Program-made: the position numbers and the translations under genes
Shown: piece after piece, positions 1-64,000 of the stretch
Layout: every line of letters begins with the position of its first letter
Position numbering within the stretch: position 1 is the first letter of the stretch
From: Vulcanimicrobiota bacterium
GTDB taxonomy: Bacteria > Vulcanimicrobiota > Vulcanimicrobiia > Vulcanimicrobiales > Vulcanimicrobiaceae
Assembly: GCA_027306785.1 (NCBI GenBank)
Contig: DAHUZB010000009.1
Location: 1 to 64,000 of the forward strand
DNA length: 64,000 bases
Reading direction: 5' to 3'
Notes under the pieces: generated by a model
Databases searched by the model: none
Told to the model about the DNA's origin: nothing
Seen by the model: only the letters and a program-made list of their open reading frames with translations

Positions 1-2559
1 ATCACCGGCGACGTCACCAACTACGTGCGTGCCGCACTGTCCAACGTCGAGCTCGACCTGTTCTTGGGGATCCTGTTCGCGGCCCTCGTGCTAGCGGTGT
101 TCCTGCACCGGCTGGCCAACACGATGATCGTGTTGTTCGCCATCCCCGTCTCGTTGGTCGCGACCTTCGCCGTGATGTACTTCTTGCACTTCAGCCGGGA
201 CCTGATCTCGCTGAGGGCACTGTCGCTCCTGATCGGGATCTTGGTCGACGACTCGATCGTGGTGCTCGAAAATATCACGCGCCATCGAGACTTGGGCGAA
301 GATCCGGTCTCGGCGGCGATCAACGGGCGCACCGAGATCGGCTCGGCCGCGATCGCGATCACGCTCGTCGACGTCATCGTCTTTCTGCCGATCGCGTTTC
401 TGCCGGGAATCGTGGGCGCGTATCTCAAGGAGTTCGGCGCGGTGGTCGTCATCGCGACGCTCTTCTCGCTGCTCGTCTCGTTCACGCTCACCCCGCTGCT
501 CGCGGCGAAGTGGAGCGTCATCCGGCGTTCCGAGGCCAAGCCCGCGTGGCTGACCGCACTCGATAATCGCGTGCTCGACATCGCGGTGCTGATCGTCTGC
601 GCCGTGCTCTTCGCGATCGGGCAGCTGACCGGGTGGTACGGGCTCAACGTCGTCGCGATCTTCGTCGCCGCCGCGCTCGTGCTCAACGCGGTCGTGCAGC
701 GCTTCGACTGGATTCTCGATACGTACAAGACGAAGCTGCTGCCCTTCGGCCTGCGCCACGGAAAGTTCGTGGTCTACGTCTGCACGCTGCTCTTCGTGAA
801 CGCGATCACGCTCGTCGCGGGCGGCGGCATGGCGACGGTCACGATCGACGCGGTCGCGCTCGTGCTGCTCGCGTTCTTCCATGCGGTCGGTTTCGTCTTG
901 CGCGCGGCGAAGCGCAACGGCTTCGCCGCGCCGCGCGGGCGCGGCTTGGGGGCACGCCTGCGCGCTCCGTTCGTCGCGGCCGGAAACGGGCTGCGCAGCA
1001 TCGGCAATCATCGCGGTACCACGATCGCGGCCTTCGCGTTGCCGGTCGTCGTCGGGCTGCTGCTCTTTCCGCTCGCGGTCAGCACCGACTTCGTTCCGCA
1101 GCAGCAAGACGGTTCGATCAACATGACCGTCACCTATCCGGCGGGCACGCCGATCGCCGTGACCAACGGATACGTCGTCCGGCTCGAAAAGGCGATTATG
1201 AAGCTGCCCGGCGTGAAATCGGTGAGCTCGACCGTCGGCCGCAAGCCCTCGGGACACGGCAGCGTGACCGGCGGAAACTACGCGCAATTGAACGCGACGA
1301 TGCGCGACGATCGCATCAAAGATACGAACGCGACCGCCGCCGCGATCCGCAAGCTCGCCTATCTCGTGCCCGGCGGCGAGCTGGACGTCGCGGGCGACAG
1401 CGGCAACGGCTCGGCGATCTTCTACGCGTTGACCGGACCCGACAACGAGATCGGCCCGGCCGCCGAGAAGGTCGCGCAGTATCTGCGCAGCATTCCCGGC
1501 ACCGTCAACGTGCAGACGAGCGCCGAATCGGGGGCGCCGCGCCTGAACGTCGACATCGACCGCGAGCGCTGCGCGCTCCTGGGCATCAATCCGTCCGACG
1601 CGGCGAACGTCGCGCGCATCGCGGTCGACGGCGCCGTTGCGACGCGCGTGCGCACCGATACGGGATTGGTGGACGTGCGCGTGCAGTTTCCGTTGCGGGA
1701 TCGTACGCACGTCGAACAGTTGAAAGACGTACGCGTGCGCGCCGCCGACGGAACGCTCGTGCCGCTCGGCAGCATCGCGACCTTCACCTGGACGACCGCG
1801 CCGACCCGAATCGAGCGCATGAATCGACAGCGCGTGGTGAACGTGCTCGGCGACCTGCTGCCCGGCTACTCGCTCGGACAAGTCGCGGGACCGCTGAACA
1901 AGAAGCTGCGCGAGCCGGGCTTCCTGCCCGAGGGCGTCGGCCTCAAGCCCGAAGGCAACTCGCAATTCATGGTGGAGACCTTCACCAACATGGGCATCGC
2001 GCTCGTGACCTCGTTCATGCTCGTCTACATGCTGATGGTGATTCTCTACGGCTCGTTCTTGGAACCGCTGATCGTGATGTTCTCGGTTCCGCTCGCGGTG
2101 ATCGGCGCGCTCACGTTCCTCGGCTTGCTCGGCAAACTGCCCGGCGGCGCGGGACAGTCGCTCAACATCATCTCGATGCTCGGGATCGTGATGCTCTTCG
2201 GGCTCGTCGCGAAGAACGGCATCCTGCTCGTCGACTACTCGAACACGCTCTGCAAGCGCGGGATGCGCGTGCGCGAAGCGGTGGTACAGGCGGCGGGGAC
2301 GCGCTTCCGTCCGATCGTCATGACGACCGCGGCGATGATTTTCGGCATGCTGCCGCTTGCGATGGGATACGACGCCGGTTCGGAATGGCGTCAGGCGATC
2401 GGTACCGTGATCATCGGCGGTCTCTTGAGCTCGCTCGTCCTCACGCTCTTCCTCGTGCCGATGATCTACAATACGTGGATGGGCGCGTTCGAGCGCCGCG
2501 CCGACCGCCGCGCGGTCACCGCGGAGCTGGAGGGCGCCGCGGTACCCACGCACGCCTGA
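1..2559 (+). CDS. RND-family efflux transporter, inner-membrane subunit (5' truncated)
   Basis: The frame is open from base 1, so the N-terminus and first periplasmic domain lie outside the window. The fragment starts near TM2-TM3. The TM4 proton-relay motif GILVDDSIVVLEN carries the paired aspartates, and the TM10 motif GLVAKNGILLVDY carries the conserved lysine; both are typical of AcrB/CusA-type proton-driven exporters. The second periplasmic domain spans about residues 355-640 and is followed by the last TM bundle. Odd feature: between TM6 and TM7 there are about 170 residues with four extra predicted hydrophobic segments (about nt 570-910), where the family usually has a short cytoplasmic loop. 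The substrate cannot be told. The adaptor and outer-membrane partners are presumably upstream. Confidence 0.93.
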   Translation: MTGDVTNYVRAALSNVELDLFLGILFAALVLAVFLHRLANTMIVLFAIPVSLVATFAVMYFLHFSRDLISLRALSLLIGILVDDSIVVLENITRHRDLGEDPVSAAINGRTEIGSAAIAITLVDVIVFLPIAFLPGIVGAYLKEFGAVVVIATLFSLLVSFTLTPLLAAKWSVIRRSEAKPAWLTALDNRVLDIAVLIVCAVLFAIGQLTGWYGLNVVAIFVAAALVLNAVVQRFDWILDTYKTKLLPFGLRHGKFVVYVCTLLFVNAITLVAGGGMATVTIDAVALVLLAFFHAVGFVLRAAKRNGFAAPRGRGLGARLRAPFVAAGNGLRSIGNHRGTTIAAFALPVVVGLLLFPLAVSTDFVPQQQDGSINMTVTYPAGTPIAVTNGYVVRLEKAIMKLPGVKSVSSTVGRKPSGHGSVTGGNYAQLNATMRDDRIKDTNATAAAIRKLAYLVPGGELDVAGDSGNGSAIFYALTGPDNEIGPAAEKVAQYLRSIPGTVNVQTSAESGAPRLNVDIDRERCALLGINPSDAANVARIAVDGAVATRVRTDTGLVDVRVQFPLRDRTHVEQLKDVRVRAADGTLVPLGSIATFTWTTAPTRIERMNRQRVVNVLGDLLPGYSLGQVAGPLNKKLREPGFLPEGVGLKPEGNSQFMVETFTNMGIALVTSFMLVYMLMVILYGSFLEPLIVMFSVPLAVIGALTFLGLLGKLPGGAGQSLNIISMLGIVMLFGLVAKNGILLVDYSNTLCKRGMRVREAVVQAAGTRFRPIVMTTAAMIFGMLPLAMGYDAGSEWRQAIGTVIIGGLLSSLVLTLFLVPMIYNTWMGAFERRADRRAVTAELEGAAVPTHA

Positions 2560-2578
2560 AGATAAACGGTGTTCGCAG

Positions 2579-2602
2579 CCCCGTTTTCGGGTAGAAACGG
2601 GG
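2579..2602 (+). promoter_or_regulatory. Hairpin in front of the next start codon
   Basis: CCCCGTTT at 2579-2586 pairs perfectly with AAACGGGG at 2595-2602 around an 8-nt loop. There is no T-tract, so it is a poor intrinsic terminator. The 3' arm contains the only G-rich Shine-Dalgarno-like stretch before the ATG at 2605, so the stem could mask ribosome binding or end the upstream message. The role is inference. Confidence 0.5.
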
Positions 2603-2604
2603 CG

Positions 2605-3663
2605 ATGAACAGCATGTTTGCTCGCCGGACGGCCGTCGCGGCCGTCGCTTCCGTCGCTCTCTGCGCCGCGGTTGCCGCCCCGACCGTCGTGCGCGCGGCT
2701 GCCATCACGGTCGTCGTCAACGGCGCCCCGTTGCAGTTCGATCAACCGCCGATCGAGCGCGCGGGGCGTGTCTTCGTTCCGCTGCGAGGCGTCTTCGAGC
2801 GCCTCGGAGCGAGCGTCGTCTACCAAAACGGACTGATCAATGCGACCGGCGACGGCCATACCGTCTCGCTGCATATCGGTTCGACGCAGGCGCTCGTCGA
2901 CGGGCGCACGCAGGCGCTCGACGTGGCTCCGTTCGTGATCGGCGCGCGCACGCTCGTGCCGCTACGCTTCGTCGCGCAGGCGCTCGGCGCGTACGTGGGC
3001 TGGAACAATGCCGACGCGACCGTAACGATCACGGGTGCCGGTGCCTCGGGCGCGACGCCCGCGCCTCCCGCCAACCGATCGTTCCACGTGGTCGGTCAGC
3101 GGCCGCGCGGCGCGGTCGGAACGCTCCAACCGGCGCTGCACGCGGGATTCAGCGAACCGATCGATCAGAGCACGCTGCACGTGGCGATCGACGGACGCGA
3201 CGTCACCGCGGATGTCTCTTCGAATGCGAACGGCTTCGACGTGACGGCGCCGTTCCAACTGCAAGCGGGCGAACACCACGTGACACTTACCGGCACGACG
3301 CAGGCCGGAGCGCAGTTCTCGACCGGCTGGAGCTTTGCGACCGGCGGCGCGGCCGGCACGAACTATCTCGGCTCGATCGTCCCGGCTCCGGGAGCGCGCG
3401 TGGGCGCGAACTTCAACCTGTCGGGGCGCACGATTCCGGGTTCGCAGGTGAAGATCGTCGCGAGCGGGGAGGCAAGCGCGCTCGGCGGTATCCTGCAGAT
3501 CGGCACCGGTACCTATCAGACCTCGACGCAAGCCGACGGCAACGGCGTCTTCAACGCGAACATCGTCTTGACCAACGTCAACGGATCGGTCGTGCGCGTG
3601 CTCATCCAGTCGATCGCGCCGAACGGCTCCTCGACGGAACGCTCGTTTACGTACACGATGTAG
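2605..3663 (+). CDS. Secreted copper-amine-oxidase-N-domain protein
   Basis: The 352-aa protein has an N-terminal signal peptide: a basic start, a hydrophobic A/V-rich core and a cut near residues 30-34. The next about 110 residues match the copper amine oxidase N-terminal (CuAO-N, stalk) domain, with the paired motifs GRVFVPLRGVFERLGA and TLVPLRFVAQALGA. The remaining 200 residues are beta-rich and Gly/Ser/Thr-rich, consistent with Ig-like or adhesive folds, and no enzyme motif was seen. ATG at 2605 or 2614 are both possible; a GTG at 2569 in the same frame would add residues before the signal peptide and was not chosen. Such proteins are usually exported and surface- or wall-associated; the role here is unknown. 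Confidence 0.75.
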   Translation: MNSMFARRTAVAAVASVALCAAVAAPTVVRAAAITVVVNGAPLQFDQPPIERAGRVFVPLRGVFERLGASVVYQNGLINATGDGHTVSLHIGSTQALVDGRTQALDVAPFVIGARTLVPLRFVAQALGAYVGWNNADATVTITGAGASGATPAPPANRSFHVVGQRPRGAVGTLQPALHAGFSEPIDQSTLHVAIDGRDVTADVSSNANGFDVTAPFQLQAGEHHVTLTGTTQAGAQFSTGWSFATGGAAGTNYLGSIVPAPGARVGANFNLSGRTIPGSQVKIVASGEASALGGILQIGTGTYQTSTQADGNGVFNANIVLTNVNGSVVRVLIQSIAPNGSSTERSFTYTM

Positions 3664-3720
3664 GCGCGTCCCGCGCCGGGCAACGCAGTTGAAGCGGGGC
3701 TCGGCGCGGAAGAAGGGCGC

Positions 3721-4344
3721 GTGCGAATCGATATTTGGAGCGACGTCGTCTGTCCGTGGTGCTACATCGGCGTCACGCGCTTCGAGCGCGCGCTCGAAGG
3801 TTTCGAGGGAGAGGTCGAGATTCGACTTCACCCGTTTCAGTTGGATCCCGAAGCGCCGATTCCGGGTGTTCCGGCGCGCGAACGCTACGCGGCGAAGTTC
3901 GGCGACGAAGCCGAGGCGATTCTCGCGCGCGTGACGGCCGCCGCCGCCGAGGACGGCCTGCATTTCGATTTCGATCGTGCCCTCACGGCCAACACGTTCG
4001 ATGCACATCGCGCGATCGCGTTCGCGCGCCGCAGCGGTAAGGATCGCGAACTCGAGCAGTCGCTCTTTCGCGCGTACTTCGAAGAAGGGCTCGATGTCAG
4101 CGATCGCGCGGTGCTCGCGGATCGCGCCGCGACGCTCGGCATCGAACGCGACGGGCTCGCGGCATATCTGGAGAGCGACGACGGCGTAGACGATCTGCGT
4201 CGCGCGTTCGGCGAAGCGTTCGACCGCGGCATCACCGCGGTGCCGACCTTCGTCTTCGAAGACGAGTTCGCCGTGCCGGGCGCGGTGGATACGGCGACCT
4301 TCCGACGCATCCTCGAACAGATGCGCGCGATGAGCGGCGGATGA
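3721..4344 (+). CDS. DsbA family (FrnE-like) thiol oxidoreductase
   Basis: The 207-aa protein starts at GTG with an AGAAGGG Shine-Dalgarno sequence upstream. The thioredoxin-fold active site CPWC is at residues 11-14, directly after the first strand. The helical insert and the TAVPTFVFEDEFAVPGA cis-proline segment near the C-terminus are characteristic of the FrnE/2-hydroxychromene-isomerase-like DsbA group. There is no signal peptide, so it should act in the cytoplasm on disulfides. It overlaps the next gene by ATGA, which suggests translational coupling with the SDR. Confidence 0.9.
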   Translation: MRIDIWSDVVCPWCYIGVTRFERALEGFEGEVEIRLHPFQLDPEAPIPGVPARERYAAKFGDEAEAILARVTAAAAEDGLHFDFDRALTANTFDAHRAIAFARRSGKDRELEQSLFRAYFEEGLDVSDRAVLADRAATLGIERDGLAAYLESDDGVDDLRRAFGEAFDRGITAVPTFVFEDEFAVPGAVDTATFRRILEQMRAMSGG

Positions 4345-5093
4345 CGCGGCGCGCGCTCGTGACCGGCGCGGCAAGCGGGCTCGCCGCGGGTATCGCGGCG
4401 GCGCTCGCGCGCGACGGCTTCTCGCACGTCGCGATCACCTATCGCGAGACGCCGCCCGATGCGACCCTGCGCGCGATCGAGGCGGCGGGAGCGCGCGCGA
4501 GCGCGACGCGCATCGATTTTCTCGACGACCCCGCCGCGATCGACGCGGCGCTGCGCGCGGCAAGCGATGCGACGGGCCCGTTCGACACGCTCGTGCACGC
4601 GGTCGGACCGCTCGTCGTCAAGCGTTTCGCGCGGCTCGACCTCGACGATTACCGCGCGATGTTCGACGGGAACGTGCGCAGCGCCGTGCTCGCCACGCGC
4701 GCCGTGCTGCCCGCCATGCGTGAGACCGCCTTCGGGCGCATCGTGCTCTTCGGGATGAACGGATCGAGCGCGACGCAGGGCTTTCGGGGGTTCACGCTGC
4801 ACGGTGCCGCGAAGAGCGCGGTCGTGGCCTTCGGCAAAGCGCTCGCGATCGAAGAAGCGCCGCACGGCATCACCGTGAACCTGATCGAGCCCGGACACAT
4901 TCGCGACAAGGAGATTTCGCGCGCCGAGGCCGCACGCGTGTCGAGCCCGTCACCGCGCGGCCGCGCCGGGAGCTACGAAGACGTCGCCGACGTCGTACGC
5001 TTTCTCGCGGCGGCCGAGCGAGACTACGTCACCGGAGCGGTGATCGCGGTCACCGGGGGGTTGACGCAGGCCGACGAGCGAAACGCGACCTAA
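4341..5093 (+). CDS. SDR-family oxidoreductase with substituted catalytic Tyr
   Basis: The 250-aa protein has the size and layout of short-chain dehydrogenases. The N-terminal cofactor loop is TGAASGLAAG, where the last glycine of TGxxxGxG is Ala. A Ser-rich active-site strand (GMNGSS) is present. The catalytic YxxxK appears as HGAAK, with His (codon CAC) in place of Tyr. The C-terminal FLAAAERDYVTGAVIAVTGG segment is typical of 3-oxoacyl-ACP-reductase-like SDRs. The missing Tyr makes normal NAD(P)H-dependent carbonyl reduction doubtful; it may be a binding protein or use altered chemistry. The start codon overlaps the DsbA-like gene stop. Confidence 0.85.
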   Translation: MTRRALVTGAASGLAAGIAAALARDGFSHVAITYRETPPDATLRAIEAAGARASATRIDFLDDPAAIDAALRAASDATGPFDTLVHAVGPLVVKRFARLDLDDYRAMFDGNVRSAVLATRAVLPAMRETAFGRIVLFGMNGSSATQGFRGFTLHGAAKSAVVAFGKALAIEEAPHGITVNLIEPGHIRDKEISRAEAARVSSPSPRGRAGSYEDVADVVRFLAAAERDYVTGAVIAVTGGLTQADERNAT

Positions 5094-5096
5094 TCC

Positions 5097-7658
5097 ATGA
5101 TCATCGCCGACGATTCCGATGGGCACCGCGCCTTCGCGCTGCCGGGTGCCCGCTTGCAGTACGGGCCGGACAAGCTCGTCGAGGTCGAGCACATCGACCT
5201 CTTCCTCGAACCCGATCTCGACGCGCGCCGCCTCGACGGCGTCTGCACGACGACGGTTCGCGCCTACGATGAGCCGGTTACCAGGCTCGAACTGAGTGCC
5301 GTCGATCTGCACGTCACGCGCGTCGAACACGACGGCACGCCGCTCGCATTCGTCTCGCGCGACGGGACGCTCGAGATCGCGTTCGATCCCGCGATCGCAC
5401 CGGGCGAGCGCTGCACGTTCGCGGTGACCTACCGCACCACCGATCCGCGGCACGGCCTATTCTTCATCGCGCCGACGCCCGAGTATCCGGAGAAGATCGC
5501 GCACGCGTGGACCCAGAGCCAGGACGAGAACGCGCGCTATTGGTTTCCGTGCTTCGACTACCCGCATGCGAAGCAAAGCACGTCGACCACCGTGCGCGTG
5601 CCGAAGGGTCTCTTCGCGCTTGCGAACGGGGCGCTTATCGAGCGCAAGGACGACGGCGACCGCACGCTTTACACCTATCGCCAGGAGGTGCCGCACAGCA
5701 CCTATCTGATGACGCTCGTGGTCGGTCCGTTCGTCGAGATCGAGCAGGGAACGGCGGGCGCGCGCAAGGTGCCCGTACTCTACTACGTGTTGCCGGGCCG
5801 CGAAGCCGACGGCGAACGCGCCTTCGGCAACACGCCGCGCATGATCGAGCTCTTCGAGGAGCGCATCGGGACGCCGTATCCGTACGCGCGCTACTCGCAG
5901 ATCGCGGTGAGCGACTTCATCTTCGGCGGCATGGAGAACACGTCGGCCACGACGCAGACCGATCGCACGCTGCACGACGCGGTCGCGCACCTTGACTTCT
6001 CGAGCGATCCGCTCGTCTCGCACGAACTCGCGCACCAGTGGTTCGGAGATCTGCTCACCTGTCGCGACTGGGCGCACGCGTGGCTGAACGAAGGCTTCGC
6101 GACCTATTTCGAATGCGTGTGGCGCGAAGCCGATCTCGGCTATGACGAGTATCTCTACGATGTCTTCGGATGCGTCGCGCGCTACCTGGACGAAGACGGC
6201 AGTCGGTATCGGCGGCCGATCGTCTGCAATCGCTTTCGCGATCCGATCGAGCTCTTCGACCGGCACCTCTACGAAAAGGGCGGCGCGGTGCTGCACATGC
6301 TGCGCGGCACGCTCGGCGAAGCGCGCTTCTGGCGTTCGATCCGTCACTACGTCGCGCAGAACGCGCGGCGCAACGTGGAGACGATCGACCTCGTGCGTGC
6401 GATCGAAGAGGCGACGGGGCGCAATCTGCGCGGTTTCTTCGATCAATGGGTGCTGCGCGGCGGTCATCCCGAGCTCGAGATCGGTGTATCGTGGGATGCC
6501 GCGCGCAAAGCGGCGACCGTGACGATCGATCAGAAGCAGAAGATCGACGACGAGCATCCGGCCTACGCATTCGACCTCGAACTCGGATTCGTCGATCGCG
6601 TCGATGCCGCGCCGCGCTCCGATTTCGGCGCGGGCCCGCTCGAAGGCGAGCGCCGCATGCGCGTGCGCATCGAGCGCGCGCACGAGACGATCACGGTGCC
6701 GCTCGATTCGGAACCGAAGCTCGTGCGTGTCGATCCGGGCGCGGTGATCCTCGGGAGCGTCGTCTACAAGCTCGGCGTCGATTTCGCGGCGGCGACCTTG
6801 CAGGGCGATCCCGATCCGGTCGCGCGAATCCGTGCGGCGCGGGAGCTCGCGAAAGACGGTGCGCCCCGTGCGCGCGCGGCGCTGCGCGAGGCCTTCGCGC
6901 ACGATCCGTTCTGGGGCGTGCTCGAAGACGCGGCCTCGGCGCTCGCCCGTACCAAGGCGCCGTGGGCGCGCGAGATGCTCGTCGGTGCGCTCGGTCACAC
7001 GCACCCGAAGGTGCGGCGCGCGGTTGCCGCCGCGCTCGGCGGTTTCCGCGATGCCGAGACGGCGAGCGCGCTGCTCGAATCCGCGCAGCACGACGCATCG
7101 TATTTCGTTCGCGCGGCTGCGCTCGCGTCGCTCGGACGCACGCGCGACCCGCGCGCCTTCGAGGTGCTGCACCGCGTGGTGCAGGCGCATTCCTGGAACG
7201 GCATCGTGGAAGGCGGCGCCGCGCGCGGCCTCGCCGAGCTCGCCGATCCGCGCGCGCTCGATCCGTTGATCGAAGCGACGCGCCTCGGTCGCGACGAGGG
7301 TCTGCGCCGCGTCGCCGTCGTCGCGCTCGCACGCTGCGGCGAGTTGCTCGTCGAGGCACGCACGCGCGTCGTCGATCGGCTCGTCGAACTGCTCGACGAT
7401 CCGATGTTTCTCGTGCAGCTTGCCGCGATTTCGGCGACCGAGTCGCTCGAGGATCCTCGCGTGCTTCCGACGCTCGACCGCCTCTCGGCGAGCGGATTCG
7501 ACGGCCGCGTACGCCGCGATGCGATGGAAGCGGCACTTCGCGTACGCGAATCCCAAAAAGTTCCCGCCCAAGTGAGCGCACTGCGCACGGATCTCGATGC
7601 CCTACGTGAAGACCAACGTAAACTCCAAGAGAAGATCGAAGCGCTCTCGCGTCCGTAA
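5097..7658 (+). CDS. M1 family zinc aminopeptidase with C-terminal HEAT repeats
   Basis: This 853-aa protein has the N-terminal beta-sandwich, the exopeptidase motif GGMENTSATTQ (a GAMEN variant) and the zinc site HELAHQWFGD followed 18 residues on by NEGFATYFE. The catalytic Tyr region is LYEKGGAVLHMLR. After about residue 590 comes a run of HEAT/PBS-lyase-like helical repeats (alternating Ala/Arg/Leu helices with DPRA turns), and the last 30 residues are a predicted coiled coil. It has no signal peptide and is probably cytoplasmic, removing N-terminal residues from peptides. It sits 3 bp after the SDR and overlaps the next gene by 62 bp. Confidence 0.93.
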   Translation: MIIADDSDGHRAFALPGARLQYGPDKLVEVEHIDLFLEPDLDARRLDGVCTTTVRAYDEPVTRLELSAVDLHVTRVEHDGTPLAFVSRDGTLEIAFDPAIAPGERCTFAVTYRTTDPRHGLFFIAPTPEYPEKIAHAWTQSQDENARYWFPCFDYPHAKQSTSTTVRVPKGLFALANGALIERKDDGDRTLYTYRQEVPHSTYLMTLVVGPFVEIEQGTAGARKVPVLYYVLPGREADGERAFGNTPRMIELFEERIGTPYPYARYSQIAVSDFIFGGMENTSATTQTDRTLHDAVAHLDFSSDPLVSHELAHQWFGDLLTCRDWAHAWLNEGFATYFECVWREADLGYDEYLYDVFGCVARYLDEDGSRYRRPIVCNRFRDPIELFDRHLYEKGGAVLHMLRGTLGEARFWRSIRHYVAQNARRNVETIDLVRAIEEATGRNLRGFFDQWVLRGGHPELEIGVSWDAARKAATVTIDQKQKIDDEHPAYAFDLELGFVDRVDAAPRSDFGAGPLEGERRMRVRIERAHETITVPLDSEPKLVRVDPGAVILGSVVYKLGVDFAAATLQGDPDPVARIRAARELAKDGAPRARAALREAFAHDPFWGVLEDAASALARTKAPWAREMLVGALGHTHPKVRRAVAAALGGFRDAETASALLESAQHDASYFVRAAALASLGRTRDPRAFEVLHRVVQAHSWNGIVEGGAARGLAELADPRALDPLIEATRLGRDEGLRRVAVVALARCGELLVEARTRVVDRLVELLDDPMFLVQLAAISATESLEDPRVLPTLDRLSASGFDGRVRRDAMEAALRVRESQKVPAQVSALRTDLDALREDQRKLQEKIEALSRP

Positions 7659-9141
7659 GCGCCGCGCGCTTGCGGGGCTCGGCGCTCTGCTCCTCGTCCT
7701 CTTTGCGGGGTGGCTCGCGCTGCATCGCTTCTTCGAACGGCCGCCGCGTGTCGCGACGGTCGCGGAGACGCCGACGCCCGCGCCCGCACCGACCCCGCCG
7801 TCGCGCCCGTGGACGCCGAGCGAGCTCGCGCGTCTGCGCGGCGAGCTGCGTGCGATCTTCGCGCCGGTCAAAGGTGACGCCGATCGCTACAGTCTGGCCG
7901 TCATCGACGCGAGCGGACGCGTGGTTTACCAAGATCACGCGGATCGTGCGGTCGCACCCGCGTCGGTCCAAAAACTGATCGTCTCGTTCTGCTCGCTCAA
8001 TTTGCTCGGACCGAGCTATCGCTTCCACACGATCCTCGCGGCCTCGCACGGGATCGACGGCGGCGCGCTCGACGGTCCGCTGTGGCTTGCCGGATCGGGC
8101 GATCCGTCGCTGCGCAGCAGCGACCTGCGCGCGGGCGTCGCCTCGCTTGCGGCGGCGGGTCTGCGCTCGGTCGGGCGCGTCGTCGTCGATGCAAGCGAGA
8201 TGAGCGGGCCCGAAATCAATCCGCTCTGGAATCCCGCCGATGCGAACGAGGATTACCAGACCGCGACGAGCGCCGTCTCGCTCGACCGCGATACCGCCGA
8301 GTTTCGCGTGTACGGAACGACGCCGGGCGCGCCCGCGCGCGTCGTCGTCGTCCCGAAGAGCAACGCGCTGCACGTGAGCGGAACGATCGAGACCAGCAGC
8401 GGCTCCGACGACGTCATTATCGCCGCCATGGCCGCGCCGAACACGTTTTACCTGCACGGTACGATTCCGGCGGGCGTGGAAGAGAAGTACTGGCTTCCGG
8501 TACACGATATTCCGCGCTACGACGGTGCCGTGCTCGATGCGATGCTGCACGACGCGGGGATCACGACGGCGCAGCCGCCGACCGTCGGAACGACGCCGCT
8601 CGAAAGCGTGGTGCTCTGGGATCATCGCTCGAAGCCGTTGCCGGTGCTGCTCACGCACATGCTCTACATCTCGGACAATCACTATGCGGAGCAACTGATG
8701 CGCACGCTCGGAGGCGTGGTCTCCGGTACCGCCGACGACGTCACCGGTCTCGCCGCCGAGCAAAAGTTTCTGCGCTCGCGCGGCGTGCCGATGCCGGGGC
8801 TGCATATCGTCGACGGAAGCGGCCTCGCGGAGAGCAATCGCGTCGCGGCGATCACGCTCGCGCGTATTCTCAGCGACGCCGAACTCAGCGGCGACGGGAC
8901 GCAGCTCTATCCGCTGCTCCCCGAGGGCGGCAAGAACGGTACGCTCAAGTACTACGACTTCAGCGTCTCGCCCACGCGGATTCACGCGAAGACGGGGCAT
9001 TTGAGCGACGCCGCGTCGCTCGCGGGCTACATCGATACCGCACACCACGGACGCATGGTCTTTGCGTTCATGATCAACGACTCGCCGGGAGATCCGGACG
9101 CGGCCTACGTGCGTGCCGTCGACCGGCTCGCGGCGTGGTGA
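7597..9141 (+). CDS. dacB: D-alanyl-D-alanine carboxypeptidase/endopeptidase, PBP4 (S13) family
   Basis: The 514-aa protein has a very basic N-terminus followed by one hydrophobic segment (ALAGLGALLLVLFAGWLAL), a signal anchor that places the enzyme outside the inner membrane. The penicillin-binding motifs are SVQK (SxxK) in PASVQKLIVSF, SDN (SxN) in YISDNHYAEQLM and KTG in HAKTGHLSD, with the long insert between SxxK and SxN typical of PBP4. It trims or cleaves peptidoglycan cross-links. The ATG at 7597 lies inside the aminopeptidase gene; GTG at 7606 is the only close alternative, so the overlap is real either way. Confidence 0.92.
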   Translation: MPYVKTNVNSKRRSKRSRVRKRRALAGLGALLLVLFAGWLALHRFFERPPRVATVAETPTPAPAPTPPSRPWTPSELARLRGELRAIFAPVKGDADRYSLAVIDASGRVVYQDHADRAVAPASVQKLIVSFCSLNLLGPSYRFHTILAASHGIDGGALDGPLWLAGSGDPSLRSSDLRAGVASLAAAGLRSVGRVVVDASEMSGPEINPLWNPADANEDYQTATSAVSLDRDTAEFRVYGTTPGAPARVVVVPKSNALHVSGTIETSSGSDDVIIAAMAAPNTFYLHGTIPAGVEEKYWLPVHDIPRYDGAVLDAMLHDAGITTAQPPTVGTTPLESVVLWDHRSKPLPVLLTHMLYISDNHYAEQLMRTLGGVVSGTADDVTGLAAEQKFLRSRGVPMPGLHIVDGSGLAESNRVAAITLARILSDAELSGDGTQLYPLLPEGGKNGTLKYYDFSVSPTRIHAKTGHLSDAASLAGYIDTAHHGRMVFAFMINDSPGDPDAAYVRAVDRLAAW

Positions 9142-9149
9142 GGAGAACG

Positions 9150-10544
9150 ATGCTCGATACGGAGAGCTTGAACCGCCTGCTCGCGCGCGCGCTTCGACGC
9201 GGGGGCGACTACGCCGACATTTTCTGCGAACGCAGACGAAGCTATGCCTTTCGTCTGCAGGAGGGCGCGATTCACGACGGCTCGACCGTGGTGACGCAAG
9301 GGGTCGGCATTCGCGTCGTCATCGGCGAATCGGCCGGTTACGCCTACTCCGACGATCTCTCGCTCGACGCCTTGTTGCAGGCGGCGGATGCCGCGTCGCT
9401 GATCGCGCGCGGTACTCCGAGCGGGGAGCGGCGCTCGATCGATCTCACCGAGATGCGGGCGCCCGCGCTCTACGATCAGCTGCGCACGGAGCATGCGCCG
9501 GCGGCGCAGTACGTCGCGTTGCTCGAGCGCGCCGACGTTGCGGCGCGCGCGTACGACACGCGCATCGCGGCGGTCAACGCGCACGTAACCGACGAACTGC
9601 AGGACGTATGGATTGCGACGAGCGACGGTCGCTACGCGCACGATCATCGTCCGATGATCACACTCGGCGTGCAGGCGGTCGCGAGCGCGAAGCGCGAACG
9701 CGCCTCCGGCTACGTCGGCGACGGCGGCCGGACCTCGATCGCCTACTTCGCCGAGCACACGCCCGAAGAGCTTGCGCGCGACGCGGCGCGGATCGCCGCG
9801 ATCAACGTGGACGCGCGTCCGGCGCCGGCGGGCGAGATGGAGATGGTCGTCGGCGCGGGCGGCGGCGGCGTGCTCCTGCACGAAGCGGTCGGGCACGGCC
9901 TCGAGAGCGATTTCAACCGGCGCGGGACATCGCTCTACGCCGGACGCGTGGGCGAACGCGTCGCAAGCGAACTCGTGACGATCTACGACGACGGCAACCT
10001 TCCCGAAGAGCGCGGCAGCATCACCGTCGACGACGAAGGCGTGCCGGGAGCGCACAAGGTGCTCGTGGAGAAGGGCGTGCTGCGCGGCTACATGCAAGAC
10101 ACGCTCAACGCGCGCTTGATGGGCGTCGAATCGACGGGCAGCGGACGCCGCCAGTCGTTTCGCTTCATGCCGCAGCCGCGCATGTGCAACACCTACATGC
10201 CGAACGGCGACGCGAGCGTGGAGGAGATCATCGCCTCGACCAAGCGCGGCATCTACGCGAAGTCGTTCTCGGGCGGACAAGTGGAGATCAGCAAAGGCGA
10301 CTTCGTCTTCATGATCGCCGAAGGTTATTTGATCGAGAACGGCGCGATCACGGCGCCCGTGAAGAACGCCACGATCGTCGGGAACGGTCCCGACGCGATG
10401 ACGAAGGTGACGGCGGTCGCGAACGATAGCCGCCTCGCGCGTCGGCATTACACGTGCGGGAAGGGCGGCCAGCACGTGCCGGTCGGCGTGGGAATGCCGA
10501 CGGTCAAGATCAGCTCGATCACGGTCGGAGGGACGCAGGAGTGA
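9150..10544 (+). CDS. tldD: TldD-type metallopeptidase
   Basis: The 464-aa protein starts at ATG with AGGAG five bases upstream (9141-9145), which settles the start. The zinc motif HEAVGH (HExxxH) lies in a GAGGGGVLLHEAVGHGLES context, diagnostic of TldD, the catalytic half of the TldD/TldE heterodimer that degrades unfolded peptides and processes modified peptides. The partner gene follows with a GTGA overlap, so the complex is made from one message. It sits in the same forward run as two other peptidase genes. Confidence 0.95.
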   Translation: MLDTESLNRLLARALRRGGDYADIFCERRRSYAFRLQEGAIHDGSTVVTQGVGIRVVIGESAGYAYSDDLSLDALLQAADAASLIARGTPSGERRSIDLTEMRAPALYDQLRTEHAPAAQYVALLERADVAARAYDTRIAAVNAHVTDELQDVWIATSDGRYAHDHRPMITLGVQAVASAKRERASGYVGDGGRTSIAYFAEHTPEELARDAARIAAINVDARPAPAGEMEMVVGAGGGGVLLHEAVGHGLESDFNRRGTSLYAGRVGERVASELVTIYDDGNLPEERGSITVDDEGVPGAHKVLVEKGVLRGYMQDTLNARLMGVESTGSGRRQSFRFMPQPRMCNTYMPNGDASVEEIIASTKRGIYAKSFSGGQVEISKGDFVFMIAEGYLIENGAITAPVKNATIVGNGPDAMTKVTAVANDSRLARRHYTCGKGGQHVPVGVGMPTVKISSITVGGTQE

Positions 10545-11872
10545 CGCAGGACGAAGCACTCGTGCTCGCGCGCGCGGCGGTTGCAAGCGCGCAGCGGGCC
10601 GGTGCGCGCGATGCCGAAGCGACGCTGCACGTGACGCGTCGCTTTCACGCGGAGGCGCGCGATCGCACGATCAGCAAGCTCGAACAGAGCACGGGCCGCT
10701 CGCTGCATCTCCGCATCTTCGATGACGGCCGTCGTGTGGCCGTCACGACCTCGGATCTCACGGCCGAGGGGATCGATCGTGTCGCGCGCGAGGCGGTCGC
10801 GCAGGCCGCGTTCATCGCGCAGGATCGCTATGCAGCGCTGCCCGATGCGTGCGGGCGCTTTGCGGGCGAGCTCGATCTTTACGATCGCGCGCTCGCCGAG
10901 CGCAACGACGCGGAGAAGGTCGACGACGTGCTCGCGCTCGAGCGGTTGATTCGCGCCGCCGATCCGCGCATCGTCAATTCGAGCGGATCGAATTACGCCG
11001 ACACGCTCTCGATCGTCGCGCTCGCGAATTCGCTCGGCTTCGCCGACGCGTACACCTCGACGCGGGCTTCGCGTTCGTCGAGCCCGGTAGCCGAGGACGG
11101 AGGCGTGAAACGCACGGCACACTACGGAACCGCCGCCCGACGTCTGCGCGAACTCGAACCGAACGACGTGGTCGCGGCGCTTGCCGCGCGGCGCACGGTC
11201 GAGATGTTCGGGGCACGCAAGCCCGCGACGATGCGCGTTCCGGTGATCTTCGAGCGCGACGTGGCCGCCGCCGTCCTGAGCGATCTTTTCTCCGCGATTA
11301 GTGCCTCGAACGTGGCCGTCGGAAACTCGTTTCTCGCCGATCGCATCGGCGAGCGCATCGGCAGCGAGCAATTGACGATCGTCGACGACGGCACGCTCGC
11401 GGGACGACTCGGCAGTTCGCCGTTCGACGGCGAAGGGGTGCCGACGCGTCGCACCTCGGTCTTCGAAGCGGGCGTGCTGCGTACGTTTCTCTACGACAGC
11501 TACTACGCGCGTAAGCTGGGAGCGCAGACCACCGGGAACTCCACCGGCGGCGGCATCGGCGCGAACAATTTCTACCTCGAGGCCGGGCCGCACGCGCTCG
11601 AGGAGCTGATCGCGAGCACCGCGCGCGGCGTCTTGGTGCTCGATACGATCGGTTTCGCCACCGAGCACGCGACCGGAACCTACAGCCGAGGCGCGCGCGG
11701 CTTCATGATCGAAGACGGTGCCTTGGCCTACCCGATCGACGAATTCACCGTCGCCGGGCACTTCGGCGAGATGCTCGCCGCCGTCGATGCGGTTGGAAAC
11801 GACTTGCGATTCGACGGCTCGATCGTCTCACCGTCGTTCCGCGTCGCGGAGATGACGATCAGCGGCAACTAA
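10541..11872 (+). CDS. pmbA: TldE/PmbA-type subunit of the TldD-TldE peptidase
   Basis: The 443-aa protein starts at GTG 10541, preceded by GGAGGG and overlapping the tldD stop. It has the TldE fold signatures NSTGGGIGANNFYLEAG and TYSRGARGFMIEDG near the C-terminus and lacks the HExxxH zinc motif, as expected for the non-catalytic partner. Its pairing with tldD is the standard arrangement. It probably forms a cytoplasmic heterodimer whose cavity unfolds and feeds peptides to TldD. Confidence 0.94.
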   Translation: MTQDEALVLARAAVASAQRAGARDAEATLHVTRRFHAEARDRTISKLEQSTGRSLHLRIFDDGRRVAVTTSDLTAEGIDRVAREAVAQAAFIAQDRYAALPDACGRFAGELDLYDRALAERNDAEKVDDVLALERLIRAADPRIVNSSGSNYADTLSIVALANSLGFADAYTSTRASRSSSPVAEDGGVKRTAHYGTAARRLRELEPNDVVAALAARRTVEMFGARKPATMRVPVIFERDVAAAVLSDLFSAISASNVAVGNSFLADRIGERIGSEQLTIVDDGTLAGRLGSSPFDGEGVPTRRTSVFEAGVLRTFLYDSYYARKLGAQTTGNSTGGGIGANNFYLEAGPHALEELIASTARGVLVLDTIGFATEHATGTYSRGARGFMIEDGALAYPIDEFTVAGHFGEMLAAVDAVGNDLRFDGSIVSPSFRVAEMTISGN

Positions 11873-11888
11873 CTCGACGGAGGTGGCG

Positions 11889-13331
11889 ATGGCCCAGGTC
11901 GCGATCAGCGTAACGCTTATCATGCGCATCGAAATGCCGAACGAGGACGGTGCCTTCGGCACGCTCGCGACCGCGATCGGCGATGCGGGCGGACAGGTCG
12001 CCGCGGTCGATATGCGCTCGGTCACCCGCACGCGCGTCGTACGCGACGTGACGATCAACGTGTCGAGCGACGTGATCGGCAACGAGGTGCGTCGGTCGAT
12101 CGAGCGGCTCGAAGGCGTGCGCATCCTCTCGGTCTCCGACTCCACCTTTCTCGCGCATCTGGGCGGCAAGATCCGCGTGGAGCCGAAGATCCCCGTGAAG
12201 ACGCGCAAGGATCTCGCGACCGTCTACACGCCCGGCGTCGCGCGCGTCTCGATGGCGATCGCGGCCGACCCGAACAAAGCCTTTTCGCTCACGATCAAAC
12301 GCAACACCGTCGCCGTCGTTTCCGACGGAACCGCGGTGCTCGGGCTCGGCGACATCGGACCGCTCGGCGCGCTCCCGGTGATGGAGGGCAAGGCGATGCT
12401 CTTCAAACAGTTCGCCGACATCGACGCCTTCCCGATCTGCCTCGACACCAAGGATGTGGACGAGATCGTCGAGACCGTGGTGCGCATCGCGCCGGTCTTC
12501 GGCGGGATCAACCTCGAGGATATCTCGGCGCCGCGCTGCTTCGAGGTGGAGCGGCGGTTGATCGAGCGGCTCGACGTGCCGGTGATGCACGACGATCAGC
12601 ACGGGACGGCGGTGGTGATTCTCGCGGCGCTCATCAACGCGGCGAAGGTGGTCGACAAGGATCTGCACGATCTGCAGGTCGTGGTCTCCGGCAGCGGCGC
12701 CGCGGGCACCGCGACCATCAAGATGCTGCTCGAAGCGGGCGTTCGCGACGTGATTCCGGTCGATCGCAACGGTGCCCTCAACCGCGACGATCGCTACGAG
12801 AATTCGCATTGGAGCTGGCTCGCCGAACATACGAATCGCGAGAACCGTCACGGCGGACTCGCCCAGGTGCTGGCGGGCGCCGACGTCTTCATCGGGGTCT
12901 CGGCGCCGGGCATCCTCCAGCCCGAGCACATCGCGACGATGGGGCGCGACCCGATCGTCTTCGCCATGGCGAATCCGACCCCGGAGATCATGCCCGACGT
13001 CGCCGCGCCGGTCGCCGCGGTCGTGGCGACCGGGCGATCGGACTTTCCCAATCAGGTGAACAATCTGCTCGCCTTCCCGGGCATCTTCCGCGGGGCGCTC
13101 GACGTGCGGGCGAGCCGGATCACCGAGCGTATGAAGCTGGCCGCGGCCTACGCGATCGCCGCCATGGTGACCGACGACGAGCGCAGCTCCGAGTACATCA
13201 TCCCGAGCGTCTTCGACCCGCGCGTGGTCGACGCGGTCGCCAAGGCCGTGGCCGCCGCGGCGATCGACGAAGGCGTCGCGCGCCGGTCGATTGTAAAGAA
13301 TGACGACGAAGAGCACGACATAAGGGTGTAG
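11889..13331 (+). CDS. NAD-dependent malic enzyme with N-terminal ACT domain
   Basis: The 480-aa protein starts at ATG 11889 with a perfect GGAGG at 11879-11883. Residues about 1-80 form an ACT-like regulatory domain (MRIEMPNEDGAFGTLATAIGD). The malic enzyme core follows: YTPGVARVS, KRNTVAVVSDGTAVLGLGDIG, metal-binding region PVFGGINLEDI and the NAD(P) loop VVSGSGAAG. It oxidatively decarboxylates malate to pyruvate in the cytoplasm. The ACT domain suggests allosteric control by a small metabolite, perhaps an amino acid; the ligand is not known from sequence. Confidence 0.94.
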   Translation: MAQVAISVTLIMRIEMPNEDGAFGTLATAIGDAGGQVAAVDMRSVTRTRVVRDVTINVSSDVIGNEVRRSIERLEGVRILSVSDSTFLAHLGGKIRVEPKIPVKTRKDLATVYTPGVARVSMAIAADPNKAFSLTIKRNTVAVVSDGTAVLGLGDIGPLGALPVMEGKAMLFKQFADIDAFPICLDTKDVDEIVETVVRIAPVFGGINLEDISAPRCFEVERRLIERLDVPVMHDDQHGTAVVILAALINAAKVVDKDLHDLQVVVSGSGAAGTATIKMLLEAGVRDVIPVDRNGALNRDDRYENSHWSWLAEHTNRENRHGGLAQVLAGADVFIGVSAPGILQPEHIATMGRDPIVFAMANPTPEIMPDVAAPVAAVVATGRSDFPNQVNNLLAFPGIFRGALDVRASRITERMKLAAAYAIAAMVTDDERSSEYIIPSVFDPRVVDAVAKAVAAAAIDEGVARRSIVKNDDEEHDIRV

Positions 13332-13365
13332 AGGATTTGCCGCCAAGGATAGGAGCGCACCCCGG

Positions 13366-14058
13366 ATGGCCTTAGCCCGGATACTCGTGATCGAGGACGA
13401 CGACGACGTCGCCCGGCTCGAGCAGACCGTCTTGGAACGAGCCGGATACGAGATCCGCGTCACCGGAAGCGGCGCGGAGGGCTTGGAGCTCGCCGACAGC
13501 TACAAGCCCGATGTCGTGATCCTCGATGTCGGGTTGCCCGACATCTCGGGGCTCGACGTCTGCACCTCGCTCTCGAACTCGAACAATTGCTACATCCTGA
13601 TGGTGAGCGGTCACTCGCGCGAACAGGATATTCTGCTCGGTCTCGGTCTCGGCGCGGACGACTACATCACGAAGCCGTTCTCCGGCAACGAGCTCGTGGC
13701 GCGCGTGGCGTCGTTTCTCCGTCGCCGCGAGAAGAGCCAGCAGCGGCGCGAGGGCGCGAACATCCTCAACCTCGGCGCGGCCTATCTGGATCGCGATTTT
13801 CACACGCTCGTCCACGACGATGAGACGATCACGCTCACCGCGCTCGAATTTCGTCTGCTGTGGTTCCTCGGTGAGGCCGAAGGACGACTGCTCACGCGCG
13901 CGCAGATTCTCGAACACGTGTGGAACGATACCTCGGGCGTGCCGACCCGCGTGGTCGACGTGCACGTCGCCGCGCTGCGCAAAAAGCTCTCCGAGGTCGA
14001 AGCGCCGCTCGAGATCTCGAGCGTGCGCGGCATCGGCTACCGTCTCGACAAGAAGTAG
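13366..14058 (+). CDS. OmpR/PhoB-family response regulator
   Basis: The 230-aa protein has a receiver domain with an acidic pocket (EDDDD), phospho-acceptor Asp54 in VVILDVGLP and the conserved Lys in YITKPF. A C-terminal winged helix (about residues 130-230) carries the LTALEFRLLWFL and TRVVDVHVAALRKKL signatures. No sensor kinase gene is adjacent on either side, so it is an orphan regulator within this window and its signal cannot be inferred. It lies 34 bp after the malic enzyme gene. Confidence 0.93.
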   Translation: MALARILVIEDDDDVARLEQTVLERAGYEIRVTGSGAEGLELADSYKPDVVILDVGLPDISGLDVCTSLSNSNNCYILMVSGHSREQDILLGLGLGADDYITKPFSGNELVARVASFLRRREKSQQRREGANILNLGAAYLDRDFHTLVHDDETITLTALEFRLLWFLGEAEGRLLTRAQILEHVWNDTSGVPTRVVDVHVAALRKKLSEVEAPLEISSVRGIGYRLDKK

Positions 14059-14077
14059 TAACGCGCGAACTCGCCCG

Positions 14078-14097
14078 TCGACAGGCTCAGGGTGACA
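14078..14097. repeat. Widespread intergenic repeat, TCGACAGGCTCAGGGTGACA type
   Basis: The 20 bases match, in one orientation, a motif I recognise as recurring in intergenic DNA of many unrelated bacterial genomes (reverse form: gTCAcCCTGAGCCTGTCGA). It sits in the 42-bp gap before the MocR-like gene, and the possible GTG start at 14092 lies inside it. Only one copy was noticed in this window. Its function is unknown. Confidence 0.6.
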
Positions 14098-14100
14098 CAC

Positions 14101-15579
14101 GTGAGGGTCGATCTGGGATTGCGGCTGGAGGCGGGCGACGCGCGGCCGCTCTACGTGCAACTCGCCGATCAGCTCGTCGAAGCGATCGCTTCCGAGCGGC
14201 TCGCGCCCGGTGCGCGGCTGCCCGCGATGCGCGAGCTCGCGCGCGAGTTGAACTGCGCGCTCGTCACCGTCTCGCAAGCCTACGAGTTGCTCGCGGCGCG
14301 CGGGCGCGTGATCGCGCGCGTCGGTAAGGGCACCTTCGTCGCGCCGCCGCCCGAATCGACCACGCCCTTCGCGCGGCGCTGGGAGCCCGACGCGACACGC
14401 TTCGCGCGCGCGCAGCGTCTGGAAGGCGTGATGGAGCAGCTCACGCGCGCGACCGCGCCGGGGGCGATCTCGCTCGCCGCGGGACATCCGGCGCCGGAGA
14501 CCTTTCCGCTGCACGATTTCGGGCGCGCGCTGCATCGCACGCTGCTCGACGATCCGCCCGAAGCGATGCAGTATCGCTCGTCGACGGGCGACGCCGATCT
14601 CTGCGAGACGCTGGCGGGTTTTCTGCGCGGACGCGGCTGCGCGAGCGCCGAGGCGGGCGACGTGATCGTCTGCAGCGGCGCGCAGCAAGCCGTCGATCTC
14701 GTCGCCCATCTGCTGCTCAACGAAGGCGATGTCGTCGCGAGCGAGAGTCCCGCCTTCACCGGAACGCTCGGCGTCTTCGACGCGCGCAACGTCACCTACG
14801 TCGAAGTGCGCAGCGACGCCGACGGCGTGCGTCCCGACGACGTGGAGCGCGTCTTCGCGGAGCATCGGCCGCGGCTGTTCTACGTGAATCCGATCGCCCA
14901 AAATCCCACCGGCGCCGTGCTGCCCAAGCGACGCGCCAAGCAGATCGTCGCGCTCGCGCGCCGCTACGACGTCGTGATTCTCGAAGATCAGACCGGCTGG
15001 CAACTCACCTACGACGCGACCGCGCCGCCGCCGCTTGCCGCTTTCGATACCGACGGGCGCGTGCTCGTGATGGAGAGCCTCTCGAAATCGATCTTTCCGG
15101 CGCTGCGCATCGGCTATCTCTACGCCAAAGGCGCGATCGCGGAGGCGCTCGAGGTGGCGAAGGTACGGGCCGATGTCTTCACGTCGACGCTTACGCAGCG
15201 CGCGCTCTGGCGCTTCATGAACTCGCCCGCGTACGCGCGCCATTGGCGCAGCGCCCGCGCGCTCTACCGCGCGCGGCGCGATGCGTTTCTCGAGGCACTC
15301 GCCGAGTTCGTACCGTGGGCCGACGTACAGGCGCCCGCCGCGGGCGTGAACGTGTGGCTCGCGCTGCCGCCGCGCCTATCGACGCAGGCGGCGTTCGATG
15401 CATGCGCGCGCGAAGGCGTGCTCGTGATGCCTGCCGAGCCGTTCTACCCCACGCGCACGGGGCCGCCCGCGATCCGTCTTTCGTTCGGGCATCTCGACGA
15501 GGCGACCGCGCGCGAAGGCGTGCGCCGCGTGGGCAGAGCGCTGCCGTTCGAGCGCATCAAGGCGTCGCGGAATTCGTGA
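14101..15579 (+). CDS. MocR-type GntR regulator fused to class I aminotransferase
   Basis: About 492 aa. Residues 1-80 are a GntR winged helix (RLPAMRELARELNCALVTVSQAYELL, with GKGTFV closing the wing), followed by a fold-type I aminotransferase domain. The PLP lysine lies in MESLSKSIFPALRIGYLYA, and the NPIAQNPTGAVL segment is the usual Asn/Pro motif. MocR proteins bind PLP and an amino compound to control transcription, often of a neighbouring gene; some are true aminotransferases. GTG 14101 (with AGGGTGA upstream) is preferred over GTG 14092. It converges with the next gene and overlaps it by 23 bp. Confidence 0.88.
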   Translation: MRVDLGLRLEAGDARPLYVQLADQLVEAIASERLAPGARLPAMRELARELNCALVTVSQAYELLAARGRVIARVGKGTFVAPPPESTTPFARRWEPDATRFARAQRLEGVMEQLTRATAPGAISLAAGHPAPETFPLHDFGRALHRTLLDDPPEAMQYRSSTGDADLCETLAGFLRGRGCASAEAGDVIVCSGAQQAVDLVAHLLLNEGDVVASESPAFTGTLGVFDARNVTYVEVRSDADGVRPDDVERVFAEHRPRLFYVNPIAQNPTGAVLPKRRAKQIVALARRYDVVILEDQTGWQLTYDATAPPPLAAFDTDGRVLVMESLSKSIFPALRIGYLYAKGAIAEALEVAKVRADVFTSTLTQRALWRFMNSPAYARHWRSARALYRARRDAFLEALAEFVPWADVQAPAAGVNVWLALPPRLSTQAAFDACAREGVLVMPAEPFYPTRTGPPAIRLSFGHLDEATAREGVRRVGRALPFERIKASRNS

Positions 15580-16159
15580 AGCGGTAGTCGCTGTAGACTT
15601 CGCGCACGTGCTCTTGCAGCCAAAACATGAAACCGCTGCCGGTGATGTCGATGCGGATCGATGCGGGTAGCCAGCGTCCGTCGAATCCCGCGTAGCGCTG
15701 ATCGAACGTGACCGTGACGATCTTCGCGTCGTCGCCGTCACCGTGCGTCGTACCGCTCGCATCGAGCGGCCGAAACGATGCCGCATCGGCGATCAGCGAT
15801 GAGAAAGCGCCGTCGTGATGCGCGTCGCAGCGCGATGCTAGCGTGAACCGCACCGCCGCGATGCCCTGGTAGGTCGTCGGCTGCTCGCTCGTCGCGCGGT
15901 AGCATTTCGGATCGAAGAGCGGATGCGAGATCGGATTGGTATCCTTGACGTCGCCGTTGCCGCCGCTGCTGCTTTGGATATCGAGGTGCGTTCGGCCGGA
16001 GATCACCTTGCCGTCGGCGACGCGGACGACCACGCGCGCGTCGCGGTTCTCCGCATGGATACCGCTGATCCGGTCGCGGGCCGCGTAGGACACGTAGGGA
16101 GCGAGCTGCTGCTTGGCGAGCAGGTCGACGACCCGCTGATAATCGGCTTGCGCATTCAT
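15557..16159 (-). CDS. Hypothetical protein
   Basis: This 200-aa product is not recognised. It has no signal peptide or membrane segment, and no catalytic motif is visible. It is mixed alpha/beta with a Gly/Ser-rich stretch near residue 70 and a beta-rich C-terminal half with alternating aromatic residues, which would suit a lipocalin- or LolA-like fold, but that is only an impression. ATG 16159 is chosen because the open frame beyond it runs antisense into the divergent propeller gene. The 85-bp gap to that gene must hold both promoters. Confidence 0.6.
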   Translation of the reverse strand: MNAQADYQRVVDLLAKQQLAPYVSYAARDRISGIHAENRDARVVVRVADGKVISGRTHLDIQSSSGGNGDVKDTNPISHPLFDPKCYRATSEQPTTYQGIAAVRFTLASRCDAHHDGAFSSLIADAASFRPLDASGTTHGDGDDAKIVTVTFDQRYAGFDGRWLPASIRIDITGSGFMFWLQEHVREVYSDYRFTNSATP

Positions 16160-16244
16160 GCCCCATCTACGCCCCGGCCCGCGCTCAGGTTTCGAAGAGG
16201 GAAGGTCCCACGGGAGGCGCGTCCGTAGCCTACGGGTCGTGAAG

Positions 16245-18557
16245 ATGCGAGAACCCTTGGCGGCGGCGTTGGCCGCCGTTTTGTTGGCAGCCGTGCCGCG
16301 CCCGGCACCGTTGACCGTGTACTCCTCCCCCGTCGGCAACCGTCCGGCCGGAGCAAACGCCGTGCATCGTACCGATGCCGTGCTGCCCGACGGGCGGATC
16401 GCGGCGCCGCTCGGGCTCTCCACCTTCGTCGGCACCAATCCGCTCGGCGTCGCCGTGACCCCCGACGGCCGCTACGCGATCGTGAGCAACGACGAGCAAC
16501 TGCGCAACGCGCCGAGCACGGCGCCTCTGCCCGAACTCGTGCCCGGCTACTCGCTCGCGGTCGTCAATGCGAAGACGATGCACGTGGCGAGCGTCTTCCA
16601 GTCCGACGGCGATGCCTTCTTCGTGGGACTCGCCGCGGTGCACGACCCGGCGAATCCCGCGCAGACGATCGTCCTCGCCTCCGACGGTCCGAACGGCTGC
16701 GTGCGCGTCTTCGACCTCGCCGCCGACGGTTCGCTCACGGCCGAGCCCGCGACGATTCCGGTTGCCGGGTTTCCCGCCACGATCGATATCTCGCCGAACG
16801 GGCGCATCGCCTACGTTACGAGCAATCTCGGCGATCGCGTCACCGCGATCGATATCGCCGCCCGCCGCGTGCTGCGCTCCGCGCCCACCGGCTACGCCCC
16901 GTACGGCACGGCGGTGAGCGCCGATCGCGCGTATGTCACGAACGGCGGCTTGAGCACCTATGCGCCGCTTCCGCGTCCGACCGATGCGCCGCGCTTCGGC
17001 GCGCCGAACGCGGACATCGACAAATCGTCCTCGCTCTCGGTCGTCACCCTCGATAGCGACGGCAACATCGCGGCCGACGCGAACGCCGCGAGCATCGTGC
17101 GCATGGATCCGATTCCCGACGGCACCGAGATCATCGGCGGGGCACGCCCGGGAGCGATCGTGGTGCGTCGCGACGGCGCCTACGCGTACGTCGCGCTCTC
17201 GAACGTCGACCGCGTCGCGACCGTCGCGCTGCGCCCCGAGCCGCGCGTGATCAGCGGGCTCGATCTCCGACTCTTCGTAAACGCGCCCTACGGCACGCAG
17301 CCGAGCGCCGAAGCGCTCTCCGCCGACGGCAAACGGCTCTATGTCGCGCTTGCCGGACTCAACGCGGTCGCCGTGCTCGACGCGCGCAATCCCGCCCAGT
17401 TGCATCGGCTCGGGCTGATCCCGACCGGCGCTTATCCCTCGGCGCTCGCGCTCTCGCACGACGGCCGGTTTCTCTACATCGCAAGCGCGCACGGCGTCGA
17501 CGGGTGGGGCATCCTGCAGCGCGTCGATACCAAGACGGTGCCGCTGATGAAGGCGACGCTCTCGGCGCTGCGGTACACGCGTTCGGTCAAGGTCGCGCGC
17601 CCGAATCCGGTGGTGCCGCCGCTGCGCTCGAAGCGCCGCAGTAGCGCGATCGACCACGTCGTCTATATCTCGATGGGCGTCGGCACGTACGACATGTTCT
17701 TCGGACCGTCGCCCGCTTTCTCGACGCCGAACCTGCAGGCGCTCGCCGCGCAGTACGGTCTCGCCCGGAACTTCTACGCAAACGAGCTCAACCTCGATGC
17801 GAACGCGCAGGTCGCCTTCGGCGGCTCGGCCACGCTCTACGCGCAGCAGACGCTCCACGTGAGCGGCGGCCGCGGCGGGTTCGATGCGCACGCGCAGGAC
17901 CCCGAGGAGTACCCTCGTCTCGGCTACATCTTCAACGCGCTCGCCCGCGCCGGGCTCAGCTATCGCGACTACGGCGCGCTTTTGAATCTCTCGGGCTACG
18001 AACCGCGGGCGAAGGCGCCGCTCGGCGGCGTCTACACCCGCGACGTGCCCGCGCTCGCCGCGCTCGACGGACACGTGGACCTGCGCTATCCCGGCTGGAA
18101 CCCCGAGATCACCGACGCCTCGCGGGCCGCCGACTTCGAGGCCGACATGGGCCGGTTGATCGACGCGGATCGGGAGCCCGATTTCACCTACGTCTGGCTG
18201 CCGACCACCGGGACCCCCGCGAGCACGGCCGACGCCGACCGCGCGCTCGGGCAGATCGTGGCCTTCCTCTCGCGCTCGCCGCACTGGTCCTCGACCGCGA
18301 TCTTCGTGGTCGGCGACGGGGTGACCGGGGGCATGGTCGACCGGGTCAATCCGGCTCGGAGCTTTGCGCTCGTCGTCTCGCCGCTCGCCAAACCCGGCTA
18401 TCGCGGCAAGGCGCACCTCTCGGTCGCGAGCGTGGTGAAGACCGAAGAGGAGCTGTTGGGGCTCGAACCGCTCGCGCTCGGGGACCTTCTCTCGACCGAC
18501 ATGGCGGATTTTTTCGGTGACGTCCCGTATCCGACACCGTACCAACCCTTGCCATAG
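16245..18557 (+). CDS. Secreted beta-propeller with degenerate phosphoesterase domain
   Basis: The 770-aa protein has a signal peptide (MREPLAAALAAVLLAAVPRP). Residues about 50-460 form a YVTN-type seven-bladed beta-propeller with repeated TPDGRYAIVSN, SPNGRIAYVTSN and SHDGRFLYIASA blades. From about residue 465 it matches the alkaline/phosphoesterase superfamily domain that is often fused to such propellers. The metal-binding signatures are altered: IDHVVYISMGVGTYDMFFG where the family has an ENRTYD-like motif, a Thr-Thr-Gly where NDHT is expected, and VVGDGVTGG where an E-D-D motif is expected. It is therefore probably a binding protein, not an enzyme. Confidence 0.8.
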   Translation: MREPLAAALAAVLLAAVPRPAPLTVYSSPVGNRPAGANAVHRTDAVLPDGRIAAPLGLSTFVGTNPLGVAVTPDGRYAIVSNDEQLRNAPSTAPLPELVPGYSLAVVNAKTMHVASVFQSDGDAFFVGLAAVHDPANPAQTIVLASDGPNGCVRVFDLAADGSLTAEPATIPVAGFPATIDISPNGRIAYVTSNLGDRVTAIDIAARRVLRSAPTGYAPYGTAVSADRAYVTNGGLSTYAPLPRPTDAPRFGAPNADIDKSSSLSVVTLDSDGNIAADANAASIVRMDPIPDGTEIIGGARPGAIVVRRDGAYAYVALSNVDRVATVALRPEPRVISGLDLRLFVNAPYGTQPSAEALSADGKRLYVALAGLNAVAVLDARNPAQLHRLGLIPTGAYPSALALSHDGRFLYIASAHGVDGWGILQRVDTKTVPLMKATLSALRYTRSVKVARPNPVVPPLRSKRRSSAIDHVVYISMGVGTYDMFFGPSPAFSTPNLQALAAQYGLARNFYANELNLDANAQVAFGGSATLYAQQTLHVSGGRGGFDAHAQDPEEYPRLGYIFNALARAGLSYRDYGALLNLSGYEPRAKAPLGGVYTRDVPALAALDGHVDLRYPGWNPEITDASRAADFEADMGRLIDADREPDFTYVWLPTTGTPASTADADRALGQIVAFLSRSPHWSSTAIFVVGDGVTGGMVDRVNPARSFALVVSPLAKPGYRGKAHLSVASVVKTEEELLGLEPLALGDLLSTDMADFFGDVPYPTPYQPLP

Positions 18558-18566
18558 CTAGGAATC

Positions 18567-19403
18567 ATGACGACCAAGGACGCGATCCACTTCGGCCCGC
18601 GCCTCGTGGGAACACCCACGGGTAAGCTGCGTGCCGCCGTACTGGTGAAGCCCACCGCGAGCATCGAGAAGGCCGCACCGCTGCCGGGCGAACCCGGCGC
18701 CGTCTTTGCGCGCACGCTCGAACAGCACGAGATCCTGCGCAAGACGCTTGCCTACTTCGGCGTCGAGACGATCGTGCTCGACGCGCAGGGTGAGGATCCG
18801 TACGAAGCGTCGATCGCCGATGCGGCCGTCGCATTCGAAGACGGGGCGACGATCATGCGCCCGAGCGCGATGTCGCGCCGTGCCGAGGCGGATCGCGTGC
18901 AGAGCGAGTTCGGGCGGCTCGACGTTCCGCTCGCCGGTCACATCGCGGCGCCCGGCCTGCTCGACGGCGGTGACGTGCTGCTGATCGGCGGTACCGCGTT
19001 CGTCGGTGTCGGCGCGCGCGGCAACGCGATCGGTCGCGCCGGATTCGCGGCGGTCGCGCAGGCGCACGGCTATCGCGTCGTCGAGGTGACGCTCGCGTCG
19101 GATGCGCCGTCGCTGCGCGCGGTGGCGAGCGCGGTCTCGAAGGACACGCTCGTGCTCGCGCACGACAAACTCGATCACGCGGCGTTCGCGGGCTTCAAGA
19201 CGATCGTGCTGGAACGCGGTGAAGATATGGCCGCGGGCGTGCTCTGCCTCGGCGAGCACCACGTGATCGCCGACGTACGCTACCGCACCTCGCTCGGCGT
19301 TATGCGTAAAGCGGGACTGGTGGTGGAGGGCATCGACCTCTACGATTTCGAGAAGATCGGACTCACGCCGTCGATGCTGGCGCTCGCGCTCAAGCGCGAC
19401 TAA
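18567..19403 (+). CDS. Dimethylargininase/amidinotransferase-like protein lacking catalytic residues
   Basis: The 278-aa protein has the five-fold pseudosymmetric DDAH architecture: RPSAMSRRAEADRV, LLDGGDVLLIGGTAFVGVGARGN and the C-terminal VDLYDFEKIGLTPSM strand are all alignable to DDAH. The catalytic Cys of the terminal GGVSCMSL-like motif is Pro here (codon CCG), the catalytic His of the LHLKT-like motif is Ser (PSLRAV), and the FVED substrate motif is SIAD. It therefore probably does not hydrolyse methylarginine or citrullinate. It lies 9 bp after the pseudo-phosphoesterase and abuts the next start, so it is likely co-transcribed. It may be a ligand-binding relative. Confidence 0.78.
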   Translation: MTTKDAIHFGPRLVGTPTGKLRAAVLVKPTASIEKAAPLPGEPGAVFARTLEQHEILRKTLAYFGVETIVLDAQGEDPYEASIADAAVAFEDGATIMRPSAMSRRAEADRVQSEFGRLDVPLAGHIAAPGLLDGGDVLLIGGTAFVGVGARGNAIGRAGFAAVAQAHGYRVVEVTLASDAPSLRAVASAVSKDTLVLAHDKLDHAAFAGFKTIVLERGEDMAAGVLCLGEHHVIADVRYRTSLGVMRKAGLVVEGIDLYDFEKIGLTPSMLALALKRD

Positions 19404-20132
19404 GTGCGGATCGCGGTCCTTTCGGACGTCCATGGGAATCTCACGGGACTCGATGCGTGTCTCGCCGATCTGCACGCGCAGGGCGGCGCCGACGTGATCG
19501 TGGCGGCGGGCGATCTCTGCGCCGACGGGCCGAAGCCGAAGAAGGTACTGCAGCGTCTCGAAGAGGTCGGCGCTCAGGCGCTACGCGGCAACACCGACCG
19601 CTATCTGAGCGATCCGTCGGATGAACTCTTCGAACCGCTCGAAGCGGCGCAGTTGGAGTGGACGCGGCGCGAACTCGGCGAGAAGTGGCTCGAGTGGCTG
19701 CGCGCGCTCCCGTTCGCGCTGCGCATCGGCGAGCCCGAAAATCAACTGCTCGTGGTGCACGCGAATCCGAGCAACGACGTGGAGCACCTGTGGCCCGACG
19801 CCGACGACGCGCTGCTCGAGCGCGTGATCGGCAACGAGCCTGCAAGCGCGATCGCGTTCGGGCACCTGCACCTGCCCTACGTGCGCGTCTGGCGGGGCAA
19901 GCTGCTCGTCGACGTCGCGTCGGCCGGACTGCCGAAAGACGGCGACGCGCGCGCCGCGTACGCGATGTTCTCCGAGCGGCCCGGCGGCTGGGAGGTCAAG
20001 CATCGCCGCGTCGAGTTCGATGTGAAGCGCGTTGCAACCCAACTGAGCGACTGCGGGATTCCCGGGAGTGACGAGTTGATCGCCACGCTGCGCCGACATC
20101 GCTACAAACGTCTCAAAGGATACGTGCCGTAA
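19404..20132 (+). CDS. Calcineurin-like metallophosphoesterase
   Basis: The 242-aa protein starts at GTG directly after the upstream stop. The metal-binding motifs run in order: SDVHGN (residues 7-12), AGDLCADG, GNTDRYL, VVHAN and FGHLHLPYV. The layout is that of YfcE/MJ0936-type phosphodiesterases, a cytoplasmic two-metal fold. The substrate is not identifiable. It appears to share a message with the DDAH-like gene upstream and the ABC transporter 5 bp downstream. Confidence 0.9.
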   Translation: MRIAVLSDVHGNLTGLDACLADLHAQGGADVIVAAGDLCADGPKPKKVLQRLEEVGAQALRGNTDRYLSDPSDELFEPLEAAQLEWTRRELGEKWLEWLRALPFALRIGEPENQLLVVHANPSNDVEHLWPDADDALLERVIGNEPASAIAFGHLHLPYVRVWRGKLLVDVASAGLPKDGDARAAYAMFSERPGGWEVKHRRVEFDVKRVATQLSDCGIPGSDELIATLRRHRYKRLKGYVP

Positions 20133-20137
20133 CCCCC

Positions 20138-20857
20138 GTGACCCCCGCAATCGAAATCGACCATCTAGTCAAACGCTACGGCGACTTCACCGCCGTGCAC
20201 GACGTCTCGCTGCGTGTCGAATCCGGCGAGTTCTTCGGCTTTCTCGGGCCGAACGGCGCCGGGAAGACGACGACGATCAATGCGATCGTCAGCCTTTCGC
20301 ACGCCGACAGCGGCCGCATCCGCGTCTTCGGCCACGATAATCGCGAGGAGTGGCGGCAAGCGCGCCGTCTGATCGGCCTCGCGCCGCAGGAGTACAACTT
20401 CGACCGCTATCTCTCGATCCGCGACGTGCTGATCTTCCAGGCGGGATATTTCGGACTGAAGGGGCCCGCGGTACGAGCGCGCGCCGACATGCTGCTCGAA
20501 CGCTTCGGCCTCGCGTCGAAGGCGAATCAGGAATACACGCGGCTCTCGGGCGGCATGAAACGACGCCTGACGCTCGCGCGCGCGCTCATCCACGAGCCGC
20601 GCCTGGTCATTCTCGACGAACCGACCGCGGGCGTCGACGTGGAGCTGCGCTTGGAACTCTGGGCGTTGTTGCGCGAACTCAACCGCGACGGGCTCACGAT
20701 CTTCCTCACCACGCACTACCTCGAAGAGGCCGAGGAGCTCTGCAAGACGATTGCGATCATCCGCGACGGTCGCATCGTCACGCAGCAGCCGACGACCGAG
20801 CTGATCGCGCGCGGCGCGAGCCTGCAAGAGGTCTTTTTGGAGCTCACCCGCGCATGA
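20138..20857 (+). CDS. ABC-2 type transporter ATP-binding protein
   Basis: The 239-aa ATPase has Walker A GPNGAGKTTT, Q-loop LAPQEYNF, signature LSGGMKRR, Walker B LVILDEPTAGVD and the switch His in LTTHYLEEAEE. The short, soluble form closely resembles YadG/NodI-type components that pair with an ABC-2 permease. The start is GTG. The stop overlaps the permease start (ATGA), so the two form one exporter; the substrate is unknown. Confidence 0.95.
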   Translation: MTPAIEIDHLVKRYGDFTAVHDVSLRVESGEFFGFLGPNGAGKTTTINAIVSLSHADSGRIRVFGHDNREEWRQARRLIGLAPQEYNFDRYLSIRDVLIFQAGYFGLKGPAVRARADMLLERFGLASKANQEYTRLSGGMKRRLTLARALIHEPRLVILDEPTAGVDVELRLELWALLRELNRDGLTIFLTTHYLEEAEELCKTIAIIRDGRIVTQQPTTELIARGASLQEVFLELTRA

Positions 20858-21633
20858 TCGCCGCCGAACGTTACAATACCGTCGCGCTCTTCACGCTCGT
20901 GCGTCGCGAGCTGATTCGCACGATGAAGGTCATCAACCAGGTGATCTGGCCGCCGATCATCTCGACGCTGCTCTACGTCTTCGTCTTCGGGCTCGCACTC
21001 GGCAACCGCATTCAGAGCGTGCAGGGCGTGAGCTACGCGCAGTTCCTGATACCCGGGCTCATCATGCTGCAGGTGATCGATTCCTCGTACGGCGAGTCGT
21101 CGAGCTCGATCTTCCAAGCGCGCTTCATGAACTTCATTCAGGAGATGCTGATCGCGCCGATGTCGGCCTTCGAGATCGTGAGCGGGTACGTGCTCGGCAG
21201 CTTGGTACGCGCGCTGCTCATCGCGGCGCTGATCACGATCATGGGCGCGCTGCTCGTGCACACGTGGCCGGTGAACTGGGCGCTCTATCTCGGCGTTCTC
21301 TGTTTGGTGTCGCTCCTGTTCTCGTCGCTCGGATTGATCTTCGGCCTGATGGCCGAGAAGTTCGATCACCTCGCCGCTCTTACGACCTTCGTGATCACGC
21401 CGCTCACCTTCGTCGGCGGCGTCTTTACCTCGGCGCAGATGCTGCCGGCGGCGCTGCGTAATCTCGAACTCTTCAATCCGATCTTCTACACGATCGACGC
21501 GTTCCGTCACAGTTACACCGGCGTCAGCTATCTGCCGCTTCCGTTCTCCGTCTCGATGATCGCGCTGCTCGCCGTCGCATCCTATGCGATCGCGCTGCGA
21601 ATGTTCGCGAGCGGCTACAAACTGCGCACCTAA
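20854..21633 (+). CDS. ABC-2 type transporter permease
   Basis: The 259-aa protein has six hydrophobic segments and the ABC-2 consensus near the C-terminus (FVGGVFTSAQMLPAALRNLELFNPIFYTIDAFR), as in YadH/NodJ. It is translated from an ATG overlapping the ATPase stop codon. Together with the ATPase it should form an exporter for drug, lipid or polysaccharide; nothing nearby fixes the cargo. Confidence 0.94.
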   Translation: MIAAERYNTVALFTLVRRELIRTMKVINQVIWPPIISTLLYVFVFGLALGNRIQSVQGVSYAQFLIPGLIMLQVIDSSYGESSSSIFQARFMNFIQEMLIAPMSAFEIVSGYVLGSLVRALLIAALITIMGALLVHTWPVNWALYLGVLCLVSLLFSSLGLIFGLMAEKFDHLAALTTFVITPLTFVGGVFTSAQMLPAALRNLELFNPIFYTIDAFRHSYTGVSYLPLPFSVSMIALLAVASYAIALRMFASGYKLRT

Positions 21634-21643
21634 GGAGACCCGC

Positions 21644-21988
21644 ATGCTCTCGATCCTCGCGCTCGCCGCGCTCGCCATCTCGCCGTGGAGCGGTCACGAT
21701 CTGCCGACCGCGACGCAGGCCGCGGCCAAGTACCGGCTGCAAGTCTCCGGCGCGCCGGGCACGACGGTCGAGCTGCAGGCCACCGGCGTGGCGAACGGCT
21801 GGATCGCGGCGTTCTGCAACGATCGCGTCTGTTCGCCGATGCGCGTCGCCGAGAAGATTCCGAAATCCGGCTCCGCGGTGCTGCAATTCGAGTTGATTCG
21901 CGAGACCGACGATGCGCCGCACGCGAGCGGCGCGGTCATTCATGCCGCGGGCGGCGGCGTCGTTATCGTGCCTCGCGCCACGCGATAA
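21644..21988 (+). CDS. Small secreted hypothetical protein
   Basis: The 114-aa protein has a short signal peptide (MLSILALAALAISPWSG) and an AAGGAGA Shine-Dalgarno sequence just before the ATG. The mature part is beta-rich with two Cys (FCNDRVC) that could form a disulfide. It is probably an Ig-like or protease-inhibitor-like domain, which is inference. It follows the ABC permease by 10 bp and overlaps the convergent methyltransferase-like gene by 26 bp. Confidence 0.65.
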   Translation: MLSILALAALAISPWSGHDLPTATQAAAKYRLQVSGAPGTTVELQATGVANGWIAAFCNDRVCSPMRVAEKIPKSGSAVLQFELIRETDDAPHASGAVIHAAGGGVVIVPRATR

Positions 21989-22511
21989 CCGTCTGCAGCA
22001 CGAATCCGCCGAACCAGCTCCAGCCGATCGCGGCGGCGGCGCGGTGCGGCGCGAACGCCGCGATCGTCGTGCCGATCACGAAGCAGGCGGTAAGCAGTTC
22101 GGAGCGGAGACCGTAAGCGAATGACGGCGTCGCGCGCGCCGCGCCCGCGATGCGCGCGGGGGTGAATCGCGGCACGAGCGCGGGTACCGCGCGCCGGTAG
22201 GCATCGTACACGGGGCCGAACCGTTCGTGCATCCCACGCGCTTCGTACGCGGAGAGCAGCGCGCCGAATGCCGCGGTGCCGATGACCGCAAACGCGAAGC
22301 CGTAGGGCGTCGCAAAAATGCCGACCGCCGCCGCGAGGAAGATGTTGCCCAAGTAGAGCGGGTTGCGCACGAAGCGAAACGGCCCGTCCACGTAGAGCGT
22401 ATCGGCGTGCGCGTCGGGGCTCCAGACGATCGCGGGGCTGAGATATGCGGAGCCCCATGCCCGTAGCACCCAGCAGATCAGCGCCGCTAGCGGTGAAAGT
22501 GCGAGCAGCAC
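21963..22511 (-). CDS. Isoprenylcysteine carboxyl methyltransferase-like membrane protein
   Basis: As bounded here (GTG start) the protein has 182 aa. The SAM-binding motif GPFRFVRNPLYLGNIF and the C-terminal YDAYRRAVPALVPRF are hallmarks of the ICMT/PEMT-like membrane methyltransferase group. The same frame stays open upstream and encodes a convincing first membrane helix (PWWYRARGIVFLAIFLTAFA) with no ATG, GTG or TTG before it. True initiation may therefore be at a rare codon such as ATC near nt 22638, 10 bases after an AGGAG. The methyl acceptor is unknown. Confidence 0.8.
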   Translation of the reverse strand: MLLALSPLAALICWVLRAWGSAYLSPAIVWSPDAHADTLYVDGPFRFVRNPLYLGNIFLAAAVGIFATPYGFAFAVIGTAAFGALLSAYEARGMHERFGPVYDAYRRAVPALVPRFTPARIAGAARATPSFAYGLRSELLTACFVIGTTIAAFAPHRAAAAIGWSWFGGFVLQTVIAWREAR

Positions 22512-22620
22512 GCGCGGCGCGCTGACGCTCGCGCCGGGCAGGCGCGAACCGAGCGCGAACGCCGTGAGGAAGATCGCGAGAAAGACGATGCCGCGCGCTC
22601 GGTACCACCAGGGCGACGAA

Positions 22621-23460
22621 TTAGAAGAACGGATTGTGCGCGCGCTCCTGGGCGACGGTGGAGGGCGGTCCGTGCCCCGGCATCAGGATCGTCTCGTCGG
22701 GCAAGGTGAAGATCTTCGAGCGGATGCTGTTGAGGATATCCGCATAGCCGCTCACGTCGCCGTAGGCGCCGCCGACGCTGCCCGCAAAGAGCGTGTCGCC
22801 GGTGAAGAGCGTCGATTTGAAGAGATACGACGACGATCCGTCGGTGTGGCCGGGCGTGTGCAACATGCGAATGCGCACGTCGTCGCCGAAGGGCAGCTCT
22901 TCGCCGTCGCGTACGCGCAACGCCGCGTTCGCAAGCTCGCCGATCGCATGCAGATCGAGTTCGTGCATCACGATCTTCGCATCCGGGAACGCCGCCGCGA
23001 CCTCGGCGGTCGCGTCGCAATGGTCGGCGTGCTTGTGCGTGATGAGGATGTACTCCAAGCCGTACGCGCCGTCGCGCAGCATGCGCACCAGACGTTCGGG
23101 TACGCCCGCCGGATCGACGAGCGCCGCGCGTTTACCGCCTTCGAGAAAGAAGACGTAGCCGTTGCTCGGATGCGGATCGTGCGGGTGATGGCGCACGTCC
23201 TCGGCATGCGGAATCTCGGGATACCATGCATCGAGCGCGCGCGCGGCGAGTCGCTGCGGATCGAGGCGCAGCACGCGCGCGATCGCGCGGGCCTGATCGG
23301 CCGACGCGGCGCCTTCGTCGCGCAGCCAGTGCGCGATCTCGTGCCCGTCGATCCCGGTGCGCGCCGCAAGCGCATCGGGCTCGACACCGCCGCCGCGCAG
23401 CGCTTTTCGCAGCACGTCGCCGAACGTGTCCTCGAGCGGAATCCGCGGCCAATCGCTCAT
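22621..23460 (-). CDS. MBL-fold hydrolase with N-terminal helix-turn-helix-like domain
   Basis: The 279-aa protein has two parts. Residues about 10-75 resemble a Cro/XRE helix-turn-helix (LAARTGIDGHEIAHWLRDEG). The rest is a metallo-beta-lactamase fold of the glyoxalase II-like/persulfide dioxygenase group: THKHADHCD (HxHxDH), HTPGHTDGSSS, GDTLF and MPGHGP. The second domain can bind two metals and hydrolyse thioesters or similar. ATG 23460 is chosen as the last start before the frame runs into the divergent trxB region. The fusion suggests a regulator that also binds or cleaves a metabolite, which is inference. Confidence 0.85.
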   Translation of the reverse strand: MSDWPRIPLEDTFGDVLRKALRGGGVEPDALAARTGIDGHEIAHWLRDEGAASADQARAIARVLRLDPQRLAARALDAWYPEIPHAEDVRHHPHDPHPSNGYVFFLEGGKRAALVDPAGVPERLVRMLRDGAYGLEYILITHKHADHCDATAEVAAAFPDAKIVMHELDLHAIGELANAALRVRDGEELPFGDDVRIRMLHTPGHTDGSSSYLFKSTLFTGDTLFAGSVGGAYGDVSGYADILNSIRSKIFTLPDETILMPGHGPPSTVAQERAHNPFF

Positions 23461-23548
23461 GCAGCGCGGGTTCGACGCGTGGCGACCCGTAACTGCCCCG
23501 GCGCTGAAACCGGGAGCGCCCGTGGTCGGGTCGAAGCTCTCGCACATC

Positions 23549-24490
23549 ATGGAACGAGTCATCATCATCGGTTCCGGCCCGGCCGGACTCACCGCCGCCA
23601 TCTACGCCGCGCGCGCCAATCTCGACCCCCTGGTCTTCGCGGGCGGCCTCTACGGCGGCCAGCTGATGCTCACGACCGAGGTCGAGAACTTCCCCGGCTT
23701 CCCCGAGGGGATCATGGGCCCCGACCTGATGATCAAGTTCCGCGAGCAGGCCGAGCGCTTCGGCGCCCGCATCGAGAACGTCGACGTGACGAGCGTCGAT
23801 TTCACGCGGCAGCCCTTCACCGTGCGCACCGGCGACGGCGAGTATCACGCGAAGACGGTGATCGTCGCCACCGGAGCGAGCGCCCGCTGGCTCGAGATTC
23901 CGGGCGAGGAGAAGCTGCGCGGACGCGGTGTCTCGACCTGCGCCACCTGCGACGGCGCGTTCTTCCGCGACCGCCACATCGTCGTGGTCGGCGGGGGCGA
24001 CTCCGCGATGGAAGAGGCGCTCTTCCTCACGCGCTTCGGTAGCAAGGTGACGGTGATTCATCGCCGCGATCACCTACGCGCGAGCAAGATCATGGCCGAG
24101 CGCGCGACGGCGCACGAGAAGATCTCGTTCATCTGGAACACCGTCGTCGACGAAGTGCTCGGCGATCCGGTGATGACGGGCCTGAAACTGCGCAACATCG
24201 AGACCGGCGAGACGAGCGAGTTCGCCGCCGACGCACTCTTCATCGCAATCGGCCATACCCCGAACACCGGCGTCTTTCAAGGCCAGCTCGATCTCGACGA
24301 GGCCGGATACATCGTCTCGCCCGACGGCACTGCGACGAGCGTCGAGGGCGTCTTCGTGGCGGGCGACGTGAGCGATTTGCGCTACAAGCAGGCGATCACG
24401 GCGGCGGGTGCCGGCTGTAAAGCCGCGATGGATGCCGAGAAGCATCTCGAAGCGCTCGAATTCCGCATGCACGAGACGGCGACCGCGTAG
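23549..24490 (+). CDS. trxB: Thioredoxin reductase
   Basis: The 313-aa flavoprotein has an FAD-binding GSGPAG near the N-terminus, redox-active Cys131-Ala-Thr-Cys134, an NADPH site VVVGGGDSAMEEALF and the C-terminal FAD motif GVFVAGDV. It uses NADPH to reduce thioredoxin in the cytoplasm. ATG 23549 begins exactly at the first strand of the Rossmann fold; the longer upstream frame is not family-like. It is divergent from the MBL gene, with 88 bp between them for promoters. Confidence 0.96.
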   Translation: MERVIIIGSGPAGLTAAIYAARANLDPLVFAGGLYGGQLMLTTEVENFPGFPEGIMGPDLMIKFREQAERFGARIENVDVTSVDFTRQPFTVRTGDGEYHAKTVIVATGASARWLEIPGEEKLRGRGVSTCATCDGAFFRDRHIVVVGGGDSAMEEALFLTRFGSKVTVIHRRDHLRASKIMAERATAHEKISFIWNTVVDEVLGDPVMTGLKLRNIETGETSEFAADALFIAIGHTPNTGVFQGQLDLDEAGYIVSPDGTATSVEGVFVAGDVSDLRYKQAITAAGAGCKAAMDAEKHLEALEFRMHETATA

Positions 24491-24504
24491 GTCGCCGTGC
24501 GCGG

Positions 24505-24837
24505 TTAATACAGCCGCGTTCCGTTCGGAACGGCGAATTGCGGCCGTACGAGCACGACGGCGCCCTCGGCATCGTTCATGCCGAGCACCAGCACCTCGCT
24601 CGTGAAGCCGGCGATGCGTTTGGGCGGAAAATTCACGACCGCGCAGATCTGCGTGCCGACGAGCTCTTCGATCGAATACCGCACCGTGATCTGTGCCGAC
24701 GATCCGCGTACACCGAGGTCGGGACCGAAGTCGATGCGTAGCCGATAGGCGGGTTTACGCGCGCCTTCGAGCGGCTGCGCATCGAGGATCGTCCCGGCGC
24801 GAATGTCGACGGCGAGAAAGGCGTCGAACTCGATCAT
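24505..24837 (-). CDS. csaA: CsaA-like tRNA-binding-domain protein
   Basis: The 110-aa single-domain OB-fold protein matches the EMAP/ARC1 tRNA-binding family of CsaA: FDAFLAVDIRAGTILDAQPL, the KPAYRLRIDFG strand and the conserved VVNFPPKRIAGFTSEVLVLG. CsaA is a dimeric chaperone-like tRNA-binding protein of the cytoplasm. It is convergent with trxB at 14 bp and separated by 9 bp from the upstream epimerase gene, in the same direction. Confidence 0.93.
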   Translation of the reverse strand: MIEFDAFLAVDIRAGTILDAQPLEGARKPAYRLRIDFGPDLGVRGSSAQITVRYSIEELVGTQICAVVNFPPKRIAGFTSEVLVLGMNDAEGAVVLVRPQFAVPNGTRLY

Positions 24838-24846
24838 GCTGCGGCG

Positions 24847-25692
24847 TCAGCGCGCGAGCAGATCGCGCAGCGCTTCGGGAAGCGACTCGAAGCGGAACCG
24901 GAAGCCGAGCTCCTGCGTGCGCTTCGGCAGCACGCGCTGACCGTAGACCAGGATGTCGGCGCCTTCACCGAAGAGCAGGCGCAGCGCGAAGACCGGCACC
25001 GGGAAGATCGTGGGGCGATGGAGTGTCGCGCCGAGCGTGCGGGTGAACTCCGCGTTGGTCACAGGGTTCGGCGCGGTCGCGTTGAGCACGCCGTCGGCGC
25101 CGTCGATCGCAGCCAGATAGACGCGCACGAGATCGTCGAGGTGAATCCAGGACATCCACTGGCGGCCGCTGCCGATGACGCCGCCCGCGCCCAGGCGGAA
25201 CGGGGGCAGCATCTGCTGCAGTGCGCCGCCGTCGGTGCCGAGCACGATCCCGGTGCGTACGAGCGCCACCCGCATGCCGAGCGTGCGCGCGCGTTCGGCG
25301 GCACCCTCCCAGCGCACGCAGAGCTGTCCGAGGAAATCCTCGCCGGGTGCGCTCGATTCGTCGAACGTGGCGCTCTCCGATGTGCCGTAGTAGCCGACGG
25401 CCGAGGCCGAGACGTACGCGCGCGGACGGCGGTCCATGCGGCCGAGCGCATCGAGCAGCGCGTTCGTCGCATCGACGCGGCTCGTCGCCAGGCGCTCTTT
25501 GACCGCGGGTGTCCAACGCTGCGCGATCGGCTCGCCCGCGAGATTGACGACGACGTCGCACGCGGCGACGGCGCTTGCCGCGGCCTGCGGATCGCGTGCC
25601 GATGCGGCCACCACCTCGTCGCCGCGCGCGTGCAGCGCCGCGCTCAGGTGGCGTCCGATGAATCCCGACGCGCCGATGATTCCGACTCGCAT
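24847..25692 (-). CDS. TIGR01777-type NAD(P)-dependent epimerase
   Basis: The 281-aa protein has the extended-SDR nucleotide loop GASGFIGRHL at the N-terminus, the YVSASAVGYYG active-site segment with Tyr, and the C-terminal LLFGEGADILVYGQRVLPKRTQELGF block characteristic of the TIGR01777/SDR39U1 (YfcH) family. The family is widespread and its reaction is not settled. It belongs to the reverse-strand run with csaA and the peptidases. Confidence 0.92.
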   Translation of the reverse strand: MRVGIIGASGFIGRHLSAALHARGDEVVAASARDPQAAASAVAACDVVVNLAGEPIAQRWTPAVKERLATSRVDATNALLDALGRMDRRPRAYVSASAVGYYGTSESATFDESSAPGEDFLGQLCVRWEGAAERARTLGMRVALVRTGIVLGTDGGALQQMLPPFRLGAGGVIGSGRQWMSWIHLDDLVRVYLAAIDGADGVLNATAPNPVTNAEFTRTLGATLHRPTIFPVPVFALRLLFGEGADILVYGQRVLPKRTQELGFRFRFESLPEALRDLLAR

Positions 25693-25706
25693 GCTCCGTC
25701 CTCTCG

Positions 25707-27026
25707 CTAACGGACGGCGGTTACGGCCTCGCTGCCGACGATCGCTTCGATCTCGTCGATGCGCTTGGGCGCCGCCGCGGTGAGATTCTCATGGCCGTCA
25801 TTCGTGACCAGAAGATCGTCCTCGATGCGTACGCCGATGCCTTTGAACCGCTCGTCACAAGGTAGATCTCGGTGCACGTAGATCCCCGGCTCGACCGTCG
25901 TGACCATGCCCGGCGCAAGCGCGATCGGGCGGTCCTGCGCATCCCGCGTGCGACCCACGTCGTGCACGTCGAGTCCGAGCCAATGGCCCGTGCCGTGCAT
26001 GTAGTAGTCGCGATAGCGTTCGCGCTCGACGTTCTCGTCTACGCCGCCCTGCAGCAAGCCGAGATCGATCAAGCCTTCGGTGATCGTGCGCACCGCTGCC
26101 TCGTGAAACGCGCGCTGCGGGCGCCCGGGTTGCACCTGGGCGATCGCGGCTTCCTGCGCCGCGAGTACGATCTCGTAGATCGCCCGCTGCTCGGGCGAGA
26201 AACGCCCGTTGACCGGCCACGTGCGGGTGACGTCGGCGGCGTAGTAGTCCACCTCGCAGGCCGCGTCGACGAGCAACAGGGTGCCGTCGAGCAGAACGTC
26301 GCGGTTCTCGCGATAGTGCAGGATCGTCGCGTTATCCGCACCGGCCACGATCGACTGGTAGGCCATGTGCTGGGCGCCCGCGCGCCGCGTCTCGAACTCG
26401 ATGCGAGCCGCGATCTCGTATTCGTGGGCGCCGGGTCGCGTGGCGCGCATCGCGAGGGTATGCGCCTGCGCGGTCAGGGCGCCCGCGCGCCGCATCGCGG
26501 CGATCTCGTGTGCGTCTTTGACGAGGCGCATCGCATGCAGCGCATCGGCGGGATCGGTCACACTGTGCGGCGCGCGACCCGCGCGGCGTGTCTTCGCATG
26601 TGCGGCGCGCATCGCTCCGCGCACGCGCGCCTCGAACGCCGGGTGCGTCTCGGGATCGAAGTAGAGCGTCTGCGCGCCGACGAGCAACTCGGGGAGCTTC
26701 GCATCGAGATCGCCGATCGCAAGGGCGAGCTCGACGCCGAGCACGTCACGCGCCGCCTCGACGCCGAGGCGCCGGCCGTTCCAGATTTCCATCGTACGAT
26801 CGCGTTCGCGCAGAAAGAGCACGCACGTGTGTTCCGGGTGTTCGGGCGCGAGTACCAGCACCGCGTCGGGCTCATCGAATCCGGTGAGATACCAAAAGTC
26901 GGAGTTCTGACGAAACGGATACTCGCTGTCGTTGCTGCGAATGATCTCGCGCGCGCTCGGGATCACGGCCACGCCGCCGCCGAAAGCGGCGAGTGCGCGC
27001 GCGCGGCGCTCCGCGTAGACGCTCAT
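25707..27026 (-). CDS. pepP: Xaa-Pro aminopeptidase (M24B)
   Basis: The 439-aa protein has the AMP-N domain (about residues 1-130) followed by the pita-bread fold. Metal ligands are recognisable: the two Asp in LLVDAACEVDYYAADVTRTW, His in MHGTGHWLGLDVHDVG, Glu in TTVEPGIYV and Glu in GVRIEDDLLVT. It removes N-terminal residues before proline, using Mn2+. Its ATG overlaps the stop of the M28 peptidase gene (ATGA), so two exopeptidases are translated together. Confidence 0.95.
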   Translation of the reverse strand: MSVYAERRARALAAFGGGVAVIPSAREIIRSNDSEYPFRQNSDFWYLTGFDEPDAVLVLAPEHPEHTCVLFLRERDRTMEIWNGRRLGVEAARDVLGVELALAIGDLDAKLPELLVGAQTLYFDPETHPAFEARVRGAMRAAHAKTRRAGRAPHSVTDPADALHAMRLVKDAHEIAAMRRAGALTAQAHTLAMRATRPGAHEYEIAARIEFETRRAGAQHMAYQSIVAGADNATILHYRENRDVLLDGTLLLVDAACEVDYYAADVTRTWPVNGRFSPEQRAIYEIVLAAQEAAIAQVQPGRPQRAFHEAAVRTITEGLIDLGLLQGGVDENVERERYRDYYMHGTGHWLGLDVHDVGRTRDAQDRPIALAPGMVTTVEPGIYVHRDLPCDERFKGIGVRIEDDLLVTNDGHENLTAAAPKRIDEIEAIVGSEAVTAVR

Positions 27027-28846
27027 CGGTGCGTCGCCTTCGCGATCGTCGTGCTCAGCGCGTCGAGTTCGTGCGCGGTGCGCCCGGCCGCCGCGGAGAT
27101 CGCCGCGGCGTTGCCCGAAGCGATCGCCTGCGAGAGATCGGGGAACGGAACCGCCGCGTAGCCGCTGCGCCCGTAGAAGAGCCGATCCAGCCGCTGCGTC
27201 GCGACGATGAGCACGTTGCCGTCGATGCCGTGCTCGTCGGCGTTCGTGGCGACGTAGCCGAAACGTCGCAGCGCCGCGGTAACGGGCGTGAGATCGCCCG
27301 CATGCGCGCCCGCGCCGATCCGCGCGAGCGCCGAGCGCATGCGCGGCGGATAGGCGGAGAGGCTGTAGGGCACCGTTCCGCTCGCGAGACGCATCGTGAG
27401 CAGCGCCACGAGCTGCGCCATGACGCGGTGGTTCACGAAGCCCGGATCGGCTTGCGTGCGCGCGTACATCAGATCGTCGAACGACGAATGATAGACGCCG
27501 AAGACGCCGCCGAAGCCCATGTCGAGGGTCGGGATCCCGAGCTCGTAGAGGAACGACTCGAAATCGGAGCCGCCGCCGGGACCCGCGATACGAGCGCCGC
27601 GCGGCTGCGCTTGCCAGCGATCGAAGAGCGTGCGCGTCGCCTCCATCGGATCTTTGATCGCCATCGTCGCGGGTGCGAGCAGGTGATCGAGCGCCGCCGC
27701 GCCGCTCGCGTGAAAGATCTGTCCCGTCGTATCCTCGTCGGCGTTGATGTAGGCGATGCAGCCGTTCTTCAATTCGCCGTAGTGCGCGCGGACGTAGGCG
27801 GCGCTGCCGAGCTCGCCCACCTCTTCACCGTCGAATCCGACGACGACGATCGAAAACTGCGGCCGCCAGCCGCTGCGATAGAGATAGCCGAGCGCGCGCG
27901 CCGCGTTGAGCACGGTGCTCACGCCGGAGCCGTTGTCGGTAACGCCGTACACCCAAGCGTCGCGATGTGCGCCGATCACCACCATGTGCGTCGGATCCTT
28001 GCCGGGCAGTACGCCGACGGTATTCCACAACGTCGCGTCGTGCTTCATCGTCATCTCGACGGTGAGTCGCACGGGGCGGCGCGTGATGCCGTCGTGCATA
28101 TCGTCGAGCAGTCGGCGCGCGTTGATCGCGGTGATCGGCAGCGTGGGGATCGCGAGCTGCGGTTCGTTCAGGCTGCCGCGCTGCAGCGATCCGAGCGGGC
28201 GGTACGGGCCGTCGGGATAGGCGGGGCCGCGCAACGAGCCGCCGCGATCGGCGGGATCGGAAAAGAAGAGCACGCCGCGCGCGCCCTTGGCCTGCGCCCG
28301 CCGCGCGAGGATGCCGCGGAACTGCGCGCCGTAGCGAATCAGCAGGATGCGCGTGCGCACGTCGAGCCCGCGTTTGGCGAGCGCCGCGTAGTCGGCCTCG
28401 GTACCGTGCCCCGCGTCGATGACGTTTGCGACCACGATGCCGTTGCCGCTAAAGGCGTTGAACGGCGGCCCGGCATCGCGGCGCGTGCCGTCGGGATCTT
28501 GCGGGATCGGTTGCTCGTCGAGCGGCAGGCTGATGTTCTTGCGCCCGCCGGTGAGGATTTCGAGTCCCAGCTTCTTCGAGAAGGGTACGTCGTGCCGGAA
28601 TGGTTCGAGCTTGGCATCGAAGCCGGCCTCGGTGAGTTGATCGCGCATCCAGGTCGCGATGTGGTAGTCGCCCGGCGTGCTCGCGTAGTGCGACTCCGCG
28701 TTGATGCGCTCCGCATCGTGAAGCGCGGCGGAGACGGTCGGAAGATCGAGCAGCGTCTGTTCGAGCGCGCTCTCCTGCGCGCGGGCGGGGGCGAGCGATC
28801 CGAAGAGCAGCGTGGCACCGAGCAGTGCGGCGAGCGAGCGATTCAG
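27023..28846 (-). CDS. Secreted M28 peptidase with PA domain (glutamate-carboxypeptidase-like), CTG start
   Basis: The 607-aa product is predicted from a CTG codon (28846-28844) preceded by a perfect AGGAGGG at 28860-28854 with 7-nt spacing. This start gives a textbook signal peptide (NRSLAALLGATLLFGSLAPA, cut after ARA). The first ATG is 67 codons inside and would delete it. A protease-associated domain (about 150-300) is followed by the M28 catalytic domain: GAHRDAWVYGVTDNGSG, VVGFDGEEVGELGS and YINADEDTTG, which supply the zinc ligands and catalytic Glu. It resembles prostate-specific-membrane-antigen-type carboxypeptidases and should act outside the inner membrane. Confidence 0.88.
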   Translation of the reverse strand: MNRSLAALLGATLLFGSLAPARAQESALEQTLLDLPTVSAALHDAERINAESHYASTPGDYHIATWMRDQLTEAGFDAKLEPFRHDVPFSKKLGLEILTGGRKNISLPLDEQPIPQDPDGTRRDAGPPFNAFSGNGIVVANVIDAGHGTEADYAALAKRGLDVRTRILLIRYGAQFRGILARRAQAKGARGVLFFSDPADRGGSLRGPAYPDGPYRPLGSLQRGSLNEPQLAIPTLPITAINARRLLDDMHDGITRRPVRLTVEMTMKHDATLWNTVGVLPGKDPTHMVVIGAHRDAWVYGVTDNGSGVSTVLNAARALGYLYRSGWRPQFSIVVVGFDGEEVGELGSAAYVRAHYGELKNGCIAYINADEDTTGQIFHASGAAALDHLLAPATMAIKDPMEATRTLFDRWQAQPRGARIAGPGGGSDFESFLYELGIPTLDMGFGGVFGVYHSSFDDLMYARTQADPGFVNHRVMAQLVALLTMRLASGTVPYSLSAYPPRMRSALARIGAGAHAGDLTPVTAALRRFGYVATNADEHGIDGNVLIVATQRLDRLFYGRSGYAAVPFPDLSQAIASGNAAAISAAAGRTAHELDALSTTIAKATHR

Positions 28847-28860
28847 CGGCGGACCCTCCT
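28844..28860 (-). promoter_or_regulatory. Strong ribosome binding site deciding a CTG start
   Basis: On the reverse strand AGGAGGG is followed after 7 nt by CTG, then by the signal-peptide codons of the M28 peptidase. No ATG, GTG or TTG lies in frame at a usable distance, so initiation at CTG is the simplest reading. Confidence 0.7.
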
Positions 28861-28867
28861 TCAGCTG

Positions 28868-29938
28868 TTATCGGGCGTTCGCGCGCAGCAGCGTACGGGC
28901 CTCGCGTTCGTGGCCGCCCCGGGCCACCTTGGGGTGGCTCAGGTAGAAGAGCGTCATCACCTCGAGGACGAAGCGATGGTGTCGCGCGTGCGGCAGTCGT
29001 GCGAATCGCGCGAGCGCGGCGTCGCGCAAAAAACGAACCCGTTCGCGCAGCGCGCGTTCGTTCGGATAGACGTCGGCGAAGTTGAGCTCGCCGTGCTCGG
29101 CGTCTTCGACGCGATCGATGAACGAGTCGAGCAGCACGTGCAACGCCGAGACGTACGGAAAGTAGGCGTCGTACACCGGCGCGATCGTGGCGGGCTCGTC
29201 GGTGAACGCGGCGTAGAGCGGACCGTACACCTGAAACTGCGAGCCCGCCGCGCAGACGAACTCGTGCCAATCGAGCGCGGCGAAGCGCGCGCGATGGCGT
29301 TCGTACCATGCCACGCAGCGCAGTTCGCGCTCGCCGCGCGGGTAGTGCTTCTCGGTCTGCATCTCGGCGTAGAACGCGGCCGCTTCGGCGAAGAAGGGCA
29401 GCAGCGCGTCGAGGTGCGGCACGCTGCGTAGCGCGGTCTGCGTGCGGAGCACGAGTTCGCGCAGATATCCGCCGTCGTCGCCCGAGGGACCGAGCGCGTA
29501 GTAGTCGCGCGGTGCCGCGGCGGGATCGAGCGCGTCGGCGATCGCTTGATGCAGCACCGGATAGGCTTCGACGCGCACTTCGGGATGACGGTCGCAGAGG
29601 TTGTCGAGATAGTCGTAGATCGTCTCGAGCGGCGCGACGACTTCGATGTACGAACGCGCCTGCGCATCGGGCAAAAAGGTCGCGAGGATGCAGGCGCCCG
29701 CGACGTGATAGGCCTTGCCGTCCACGCTCGCGAGCGCTTCGCGCCGCAAGCGTTCGTCGGGAATCGCCGCCGCCCGCACCCGAATCGCGGCGAGCGCGGC
29801 GGCGCTACGCGGTACGATCGTGCGCAGGAAGCGCAGCAGGTCGCGCGGCGTGCTCCAGCCGGGAGCGACGAGTGCCCGCAGGCGTTCACGGCTCGTGAGG
29901 ACGCTGCCGAGGGCGCCCGCGATATCGTCGAGCATCAT
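28868..29938 (-). CDS. DUF2600/YtpB-like terpene synthase (class IB)
   Basis: The 356-aa all-helical protein matches the DUF2600 family, whose characterised member YtpB makes tetraprenyl-beta-curcumene from a C35 prenyl diphosphate. Visible family motifs are the Asp-rich DYLDNLCDR at residues 109-117 and LHVLLDSFIDRVEDAEHGEL in the C-terminal half, the expected Mg-diphosphate sites. It is cytoplasmic or membrane-peripheral with no signal peptide. The flanking genes (M28 peptidase, glcE) do not look like terpene genes, and no prenyltransferase or cyclase is adjacent, so the product is unknown. Confidence 0.85.
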   Translation of the reverse strand: MMLDDIAGALGSVLTSRERLRALVAPGWSTPRDLLRFLRTIVPRSAAALAAIRVRAAAIPDERLRREALASVDGKAYHVAGACILATFLPDAQARSYIEVVAPLETIYDYLDNLCDRHPEVRVEAYPVLHQAIADALDPAAAPRDYYALGPSGDDGGYLRELVLRTQTALRSVPHLDALLPFFAEAAAFYAEMQTEKHYPRGERELRCVAWYERHRARFAALDWHEFVCAAGSQFQVYGPLYAAFTDEPATIAPVYDAYFPYVSALHVLLDSFIDRVEDAEHGELNFADVYPNERALRERVRFLRDAALARFARLPHARHHRFVLEVMTLFYLSHPKVARGGHEREARTLLRANAR

Positions 29939-29942
29939 GGGG

Positions 29943-31136
29943 TTAGAGACCGCCCACGAAGCGCCCGGGATTCAATATCCCGTGCGGATCGAAGCGCGCC
30001 TTGAGCGCGCGCATGCGTTCGAGCGCGGCGGGGGCCGCGCCCCATACCTGCAGCAGTGCGCGGCTCGGATGCGCGCCCGCGATCACGAATGCCGACGGCG
30101 CGAGATCGTGCAGGGCGTCGTCGAACATCTCGATCTTCGCGCCGAGCGCGCGTGCGTCGAGATCGCTCACGCGCAGGATCACGTCGCCGTTCATCGCGTC
30201 CACGATCGTGTCCGCGCGCAGCTCGAATTGCCGTGCGAGCGCGATCGCGCCGAGCGCCCGCGCCTCGGCCTCGTCGACGAACCCGTGCATACGATAGGTG
30301 ATGGAACGTTCGCCGACGTTCGCCACATACGCATCGATCGCGCGCTCGAAGCTCTCGCGCGTCCCCGTATCGATCACGCGCGTCTCGGGAACCCCCGCGC
30401 GCCCGAGCGCGGAGCGCAACTCGCGCGTGGCGCCCTCGAGCACCGCGTCGCTGCACTCGAGAAAGACGAGCATGCGTCCCTCGGCGCCGTCGTCGCCGTC
30501 GATCTGCGCTTTGTATCCCTGCACCCACCACGCGGCGGCGGGAACGACGCGCAGGCTCGCGAGCACCGCGAACGCGCGCGCCCGCGTGTGCTCCGGCAGG
30601 CGGATCGCGAAGAGGCGCGTGCGCTCGGGGGCGGCGATTGTTTTGAGGTTGATGCGCGCAAGCACGCCGAGGGTGCCGAACGAGCCGATGTAGAGGCGGC
30701 TCATATCGTAGCCCGACACGTTTTTCACCACCATGCCGCCCGCGCGGGCGACGGTGCCGTCGGCGAGCACGATCGTCGATCCGATCGCGACATCGCGCGG
30801 ACGTCCGTAGAGGTGGCGGCGCGGTCCGAGCCAACCGGCGGCGAGCGTGCCCCCGACCGTTGCCTCGCCGGGGAGCGGCGCATCGAACGGAACCTGCGTG
30901 CCGTGGCGCGCGAGCGTTTGCGCGAGCGCGCGCAGCGTGACGCCACCCTGCACCGCGATCGTGAGATCGGCGGGTGCATCTTCGACGATCGCGTCGAGTC
31001 CGCGCACGGAGAGCGGGATCGCGTCGGCAAGCGGCGGGCGGCCCATGCCGCGGAGCGTATCGCCGCCGACGATCGTGACGGGCGTGCGATCGCGATGTGC
31101 GTCGGCGAGCGAAGCGGAGAGTTCGTCGATCGTCAC
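29943..31136 (-). CDS. glcE: Glycolate oxidase FAD-binding subunit
   Basis: The 397-aa FAD_binding_4 protein has PGEATVGGTLAAGWLGPRRHLYG and KNVSGYDMSRLYIGSFGTLGVL, the segments that bind FAD and mark GlcE rather than GlcD. With GlcD and the iron-sulfur subunit GlcF it oxidises glycolate to glyoxylate at the membrane. It overlaps glcD by ATGA. No glcF is present in the window. Confidence 0.9.
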   Translation of the reverse strand: MTIDELSASLADAHRDRTPVTIVGGDTLRGMGRPPLADAIPLSVRGLDAIVEDAPADLTIAVQGGVTLRALAQTLARHGTQVPFDAPLPGEATVGGTLAAGWLGPRRHLYGRPRDVAIGSTIVLADGTVARAGGMVVKNVSGYDMSRLYIGSFGTLGVLARINLKTIAAPERTRLFAIRLPEHTRARAFAVLASLRVVPAAAWWVQGYKAQIDGDDGAEGRMLVFLECSDAVLEGATRELRSALGRAGVPETRVIDTGTRESFERAIDAYVANVGERSITYRMHGFVDEAEARALGAIALARQFELRADTIVDAMNGDVILRVSDLDARALGAKIEMFDDALHDLAPSAFVIAGAHPSRALLQVWGAAPAALERMRALKARFDPHGILNPGRFVGGL

Positions 31137-32524
31137 GGCCGTTGAGGCTTCACTTCCGGGCAGGCCGCGCCCGACGGAAAGATCTTTTCGGGATTGAGCG
31201 CGCGCGCGGGATCGAAGACGTCGCGCACGCGTGCCATCGTCGCGAGGTCCGCGGTGGAATACACCTCGGTCATCGCCTCACGTTTTTCGAATCCGATGCC
31301 GTGCTCGCCGGAGACGGTTCCGCCGAGCGCGATCGCGGCGCGCAGGATCTCGTTCCCGGATTCGATCACCGCCTGCACCTGCGTGCGATCGCGCTTGTCA
31401 TAACAGAGCATCGGATGCAGATTTCCGTCGCCCGCGTGAAAGACGTTGGCGACGGTGATACCGTAGGTGCGCGCGATCTCGTCGACCGCGTGCAGCGCCT
31501 TCGGCAAGGTGCTGCGGCGCACGCAGACGTCTTGCAGATAGTAGTTCGGCGAGATGCGTCCCATCGCGCCCGCCGCGCCTTTGCGCCCGGCCCAGAGCGC
31601 GTCGCGCTCGGCTTGCGTGCGCGCGGTGCGCCACGAGGTAGCGCCGCGCTCGCGCGCGATCCGAGCGAGCGCGCTCTCGCAGGCGTTCATGTCGTCCTCG
31701 AAGCCCGCGTTTTCGATGAGCAGCACCGCACCGCAATCGGTGGGATAGCCCGCGTGGAAAGCGGCCTCCACCGCCTGCGCGGCGATACGATCCATCATCT
31801 CGAGCGCGGTCGGGACGATGCCCGCCGCCACGATCGCCGAGACCGCATCCGAGGCCGATTCCACGTCGGGAAAGGTGGCGAGCCACACGCGCACCGCTTC
31901 GGGCACGCGCATCAAGCGCACCCACGCCGCGGTGACGATGCCGAGCGTGCCTTCGCTGCCGACGAGGGCGGCGGTGAGATCGTAGCCGAGTTCGTCGACG
32001 TCGGTGTGAAAGACGTCGCCGCGCTCGTCGACCACTTCGAGCCCGAGCACGTGGTTGACGGTCGTTCCGTAGGAGAGGCAGTGCGGACCACCCGCGTTCG
32101 TCGCGACGTTACCGCCGATGGTGGAGATTTTTTGCGACGACGGATCGGGTGCGTAGAAGAGCCCGCTCGCCGCGACGTGGCGCGAGAGATCGAGGTTGAT
32201 GAGGCCGGGCTGCACGCGCGCGCGCCGTCGCGCGGGATCGAAGGCGAGCACGCGATTCATCCGCGCGAACGAGATCACCACGCCGCCCTCGGTGGGCACG
32301 GCGCCGCCGCAGAGGCCGGTCCCCGCGCCGCGCGGGACGATCGGTTCGCCGCAGTCGCGCGCGATGCGCACCGCCGCGCTGACCTCCTGCGTGGAGCGCG
32401 GGAGTACCACGGCAGCGGGCAGTCGGCCGGTCGTATAGGCATCGAAGGCGTAGACGGCCAGGTCTTCCGGCGCGGTTTTGACCGCGTCGGCGCCCAGTGC
32501 GTCGATCAGTCGCTCGTGGAGCAT
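31133..32524 (-). CDS. glcD: Glycolate oxidase subunit GlcD / FAD-linked oxidase
   Basis: The 463-aa protein has the PP-loop RGAGTGLCGGAVPTEGG, the FAD segment STIGGNVATNAGGPHCL and the C-terminal FAD-oxidase domain ending in SGEHGIGFEKRE. This is the GlcD/D-lactate dehydrogenase type of flavoenzyme. Pairing with glcE argues for glycolate as substrate. It is the first gene of the reverse operon, 62 bp from the divergent PilZ gene. Confidence 0.93.
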   Translation of the reverse strand: MLHERLIDALGADAVKTAPEDLAVYAFDAYTTGRLPAAVVLPRSTQEVSAAVRIARDCGEPIVPRGAGTGLCGGAVPTEGGVVISFARMNRVLAFDPARRRARVQPGLINLDLSRHVAASGLFYAPDPSSQKISTIGGNVATNAGGPHCLSYGTTVNHVLGLEVVDERGDVFHTDVDELGYDLTAALVGSEGTLGIVTAAWVRLMRVPEAVRVWLATFPDVESASDAVSAIVAAGIVPTALEMMDRIAAQAVEAAFHAGYPTDCGAVLLIENAGFEDDMNACESALARIARERGATSWRTARTQAERDALWAGRKGAAGAMGRISPNYYLQDVCVRRSTLPKALHAVDEIARTYGITVANVFHAGDGNLHPMLCYDKRDRTQVQAVIESGNEILRAAIALGGTVSGEHGIGFEKREAMTEVYSTADLATMARVRDVFDPARALNPEKIFPSGAACPEVKPQRP

Positions 32525-32586
32525 GCTGTGCGTAGGGGTTTGGGTGTGCAGGAAGCGGCGCCTGCTCGCCTTAACGCCACCGAGCC

Positions 32587-33102
32587 GTGTTTTTCTTCGG
32601 AAAAAAGAAGGCCGACAAAAAACGCCCGGTCACAGCGCAGCCGAGCAGCGCGCAGAAGCGCTCGTCGTTTCGCATGCCCGTCGAGTTCGACGTGTTTTAC
32701 ACGCTCCGGGGGCGCGACGGTCGCCGCTTCGGCCGCGCGAGCGATCTTTCGGCGGGCGGCCTGCGGCTGACGACCGATGAGGATTTTCTCCCCGACTCGC
32801 TGCTCGATTTCGATTTCGAACTGCCCGCCGATTTTCTCGAAGGGCTCACCGTCGAAAAAGAGGTCTTCGAGCAGACGCCCTTCGGCCTGCGTCCCGAATC
32901 GGTAAAGAGCACGCCGCCGCCCTTCGCGCCCATGCACATGCGCGCGGTCGTGCTCTCGTCGTTCTACCTGCCGGGGCCGCGCACGCTCGCGCACGGCACG
33001 AAGTTCATCGAGATCGATCCCGAAACGAAAGAAGAGCTGCAGCGCTTCATCCACCTCTGGCAGCTCCACCAAATCCGCCTGCGCGCCGAAGCGAATCGCT
33101 GA
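32587..33102 (+). CDS. PilZ-domain protein, probable c-di-GMP receptor
   Basis: The 171-aa protein starts at GTG and has a lysine-rich N-terminus. RSSFR (residues about 27-31, RxxxR) and DLSAGGL (D/NxSxxG) about 27 residues later are the two c-di-GMP-contacting motifs of PilZ domains. It is probably a single-domain cytoplasmic receptor; the output partner is not evident. The gene is convergent with namZ at 14 bp. Confidence 0.85.
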   Translation: MFFFGKKKADKKRPVTAQPSSAQKRSSFRMPVEFDVFYTLRGRDGRRFGRASDLSAGGLRLTTDEDFLPDSLLDFDFELPADFLEGLTVEKEVFEQTPFGLRPESVKSTPPPFAPMHMRAVVLSSFYLPGPRTLAHGTKFIEIDPETKEELQRFIHLWQLHQIRLRAEANR

Positions 33103-33116
33103 TCTCCGTTCGGCGA

Positions 33117-34343
33117 TTAGTAGAGCAGAAAGCGTTCGCGTAGCGTGCGGAATGCGGGCAGGCTCGCGTCGAGCGAGGCGAGGATCGCATCCGCGCTTTC
33201 CCCTCGCAGCAATCCCGTGCGGAGTTTGTCGGTGCCCCAGTCGCGGTCGAGCGAGGCCGGCTCTTTGACACGGATCACGTGCGGCGCGATCTCGCGCACC
33301 GCGACCAGAATCTCGACCGCGGTGCGAATCGCGGCGAAGCGGCGATACTCGAAGATCGCGAGCTCGACGCCGCTCAGTTCTTTGTCTTTCCAGAAGCCCG
33401 CGATCGGCGACCACGACGACGGGCGGAAGTAGACGCCGGGAAGATCGCGCGCGTTGAGTCGCTCGGCGAGCGCTTGCGCGTCGAGTCCGGCCATTCCGGC
33501 GTAGAAGAACGGCAGCGTCGTGCCGACGCCGTTGTTCACGTTCGCATTGTCGATCAACCCGGTGCAGAGGTACGGAAAGCACGTCTCCCAGGTGGGAATG
33601 TTCGGTGAGCTCTGCACCCACTGCAAGCCCGTATCGGGCCAAATCATCTCGCGCGTGTAGCCGTGCATCGGAATCACGCGCAGCTTGGCGCCGATGCCGA
33701 AGTGTTCGTTGAACATGCGCGCGAGTTCGCCGATCGTCATGCCGTGGCGCATGGCGATCGGGTAGAGGCCGATGAACGACGCGTCGTGCGGTTCGAGCAC
33801 GGGGCCTTCGACCGCGGAGCCGACCGGGTTGGGACGATCGAGCACCCAGAACTCGCGGTCGTGCGCCGCCGCGGTCTGCATCGCGTAGGCCATGGTGGAG
33901 ATGAACGTGTACGCGCGCGAGCCGACATCCTGAATGTCGAAGAGCAGCACGTCGACGCCCTCGAGCATTGCGGGGCTCGGGTGACGCGTCGGCCCGTAAA
34001 GGCTGTAGACCGGCAGTCTCGTCTCGGGATCGGTGTACGATGGAACGTAGGCGCCCGCGGTACGATCGCCGCGGAAGCCGTGTTCCGGCGCGTAGATCGC
34101 GCGCAGTCGGATCGCGCGATTGCGCCGGATCGCATCGACGATCGATTCCAAACGTGAGGTGACACCGGTTTGATTGGTGATCACGCCGACGCCGCGTCCC
34201 CGCAGCTCGCGCCACGCTTCCCCGAGAAACGTCTCGTTCCCGAGTGCGATCTTGGCGCGCGGAAGCGGCTCGGCGCGCAGCGGTCCCGCGGCAAGCGTCG
34301 CGACCGCCGCGGCGCCGCTAGCGAAGAAAGCGCGGCGCTGCAT
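33117..34343 (-). CDS. namZ: DUF1343/NamZ-like exo-beta-N-acetylmuramidase
   Basis: The 408-aa protein has a signal peptide with paired arginines (MQRRAFFASGAAAVATLAAG, Tat- or Sec-like). The mature part has the GH171/DUF1343 signatures GVITNQTGV, YAPEHGFRGDRTAG, LFDIQDVGSRAYTFISTM and VLDRPNPVGS. The characterised family member NamZ removes terminal N-acetylmuramic acid from peptidoglycan fragments, so wall recycling is likely. It overlaps mqnD by 26 bp at its 5' end. Confidence 0.9.
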   Translation of the reverse strand: MQRRAFFASGAAAVATLAAGPLRAEPLPRAKIALGNETFLGEAWRELRGRGVGVITNQTGVTSRLESIVDAIRRNRAIRLRAIYAPEHGFRGDRTAGAYVPSYTDPETRLPVYSLYGPTRHPSPAMLEGVDVLLFDIQDVGSRAYTFISTMAYAMQTAAAHDREFWVLDRPNPVGSAVEGPVLEPHDASFIGLYPIAMRHGMTIGELARMFNEHFGIGAKLRVIPMHGYTREMIWPDTGLQWVQSSPNIPTWETCFPYLCTGLIDNANVNNGVGTTLPFFYAGMAGLDAQALAERLNARDLPGVYFRPSSWSPIAGFWKDKELSGVELAIFEYRRFAAIRTAVEILVAVREIAPHVIRVKEPASLDRDWGTDKLRTGLLRGESADAILASLDASLPAFRTLRERFLLY

Positions 34344-35154
34344 CGCGTTCCAAGATTCCGGCGGCGTGCGCGCGGGCGAAGAGTTCGCGTACGGCGGCGA
34401 TGCCGTCGTCGCGTACGTCGTCGCTGTACTCGTTCACGTAGAGGTCGATGTGTTTTCGCATCACGTCGTCACTCATTTCGAAGGCGTGTTCGCGAACGTA
34501 CGGCATGATCGCCGCTTCGTCGCGTCGGGCAAAGGAGAGGCTCGCGCGAATCGCCGCGTCGATCGCCTGCGCATCGGCGTCGGGGACGTCGTCGCGCACG
34601 AGGATCGCGCCGAGCGGAATCGGCATCCCCGATGCGCGCTCCCACCACGCGCCGAGATCGGCGACCGAACGCAGGCCGTGCGCCTGATAGGTAAAACGCG
34701 ATTCGTGGATGATGAGGCCCGCGTCGATCTCGCCCGCCGCAACCGCTGGAATGATGCGGTCGAAGCGCATCTGCACCGCGTCGGGGCGACCGCCGAGCGC
34801 GAGCTGCAGCAGCATGAAGGCCGTGGTGCGCTCGCCCGGGATCGCGAAGCGAGCTCCGCGCAGATCGTCGAGCGATGCGGCGGTTTCGGGGCGCGTGACG
34901 ACAAGCGGTCCGCAGCCGCGGCCGAGCGCGCCGCCCGAGCGCAGGATGCGATAGTCCCGCATCAAGTAGGGAATCGCGCCGTAACTCACCTTGGTGAGTT
35001 CGTGGCGCGCGGCGGCGGCCGCGTTGTTCAGCTCCTCGATATCGCCGAGTTCCACCCGAACGCGCGGCGCATCGGGGAGCAGGCCGTTCGTAAGCGCGGC
35101 GAAGATGTAGGTATCGTTCGGGCAGGGCGAATAGGCGAGCGTGCGGTCGTTCAT
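34318..35154 (-). CDS. mqnD: 1,4-dihydroxy-6-naphthoate synthase (futalosine pathway)
   Basis: The 278-aa periplasmic-binding-protein-like enzyme starts with the diagnostic LAYSPCPNDTYIF and has the HESRFTYQAHGL segment with its active-site His. It converts cyclic dehypoxanthine futalosine to the naphthoate precursor of menaquinone. ATG 35154 is chosen because the longer frame only adds low-complexity sequence overlapping mqnB. With mqnB 8 bp upstream it shows that menaquinone is made by the futalosine route. Confidence 0.93.
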   Translation of the reverse strand: MNDRTLAYSPCPNDTYIFAALTNGLLPDAPRVRVELGDIEELNNAAAAARHELTKVSYGAIPYLMRDYRILRSGGALGRGCGPLVVTRPETAASLDDLRGARFAIPGERTTAFMLLQLALGGRPDAVQMRFDRIIPAVAAGEIDAGLIIHESRFTYQAHGLRSVADLGAWWERASGMPIPLGAILVRDDVPDADAQAIDAAIRASLSFARRDEAAIMPYVREHAFEMSDDVMRKHIDLYVNEYSDDVRDDGIAAVRELFARAHAAGILERDAAPRFLR

Positions 35155-35162
35155 CGGCGGCG

Positions 35163-35768
35163 TTAGGTCGGGGTTCGGAGCAGGTCGATCGTGGCGTTCA
35201 GGACGCCTTTGAGGCCTTCGACGCCGGAGCTGAAGCTCCAACGGCTGCGCTCGCGGTTGCCGACGATGTTCGAAATGCCGCGCACTTCGATGGCGGGAAC
35301 ACCGAGCAACTCGGCCGCGCGCAGCACGGCGAAGCCTTCCATCGATTCTACCTGCGCGCCGAGCGCGCTCAGGCGGTGCGCGGTCGAATCGCTCGCGGTC
35401 ACGCGGGAGACGGTGACGCCGCGCACCGGGCGATAGCCGACGCGCGTGACCGCGGCCACGAGCGTGCGATCGCTGCGCGCCGTGTCGGGCACGCGCATGC
35501 GGTCGGGGAGCGAGATCGGCTCACCCGTCTCGACGTCGAGCTCCATGAACTCGTCGCGTACCACGACCGCTTCGCCCACGTCCGCCACGCCGGGCAGCGC
35601 GCCCGCGATACCCGCGTTGACGACCGCGGTATAGGGCTCGTGCGAGAGCGCGCGGGTGACGTTGATCGCCGCTTCGACCGGGCCCACACCCGCAACGAGC
35701 ACCTTGAAGCCGTCGGGCACCTCGAGCCACGAGAGTTCGCGAGCGACGGCGCAGACCAGCAGGATCAT
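35163..35768 (-). CDS. mqnB: Futalosine hydrolase
   Basis: The 201-aa nucleosidase is related to MTA/SAH nucleosidases: VVNAGIAGALPG, the SMEGFAVLRAAELLGVP active-site Glu segment, and EVRGISNIVG. It cleaves futalosine to hypoxanthine and the dehypoxanthine product. ATG 35768 has GGAG upstream and overlaps the queE stop (ATGA). Adjacent mqnD supports futalosine rather than MTA as substrate. Confidence 0.93.
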   Translation of the reverse strand: MILLVCAVARELSWLEVPDGFKVLVAGVGPVEAAINVTRALSHEPYTAVVNAGIAGALPGVADVGEAVVVRDEFMELDVETGEPISLPDRMRVPDTARSDRTLVAAVTRVGYRPVRGVTVSRVTASDSTAHRLSALGAQVESMEGFAVLRAAELLGVPAIEVRGISNIVGNRERSRWSFSSGVEGLKGVLNATIDLLRTPT

Positions 35769-36340
35769 CGAACTCCGATCATCTTGTGCGTTTGGAGCGA
35801 GAGGCGGAAGCGTCGCGGATGCGACTTGGCATAGGTGAGAGCACGTTCGATGTTGGCGGGTTTGTTGCCCTCGGGCTGCAGCAGGATCGTCGCTTTCTCC
35901 GCAAAGAGCGCGAGGTGTTCTTCGGGGATGCGTTCGTCGACGATCAGCTTCACCTCGTCGGCGCGCGCGGCCATGCGCGGATCGACGCGCTCCTTGGGCG
36001 AGACGCAGAGCCACACGTCGGCGGGGAGTTCGGTGTAGATGGTCCCGTTCGACTCGATGTGCACGCGGCGTCCGTCGCGTCGCAGCGCCTCGATCAGCGC
36101 GGGCGTCTCGGCCTGCGCGAGCGGCTCGCCGCCGGTGAGAATCACCATCGGGCAGTCACCACCGCAGGCGCCTACCAGTCGCGCGACCTCGTCGACCGAG
36201 GCGAGCGATTTCAGCGCGTAGTCGGTATCGCAGAAGGTGCAGGCGAGATTGCAGCCGGCGAGACGCACGAAGACGGCGGGCGTGCCGCTCCACGTTCCCT
36301 CACCTTGAATGCTGTAGAAGATCTCCGCGAGTTGCAGCAT
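35765..36340 (-). CDS. queE: 7-carboxy-7-deazaguanine synthase
   Basis: The 191-aa radical-SAM enzyme starts EIFYSIQGEGTWSGTPAVF and has a CNLACTFC cluster motif (CxxxCxxC-like), ILTGGEP and the C-terminal Gln-rich strand LLQPEGNK. It forms the deazapurine ring used for queuosine and related modified bases. It lies between queD (10 bp upstream) and mqnB (ATGA overlap). Confidence 0.95.
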   Translation of the reverse strand: MLQLAEIFYSIQGEGTWSGTPAVFVRLAGCNLACTFCDTDYALKSLASVDEVARLVGACGGDCPMVILTGGEPLAQAETPALIEALRRDGRRVHIESNGTIYTELPADVWLCVSPKERVDPRMAARADEVKLIVDERIPEEHLALFAEKATILLQPEGNKPANIERALTYAKSHPRRFRLSLQTHKMIGVR

Positions 36341-36350
36341 CGCGCGGCCG

Positions 36351-36728
36351 CTAGCGCGCCGGGGCGCCGAAATCGGAGGCGCGCAGCACCGCGCAACTGT
36401 TCGCGGTCTCCCAGAGCACGAGTTCGTCGAGTCCGCGCAGGTGCGGCTCGAGCGCGTGCCACGCCCACATGATGATGTGCTCGGCGGTCGGATTCTCGAT
36501 CAGTTCGTTGAGATGGCGATGGTCGAGCACGTCGACCACGCGTTCGCGCACGATGCTCTTGATCGTATCGAAGTCCTCGATCATCCCGCGCGCCGGTCCC
36601 TCGGTCTGCAGCGGGCCGCGGACGGCGACCTCCAGGCGATACGAATGACCGTGGACCCGGGAACATTTACCCAGGTGATGCGGGAGTACGTGCGCGGCTT
36701 CGAAGCGAAAGTGTTTACGAATCTGCAT
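36351..36728 (-). CDS. queD: 6-carboxy-5,6,7,8-tetrahydropterin synthase
   Basis: The 125-aa protein has zinc-ligand histidines in FEAAHVLPHH and CSRVHGHSY, the catalytic Cys of that same motif, and DHRHLNELIENPTAEHI. It acts just before QueE in the deazapurine pathway. It is the first gene of the queD-queE-mqnB-mqnD operon and is divergent from the DUF4438 gene with about 92 bp between. No riboswitch-like fold was recognised in the leader. Confidence 0.95.
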   Translation of the reverse strand: MQIRKHFRFEAAHVLPHHLGKCSRVHGHSYRLEVAVRGPLQTEGPARGMIEDFDTIKSIVRERVVDVLDHRHLNELIENPTAEHIIMWAWHALEPHLRGLDELVLWETANSCAVLRASDFGAPAR

Positions 36729-36820
36729 GATGTGTCGGGATCCGCTCCGAGCGTTCGCGTCGGGGGCGGGTAAGTCCGTCCCATCGCGTTCGCATGCGAC
36801 AGGAGTCTGGAAGCCGCCCC

Positions 36821-37687
36821 ATGGCCGTTCGAATCAATCGTGAGGAACTCGTGGTCACCGCCGTGACGGGCGACGCCGCGCCGATGCTCGCCAACAGCGG
36901 GCTCTACGACGTCAGCTTCGACGGGCAGCCCTTCATCCTGCCCTCGGTCGGCGGCATCAATCCCAACGTGCGCGTGGGGGATTCGGCCTTCGCCTTCATG
37001 GCCGATCACATCGAGCCCGGGGTGAGCCTGCGCAATCCCGACGAGCGGCAGAACACCTCGCTCAACGTCTTCGCCTGCATCGGCAACGAGGCGGTGGTGA
37101 TCTCGGGCGAGGCCAAGGGCGAGCGCGGCCGGGTGACCGGCAAGCACGGCGGCGTCGAGCACGTGATGGTCGATTTCAGCGAAGAGACGATGCGCCGCAT
37201 GACGATCGGCGACAAGGTGCAGATTTGGGCCTGCGGTCTCGGCATGCGCTTGCTCGATGCGCCCGGCGTGAAAGCGTTCAACGCCGATCCCGATCTGCTC
37301 GAGAAGATGGGCGTCGAGATCGTCGACGGCCGCGTGAAAGTACGCGTCGCCAAGGTTGCTCCTGCGACGGTGATGGGCTCGGGTCTCGGTCGTGCGACCG
37401 TCGTCCGCGGTGACTACGACATTCAGACGTTCGACGACGCGGTCGCCGAAAAGTACGGCCTGCGTGAACTGCGCTTGGGCGATATCGTGGCGATCGTCGA
37501 TGCCGACCACTCGTTCGGGCGCATCTATCGCGGCGGCGCGATCTCGGTCGGCGTGGTGGTGCACGGTCGCTCGTTCGTGGCCGGTCACGGCCCCGGCGTC
37601 ACCACGCTCCTGACATCCGCAACGGGCGCAATCGACGTCGAGCTCGACGCAAACGCGAACCTCGCGACTATTCTGAAGCTGCGGTAA
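36821..37687 (+). CDS. DUF4438 domain protein
   Basis: The 288-aa protein matches DUF4438, a family of unknown function found in thermophiles and some other bacteria: LPSVGGINPNVRVGDSAF, GKHGGVEHVMVDF, the GHGPGVTTLLTS C-terminal segment and many conserved His/Asp. ATG 36821 is preferred over 36794 because GGAAG lies 7 nt before it. No membrane segment or signal peptide is seen. The tail overlaps the convergent kinase gene by 20 bp. Confidence 0.8.
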   Translation: MAVRINREELVVTAVTGDAAPMLANSGLYDVSFDGQPFILPSVGGINPNVRVGDSAFAFMADHIEPGVSLRNPDERQNTSLNVFACIGNEAVVISGEAKGERGRVTGKHGGVEHVMVDFSEETMRRMTIGDKVQIWACGLGMRLLDAPGVKAFNADPDLLEKMGVEIVDGRVKVRVAKVAPATVMGSGLGRATVVRGDYDIQTFDDAVAEKYGLRELRLGDIVAIVDADHSFGRIYRGGAISVGVVVHGRSFVAGHGPGVTTLLTSATGAIDVELDANANLATILKLR

Positions 37688-38501
37688 ACGCGAGCCCGCG
37701 CTCGACGGCGCGGGCGAGTCGTATGTCGCCGATGCGGCGCGCATAGTCGAGCGTATACTGTGCGTGGTGACGCGCACGCAGGCGTGCGAAGCGAAGCACG
37801 CGCGGAGCGACCTCGCCGTAGATCGCAAAGAAACGCGCGTGGAGCGCGGGCGGCAGCAGAAGGTAGACCGCGGCGAGATCGACGGCGGGCGAGGCGTAGT
37901 GCAGGTCGCCCCAATCGATGACGCCGCACAGGCGGTCATCGTCGTCGATCAGCAGGTGACGCGCATAGAGATCGCCGTGCACCACGCGCGGCGCGTCTTC
38001 GAGCGGCGGCTCGTCGATGCCGAGGCGTTCCGGTGAGATCTTGGCGATCGTGTCGCCGAGCAATCCGCGCGCGAGCAGCGGTGACGCATCGAGATCGTGC
38101 AGCGCACGCAAGAAGCGAGCAAGGGCATCGGCAAGCGCGGCCAGTGCGGATTCGGGAAGCACGCGCGTGCACGACGTGACGCCTGCGAGCCGCTCGTAAC
38201 CGGCGAAGCGCCAGGGAAAGCGCGCGCTCGCGGCCCCCGCATACTGCGGATTCGGAACCGGCAACGGAAGATGCGGCGCGATCAGGGGCAGCAGCGCGAT
38301 CTCCCGTTCTATGAGGGGCGCCGCGACGGCGCGCTGCGGAAAGCGAAAGACGATGCGTCCGTCGACGAGGAACGCGGCGTTGTCCCAGCCGCTGCCGAAC
38401 GGCGCGACCGACGCCTCGGCAAAGGCGGGAAACTGCGCGGTGATGAGCGCTCGCGCGAGTGCGGCGTCGACCGCGATCTCGGGCACCCACGGACCGCTCA
38501 T
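37668..38501 (-). CDS. Aminoglycoside phosphotransferase family kinase
   Basis: The 277-aa protein has the APH fold: N-terminal PFGSGWDNAAFLVDGRIVFRFP nucleotide strand, Brenner motif VVHGDLYARHLLIDD with the catalytic Asp, and the metal motif VIDWGDLHYASPAVDL. Family members phosphorylate antibiotics, sugars or choline-like compounds; nothing specifies an antibiotic here, so a metabolic kinase is as likely. It overlaps the upstream trans-sulfuration gene by ATGA. Confidence 0.87.
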   Translation of the reverse strand: MSGPWVPEIAVDAALARALITAQFPAFAEASVAPFGSGWDNAAFLVDGRIVFRFPQRAVAAPLIEREIALLPLIAPHLPLPVPNPQYAGAASARFPWRFAGYERLAGVTSCTRVLPESALAALADALARFLRALHDLDASPLLARGLLGDTIAKISPERLGIDEPPLEDAPRVVHGDLYARHLLIDDDDRLCGVIDWGDLHYASPAVDLAAVYLLLPPALHARFFAIYGEVAPRVLRFARLRARHHAQYTLDYARRIGDIRLARAVERGLAFTAASE

Positions 38502-39670
38502 CGCAGCGCGCGTTCGAAATCGTCGAGCAAATCCTCGATTCGCTCAAGGCCGACCGAGAGACGCAACAGCGACGGGATCACGCCCATTGCACGCGCTTGC
38601 GGCGACGAGCGATCGCCGGGCCACATCGCGGCGGGCTGCGCGATCAGGGATTCGACGCCGCCCAGGCTCACCGCCGAATGCACGAGCCGAAGCTCTCGCA
38701 TCACCCGATGCGCGTCGTCGAATCCGCCGTCGATCTCAAAGCTGAGCAGCCCGCCGAAGCCGCGCATCTGCGCGACGGCGACCGCGTGCCCCGGATGATC
38801 CGGCAGGCCGGGATAGTAGACCCGTCGCACGCGCGGATGCGATGCGAGGAACTCGGCGACACGTTGCGCGTTCGCGTTGTGGCGCTCGACGCGCAGCGCG
38901 AGCGTGCGCAGACCGCGCAGCAGCAGCCACGCATCGAACGGGCCGAGCGTCGCGCCGAGCAGATGATGTGCGTCCCACACGCGTTCCACGAGCGCGCGCG
39001 AACCGACGACGGCGCCTGCAAGCAGATCGGAGTGCCCGCCCAGGTACTTCGTCGCGCTGTGCAGCACGAGATCGGCGCCGTGCTCGAGCGGGCGCTGATT
39101 GACCGGCGTCGCGATCGTGCTGTCCACCGTGACGAGCGCCCCGCGCTCGTGCGCGATGCGCGCGACCGCGGCGAGGTCGGTGATGCCGAGCAGCGGATTG
39201 CTCGGCGTCTCGAGCATCACGAGTGTCGTCTGCGGTCGCATCGCGGCGGCGAACGCCTGCGTATCGTGCTGATCGACGAAGCTCACCTCCACGTCGAAGC
39301 GCGCGAGCAGCGTGGTGAGCAGCGCGCGCGTGCCCGCGTAGATGACCGTCTGCGCGACGATATGATCGCCGCTCCTCGTGAGCGCGAGCGCGGCCGCGGC
39401 GATCGCGCCCATGCCGGATGCGCTCACCATGGCGGCTTCCCCGCCTTCGACGCGGGCGAGGACGCGTTCGACCTGCGCGTGATTCGGATTGCCGTGGCGC
39501 GTGTAGAACGTGGGATATCCGGGTGTCGCGGCGGCGCGGGCCATCGCGTCGGGATCGGCGATCGCGAAAGTGGATGTTTGGTAGATCGGCGGCGTCACAT
39601 CGGCGCCTAAGGTGCCCATGCGGTCGGCGTGCAGCAGTTCGGTTTCGAAATCGAAGTCGCGATCGTCCAT
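38498..39670 (-). CDS. Trans-sulfuration PLP enzyme (cystathionine gamma-synthase/lyase-like)
   Basis: The 390-aa fold-type I enzyme has [13 protein letters not shown], the [15 protein letters not shown] loop, [20 protein letters not shown] and the PLP lysine in [11 protein letters not shown]. The family covers cystathionine synthase, cystathionine and methionine lyases and O-acylhomoserine sulfhydrylases; residues seen here do not separate them. ATG 39670 fits the family N-terminus ([13 protein letters not shown]). It is translationally coupled to the kinase-like gene. Confidence 0.92.
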
Positions 39671-39697
39671 CCGCGTCGCGTTCGCGCCGCGCACGCG

Positions 39698-39748
39698 CTA
39701 TTCCGTTCGCAGCGCAACCACGGGATCGAGCGCCACCGCGAGAATCAC
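39698..39748 (-). pseudogene. Remnant of a second MacB-type permease C-terminus
   Basis: On the reverse strand these codons read ILAVALDPVVALRTE then stop, against ATLDPIVALRTE-stop at the end of the intact permease at 41834. The DNA around it (39694-39732) matches 41830-41868 at 36 of 39 positions, and the changes keep the protein (V/I, synonymous Val). Homology stops upstream, so only about a dozen codons survive, just beyond the stop of the propeller lipoprotein gene. It looks like a truncated duplicate. Confidence 0.65.
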
Positions 39749-39756
39749 GTGCGGGG

Positions 39757-40522
39757 TTACGGCACGACGGTGATAGACGTGGGGCCGTTGAGGTTCGGGA
39801 AGGTTCCGGAGAGCGTTTGCGGGTTGCCGTTCTGATCGTACGCGGTCACGGTGTTGCTCGTGTTGTTCGCCACTAAGAGAAAGCCGTTGCTCGGATCGTA
39901 CGCGATGCCCATGGGGTTGTTGAGATACGGGAACGGGCCGGTGAACGGCGGCGGCACGCCGTTCTGATCGTAATACATCACGCTGTCAGCCACAACATTC
40001 CCCACGTAGAGGAAGTTGTTGCCCGGATCGTAGGCGATGGCATAGGGCGTCATGAGAGCCGGAAAGTTTCCGGGGGTGAGCGCCTGCGCGCCGGTCTCAT
40101 CGTACGCGGTTACCGTGTTGTTTGCGTAGTTTGCTACGTAGAGGAAGCCGTCGATCGAATCGTACGTGATGCCCTGGGGGTTGTTGAGATTCGGGAATGT
40201 GCCGGTGAGCGTCTGCTGCGCGCCGTTCTGATTGTATGCCGTCACGGTGTTGTTGTTAGCATTCGCAACGTAGAGGAAGCCGTTGCCGGGATTGTACGCG
40301 ATGCCGGAGGGGCTGAAAAGATTCGGGAAGGTGCCGGAGAGCGTTTGCTGCACGCCGTTCTGATCATACGCCGTCACGGTATTGTTGCCGGCGTTCGTTA
40401 CGTAAAGGAAGCCGTTGCTCGGGTCGTACGCGATGCCCTTGGGGTTGTTGAGATTCGGGAAGGGGGTTCCGGAGAGCGTCTGCTGCACGCCGTTACCATC
40501 ATACGCCGTCACGGAGTTGTTG
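39757..40522 (-). repeat. Six tandem 132-bp coding repeats
   Basis: Each 132-bp unit encodes one 44-residue blade of the propeller lipoprotein; the last is shortened to about 33 residues. Neighbouring units share long identical stretches (for example around 40180-40250 and 40310-40390), which points to recent tandem duplication or gene conversion. Copy number may vary between strains. Confidence 0.75.
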
Positions 40523-41400
40523 CCGCCGTTCCCCACGTAGATGAGGGGATCCATCGCGACGCTGACCGTGACCGCCGCGCAGTTCGCTCCGGTTTGCGTG
40601 CAGCCGTCGGTGGCCTGACCGGCGAAGGTCGGGGTCACCGTGAACGCGGCCGTGCCGCTGCCGTACGCGGTTGGCGGCGTCACGCTGAAGCGATTGGGCG
40701 CGGAGGTGGTCGGCGCCGCGACCGTTACGCCTGAGAGCGTTCCCGAGACCGTGCCGACGGTATAGGTCGGCGCGCCCGGGCCGACGATGATGTTGCCGTC
40801 GGCATCGAGCGACTCGACGAGAAACGTGCGCGCGCCTTGCCCGAGGAGATCGTAGCTGTTGCTTCCGCTTGCCGCCGAGATGAAGGAACTCACCGGATGC
40901 ACGGCCGTGCTCGCCGGAACGCCCGAGAGCGTGAGATTCACCGTATTGCTTTCTTCGGCCGTCACGGTGAACGCAATGGACTGCGCGGTGGAAAGCACAT
41001 TGCCCGTGCCGTTCGCGCCGTCATAGGTGGTGAGTGTTGCCGTGTAGGTTCCCGGTGCGAGCCCCGGAACGGTGAGCGTGCACGTCGTCGAGGCGAGCGT
41101 GCTCGTGCAGCCGCTGCTTCCCACCGTGAGGTTTGCCGTCCCGTGGTAGGCCGTCGGGCCGCTCAGCGTAATGGTGATGGACTGCGTTGCGGGAGAGACG
41201 TACTGTGCATGCGCATCCGAGCGCGAAACGCTTGCCGATGGCTTCGGCACCGCGATCATGAAGCGTGCGGTGCCGGTGCCGTGTGCCGTCGGGATGATCG
41301 GCGCCCCCGCTCCCGCGGGTGCGCCCGCCTGCCCGCCGCAACCGGCCAGCAGGCTCCCCGCGAGCGCAACCGCGAGAAAAGGCGAAGAAAAGGTACGCAT
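39757..41400 (-). CDS. Lipoprotein with Ig-like region and six-repeat beta-propeller
   Basis: The 547-aa protein starts at ATG 41400 with AGGAG 8 nt upstream. The signal ends in the lipobox LLAGC. After a Gly/Ala/Pro linker come beta-rich Ig-like segments (about residues 45-290), including GLAPGTYTATLTTYDG. The C-terminal about 255 residues are six 44-residue repeats of the form NNTVTAYDQNGVQQTLSGTF with GIAYDPSNGFLYVANA, an NHL/SMP-type propeller blade. It should be anchored at the outer face of a membrane. Codon use is less GC-biased than that of its neighbours. The function is unknown; binding or adhesion is likely. Confidence 0.82.
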   Translation of the reverse strand: MRTFSSPFLAVALAGSLLAGCGGQAGAPAGAGAPIIPTAHGTGTARFMIAVPKPSASVSRSDAHAQYVSPATQSITITLSGPTAYHGTANLTVGSSGCTSTLASTTCTLTVPGLAPGTYTATLTTYDGANGTGNVLSTAQSIAFTVTAEESNTVNLTLSGVPASTAVHPVSSFISAASGSNSYDLLGQGARTFLVESLDADGNIIVGPGAPTYTVGTVSGTLSGVTVAAPTTSAPNRFSVTPPTAYGSGTAAFTVTPTFAGQATDGCTQTGANCAAVTVSVAMDPLIYVGNGGNNSVTAYDGNGVQQTLSGTPFPNLNNPKGIAYDPSNGFLYVTNAGNNTVTAYDQNGVQQTLSGTFPNLFSPSGIAYNPGNGFLYVANANNNTVTAYNQNGAQQTLTGTFPNLNNPQGITYDSIDGFLYVANYANNTVTAYDETGAQALTPGNFPALMTPYAIAYDPGNNFLYVGNVVADSVMYYDQNGVPPPFTGPFPYLNNPMGIAYDPSNGFLLVANNTSNTVTAYDQNGNPQTLSGTFPNLNGPTSITVVP

Positions 41401-41449
41401 GCGAAATACTCCTGAATGCATATACGGTGATCTAGGGCTGCCGTAGCGT

Positions 41450-41590
41450 TTACTGAACGCCGATGCCGAACGTAGAGTAGGTTGCGGTCGGCGTCGACGC
41501 CGTAGGAGGACCGTACGCCGTCGAAGTTAGCACCTGGTAGCATCCGACCATGCCAATGACAGTCACGGATGCACAAAAGAAAAGGCCCAT
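41450..41590 (-). CDS. Possible small lipoprotein (start uncertain)
   Basis: The 46-aa frame reads MGLFFCASVTVIGMVGCYQV and then a Ser/Thr/Pro-rich tail; the first half is a short signal with a lipobox-like GMVGC. A good AAGGAG at 41610-41605 is 14 nt from this ATG but only 6 nt from ATG 41598 in another frame, which stops after 11 codons. A one-base indel would join the two. It may be a frameshifted or decayed gene. The rest of the gap up to 41833 shows no gene. Confidence 0.35.
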   Translation of the reverse strand: MGLFFCASVTVIGMVGCYQVLTSTAYGPPTASTPTATYSTFGIGVQ

Positions 41591-41833
41591 GCGCGCATTC
41601 GAAGCTCCTTCGTAGGGAATGCCCAATAGCGTCGACTCTTTAAAGGCGCTGCGGGATGGTCCCGACTGCTTTCCGGATGTTCCGCGTAATGGGACCGTTG
41701 ATTCCGAGGGTAAGTACATCCTGCATCTGCCCATGTGGACGCTCCAACATCGGTTAATCGGGTATCATGCATCATTGACACAGAAGGGATTCGAGAGACG
41801 CCGCGTGCGACGGGATCACACCCGTCGCGCGCG
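41591..41833. other. Intergenic stretch without a recognisable gene
   Basis: Between the small frame and the permease stop there is sequence of lower GC than the flanks. It contains the AAGGAG noted above and, at its right end, the start of the 39-bp repeat shared with 39694-39732. The forward frame across it has no family-like features and runs antisense into the permease. No RNA gene or hairpin terminator was seen. Confidence 0.5.
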
Positions 41834-43060
41834 CTATTCCGTTCGCAGCGCGACGATGGGATCGAGCGTCGCGGCGCGTCGCGCGGGATTGTAGCCGAAG
41901 AAGATGCCGACCGCCGCCGAGAAGAGCAGCGCGCCGAAGATCGCGGGCAGCGACGGCTCGTAGCCGAACTTGCCGATCGCGCTTGCGATCAGCGAGCCCG
42001 CGATGCCGAGGATCACGCCGATCGCACCGCCCACCGTGGCAAGCGCGGCGGATTCCACCAGAAACTGCATCAGGATCGCGCGCGCGGGCGCGCCGACCGC
42101 CATGCGCAGGCCGATCTCGCGCGTGCGCTCGGTGACGGAGACCAGCATGATGTTCATGATGCCGATGCCGCCGACGATCAGCGAGACGGTGGCGACCGAG
42201 GCGAGCAGAATCTGCAGCGTCAGCGCGGTCGAGGCGGCGACCGACGCGATGTCCTGCGTGTTGCGAATACTGAAATCCGACGTGGCGCCGGGCGCGATAC
42301 GGTGGCGCGCACGCAGCAATTGCGTCACGGCGGAGATCGCGTTCGGCATATTCGCTTGCTCGTCGACCGAGAACATCAGCACGTTCACGACGTTCGCACC
42401 CGAACTCGAACTCTGCAGACGCTGCATCACCGCGGAGTACGGAGCGACGATGACGTCGTCCTGATCCATGCCGAAGGTGTTGTTTCCGCGGGATTCGAGC
42501 ACGCCGATTACGCGGAACGGCACGTTGCGGATCGTCAGCGTGGCACCGAGGGGATCCTGATTCGGAAAGAGCTCGCTTGCGACGGTTGCGCCGATGATGC
42601 AGACCTTTGCGCTCGTCGCCACGTCGGCGTCGGAGAAGAAGAGGCCTTCGTGCAGCCCCCAATTGCGGACGTACGGCCACGCGGGTGAGGCGCCCTGAAC
42701 TTGCGTCTGCCAGTTGCCGTACTGCGAGATTACCTGCGTGCGTACGCTCACGATCGGCGTAACCGCGGCGACGTGCGGCACGTGCGCGATCGCGAGGCCG
42801 TCATCGAGGGTCAACGTCGATGCGGCGCCGAGCCCGACGTTCGCGCCTTGCGAGACGGTGGAGCCCGGAATGATGATGACGACGTTGCTGCCCAAATTCG
42901 CGATCTGTCGATCGATCGACGCGCGCGCCCCGGCGCCGATCGAGACCGTCACGATCACCGCCGCGACGCCGATCACGATGCCGAGCACGGTAAGCAGCGA
43001 ACGCTCCTTGTTGCGTAGGATCGCCGCGAACGCGAGACGGACGGCGACGGCGACGTTCAT
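41834..43060 (-). CDS. MacB-type ABC transporter permease
   Basis: The 408-aa protein has one N-terminal TM helix (NKERSLLTVLGIVIGVAAVIVTVSI, the typical MacB/FtsX start), a large periplasmic domain (about residues 45-280) and three C-terminal TM helices with GGIGIMNIMLVSVTERTREIGLRMAVGA. It forms a mechanotransmission-type exporter with the ATPase and adaptor immediately upstream (ATGA overlap). No outer-membrane factor gene is in the window. Confidence 0.93.
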   Translation of the reverse strand: MNVAVAVRLAFAAILRNKERSLLTVLGIVIGVAAVIVTVSIGAGARASIDRQIANLGSNVVIIIPGSTVSQGANVGLGAASTLTLDDGLAIAHVPHVAAVTPIVSVRTQVISQYGNWQTQVQGASPAWPYVRNWGLHEGLFFSDADVATSAKVCIIGATVASELFPNQDPLGATLTIRNVPFRVIGVLESRGNNTFGMDQDDVIVAPYSAVMQRLQSSSSGANVVNVLMFSVDEQANMPNAISAVTQLLRARHRIAPGATSDFSIRNTQDIASVAASTALTLQILLASVATVSLIVGGIGIMNIMLVSVTERTREIGLRMAVGAPARAILMQFLVESAALATVGGAIGVILGIAGSLIASAIGKFGYEPSLPAIFGALLFSAAVGIFFGYNPARRAATLDPIVALRTE

Positions 43061-43785
43061 TCCACCGTGCTCCCGCTTACGTAGCGATCCGCGGGGAGAT
43101 CGCTTACGATCTTGCCGTCCAGAAACGAGACGATGCGCTGCGAGTAGCGCGCCACGGCGGCTTCGTGCGTGACCATCAGGACCGACAGGTTGCGGCTGCG
43201 GTTGAGCGATTGAAAGAGCGTCATGATGTCGCCCGAGGTCTTGGTATCGAGCGCACCGGTCGGTTCGTCCGCGAGGATCAGTTCGGGTTCGTTGACGAGC
43301 GCGCGCGCGATCGCCACGCGTTGCTGCTGGCCGCCCGAGAGCGCGCTCGGCGGTCGCCCGTGGTGGCGCGCTTCGAGCCCGGCGTCGAGCAGCGCGCGCA
43401 CGGCGCGCTCGCGGCGCTCGCGCGAGGGCACGCCCGCGTAGATCATCGGCAATTCCGCGTTCTCGATCGCCGAGGTACGTGCGAGCAGATTGTAATTCTG
43501 AAAGACGAAGCCCAGTTTGGCTCGGCGCAGCGCCGCGCGGGCATCGGCGTCGATCCGAGAGATATCGGTGCCGTCGAATTCGTAGGTGCCGCCGGTCGGG
43601 CGATCGAGGCAGCCGATGATGTTCATGAAGGTCGACTTGCCCGATCCCGACGGCCCCATGATCGAGACGAATTCACCGCGTGCGAGCGTGAAATCGACGC
43701 GATCCACCGCGACGACCTGCTGCTCGCCCGCGGCGAAGATCTTGCTGAGCGCGACCGTGCGCACGAGCGGCGTCTGCCCGTTCAC
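43057..43785 (-). CDS. MacB/LolD-type ABC transporter ATP-binding protein
   Basis: The 242-aa ATPase has Walker [11 protein letters not shown]-loop FVFQNYNLL, signature LSGGQQQR, Walker [13 protein letters not shown] and H-loop [12 protein letters not shown]. In classical MacB the ATPase and permease are fused; here they are separate genes. GTG 43785 overlaps the adaptor stop (GTGA), which decides the start against a longer low-complexity frame. Confidence 0.93.
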
Positions 43786-45083
43786 GGCGTGGCCGTCACC
43801 GCCGCGTCCCCGTCGTGCAGATCGCCGTTCGGCGCGACGACGCCGACCGTCGTTCCGCTTACCGCGAGGATGCGCACGCGCACGGGAATGAGGCGCCGAT
43901 CGCGCAGTACCCAGAGGCGTGCGCTTGCGTTCGGCGCGATCGCGTAGGCGCCCGCGCCGCCAGTCGCTCCCCATTGCGAGCGCCGCGCGGCGCGCGAGGG
44001 CGCGGGGCTCGGCGAGGCGACGCCGTAGGCACGCGCGATCGCCGCGTTCGGCTGCCACTGCAGCGCATCGAGCGGAACCTGCAGCGCGTTCGGATAGTGC
44101 GCGACGACGATGCTTGCGTTCGCCGTCATGCCCGGGCGCAGACGCCCGTCGGGATTTGCCACGTATGCGACGGTATCGTACGTCGTGACGTTCGAGACGA
44201 CGGTCGGATTCTGCCGCACCTGCACCACGCTGCCGCGATAGACGACGCCGGGATAGGCGAGCACGGTGAATCGCACCGTCTCACCGCTGCGTACCGCGCC
44301 GACGTCGGGTTCGCCGACGGCGATGTCGACCTGCATCTTTTTTAAGTCGCGCGCGATGGTGAAGAGGGTCGGCGCCTGCAGCGCGGCGGCGACGGTCTGA
44401 CCGACCGAGACATTGCGCGCGATCACCGTGCCGTCGACGGGCGAGGCGATCGTCGCGCGCGCGAGCGTGATGCGGGCTTGCTGCACGCTCGCGAGATCCG
44501 CCGCGACGGCGCGCCGATTCGCTTCGAACGTCGCCGCCGCCGCGGCAGCCGCCGCTTGGGCGTAGGCACGCTGCGAGCGCGCGGTGCGCAGTTGCGCGCT
44601 TGCGGCGGCGGTGGCGTTCTCGTCGGCGTCGAGGGTGCTCTGCGCGGTGAAGCCGCGCGCGAGAAGGGCGCCGTCGCGCGCCTGCGTTTTCTCGGCGAGT
44701 GCGAAGGCGCTCGCGGCCTGCGCGATCGCGGCGTCGGCGGTGGTGACGTTCTGCCCGGCGGCGCGCGCTTGGTCGCCCGCCGCCGCCGTTGCCGCGCGGG
44801 CTTGGCCGTAGGCCGCCTCCGCCTGCGCGAGCTGGGCCTGCATCGTCGAGGGATCGATGGTCGCGAGCACCTGGCCGCGCCGCACCACACTGTTGTAGTC
44901 CACGAAGATGCGCGCGATCGTCCCGGAGACCTGGCTGCCCACGAGCACCGTGTCCTGCGCGTTGAGCGTTCCGGTGGCGGTGACGGTCTGGTCGATCTCA
45001 CCGGTTGCGACCGGCTGCGTCGTGAGGGCGTTGCCGCGGGTCGAACAGGCGGCGAGCAGGGCGAGGGTGAGCAGCCGCTTCAT
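43782..45083 (-). CDS. MacA/HlyD-type periplasmic adaptor lipoprotein
   Basis: The 433-aa protein has a signal ending in the lipobox LALLAAC. The lipoyl/barrel-sandwich halves (TLNAQDTVLVGSQVSGTIARI and TIASPVDGTVIARNVSVGQTV) flank a long Ala-rich helical hairpin (about residues 90-200), followed by beta-barrel and membrane-proximal domains. An Ala/Ser/Pro linker lies near residue 355. It bridges the ABC permease to an outer-membrane channel that is not encoded nearby. It is the first gene of the three-gene exporter operon. Confidence 0.92.
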   Translation of the reverse strand: MKRLLTLALLAACSTRGNALTTQPVATGEIDQTVTATGTLNAQDTVLVGSQVSGTIARIFVDYNSVVRRGQVLATIDPSTMQAQLAQAEAAYGQARAATAAAGDQARAAGQNVTTADAAIAQAASAFALAEKTQARDGALLARGFTAQSTLDADENATAAASAQLRTARSQRAYAQAAAAAAAATFEANRRAVAADLASVQQARITLARATIASPVDGTVIARNVSVGQTVAAALQAPTLFTIARDLKKMQVDIAVGEPDVGAVRSGETVRFTVLAYPGVVYRGSVVQVRQNPTVVSNVTTYDTVAYVANPDGRLRPGMTANASIVVAHYPNALQVPLDALQWQPNAAIARAYGVASPSPAPSRAARRSQWGATGGAGAYAIAPNASARLWVLRDRRLIPVRVRILAVSGTTVGVVAPNGDLHDGDAAVTATP

Positions 45084-45148
45084 GTGCCACGAGCGTAGCG
45101 CGCGGCTCTCTCCGGGGCGGTGAAGGCGCGGGGAACGCGGCGGGAAGG

Positions 45149-45823
45149 TCAGTCGCCCTTGCGGATGCGCACCTCGCCGGTCGTCGTACGGAGCGTCACG
45201 TGCGCGCTCCCGTTCCCGAGATGCGTGCTGCCGAAGGCGTTATGGACGCCGCCGATCGTCGCCGATGCGTCGATCGCGGCATTCGCGTTTGCCGGAAGCG
45301 AGAGTGTGATCTCGCCGGTCGTCGCGTCGAGGTCGATGCGCTGCGCACCGCCCACGGCCGACATCTTCGCGTCGATCTTTCCGGCGGCGGTACTCGCCTT
45401 CACGTCGCCGCGCAGTCCGTCGAGCGCGATGCGGCCCGCGGCGGTGTGCACGTCGACCGCGTCGGCGGCGGGCACGTGGATCGTGTACTCCACCGCGCCG
45501 TTTCCGAATCCCATCCCGCCGTACCGCGTCTCGATCGTGACCACCGACGGATCGTTCGTTACCGCCACGCGCATGCGATCGAGGTCACTTTGCGAGTTGG
45601 CCCGCATGAGCGCGTCGATGCGGATGCGCGGCTGATCCCAGCCGACGACCCGAATCTCCCCGGCGGGTTCGGAGACCGAGACGCGCAGCGGCCGCGTCGC
45701 CGCGAGCGTGTGATGAAACTCGGCTCGGAAGCGATTGCCCCCGACCTCGCAGCCGGCGAGCGGCATCAGCGCAAAGAGCGAGAGCGCGAGGTAGGCGGGG
45801 ATGAGACGCGGCGAACTCAGCAT
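45149..45823 (-). CDS. DUF4097-type beta-helix lipoprotein
   Basis: The 224-aa protein has a signal ending in the lipobox LMPLAGC. The rest is the DUF4097/adhesin-like right-handed beta-helix with repeated TAAGRIALDGLRGDVKASTAAGKI and DATTGEITLSLP turns. Such proteins often sit near ABC exporters or regulators; the function is unknown. ATG 45823 has GGGAG upstream. The gene is divergent from the ArsR regulator, and its promoter would lie beside that gene's operator. Confidence 0.8.
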   Translation of the reverse strand: MLSSPRLIPAYLALSLFALMPLAGCEVGGNRFRAEFHHTLAATRPLRVSVSEPAGEIRVVGWDQPRIRIDALMRANSQSDLDRMRVAVTNDPSVVTIETRYGGMGFGNGAVEYTIHVPAADAVDVHTAAGRIALDGLRGDVKASTAAGKIDAKMSAVGGAQRIDLDATTGEITLSLPANANAAIDASATIGGVHNAFGSTHLGNGSAHVTLRTTTGEVRIRKGD

Positions 45824-45914
45824 GCCCGATCTACGGCTCCCTGCCACGCGGAGTTTCGGGTGTGGCCGAAAATGTCCGAGGAGCGTCGCAGAGAGGGTTG
45901 ACGCGGCCTAAGAA

Positions 45915-45944
45915 TAACCGTATGGTTATATAACCGTATGGTTA
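45915..45944 (+). promoter_or_regulatory. Probable ArsR-type operator overlapping the start codon
   Basis: TAACCGTATGGTTA occurs twice (45915-45928 and 45931-45944), 16 bp apart, each with an AACC-N4-GGTT imperfect dyad. The ATG of the arsR-like gene (45938) lies inside the second copy and has no Shine-Dalgarno sequence. Binding here would block the gene's own transcription and perhaps that of the divergent DUF4097 gene. Confidence 0.7.
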
Positions 45945-46282
45945 ACGAATCCGAACGCCTCGATCTCCTGTTTGCGGCTCTTGCCGACCCGACCCGTCGG
46001 CTGATGGTCGAGCGCTTGGCGCGCGGCGGGCGCAGCATCGGCGAGATCGCCGCCGACTTCGATATCTCGCAACCCGCCGTCTCCAAGCACGTCAAGGTGC
46101 TGGAGCGATCGGGCCTGCTCAAGCGCCGCATCGAGGGACGCGTGCATCATTGCACGCTCGATCCGCGCGCGATGCAGCATGCGATGCAATGGATCGAGGA
46201 GCAGCGCCGTTTCTGGAATGCGAGCCTCGATCGTTTGGAGACCCTTCTCACACCCGCTCCGCAACGAAAGAAACGCTCATGA
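45938..46282 (+). CDS. ArsR-family transcriptional regulator
   Basis: The 114-aa winged helix has LAALADPTRRLMVERLARG, the recognition helix FDISQPAVSKHVKVLERSGLL and wing RRIEGRVHHCTLD. No metal-binding cysteine pair typical of ArsR/SmtB sensors is seen. This subtype commonly sits with an AHSA1/SRPBCC gene, as here (ATGA overlap). Self-regulation is likely, because twin repeats straddle the start codon; the message may be leaderless. Confidence 0.92.
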   Translation: MVNESERLDLLFAALADPTRRLMVERLARGGRSIGEIAADFDISQPAVSKHVKVLERSGLLKRRIEGRVHHCTLDPRAMQHAMQWIEEQRRFWNASLDRLETLLTPAPQRKKRS

Positions 46283-46725
46283 CCGACACCGTGACCTCGG
46301 TGCCCGCGCTCTATCTGCGCCGTACCTACTCCGCCTCGCCGGCGCGCGTCTACGAGGCCTGGACCACCTCCGAACTCCTGGCACGCTTTCTCGGTCCCGG
46401 CGACGTGCAGGCGCGCGTTCCCGAGTTCGACGCGCGCATCGGCGGCCGATTCCGCATCGAGATGCACCGACCCGACGCCGAGGCGTATGTTGCGTACGGC
46501 GAGATTCGCGAACTCGTTCCAAACGCGCGTATCGTAATGACCTGGACCTGGGAAGAAGATGATCCCGCCGACGAACGCGAGACGATGCTGACGATCGAAC
46601 TCACGCCGAACGGGACGGGAACGGATCTCGAGCTCACGCATACGCAGCTCGCAAGCCTGGATTCGCGCGAGCGTCACGCCGAAGGGTGGAACGCGATTCT
46701 CGATCAGTTTGCCGAGCTCGCCTAA
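46279..46725 (+). CDS. SRPBCC/AHSA1-domain protein
   Basis: The 148-aa START-like domain has YLRRTYSASPARVYEAWTTSELLARFLGPG at the N-terminus and ERHAEGWNAILDQFAELA at the C-terminus, with a WTWEEDD strand between. The fold has a hydrophobic pocket for a small ligand. It is translationally coupled to the ArsR gene, a common pairing whose ligand is usually unknown. Confidence 0.9.
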   Translation: MTDTVTSVPALYLRRTYSASPARVYEAWTTSELLARFLGPGDVQARVPEFDARIGGRFRIEMHRPDAEAYVAYGEIRELVPNARIVMTWTWEEDDPADERETMLTIELTPNGTGTDLELTHTQLASLDSRERHAEGWNAILDQFAELA

Positions 46726-46771
46726 GAAGCGAAGGAGCCGCATCGGACTCTCGATGCGGCTCCTTCGCTTC
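46726..46771 (+). terminator. Perfect 20-bp hairpin, bidirectional terminator
   Basis: The arm at 46726-46745 pairs completely with 46752-46771 around a 6-nt loop. It begins right after the SRPBCC stop codon and lies between two convergent genes. There is no T-tract on the forward side and no clear one on the reverse side, so termination may depend on other factors, but its position and strength fit that role. Confidence 0.7.
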
Positions 46772-46785
46772 GGGGATGGTTCGGC

Positions 46786-47436
46786 TTACGGTTTTGCGAA
46801 CGCGACGATTTCGTTGTTGTCGCGATGGCTCGTCCAGAAGCGCGTGCCGTCGTAGGCGAGGCCGCGCGCGGCAAACGGAACCGCTGCAAGAACGGTGATC
46901 ACCGGCTGCTCGCCGTGCGCGTCGATCTTGGTGAATTGGACGTGCTCGAAGTCGTCGTCGGCGTCGATCACATAGAAGCAACGATCCGCGATCACCATGC
47001 CGACCGGACGGCGCGGGAGATCGATCGCGCGTACAATCGCGCCTTGACCGTCGAGTGCCACGATGCGTTTGTTGGTCGCTTGGCTCAAAAAGAGCGTGTC
47101 GCCGTCGAACGCGAGGTGGGCGCCCGTGAACTCGGGGCAGGCGAACTTCTCGCTCTTGAAGCCGTGGCCGGGAATGAAGCGGTGGATGTAGCGATCGTCC
47201 TCGTCGCCGTGGCCGAGTACCATGCGCAGCTCGTCGCCGATGACGGCGATGCCGAACGGGCTGCCCGGCACTTCGCCTTCGTCGTTCGCGGTCCACTGTG
47301 CGATGTCGATCGCGTAGAGGCGGTTCGTCTCGCGGCTGGCCATCCAGAGCGTATTGCCGTCGGCCGCGAGCCCGAGCGGCTTCGGCGCGGGCGCGGGCAG
47401 GCGCAGCAGTTCGGTGATTGCGTTGAGCGTTTCCAT
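46786..47436 (-). CDS. Beta-propeller-like hypothetical protein
   Basis: The 216-aa cytoplasmic-looking protein has repeats of the form PLGLAADGNTLWMASRETN, PFGIAVIGDELRMV, AHLAFDGDTLFLSQATN and GLAYDGTRFWTSHRDN, about 45-50 residues apart. This is a YVTN/NHL- or glutaminyl-cyclase-like propeller, probably four or five blades, short for a closed propeller. No signal peptide is seen. It starts 2 bp after the E2 stop and is thus the last gene of the oxoacid dehydrogenase operon; a link to that enzyme is unproven. Confidence 0.7.
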   Translation of the reverse strand: METLNAITELLRLPAPAPKPLGLAADGNTLWMASRETNRLYAIDIAQWTANDEGEVPGSPFGIAVIGDELRMVLGHGDEDDRYIHRFIPGHGFKSEKFACPEFTGAHLAFDGDTLFLSQATNKRIVALDGQGAIVRAIDLPRRPVGMVIADRCFYVIDADDDFEHVQFTKIDAHGEQPVITVLAAVPFAARGLAYDGTRFWTSHRDNNEIVAFAKP

Positions 47437-47438
47437 AC

Positions 47439-48827
47439 TTAGAGAGCCCCTCCCGGACTCATCGCTTCGAGGCGTTTCTTGAGGTCGGCGAGGAAACCGG
47501 ATGCGTTGTAGCCGTCAACGACGCGGTGATCGAGCGAGAGGCACGAGTTCATCACGAAGCGCGGCGCGAACGAATCATCGTCGCGCACGAGGAGTTTCTT
47601 TTCGACCGTCTCCATCGTGACGATGCCCGCTTGGCCGCCGTTGATGATCGGTGCCGAGGCCCACGAGCCGTTCGCACCGTTGTTGTTCACCGTGAAGGTG
47701 CCGCCCGCGAGATCGTCGGCCGTGAGTTTGCCGCGCCGTGCTTTATCGATCAGCTCGCCCGCGGCGATCGCAAGGCCTTTGATCGAGAGCTGGTCGGCGT
47801 TCTTGACGACCGGCACGACGAGCGTCGTCGGCAGGCCGATCGCGATGCCGACGTTCACGTCCTTGTTCACGTAGATGCCTTCGGCGGTGAACTTGGCGTT
47901 CATCAGCGGGAACGCGGCGAGCGATTCCACCACCGCGCGCATGAAGAAGGGCAGCAGCGTGAGCTTGTAGCCCGTCTCGCGCTCGAAGCGCTCTTTCTCT
48001 TTTGCTCGCCACTTCCACACGTTGGTGACATCGATCGAGACCATCGACCACGCGTGCGGTGCGGTGTGCTTGGATTCCACCATACGCTCGGCGATGATGC
48101 GGCGCGCCTGGTTGAGCGGAATCACCGTGCCCGGCAGCGGTTCACCGTAGCTCGAGGTACCGACGCCCGCGGGAGCGCTCGGCGGCGTGTAGGCCGGAGC
48201 CGCCGGTGCGGCTGCGGGGGCGAAGCTCGGCGGCGGCGTCGCACCGAAGTTGGTTCCCGTCGCGATCGCCTGACCGACGGCCGCGGCCGGGCCCATCGAG
48301 GCGGCGGTCAGCACGTCGTCCGCGGTCACGCGGCCGTTCGCACCGCTGCCGCGCAGTGTGCGGATGTCGATGTGGTGTTCACGCGCGAGCTTGCGCACCG
48401 CGGGCGAGGCCTTGCGCAGCGCATCCTCGGCGCCGACATCGCTCGTCGGTGCATGCGCCGCGTGTCCGTTCGACGATGCGCCGTTGCTCGCAGCCGCCAC
48501 TTGCGCGGCGGGCGAGAACGTATCGTGCGCCGCCGCGGGTTGCGCGGCGGGAGCTGCCGGAGCCGCGGGCTCGGCGGCGCTCGCCGCGCCCACTTCTTCG
48601 ATCACCGCGATGGCGGTGCCGATCGGCACGGTATCGCCCTCTTTGACGAGCACTTCTTTGATGACGCCGGTGACGGGCGAGGGAACTTCCGCGTTCACCT
48701 TGTCGGTCGAGACTTCGAGGAACGCCTCGTACTTTTCAACCGGATCGCCGACCTTTTTCAGCCACGTCGCGACCGTGCCTTCGGTGACGGTCTCGCCGAG
48801 CTGCGGCATCGTAATCGTGGTTGCCAT
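47439..48827 (-). CDS. 2-oxoacid dehydrogenase E2 (dihydrolipoyl acyltransferase)
   Basis: The 462-aa protein has one N-terminal lipoyl domain with lipoyl-lysine in VSTDKVNAEVPSP, an Ala/Pro-rich linker, the E1/E3-binding domain ASPAVRKLAREHHIDIRTLRGSGANGRVT, a second flexible linker and the catalytic domain ending with DHRVVDGYNASGFL, carrying the active-site His. It moves acyl groups from lipoamide to CoA. The E1 type and order (E1alpha, E1beta, E2) suit a branched-chain or pyruvate-type complex. Confidence 0.94.
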   Translation of the reverse strand: MATTITMPQLGETVTEGTVATWLKKVGDPVEKYEAFLEVSTDKVNAEVPSPVTGVIKEVLVKEGDTVPIGTAIAVIEEVGAASAAEPAAPAAPAAQPAAAHDTFSPAAQVAAASNGASSNGHAAHAPTSDVGAEDALRKASPAVRKLAREHHIDIRTLRGSGANGRVTADDVLTAASMGPAAAVGQAIATGTNFGATPPPSFAPAAAPAAPAYTPPSAPAGVGTSSYGEPLPGTVIPLNQARRIIAERMVESKHTAPHAWSMVSIDVTNVWKWRAKEKERFERETGYKLTLLPFFMRAVVESLAAFPLMNAKFTAEGIYVNKDVNVGIAIGLPTTLVVPVVKNADQLSIKGLAIAAGELIDKARRGKLTADDLAGGTFTVNNNGANGSWASAPIINGGQAGIVTMETVEKKLLVRDDDSFAPRFVMNSCLSLDHRVVDGYNASGFLADLKKRLEAMSPGGAL

Positions 48828-49826
48828 TTAGAACTTCACCATCTCCCGCATCGCCTCGGCCATCTTGGCGGGCGACGACATGTATTCGTGTTCGAGCGGC
48901 TCAGCGTAGCCCATCGCCGGAACGTCGGGCGCGCAGAGACGGCGGATCGGTGCGTCGAGCGAGAAGAGCGCCTCTTCCGCGACCATCGCCGAAATCTCGG
49001 CGCCGATACCGCCGAACTTGTTGTCCTCGTGGATGATCAGCAGCTTGCGCGTCTTCTCCACGCTCTGCAGGATCGTGGTGCGATCCATCGGGCGGATCGA
49101 GCGCAGATCGATCACTTCGACCGACAGACCTTCGGCTTCGAGCTGCTTGGCCGCATCGAGCGCCCAGTGCACGTAGAGCCCGTACGAGACGACGGTGAGC
49201 TGCGTGCCGGCCTTCTTTACGTCGGCCTTGCCGAGCGGAATCGTGTAGTGGCCTTCGGGCACCTCGCCCTTGATCAGACGATAGGTCTTCTTGTGCTCGA
49301 GGAAGAGCACGGGGTCGGGATCGTCGATCGCGGCGTTGAGCAAGCCCTTGATGTCGGCCGGAAACGCGGGCGCGACGATCTTCAAGCCGGGAACGTGGTA
49401 GAAGAGCGCTTCGATCGAGACCGAGTGCGAGAGCGCGCCGCGCACGCCGCCGCCGTAAGGCGTGCGGATCACGAGCGGACACGTGTACTCGCCGTTGGAG
49501 CGATAGCGCGTCTTCGCCGCTTCGCCCACGATCTGGTTGAACGCCGGATAGATGAAGTCGGCGAACTGGATCTCGGCGATCGGACGCAGACCTTCCATCG
49601 CCATGCCGACCGCGATACCGACGATCGAGGCTTCGGCGATCGGCGTGTCGATCACGCGCTGCGCACCGAACTCGTTGATGAAGTCCTTGGTGATGAGGAA
49701 GACGTTGCCGCGCGCACCGACGTCCTCGCCGAGGATCACCGTGCGGTCGTCGTTCTTCATCGCTTCATAGAGCGTCTCGCGAACCGCTTCGACGTTGTTG
49801 AGAATCTTCGATCCGGTGGTGCTCAC
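48828..49826 (-). CDS. 2-oxoacid dehydrogenase E1 component, beta subunit
   Basis: The 332-aa transketolase-like protein has ILGEDVGARGNVF, RVIDTPIAEASIVGIAVGMA, EIQFADFIYPAFNQIVGEAAK and PYGGGVRGALSHSVSIEA. It forms the alpha2beta2 E1 that decarboxylates 2-oxoacids with ThDP. GTG 49826 overlaps the E1alpha stop (GTGA), and the longer frame upstream is antisense-like noise. Confidence 0.94.
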   Translation of the reverse strand: MSTTGSKILNNVEAVRETLYEAMKNDDRTVILGEDVGARGNVFLITKDFINEFGAQRVIDTPIAEASIVGIAVGMAMEGLRPIAEIQFADFIYPAFNQIVGEAAKTRYRSNGEYTCPLVIRTPYGGGVRGALSHSVSIEALFYHVPGLKIVAPAFPADIKGLLNAAIDDPDPVLFLEHKKTYRLIKGEVPEGHYTIPLGKADVKKAGTQLTVVSYGLYVHWALDAAKQLEAEGLSVEVIDLRSIRPMDRTTILQSVEKTRKLLIIHEDNKFGGIGAEISAMVAEEALFSLDAPIRRLCAPDVPAMGYAEPLEHEYMSSPAKMAEAMREMVKF

Positions 49827-50848
49827 TGCCACGGCTGCCAGGCTCCTTCGTACAGGTGCGTATAGAGATCCGAAGCCTGCGGATAGGGCATCGCTTCGGC
49901 TTTGTCGGTCGCCTCGTTCGTCTCGCGGAGCACGTCTTTGCGCAGCGCTTCCACGTCGGCGGCGTTCATCACGCCCGCCTCGATCAGACGATGCTCGAAC
50001 GCCGGAACCGGATCGTTCTTGCGCGCCTCCGCGACGAGCTCTTTCGTGCGGTAGGTCATGTCGTTGTCGTCGGTCGAGTGCGCGAGGAAGCGGTAGCAGT
50101 GGCCCTCGATGATCGAGGGGCCGCCGCCCGAACGCGCGCGATCGAGCGCCTCTTTCACCGCTTCGTAGGTTTCGATCGGATCGAAGCCGTTGAAGCGCTT
50201 GCCCGGCATACCGTAGCCCGCGGCGCGCTTCCAAATCTCGGGTTGGCCCATCTGCTTATCGAGCGGCGTGGAGATGGCCCACTCGTTGTTCTCGACGAGC
50301 ATCACGAGCGGCAGCTTGTGGACGGCCGCGAAGTTCATCGACTCGTGCCACTCGCCTTCGCTGGTCGTGCCGTCGCCGCAGGTGACGAGCACCGCGCGTC
50401 CGGCCTCGCCGCGATACTTGATCGCGTACGCCGCGCCGACCGCGTGCGGAATGTGCGCCGCGAGGATCGACGAGAACGACATCAGGCCCGCGGCCTTCGA
50501 CGAGTAATGGTTCGGGAACTGACGCCCGCCGTTGTGGTCGGCCGCGCGCGCGAAGATCGAAAGCATGATCTCGTACGGCGTGAGGCCGATCCCGAGCGCG
50601 AGCCCTAAATCGCGATAGTACGGCGCGAGGATATCTTTACCGCGCTCGAACGCCATCGCGGCGCCGGCCTGGAGCGCTTCGTGGCCTTCGGAGCCGAGCG
50701 CAAACGGGACCTTGCCTTGACGGTTGAGTTGGAAACCGCGGTTGTCGAGTTGCCGCTGAAGCAGCATGTTGCGGAACATCTGCCGCAACTGCTCGTCGGT
50801 CAGCCCGCGACGATCTAAGGCTTTCGCCTTGGTGTCAGTCTTCGCCAT
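49823..50848 (-). CDS. 2-oxoacid dehydrogenase E1 component, alpha subunit (copy proximal to E1beta)
   Basis: The 341-aa protein starts at ATG with AAGGA 6 nt upstream. It carries the ThDP/Mg motif GDGTTSEGEWHESMNFAAVH ... ENNEWAIS and the phosphorylation-loop-like HSTDDNDMTYRT. Pairing with E1beta by a GTGA overlap makes this the likely working partner. A second alpha subunit lies 40 bp upstream. Confidence 0.94.
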   Translation of the reverse strand: MAKTDTKAKALDRRGLTDEQLRQMFRNMLLQRQLDNRGFQLNRQGKVPFALGSEGHEALQAGAAMAFERGKDILAPYYRDLGLALGIGLTPYEIMLSIFARAADHNGGRQFPNHYSSKAAGLMSFSSILAAHIPHAVGAAYAIKYRGEAGRAVLVTCGDGTTSEGEWHESMNFAAVHKLPLVMLVENNEWAISTPLDKQMGQPEIWKRAAGYGMPGKRFNGFDPIETYEAVKEALDRARSGGGPSIIEGHCYRFLAHSTDDNDMTYRTKELVAEARKNDPVPAFEHRLIEAGVMNAADVEALRKDVLRETNEATDKAEAMPYPQASDLYTHLYEGAWQPWQ

Positions 50849-50888
50849 GTTGTCCTTGTAACAGAGACGGGTCGAAAAAGGACGCGGA

Positions 50889-51920
50889 TCAGCGCCAGGG
50901 CTGATACGAGTCTGCGTACACGTGCGTGTAGAGGTCTTCGGGGGCCGGGTACGGCATCGCTTCCGCCCGGTCCGTGGCATCGTTCGCCTCGGCGAGCACG
51001 GAACGCTTCAACGACTCGAGACCTTCCGGGCTCAAGACCCCCTGCTCGACGAGCAGGCGCTCGAAATTCGGGACAGGATCGTCCTGTCGACGGCGCTCCA
51101 CCTCTTCGCGAGAGCGGTAGGTACGGTCGTCGTCGTCGGTGGTGTGGGCGAGGAAGCGGTAGCACTTCGCCTCGACCAGGGTGGGGCCGCCGCCCGAGCG
51201 GGCGCGCTCCATGGCCTCCTTGACCGCCGCGTAGACCGCGATCGGATCGAAGCCGTTGACGACGACGCCCGGCATGCCGTAGCCCACCGCGCGATCGGCG
51301 ACGTTGGGGTTGGCCATCTGCTTGTCGGCGGGCGTGGAGATCGCCCACTCGTTGTTCTCGCAGAGGAAGACGATCGGCAGCTTGTGGACGGCCGCGAAGT
51401 TCATGCCCTCGTGCCACTCGCCTTCGGAGGTGGAGCCTTCGCCGAAGGTGACGAGCACGGCCCGGCCGCTCTCGTTGCGGTACTTCATCGCGTAGGCGGC
51501 GCCCACGGCGTGCGGCACCTGCGCCGCGAGCACCGAGCTGATCGAGTGGAGGCCCAGGCGCTTGGAGGCGTAGTGGTGCGGAAACTGGCGCCCGCCCGAG
51601 TGGTCGGCCTTGCGCGCGAAGAGCGAGAGCAGCACCTCGTAGGGCGTGAGACCGATGCCGAGATCGAGCCCGAGATCGCGGTAGTAGGGCACGAGCACGT
51701 CGCTGCCGCGCTTGAAGGCAAGCGCCGCACCCGCCTGCACGCCTTCGTGTCCTTCGCCCGCGGAGGCGAAGGGAATCTTGCCTTGCCGGTTGAGCTGAAA
51801 GCCGCGCGCTTCGAGCGTGCGGTGCATCAGCATGATGCGCAGGATCTCGACGAGTTGCTCGTCGGTGAGTCCGTGCCGCTCGAACGGCGCCTTCGCGGGG
51901 GCTTTGCCTTTGGTTGCCAC
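50889..51920 (-). CDS. Second 2-oxoacid dehydrogenase E1 alpha subunit (tandem paralogue)
   Basis: The 343-aa protein aligns along its whole length with its neighbour (GLTDEQL, RGFQLNRQGK, GGRQFPHHYASK, EGEWHEGMNFAAVHKLP). Its metal-binding motif reads GEGSTSEGEWHE, with Glu for the first Asp of GDG. It may form an alternative E1 with other substrate preference, or be less active. GTG 51920 is preferred; a TTG further up would add a non-family extension. No second E1beta is present. Confidence 0.9.
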   Translation of the reverse strand: MATKGKAPAKAPFERHGLTDEQLVEILRIMLMHRTLEARGFQLNRQGKIPFASAGEGHEGVQAGAALAFKRGSDVLVPYYRDLGLDLGIGLTPYEVLLSLFARKADHSGGRQFPHHYASKRLGLHSISSVLAAQVPHAVGAAYAMKYRNESGRAVLVTFGEGSTSEGEWHEGMNFAAVHKLPIVFLCENNEWAISTPADKQMANPNVADRAVGYGMPGVVVNGFDPIAVYAAVKEAMERARSGGGPTLVEAKCYRFLAHTTDDDDRTYRSREEVERRRQDDPVPNFERLLVEQGVLSPEGLESLKRSVLAEANDATDRAEAMPYPAPEDLYTHVYADSYQPWR

Positions 51921-51982
51921 AGTGCGGAATAGTGCTATCGGATCAAGGGAAATCCTCCGCAGCGGTCGCACCGACGAACGCA

Positions 51983-52867
51983 ATGAAACGATTAGCGCCG
52001 GGTGTTTGCTTTGCAGTCATTGCGATGTTCGCATGGGCGTTAGCCGCGTCGGCGCCCGCGAGCGCCGAAACGGAGTTTTGTCCGGCCAGCGTCGGCGTGC
52101 TTCATCCGCTCGACGGAGACTGGACCGCAAGCCTGTATTCCTTCGCGCTCGATGCGCAAGGCGCACGCCATGTCACGGCCGACGTGATGGTGCTCACGGA
52201 TGCCGGATGGTTCGATATTGCCGTGCCTTCCACGCAGATCGCGGAACGGGACAAGCGGTTCCGCGATCCATACCAGGTGTTCACCTATCCGACGTTCACG
52301 TCGGCTCCCGTCTACGTACGTTTTCCGAGCGCCGTTCACGTCGCCGCCGCCTTCGTTGCGGACGCGGCGGCGCCCGACGACGGAGCGTCCGGATGGGCCG
52401 CGCGCGGGAAGGTCGTTTGCCAGGCGCCGGCGGGCTTCGGCCTCCCGTCCGAGCCGCGGGCGAGCGGCGACATGGGCGTCCCGGGTTATCCGATCAAGTT
52501 GCTCAATCCGCGTACCGACCTTACCGCGCCGCCGCCCGCCGGTGCGCCGCTACTCCACGCGGTTGCGGCGAGCGCACCCGGATCGACTGCATGCGCGGTG
52601 CCTGCGAAAAATGCCACGGTGACGGCGGTCGTAAACATTTCGAGTCCGCCTGACGAGATGCCGTCGGAACGTATGATCGCCATGGCCGAGATCGCAATCG
52701 GTGCCGATGGAAAAATCGCTGACGAGCACATCGTCGTTCCCTCCGGCAACGCGATGTTCGACAATCATGTGCTCGCGACGGCGAGGCTTTCCACGTACGC
52801 CGCGGGCCGTTCATTCTGCCGAAGCGCGCCCGGCTATTATTTGTTTCGCGTAGACTATCACCCATGA
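51983..52867 (+). CDS. Secreted protein with TonB-C-like C-terminus
   Basis: The 294-aa protein has a signal peptide (hydrophobic stretch PGVCFAVIAMFAWALAASAP, cut near ASA). A central beta-rich region of unknown kind is followed by about 85 residues resembling the TonB C-terminal fold (MAEIAIGADGKIADEHIVVP, then FDNHVLATARLSTYAAGRSF). Two Cys pairs could form disulfides. It lacks the TonB membrane anchor and Pro-rich spacer. The start overlaps no gene and has no clear Shine-Dalgarno sequence. The following 135 bp (52868-53002) has only a weak 5-bp hairpin. Confidence 0.65.
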   Translation: MKRLAPGVCFAVIAMFAWALAASAPASAETEFCPASVGVLHPLDGDWTASLYSFALDAQGARHVTADVMVLTDAGWFDIAVPSTQIAERDKRFRDPYQVFTYPTFTSAPVYVRFPSAVHVAAAFVADAAAPDDGASGWAARGKVVCQAPAGFGLPSEPRASGDMGVPGYPIKLLNPRTDLTAPPPAGAPLLHAVAASAPGSTACAVPAKNATVTAVVNISSPPDEMPSERMIAMAEIAIGADGKIADEHIVVPSGNAMFDNHVLATARLSTYAAGRSFCRSAPGYYLFRVDYHP

Positions 52868-53002
52868 ACGTTATCGCGACGTCACGGCGCAACACGTAAG
52901 CATGTGCGACTCCTTCTACTTCGAACGCCGTAGCGTGCGGCTTTCGAGGAATCCCTCGTCGGCGCAAGAAAACAGCGGGCTCGCAAGGGTAAGGAGCACG
53001 CC

Positions 53003-54163
53003 GTGACCGCATCCGTTGAGATTCCCGTCGACGAACTCGTACGATATCGTCGCCATTTTCACGCGCATCCCGAGCTCTCGCTCGAAGAGCACGAGACGCT
53101 CGCCTTTATCGAGGGCGAGTTGCGCGACTGCGGCTTCGACGAGATTCGTTCCGGCGTCGGCGGAACCGGACTGCTTGCCACGTTACGCGGCGGAAAACCC
53201 GGCCCGGTCACCCTGCTGCGCGCCGATATGGACGCGCTGCCGATGCAGGAGACGGCCGACGTGCCGTACCGCTCCACGCGCGACGGCGCGATGCACGCGT
53301 GCGGCCACGACGGGCACATGGCGATTCTGCTGAGCGCGGCGCGTTCGCTCGCGCGCATGCGTGCGGAAATCCCCGGCACGCTCGTCTTCTGCTTTCAGCC
53401 GGGCGAAGAGGGCCCCGCGGGCAACAAGCTCATGATCGACGACGGCGCGCTCGAGCATCCGCACGTCGATCGCTGCTTCGCGTTGCACCTGTACAGCGGG
53501 CTCGACGTTGGGACCGTCGGCATCCGCGATCACGCCTTCTTCGCATCCTCCGACCGCTTCGAGCTAACGCTCACCGGAAAAGGCGGTCACGGAGCGATGC
53601 CGCACGCATCGGTCGATCCGATCGTCGCCGCATCGCACCTGGTCACGATGCTGCAGACGATTCCGAGCCGCGAGATCGCCCCCAAGGATCCGGTCGTCGT
53701 GACGGTCGGCAAACTCGAATCGGGCACCACGTTCAACGTGATTCCCGATCACGCGACGATGCTCGGCACGGTGCGCGCGATGAGCGACGAGGTGCGCCGC
53801 TCGATCCCCGAGCGCATGGAGCGCATGGTCGAAGGGCTCTGCGACGCGATGCGCCTGGATTACGCGTTCGAGTACCACTGGGGCTATCCGCCGACCGTGA
53901 ACGATCCGGCGATGGACGACGTCGTGCGCGACGTTGCGCGCGAGGTCGTCGGGTCGGAGAACGTCGTCGATCCGCACGACATCGTGATGTGGGCCGAGGA
54001 TATGTCGTACATGATGAACGAGCGGCCCGGGGCCTACTTCATCGTGGGCGTGCGCGGCCCCGAGCGCGGCGTCGAACCGCAGCACAGCGCGCGCTACGAC
54101 ATCGACGAACGCGCGCTCGAGGTGGGCTTCAAGATGATGGTCGGGATCGCGCTGCACGGCTGA
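53003..54163 (+). CDS. M20 family metal-dependent amidohydrolase
   Basis: The 386-aa protein starts at GTG with AAGGAG upstream. M20D signatures: RRHFHAHPELSLEEHET, LRADMDALPMQE, HACGHDGHMAILL, QPGEEGPAGN with the catalytic Glu pair, and MWAEDMSYMM near the C-terminus. The family includes hippurate, N-acyl-amino acid and indole-acetyl-amino acid hydrolases. It is cytoplasmic, and the substrate is not deducible. Confidence 0.93.
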   Translation: MTASVEIPVDELVRYRRHFHAHPELSLEEHETLAFIEGELRDCGFDEIRSGVGGTGLLATLRGGKPGPVTLLRADMDALPMQETADVPYRSTRDGAMHACGHDGHMAILLSAARSLARMRAEIPGTLVFCFQPGEEGPAGNKLMIDDGALEHPHVDRCFALHLYSGLDVGTVGIRDHAFFASSDRFELTLTGKGGHGAMPHASVDPIVAASHLVTMLQTIPSREIAPKDPVVVTVGKLESGTTFNVIPDHATMLGTVRAMSDEVRRSIPERMERMVEGLCDAMRLDYAFEYHWGYPPTVNDPAMDDVVRDVAREVVGSENVVDPHDIVMWAEDMSYMMNERPGAYFIVGVRGPERGVEPQHSARYDIDERALEVGFKMMVGIALHG

Positions 54164-54175
54164 GCCGCGCGGGCG

Positions 54176-54403
54176 TTACCCGTTGCCGCGAAGGAAGCGC
54201 TGCAGCGTCTCCGCGCCCGATTTCATCGCGGCTTCCAGATCGTCGAGCGCCGCCTTGGTCTGTTCGTGGGTGGCGTCGGCGCTGCGCCGCGCCTGCTCCA
54301 TCAGCGCCGCGCGCAGTTTGTCGCTCTCACCGAGCGTCTGCGCCAGTTTCTCTTGCAGGTCGCGTGCGTGCTCCATCGCCTGCTTCATGGAGTCGTCGTT
54401 CAT
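54176..54403 (-). CDS. Small coiled-coil protein
   Basis: The 75-aa protein is almost entirely helical with heptad spacing (MKQAMEHARDLQEKLAQTLG and on to the end) and rich in Ala, Glu, Lys and Gln. No family is recognised; it could be phasin-like or a small structural protein. It overlaps the upstream gene by ATGA, so the two small proteins are probably made together. Confidence 0.6.
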   Translation of the reverse strand: MNDDSMKQAMEHARDLQEKLAQTLGESDKLRAALMEQARRSADATHEQTKAALDDLEAAMKSGAETLQRFLRGNG

Positions 54404-54747
54404 CGGCTATCCTCACTCTCGGTAACGGTGAGCACCCAGCGGATCGCGCGCGCGTATTGATCGAGCTCGCGTAGGCTGCGCTGGAGGGCATTGAAGGCCG
54501 GGTCCTCACGGTAGATGCTACGCTTCTTCCCGGCCAGAAGTTTCCCGTACCGCACCGCGCTCTCGAGCTGTCGTTCGATCTCGGGCCATTCGACCTGTAG
54601 CGCGCGCTCCGAGGCGTCGCTGAGGCGGCCGATCACGGGCGCCGCGGCGAGTTCGGGCGCGTGCATCGCGCACTCCAGCCGCAGCAGCGCGTACTCGCTG
54701 CGCGCCGTGATGAACGATCCGAGCAATTGCACGAGACGAACGTCCAT
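54400..54747 (-). CDS. Small helical hypothetical protein
   Basis: This 115-aa helical protein is not recognised and has no signal peptide. The chosen ATG has GGGAG close upstream, and the longer frame beyond it is antisense to the divergent flavoprotein. Its pairing with the following coiled-coil gene suggests a two-protein module. A 123-bp gap separates it from the flavoprotein gene. Confidence 0.6.
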   Translation of the reverse strand: MDVRLVQLLGSFITARSEYALLRLECAMHAPELAAAPVIGRLSDASERALQVEWPEIERQLESAVRYGKLLAGKKRSIYREDPAFNALQRSLRELDQYARAIRWVLTVTESEDSR

Positions 54748-54870
54748 AGCTCCCGTTTCCCGCCTGTGCCGGGCTCGTCCCTTCGCGTGAAGGTCCCGAC
54801 CGGCGCTCTCGCCTACTATGCTCTTTCTAACGAGTCGGCATCGCGGAAGGATGCACGGGGGCGGCGCAAC

Positions 54871-56106
54871 GTGGCGGACGACGTTCGCAGGTATGTGATC
54901 GTAGGCAACGGTTTCGCGGGGACCACGGCGGCCGAGCAGTTGCGCAAGCACGACGCGGCCTGCGAGATCACGCTCTTCGGCGACGAACCCTATCCGCTCT
55001 ACAACCGCATCTCGCTGCCGCCGATGCTGCGCGGACAACTGCCGGAAGAGAAAGTCATGATGCGCGACCTCGCGTGGCACGAGGAGCATCGCATCGCGCT
55101 CAAACTCCGTACGCCGGTCGAAAGCATCGACGTGCACGATCGAACCGTGCTCGCGGACGGTCGCACGTATCCATTCGATGCGCTGCTGCTCGCGACGGGC
55201 GGACGCCCGAACGCCGCGCCCGCGCCCGGTGCGACGGGCGCGCACAACGTCTTCAATTTTCAGTATCTCGACGACACCCGCGCGATCTCCGAGCAGATCG
55301 ATCGCTCGAAAGCGGCGGTTGCGGTGGGCGGTTCATTCATCGCCTACGAGCTCGCCGAAGCGTTCGCCGCGCGCAAGATCGAGACGCATTGGGTGCTACG
55401 CGGCCCGCGCGTGCTGCATCGCCTGCTCGACGACGTGGCGGGCGAGTTCGTCGACGATGCGGCGCGCGCCGAGGGCGTGCATCTGCACTACGGCGACGAA
55501 GTTACGGAGTTCGTCCGTTCGAACGGCGCCGTCACCAAAGTGCGTACGAAGAAGGGCATGGAGATCGAGGCGCAGTGCTACGGCGTGGGTTTCGGACTCA
55601 CGATGAACGTAGAACTCACCGTGGGGACGCCGATCGAAGCGGGCGCGAGCGGTATTCTGTGCAACGATCGTCTGGAGACGAGCGTGCCGGGCATCTTCGC
55701 GGCGGGCGACGTCGCCGATTTCTACGATCCGATCCTCGAGATGCGCTACCGCATGGGCACGTGGAACAACGCGGGCGCGCACGGCAAGGTCGCCGCGCAG
55801 AACATGATGGGCGGCAGCGTCGCCTATCACGACGTGCCCGAATATTCATCGCTGCTCTTCAAAGGGCAGACGATCACGCAGTTCGGGCTCTCGCCCGACC
55901 TGCAGCCCGCGCTCGAAGTCGCGCGCACGATCGACCGCGAGAAGAAGTGGTATCGCGCGCTCTTTTTCTGGGATGAACGCTTGGTCGGCGGAATCATGCT
56001 CGGTAAGGGGAACCGCGCGGGCAAACGGAAGTACATCGACGCGATCAAAGCCAAAGAGCGCTTTCCGAAACCGCAATGGGAGGGTCTGCTGGAATGGACC
56101 GCATGA
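54871..56106 (+). CDS. FAD/NAD(P)-dependent pyridine-nucleotide oxidoreductase
   Basis: The 411-aa protein has an N-terminal FAD loop VIVGNGFAGTTAAEQLR, a middle NAD(P) domain AAVAVGGSFIAYELAEAF and the C-terminal FAD motif VPGIFAAGDVADF. It belongs to the group with NirB-N-terminal/rubredoxin reductase-like enzymes; there is no CxxC redox pair. Electron acceptor unknown. GTG 54871 is placed right before the Rossmann strand; GTG 54787 in the same frame is possible. It overlaps the selenocysteine-containing permease gene by 13 bp, which suggests that the pair function together. Confidence 0.85.
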   Translation: MADDVRRYVIVGNGFAGTTAAEQLRKHDAACEITLFGDEPYPLYNRISLPPMLRGQLPEEKVMMRDLAWHEEHRIALKLRTPVESIDVHDRTVLADGRTYPFDALLLATGGRPNAAPAPGATGAHNVFNFQYLDDTRAISEQIDRSKAAVAVGGSFIAYELAEAFAARKIETHWVLRGPRVLHRLLDDVAGEFVDDAARAEGVHLHYGDEVTEFVRSNGAVTKVRTKKGMEIEAQCYGVGFGLTMNVELTVGTPIEAGASGILCNDRLETSVPGIFAAGDVADFYDPILEMRYRMGTWNNAGAHGKVAAQNMMGGSVAYHDVPEYSSLLFKGQTITQFGLSPDLQPALEVARTIDREKKWYRALFFWDERLVGGIMLGKGNRAGKRKYIDAIKAKERFPKPQWEGLLEWTA

Positions 56107-57167
56107 TGGGCGCCGAGCGCGTCGACCGGTCACGATTGATCGCGGGGACCGCGATCTTTCTGGTCACGCTCGCCGCCGGGCTGCTCTACGTCAAGTGGCT
56201 GCCCTATTACGCCAAGAGTTTTATCGCGCTCTCGCATCACACGATCGGCGCCTCGATCGTGAGCGGCAAAGCGGCGGCGCCGCCCGCCGTCGGCCTCGCG
56301 GCCGCGTGGTCGTACGCGGTGACCTACTACTCGTTGATCTGGCAGGCGCTCGCGCTTGCACTCGTCGCGGGCGCCACGATCCAGGTACTCGTGCCGCGAC
56401 GTTGGATCCATCGCATCTTCTCCGGCAAGGATTTCCGCTCCGTGGCGATAGCAGGGACGCTCTCGCTCGGCGGGATGATGTGAACATGCTGCACCGGTCC
56501 ACTGGCAGTGGGCCTTCGCAAACAGAGCGCGTCAACGGGATCCGCCCTCGCGTTTCTGCTCGGTAACCCGGTTCTCAATCCCGCAGTTCTGATCTTCATC
56601 ACGGGCGTACTCGGCTGGCAGTTCATGCTGGTGCGCCTGATCCTGGGAGCGGCGCTCGTGCTCGGCACGGCGACGCTTGCCAATCGTCTCGTCGCCGACC
56701 GCGTCGACGTGGAAGTCGAGGACGCGCCGATCGAAGACGCTCGCAAGGGCGGACTCGATCTCTTCGTCGACTGGCTGAAGCTGCTCTGGTGGGAGATCTA
56801 CACGATCGTTCCCGGCTACTTCGTGCTCGTGCTGCTGCTCGGTGCGGCGCGCGCGTGGCTGTTCCATCCCGGCCTCACGCTCGCGGGCGGCGGCGTGCTC
56901 GTGCTGATCGGTCTTGCGATCGTCGGCACGCTCTTCGTCATTCCGACGGCGGGCGAGGTCCCGATCATTCAGACGCTGATGGGCTTCGGGCTCGGCGCTC
57001 CGGCCGCGGCGGTGCTCTTGATGACGCTCCCCGCGATCAGCCTGCCGACGCTCTTCATCGTGCGCAGCGCCTTCCCGCGGCGCGTGCTGCTCTTCGCCAT
57101 GCTCGCCGTGGCGCTCACCGGCCTCGTCGCCGGATTGATCGTCTCGCTGATCCCGGGCTTTACCTAA
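56094..57167 (+). CDS. YraQ/ArsP-type (PF03773) permease with in-frame UGA, candidate selenoprotein
   Basis: Read through one TGA (56481-56483), the frame encodes 357 aa with Sec at residue 130. Both sides belong to one permease: residues 1-129 have two or three TM helices; the region just after reads Thr-Cys-Cys-Thr-Gly-Pro-Leu-Ala-Val-Gly-Leu, then SALAFLLGNPVLNPAVLIF, the family signature, then about five more TM helices. Relatives carry Cys-rich GMMCxCC at this spot, so the TGA stands at a Cys. A SECIS-like hairpin follows, and selD is next door. ATG 56094 has GGGAGGG 9 nt upstream; ATG 56103 is possible. A sequencing error or plain nonsense mutation is less likely. Substrate unknown; an oxyanion or organo-metalloid is a guess. 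Confidence 0.85.
56481..56516 (+). promoter_or_regulatory. SECIS-like element of the permease gene
   Basis: After the TGA, GGTCCACT (56496-56503) pairs with AGTGGGCC (56507-56514): eight pairs including one U-G, closing a GGC triloop. Counting the U of UGA as 1, the loop is at 24-26, about where the E. coli fdhF SECIS loop sits, and it begins with G as bacterial SECIS loops do. It lies wholly in coding sequence. Confidence 0.75.
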
Positions 57168-58200
57168 CCCGAATCCCCGGCTCGCCCACGATCGTGCCGA
57201 TGGCCGCCGCACGCACGCCGCGTGCGGCGGCTTGCGTTTGATAGCGGGCCGCATCGGCGGCGGGCATCGCGAGCAGCAGGCCCCCCGAGGTTTGCGCATC
57301 GGCGAGCAGCAAGCGGAGCGCTTCATCGACGCGCTCGTCGAAGCGTACACCCGCGGCGAGCGCCTGCGCGAGGTTCGTCTTGGTGCCCCCGGGTGCGACG
57401 CCCGCTCGCGCAAGTTCGAGCGCACCCGCGAGGAGCGGGACGTCGCTCGCGACGATCTCCGCGCCCGCGTTCGCGCCCGAGACCATCTCGCGCAGGTGGC
57501 CGAGCAGGCCGAATCCCGTGACGTCGGTCGCGGCGTGCACCTCGCACCCGTCGAGCAGTTCGGCGGCGGTGCGGTTCAGCGCGCTCATCGAGGCAATTGC
57601 TACGGTCATCGCGTCGTCGCCGATGCGGTCGCTGCGTCGCGCGGTGGTGAGGATGCCGGTGCCGATGGGCTTGGTGAGCAGCAGCACGTCGCCGGGCTGC
57701 GCTGTCGAGTTGCGCAGTACGCGATCGGGATGGATCACGCCGGTGACCGCGAGGCCGTACTTCGGCTCGTCGTCTTTGATCGTGTGGCCGCCGATGATGT
57801 TGATGCCGGCTTCGCGCGCCTTGTCGGCGCCGCCGCGCAGCACCGCGCCGATCGTCTGCGGATCCATATCTTCGGGAAAGGCCGCGATCGCGAGCGCGCT
57901 GATGGGGCGTCCGCCCATGGCGTACACATCGGAGAGGGCGTTCGCCGCCGCGATCGCGCCGAAGGTGTACGGATCGTCGACGATGGGCGTGAAGAAGTCG
58001 ACGGTCTGCACGAGCGCGAGATCGTCGCGTAGTTTGTAGACGCCCGCGTCGTCGGCGGTGGAGGTGCCGACGAGCACGTTCGGGTCATCGATCGGGGGCA
58101 GCTCGCGCAAGACTTGCGCGAGGACGCTCGCGTCCATCTTGGCCGCTCAACCGGCGCAGGACGATAGATGCGTCAGGCGGTGCAGATCCTCTCTACTCAC
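57160..58200 (-). CDS. selD: Selenide, water dikinase, itself a selenoprotein (in-frame UGA)
   Basis: The full frame of 346 aa starts at GTG 58200, not at the ATG 58137 that a caller stopping at TGA would pick. Codons 10-19 read Thr-His-Leu-Ser-Ser-Cys-Ala-Gly-Sec-Ala, matching the SelD active-site loop with Sec18 (TGA 58149-58147) in the place of the catalytic Cys or Sec. The ATP-binding parts follow: GTSTADDAG, TVDFFTPIVDDPYTFG, SDVYAMGGRPISALAI and IIGGHTIKDDEPKYG. It makes selenophosphate from selenide and ATP. It overlaps the SenA-like gene stop, so both are one operon, and its 3' end overlaps the permease gene by 8 bp. Confidence 0.92.
58120..58149 (-). promoter_or_regulatory. SECIS-like element of selD
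   Basis: On the reverse strand, after the UGA, GGACG pairs with CGUCC around the loop CGAG (58135-58122). Two more pairs extend the stem beyond a single bulged U, as in the E. coli SECIS with its bulged U. The loop is at positions 20-23 from the U of UGA, with G in the first two loop bases. Confidence 0.7.
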
Positions 58201-59443
58201 AGGTCCGAAACCCCGTCAGGATGTCGCGTCGTTGCGGCCGATAGAAATTTCTCCAGCGCGTCGTGATCATGCGCGCGCGCGTGGACCACGCGCCGCCGCG
58301 CAACACGACGTGATCGCCGAACCACGGCTCCGAGTATTCGCGGTACGGATCGGGGGCGAAGCCCGGATACGGGCCGAACGGCGTCGAGGTCCACTCCCAC
58401 ACGTTGCCGAGCAGGTCGCGCACGCCGAAAGGGCTCATCCCCGCGGGGAAGGCGCCGACCTCGGTGAGTTCACCGTACCAGCCGTCAAGATTGGCATGCT
58501 GCGGGGTCGGCTCGTCCTCGCCCCACGGATAGGTGCGACGCGTGCCGCCGGTCGCGGCGATCTCCCACTCGGCCTCGGAGGGCAGGCGTTTACCGACGAA
58601 CGCGCAGTAGGCCTGCGCTTCGAAGGCGTTCACGCCGACGACGGGCTCGTTCGGTGCGAGCGCGATCCAGCGGTCGAACGAACGGCGTTCCCACCCCTGC
58701 GCACCGCGGCGCCACGAGAGCGGATGCAACGGCTGTGCCTCCGCAAGCCAAACGCGGCCCGCTTCGCTCCAATGGTCCGCGTTGTCATACCCGCCCGCCT
58801 CGACGAAACGCACGAACTCGGCGTTGGTCACCGGTTCGCGCGCGATCGCGTACGCGTCGAGATGCACGTCGTGCTCCCACTTTTCGTTGTCCCACACGAA
58901 GGCGTCGGTCGGGCGCGCCCCGATGCGATAGGTTCCCGCCGCAATCGCAACGTGTTCGCCGGAGCGATCGCCGCGCGGCGGTGCGTGCGGCGGCGGAAGC
59001 GGCGGCTTCGCGTAGGCGAGCCCTTGACGCGTGTAGAGGATCGCTTCGCCGTGCATATCTTCGTGGTGCAGCGCGAGGCGGCTGAAGTAGCGCGAGGCGG
59101 CGGTGGGATCGTCGCCGATGCCGGCGATCGTGCGTTCGAGCTGCTCGGCGAGATATGCGAGCGTACCCGCGCGATCGGGCAGCGGCAACGCCCAGCGATC
59201 GTCGTGCGCGACGCGCGCGGAATCGTACAGCCCGTCGGCATCCGCACGCATCGGCGGCGCGCCCGCGAGCGTGCGCAGCGTCCAAAACTCGGCGAAATAC
59301 GCGACGTGGCCGAGCTCCCAGAGCATCGGGTTCACCGTCGCGAGCAGGGGCAGGTGCAGTTGCTCGTCGCGGAGATCGCGCACGTAGGCGAGCGTCCGTC
59401 GCCGGGCGTCGCGCAGGGCCGATCGCAGATCGAGCTCGCTCAT
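58193..59443 (-). CDS. senA: EgtB-like selenoneine synthase (SenA candidate)
   Basis: The 416-aa protein has an N-terminal DinB-like four-helix part with the iron ligands (ELGHVAYFAEF and LHHEDMHGEA, HxxxH) and a C-terminal formylglycine-generating-enzyme domain (GTYRIGA, VTNAEFVRFVEAGGYDN, KRLPSEAEWEIAATGG, NVWEWTSTPF, LRGGAWSTR). This is the EgtB/SenA architecture of mononuclear iron sulfoxide/selenoxide synthases, which join cysteine, a thiol sugar or a selenosugar to hercynine. The overlap with selD and divergent senB point to selenoneine, as in the senABC clusters described in Variovorax, rather than ergothioneine. No hercynine methyltransferase EgtD is nearby. Confidence 0.85.
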   Translation of the reverse strand: MSELDLRSALRDARRRTLAYVRDLRDEQLHLPLLATVNPMLWELGHVAYFAEFWTLRTLAGAPPMRADADGLYDSARVAHDDRWALPLPDRAGTLAYLAEQLERTIAGIGDDPTAASRYFSRLALHHEDMHGEAILYTRQGLAYAKPPLPPPHAPPRGDRSGEHVAIAAGTYRIGARPTDAFVWDNEKWEHDVHLDAYAIAREPVTNAEFVRFVEAGGYDNADHWSEAGRVWLAEAQPLHPLSWRRGAQGWERRSFDRWIALAPNEPVVGVNAFEAQAYCAFVGKRLPSEAEWEIAATGGTRRTYPWGEDEPTPQHANLDGWYGELTEVGAFPAGMSPFGVRDLLGNVWEWTSTPFGPYPGFAPDPYREYSEPWFGDHVVLRGGAWSTRARMITTRWRNFYRPQRRDILTGFRTCE

Positions 59444-59483
59444 CTCAAGGCGAGGTCGTTCTACGCCGCGAAACGCGCGCCTT

Positions 59484-60461
59484 GTGTCGCATCCACGCAC
59501 GCGTCTGCGCATCGGGATCGTCGCGCCCGCCGCCGCCACGCGCCGCACCGGCAACGCGCACACGGCGCAGCGCTATGCAGCCTTCTTGCGCTCGGCCGGG
59601 CATCGCGTGCGTATGCTCTGCGCATGGAACGGTGAGGCGCTCGATCTGCTGATCGCGCTGCACGCCCGTAAGAGCGCAAGCGCCGTGCTCGACTTCGCGC
59701 GAGCATATCCGGATCGCCCGGTCGTGGTCGTGCTCACCGGCACCGATGTCTACCGCGACCTCGCCCGCTCGAAACGAGCGCTCCGTGCACTCGAGCTCGC
59801 GTCGCGGATCATCACGCTGCAGCCCTATGCGATCGCACGCATTCCGCGCCGCCTGCACGCGAAAGCGATCGCGATCGTGCAGTCGGCGACGGCGCCCCGC
59901 ACGACGGCATCGAGAGCCGAGAGCGGCGCGCAGTTCTGCGTGCTCGGTCATCTGCGCGCGGAGAAAGATCCGCTGCGCGCGGCCTACGCGCTGCGCTACC
60001 TTCGGCGCGCGCTCGATCTGCGGGTGGTGCAGGCCGGAGCCGCGCTCGATGCGCGGTACGCGGGCATCGCGCGTCGCATCGCCGAGCGTGACGCACGCTA
60101 CGCCTACATCGGCGACGTCCCGCACGCGCGGGCGCAACGTATTCTGTCGCGGGCTACCGCGCTCGTGCTCGGCTCGCGCATGGAAGGCGGAGCAAACGTC
60201 CTCTCCGAGGCCATCGCCGCGGGTACGCCCGTGCTCGCCTCGCGTATCGGCGGCAACGTCGGGATTCTCGGGCCCGACTATCCGGGCTACTTTCCCGTCG
60301 GTGACACCCGCGCGTGCGCCGCCCTCATGCGCCGATGCGTGGAGGATCGCATCTTTCTCGAGGCGTTGCGTAGCCGCGTGCGCCGCCTCAAACCGCTCGT
60401 CGCGCCGACGCGTGAACGGCGCCTACTCCTCGGCGTCGTCGCTAGCGCGATCCGTGGGTGA
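59484..60461 (+). CDS. senB: SenB-type selenosugar synthase (TIGR04348 glycosyltransferase)
   Basis: The 325-aa GT4-like protein has the TIGR04348/SenB pattern: GNAHTAQRYAAFLRSAGHRV, DLLIALHARKSASAVLDFA, VVVLTGTDVYRDL, GHLRAEKDPLRAAYA and, in the nucleotide-sugar half, GSRMEGGANVLSEAIAAGTPV. SenB joins selenophosphate to a UDP-sugar to give the selenosugar used by SenA. GTG 59484 is used; no good Shine-Dalgarno sequence is visible, and the 40-bp gap to senA is the shared regulatory region. Its end overlaps the convergent DUF3089 gene by 20 bp. Confidence 0.88.
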   Translation: MSHPRTRLRIGIVAPAAATRRTGNAHTAQRYAAFLRSAGHRVRMLCAWNGEALDLLIALHARKSASAVLDFARAYPDRPVVVVLTGTDVYRDLARSKRALRALELASRIITLQPYAIARIPRRLHAKAIAIVQSATAPRTTASRAESGAQFCVLGHLRAEKDPLRAAYALRYLRRALDLRVVQAGAALDARYAGIARRIAERDARYAYIGDVPHARAQRILSRATALVLGSRMEGGANVLSEAIAAGTPVLASRIGGNVGILGPDYPGYFPVGDTRACAALMRRCVEDRIFLEALRSRVRRLKPLVAPTRERRLLLGVVASAIRG

Positions 60462-61479
60462 GAAAGGTACGCTCTTGCGCGCGCACGTCGTCGAGTAAAT
60501 TGCCCAGCGCGATGTTGATATCGAAGATATGCAGCCCGAAACGCGGCGAACTGTGCGGGAGACGCGGAACGCGACCCGCGTACGCGGGATTACGGCTGAC
60601 GTCAAGCCAGGTCGCGGTACCGTTCGAACGGCAGCGCGCGAGGAAAAGTCCGCGGAACGTGGCCCCACCGAGTTGGGACGCGAGCGGTGCGCTGCCGCCG
60701 GCGAGTGCGGCGGGGTTCGTGCACGCGACGGCCTCGAGCGCAACCGGCGCATGACTCATCGTCGGAAGTAATCCCTGCCCGGGATTCCCGAAGAAGCTCG
60801 TTGCCGCCGGCGTTCCCTCGAAGGTGGAGTAGGCGATGACGCAACCGGTCTGCCCGAGCTTGCGGCAAAGGGCGATGTGCGTGAAGCTGCCGCCGCTCTC
60901 CGAGCCTTTGCGCACCTTGACGTTGCCCCCGGGCAGAATCGCCGAGACCATGCGCGACCGCAGGACCGGGTCATCGTCGATCGTGCGTTGCAGCAGCATG
61001 ATCAGCAACTGCGATCCCTGCGAATGGCCGAGAAAGATGATCGGGCGGCCATGATTGTGCTGCGTGATGTAATCGTTCCAAGCGGCGAGAAGGCTGTGAA
61101 ACGCGACGAGATCGTTTGCGGGGTTCCCGGCGCGTCCCGCCATCATCGCGGCGAGCGTCACCTGACGGTACATCGGCGCCCAGACGCGGCATACCGTCGA
61201 GAACGGCGCCGCCTGCATGCGGGCAACGCGTATCTCCTGCGGTTCGATGCGGAGGTCGGCGTTCGCAGTCGTCTCGTTGCTGACCGTCGGGTAGACGTAA
61301 AAGCAATCGAACGCAGATGTCTTACCTGTTGCGCTCGGCGTGACGCATGGATCGCTCGATGCGCCCGGTCGGCAGAGCCATACGACATGGTGGGCCGGTG
61401 ATGGTGCGTGTGCAACGGCGGCGACACTCGGCCACACGAGCGCGATGCTTGCCGCGATCGCTGCGAGCGCGATGCGCAT
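60442..61479 (-). CDS. DUF3089 alpha/beta-hydrolase (lipase-like), secreted
   Basis: The 345-aa protein has a signal peptide (MRIALAAIAASIALVWPSVA) and the DUF3089 motifs CFYVYPTVSNE near the N-terminus, GHSQGSQLLIML with the nucleophile Ser, and SYSTFEGTPA-like strands. The fold is an alpha/beta-hydrolase, with esterase/lipase activity expected on lipids or small esters outside the inner membrane. It starts immediately after the threonine-aldolase gene, so it is probably in that operon. Confidence 0.87.
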   Translation of the reverse strand: MRIALAAIAASIALVWPSVAAVAHAPSPAHHVVWLCRPGASSDPCVTPSATGKTSAFDCFYVYPTVSNETTANADLRIEPQEIRVARMQAAPFSTVCRVWAPMYRQVTLAAMMAGRAGNPANDLVAFHSLLAAWNDYITQHNHGRPIIFLGHSQGSQLLIMLLQRTIDDDPVLRSRMVSAILPGGNVKVRKGSESGGSFTHIALCRKLGQTGCVIAYSTFEGTPAATSFFGNPGQGLLPTMSHAPVALEAVACTNPAALAGGSAPLASQLGGATFRGLFLARCRSNGTATWLDVSRNPAYAGRVPRLPHSSPRFGLHIFDINIALGNLLDDVRAQERTFLTHGSR

Positions 61480-62511
61480 TTAGGCGCTCGCCGCGCGGAC
61501 CGCGGCGGCGAAGGCGTCGATGTCGGCTTCGGTCGTCGCCCAGTGCGTCATCCAGCGCACTTCGGGCTTCGACTCATCGAAGATGAAGAAGAAGAATGCC
61601 TCCTGCGCGCGGGCGATCGCCGGGCGATCCATGATCGCGAAGATCGCGTTGGCGCGGACCGGGCGCGTGATCCGCACGCCGGGGATATCGCGGACGCCCG
61701 CGAGCAAGCGCTGTGCCATCGCGTTTGCGTGCGACGCGTAGCGCAGCCAGCGATCTTCGGCGAGCAACGCGTCGAACTGCGCGGCGATGTAGCGCATCTT
61801 CGAGGCGAGCTGCATACCCTGCTTGCGCGCGAAAGGCATCGCGTGCGCGCTGAGCTCCGGGCGGAAGAAGCAGACGGCCTCGCCGCCCATCAGACCGTTC
61901 TTGGTGCCGCCGAAGGTGAGGATGTCCACACCGAGCTCGCGCGTGATCTCGCGCGGCGTCGCGCCGAGCGCGGCGGCGGCATTGGAGATGCGCGCGCCGT
62001 CGACGTGCACGTAGAGTCCCTTGCCGTGCGCGTAGTCGCAGAGTTCGCGCAACTCGTCCTTTTCGTAGATGTCGCCGTACTCGGTCGTCATCGAGACCGT
62101 CACGACGCGCGGCTGTGGGAAGTGCTCGCCGTGTCCGCCGAGCAGATACGGTTCGAGATCCGCGATGCGCAGTTTGCCGTCGCGCGTGGGAATCGGGATC
62201 ACCTTCGATCCGGTGAAGCGTTCGAACGCGCCGCATTCGTCGGTCTGGATGTGCGCGGTCGCCGGCGCGAGCACCGCCTCCCAGGGCCGCACCGCGCAAC
62301 TCAGCGCGACGACGTTCGCACCGGTGCCGTTGAACGCGAAATAGACGTCGGTGTCCTCGCCGAAGTGCGCCTTGAAGCGGGCCACGGCGCGGCGCGTCCA
62401 GTCGTCGTCGCCGTAGCCGAGCGCATCGCCCGCATTCGCATCGAGGATCGCCTGCAAAATCTCCGGCGCGACCGGCGCGTTGTTGTCGCTTGCAAAGCTG
62501 CGGTTCATCAT
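61480..62511 (-). CDS. ltaE: Threonine aldolase-family PLP enzyme
   Basis: The 343-aa fold-type I PLP protein starts SFASDNNAPVAPEILQAI, has FNGTGANVVALS, HIQTDECGAFERF, VHVDGARISNAAAALG and the PLP lysine in LTFGGTKNGLMGGEAVCFF. It cleaves threonine to glycine and acetaldehyde (or a related beta-hydroxy amino acid). It overlaps the upstream MBL gene by ATGA and abuts the DUF3089 gene. Confidence 0.93.
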   Translation of the reverse strand: MMNRSFASDNNAPVAPEILQAILDANAGDALGYGDDDWTRRAVARFKAHFGEDTDVYFAFNGTGANVVALSCAVRPWEAVLAPATAHIQTDECGAFERFTGSKVIPIPTRDGKLRIADLEPYLLGGHGEHFPQPRVVTVSMTTEYGDIYEKDELRELCDYAHGKGLYVHVDGARISNAAAALGATPREITRELGVDILTFGGTKNGLMGGEAVCFFRPELSAHAMPFARKQGMQLASKMRYIAAQFDALLAEDRWLRYASHANAMAQRLLAGVRDIPGVRITRPVRANAIFAIMDRPAIARAQEAFFFFIFDESKPEVRWMTHWATTEADIDAFAAAVRAASA

Positions 62512-63866
62512 AGCGTCACCGTGCTTCCGCGATGCGCGACGTCGGCCTGCATGCCGAATGCGGTGCGTGCGAGCGCGACGAGCGCCGCCGCGGATTCGGC
62601 CTCGCCGTGTACGGCGTAGAGGTGCGGCGTGCCGGTCGCGGTCGCGAGCCAGGTTTTGAGCTCGTGCTGATCGGCGTGCGCGCTGAAGCCTTCGAGATGC
62701 ACGATCGCCGCCCGCACGGGCAGGCTGTCGCCGTAGAGATGGATCGTGTGCGCGCCGTGCGTGAGATAGTACCCGAGCGTGCCCGCGCTTTGATAGCCCG
62801 GGAAGATTACCGTCGCGCGACGATCGGCGAGATGGTTGTGCAGGTGATGCAGGATGCGTCCGCCCGAGGCCATGCCGCTCGCGGAGATGATGATGTGCGG
62901 GCCCTCGACGCTGTTGAGCGCCTTCGATTCATCGGCGGTGACGTGCTGACGAAAATTCTGCACGCCGAAGGGCGTGCGCTCGGTATCGCCCGCGATCGCA
63001 CGGTGCGCATCGGGAAAGCGGGCGAAGATCGCGTCGACCTTCTCGGCCATCGGGCTGTCCAGGTGGACGAGAATGCGCGCGAGCTGCGGATCCTCGCGCT
63101 GCAGCGTCGCGATCGCGAGTAGAATGTCTTGCGAGCGTTCGATCGCAAACGCGGGGATCACGATCGCGCCGCCGCGCGCGATGCCCGCGTCGAGCGCCGC
63201 GCGCAGATCGGCGAGCGGCTGCGGGGGATGCACGCGGTCGCCGTAGGTCGATTCGCAGACGATCTCGTCGGCCGCGCCGATCGGCTCGGGATCGAAGAGC
63301 AGCGGGCGCCCGTACCGTCCGAGGTCGCCCGAGAAAATTACGCGCTTCGCCCCGATCCGCAGCGCGACGAAGGCGGAGCCGATGATGTGGCCCGCGTTGG
63401 AGTACGTGGCTTTCAGCACGCCCGCGACGTCGAACTCGGTGTGATAGGCGACGGGGCGCACGAGACGCTTGGTGCGGTCCACGTCGCGTTGATCGTAGTA
63501 CATCGGCGGGGCGTAGGGACGCTGGTGCTGGTAGCCGCGCTCCTGCAATTCCTGTTGGAGATGCGCGGAGTCGTCGAGCACGACGCCGAGCACCTCTTCG
63601 GTCGGCGGCGTGCAGTAGATCGGGCCGGAAAAGCCGTCGTGCACGAGCTTCGGCAGATAGCCGACGTGATCGAGGTGACCGTGCGTTACGATCACCGCGT
63701 CGATGTCGTCGGCCGCGATCGGCAGCGGCACGTCGTTGAGCGCGCGCACGTCGACGACGCCCTGGAACATGCCGCAGTCCACGAGGATGCGCTTGCCGTC
63801 GACGGTGAGCAGATGTTTGCTGCCGGTGACGGTGCCGGCGGCGCCCACGAAGGTTAATTCAGCCAC
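62508..63866 (-). CDS. Beta-CASP metallo-beta-lactamase fold hydrolase/nuclease
   Basis: The 452-aa protein starts at GTG 63866. MBL motifs: VTHGHLDHVGY (HxHxDH), SNAGHIIGSA and FSGDLGRYGRPL. The beta-CASP insert follows (IVIPAFAIERSQDILLAI) with a C-terminal zinc-dependent RNA metallo-hydrolase segment ending in EGFSAHADQHEL. The family contains RNA-processing nucleases, Ysh1/CPSF73-like, so RNA is the likely substrate. It overlaps ltaE by ATGA and the preceding partial gene by 8 bp. Confidence 0.92.
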   Translation of the reverse strand: MAELTFVGAAGTVTGSKHLLTVDGKRILVDCGMFQGVVDVRALNDVPLPIAADDIDAVIVTHGHLDHVGYLPKLVHDGFSGPIYCTPPTEEVLGVVLDDSAHLQQELQERGYQHQRPYAPPMYYDQRDVDRTKRLVRPVAYHTEFDVAGVLKATYSNAGHIIGSAFVALRIGAKRVIFSGDLGRYGRPLLFDPEPIGAADEIVCESTYGDRVHPPQPLADLRAALDAGIARGGAIVIPAFAIERSQDILLAIATLQREDPQLARILVHLDSPMAEKVDAIFARFPDAHRAIAGDTERTPFGVQNFRQHVTADESKALNSVEGPHIIISASGMASGGRILHHLHNHLADRRATVIFPGYQSAGTLGYYLTHGAHTIHLYGDSLPVRAAIVHLEGFSAHADQHELKTWLATATGTPHLYAVHGEAESAAALVALARTAFGMQADVAHRGSTVTL

Positions 63867-64000
63867 GGGTCTCCTGCGTGACGACGGGTTTGCGCATCGC
63901 GTACTCGCCTTGGCGGTTGAACGCCACCGAGGACGGAATCGCTTCGCGCAGGTAGAGATCGAGACAGCGATCCACCAGGCGGGCGGGATCGTCGTCGGTG
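63859..64000 (-). CDS. Unidentified protein, C-terminal end only
   Basis: Only the last 46 codons are in the window; the start lies beyond base 64000. The fragment reads DDDPARLVDRCLDLYLREA and then an SVAFNRQGEYAMRKP segment before the stop. No family is recognised. The stop overlaps the GTG start of the beta-CASP gene, so the two are probably co-translated. Confidence 0.6.
   Translation of the reverse strand, partial: TDDDPARLVDRCLDLYLREAIPSSVAFNRQGEYAMRKPVVTQETRG

Follow-up and report, generated by a model that had tools for sequence, protein, structure and literature searches.

An in-frame TGA codon within a gene for a membrane permease raises two questions: whether the codon is read as selenocysteine (Sec) or as a stop and, if it is read as Sec, what such a permease would carry. 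The gene lies in a 64,000-nucleotide stretch of DNA from a Vulcanimicrobiota bacterium, analysed here as a whole and referred to as the window (Table 1). The permease frame is interrupted solely by this TGA and ends, after 357 codons, at a TAA. The initial annotation had taken two ORFs in the same frame (56076-56483 and 56508-57167) to be one permease split only by the TGA. This was borne out, as both are halves of a single PF03773 (ArsP_1) protein: the joined translation matched that family, and no other Pfam family, at 78.5 bits (above the gathering cut-off of 32.3) over residues 81-351, on either side of the TGA. A GGAGGG is positioned 9 nt upstream of the permease ATG, which itself lies inside the 3' end of the preceding FAD-oxidoreductase gene.

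Table 1. Features of the permease locus in the window.
Feature	Position	Strand	Remarks
FAD/NAD-dependent oxidoreductase (Pyr_redox_2)	54661..56106	+	overlaps permease start by 13 nt
Sec-containing YraQ-type permease	56094..57167	+	357 aa, codon 130 = TGA (Sec); translated with TGA=U; PF03773; orthologs with TGA or Cys
Sec codon TGA, in frame	56481..56483	+	position conserved as TGA/TGY
SECIS apical stem-loop, GGUCCACU-GGC-AGUGGGCC	56496..56514	+	8-bp stem; pairing in 100% of cells (11 alleles); compensatory changes at 3 pairs
selD/senC, selenophosphate synthetase, Sec form	57160..58179	-	TIGR00476, 367 bits
senA, selenoneine synthase	58193..59563	-	NF041186, 483 bits (cut-off 420)
senB, selenosugar synthase	59484..60461	+	TIGR04348, 359 bits (cut-off 300)

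Comparison with orthologs revealed that position 130 tolerates two residues. In 115 loci, some of them duplicated, it was Sec (30) or Cys (85) and nothing else, and the motif MM-[U/C]-T-C-C was present in all 115 (some counted twice). Residues 128-133 (MM[U/C]TCC) were likewise invariant in an alignment of 69 sequences. The window protein reads GGMM-U-T-C-C-T where relatives have MM-C-T-C-C, which agrees with the earlier proposal that the TGA precedes Thr-Cys-Cys and aligns with a Cys of relatives. In a set of 60 relatives the same in-frame TGA was present in orthologs both close and remote (identity down to 51%), and others had Cys. The permease was found in 23 of the 149 genomes sampled from the phylum (Eremiobacterota), with the TGA in 12 of them and no TGA in 11. 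A scan of genome contigs with the permease sequence gave 80 loci, many from Bacillota, Actinomycetota, Pseudomonadota, Chloroflexota, and Rokuibacteriota; beyond Eremiobacterota, TGA forms were present in four MAGs from two further phyla (L069 of the Rokubacteria; L078, L090, and L095 of the Bacillota). Its recurrence in 12 of the 23 Eremiobacterota permease genomes and in these four MAGs shows that the TGA is neither a chance event nor a sequencing error for TGC or TGT, the possibility that had been raised at the outset. At least six changes between Sec and Cys, all forced by well-supported branches, were counted on a tree of 70 sequences.

Downstream of the codon, the stem of a putative SECIS element begins 12 nt past the TGA and comprises 8 bp closed by a loop of GGC or GGU. 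All eight pairs were formed in 11 of the 13 distinct TGA alleles and in none of the 70 Cys alleles (mode 4, maximum 7). Across those 11 alleles three pairs had changed on both sides (GC to CG, CG to GC, and UA to CG); covariation was 0.318 versus 0.143 in shuffles (0/500), and controls slid along the sequence had at most 62.5% of cells paired. In the window alone the folding energy was not unusual (z -0.11); the evidence for the SECIS is comparative. Full pairing was missing in two TGA alleles. One (L016/G011) has a slipped stem of 7 bp, shifted by one base, and retains 4 of 8 pairs in the common register. The other, in genome G022 (locus L020, G022:C9:242914-244834), is a TGA-form ortholog that breaks off soon after the Sec site; part of its C-terminal half lies ~1.4 kb away.

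Sec decoding also needs its machinery, and the check for SelA, SelB, and tRNA-Sec that accompanied the first reading came out in its favour: the genome has selA (508 bits), selB (304.6 bits), selD, and a tRNA-Sec with anticodon UCA. Outside the phylum, selA is present in all four genomes with a TGA form, and the five permease genomes lacking selA all have the Cys form (TGA form in 0/5). We considered, and rejected as extremely improbable, that the TGA is a true stop in a decaying or split gene from which no selenoprotein is made. The truncated ortholog in G022 is what such decay would look like, but the TGA, the frame, and the SECIS pairing have been kept over several lineages and the second half of the protein is fully conserved. 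UGA 130 is thus almost certainly decoded as Sec, and the gene a real selenoprotein, with insertion likely occurring via SelB and tRNA-Sec at the hairpin directly downstream, for which the support is comparative.

The relatives of known name place the protein more closely. Enterobacterial YraQ (UPF0718/COG0701, PF03773) is of the same fold family and 43-46% identical to it over 88% of the length; its motif, as read in Enterobacter and Klebsiella proteins, is MMC[T/S]CCAAPV, with Cys where the window protein has Sec. Judged by sequence, the window protein is a predicted inner-membrane permease of the YraQ family, in a Sec-containing form. The Enterobacteriaceae locus, yraR-yraQ-dolP, is without adjacent sel genes, unlike the window, but YraQ hosts such as E. 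coli do have selD. No function for yraQ was given in the literature found.

Membership of two related permease families was tested and rejected, as scores fell well below both equivalog cut-offs. Against the Cu/Zn efflux family SO_0444 (NF033936) the window protein scored 52.5 bits (cut-off 300), and SO_0444 is therefore another family, with the assigned role of Cu/Zn efflux, although it belongs to the same permease group and its Sec form shares a U-x-C motif with the window protein. We take SO_0444 to be a PF03773 member, and its similarity to the window protein, while sub-threshold, points the same way. Against SaoE (NF040736) the score was 66.9 bits (cut-off 325); SaoE is a related permease of selenoprotein-rich operons (the Sec-assisted organometallic system), whereas no sao genes were seen in the window region. 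ArsP, a methylarsenite efflux permease, has PF03773 in common with the window protein, but no arsenic gene context was seen at the window. The predicted selenium transporter YedE/YeeE belongs to a different Pfam family (PF04143).

The initial annotation had suggested that a Sec-containing permease of this kind may be new, and that held in part. According to a 2026 review, prokaryotes have no identified system for specific, high-affinity transport of selenium (PMC13188914). The YraQ family is absent from a 2026 review table of 119 prokaryotic selenoprotein families, and it is not named as selenium-linked in the accessible literature, though papers on selenoprotein neighbourhoods may differ. The permease group does have one entry in that table, the sister family SO_0444 (UxC), whose Sec form, WP_014809615, is documented by GenBank annotation only; Sec in this permease fold is accordingly not wholly new. 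YedE/YeeE has a Sec form in the same table, and SaoE is not listed there as a selenoprotein.

An AlphaFold2 model of the permease, built with 69 orthologs as input (pLDDT 93.5, pTM 0.91), has, going by its list of helices, two like halves at residues 68-199 and 220-352. Residue 130 falls in a break between the helices at 114-124 and 131-143, and a matching break in the second half, P-T-A-G-E-V-P (284-290), is conserved too. By this secondary structure, Sec130 is predicted to lie at the tip of a helical hairpin that reaches halfway through the membrane. Cys132 and Cys133 are its close neighbours, and in the second repeat GEVP takes up the equivalent position; U-T-C-C is taken as the probable substrate site. 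No relatives of known structure were found in the PDB by sequence, and a Foldseek search of the PDB returned nothing significant (best E 0.11, NaS1, TM-score 0.24). Elevator-type carriers (NaS1, CNT, and VcINDY) were among the weak top matches, to which TM-scores of 0.2 lend no weight.

The gene neighbourhood gives the first indication of what the substrate may be. In the window selD is convergent to the permease and is followed by senA and senB, and the block from 57160 to 60461 is, from its profile matches, a complete predicted selenoneine biosynthesis set, with selD as the senC function. This selD carries the motif SCAG-U-AAK, with its TGA upstream of the annotated ATG at 58137 (57160-58137 extended to 58179), and the whole-genome match of selD, 57256-58179, contains one TGA. 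When ORFs from the 80 loci and the window were compared all against all, little recurred as a real neighbour beyond common ABC and regulatory genes. Two genes stood out across several phyla: selD, which adjoins the permease in 20 of 80 loci (Eremiobacterota, Bacillota, Pseudomonadota, and Actinomycetota), and senA, beside it in 15 of 80, including loci of Bacillota, Pseudomonadota, and Actinomycetota. Among the 23 Eremiobacterota permease genomes, selD adjoins the permease in 16. YedE, TusA, rhodanese, prd, SelA, and SelB were not found as neighbours within the flanking sequence covered at the 80 loci. The FAD/NAD(P)-dependent oxidoreductase is at the permease start only in near relatives (L048 and L049); at a guess, it could reduce selenium species for SelD.

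Co-occurrence was assessed in genomes retrieved by the permease sequence alone. In the 48 such genomes outside the phylum, selD was present in 45, selA in 43, and one or the other in 47. The lone exception, the MAG G171, has neither, and its near sister G172 has selD. Background rates of selD were 24% in Lactobacillales (71/295) and 28% in Actinomycetes (111/395), and 45 of 48 against the 24% rate gives a binomial probability of ~1e-24, with relatedness ignored. The permease was present in only 3 of the 295 Lactobacillales genomes, all three of which have selD. Within Eremiobacterota selD is present in 118 of 149 genomes, which makes co-occurrence uninformative there, so only adjacency counts. 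That the permease transports selenoneine, or a selenosugar, for the sen cluster would explain why senA, senB, and selD/senC adjoin it in the window and why senA recurs beside it elsewhere. However, true senB was found in just 5 of the 48 genomes, as against 47 with selD or selA, which weakens selenoneine transport as a general function and leaves it improbable. Because true senB is that infrequent, the common denominator is SelD rather than selenoneine.

The Cys members of the family also track selD. This is not predicted by metal or metalloid efflux (methylarsenite, Hg, or Cu/Zn), in which Sec would strengthen the binding of soft metals. PF03773 membership, the CxC-type site, and the sub-threshold similarity to SaoE and SO_0444 are compatible with an efflux pump of that sort, yet no ars, mer, or copper gene was a recurrent neighbour in the 80 loci and the window, and we consider it quite unlikely. 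The metalloid-active Sec envisaged at first was likewise not favoured: selD, senA, and senB adjoining the gene, together with the family-wide co-occurrence with selD, point to selenium itself over metalloid resistance, a context that the initial annotation had not remarked on. A selenium-linked function of the permease family is therefore very likely.

On megaplasmids of Ligilactobacillus salivarius (L151 and L157) the permease gene is part of a selenium island. It has a YeeE/YedE gene on one side and an aldo/keto reductase gene on the other, and it adjoins genes for TusA, a rhodanese, and proline reductase (prdA/B/D). YedE is itself a membrane protein that tracks selD (PMC5322559). The corresponding island of strain JCM1046 contains selB, a cysteine desulfurase gene, selA, and selD (PMC4165912), the permease there being matched by gene order and length rather than by sequence.

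We hypothesize that the protein is a selenoprotein of the YraQ family that moves selenium species across the inner membrane in service of SelD, a reading that we hold to be reasonably probable as a whole. The U-T-C-C selenolate/thiolate cluster would capture reduced or thiol-bound selenium species, and SelD would then feed Sec synthesis and, in the window genome, selenoneine synthesis. The YraQ family as a whole, with YraQ of E. coli among its members, is a strong candidate for the selenium transporter of bacteria. More tentatively, the family may be a dedicated bacterial selenium transporter, its Sec members being gated by their own substrate nutrient with Sec in the transport site. Some observations fit these proposals less well: the characterised relatives ArsP and SO_0444 export other things, G171 is a permease genome in which neither selD nor selA was detected, and yraQ in Enterobacteriaceae lies away from sel genes.

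The direction of transport is a more evenly balanced matter. Import, which has about an even chance of being correct, is slightly favoured because the gene occurs in compact selenium-use islands and beside selD. The alternative, possible but rather unlikely, is an exporter that expels surplus reduced selenium (such as selenide or methylselenol), with Sec as a built-in feedback valve. Synthesis of a UGA-gated protein requires plentiful selenium, and gating of this kind would suit an exporter well; the same idea was put forward for YedE by Lin et al., and the named relatives in the superfamily, SaoE and SO_0444, are efflux proteins. A Sec-dependent importer would also be hard to restart after selenium loss, which favours export, although SelD is equally dependent. 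Against export, supply explains at least equally well why the gene adjoins selD and why it belongs to a compact, mobile island for selenium utilisation.

Whether it imports or exports, a selenium permease of the YraQ family would be testable in a laboratory strain, as the family co-occurs with selD about as closely as could be hoped for, adjoins selD in four phyla, and includes an E. coli gene. It would also be a transporter with Sec at its apparent substrate site, and one whose Sec and Cys versions could be compared within a single genome. Such Sec and Cys copies were found together in three Bacillota MAGs (L078/L077, L090/L072, and L095/L103), possibly representing a selenium-dependent isoform switch, and the Sec copies L078 and L090 adjoin senA.
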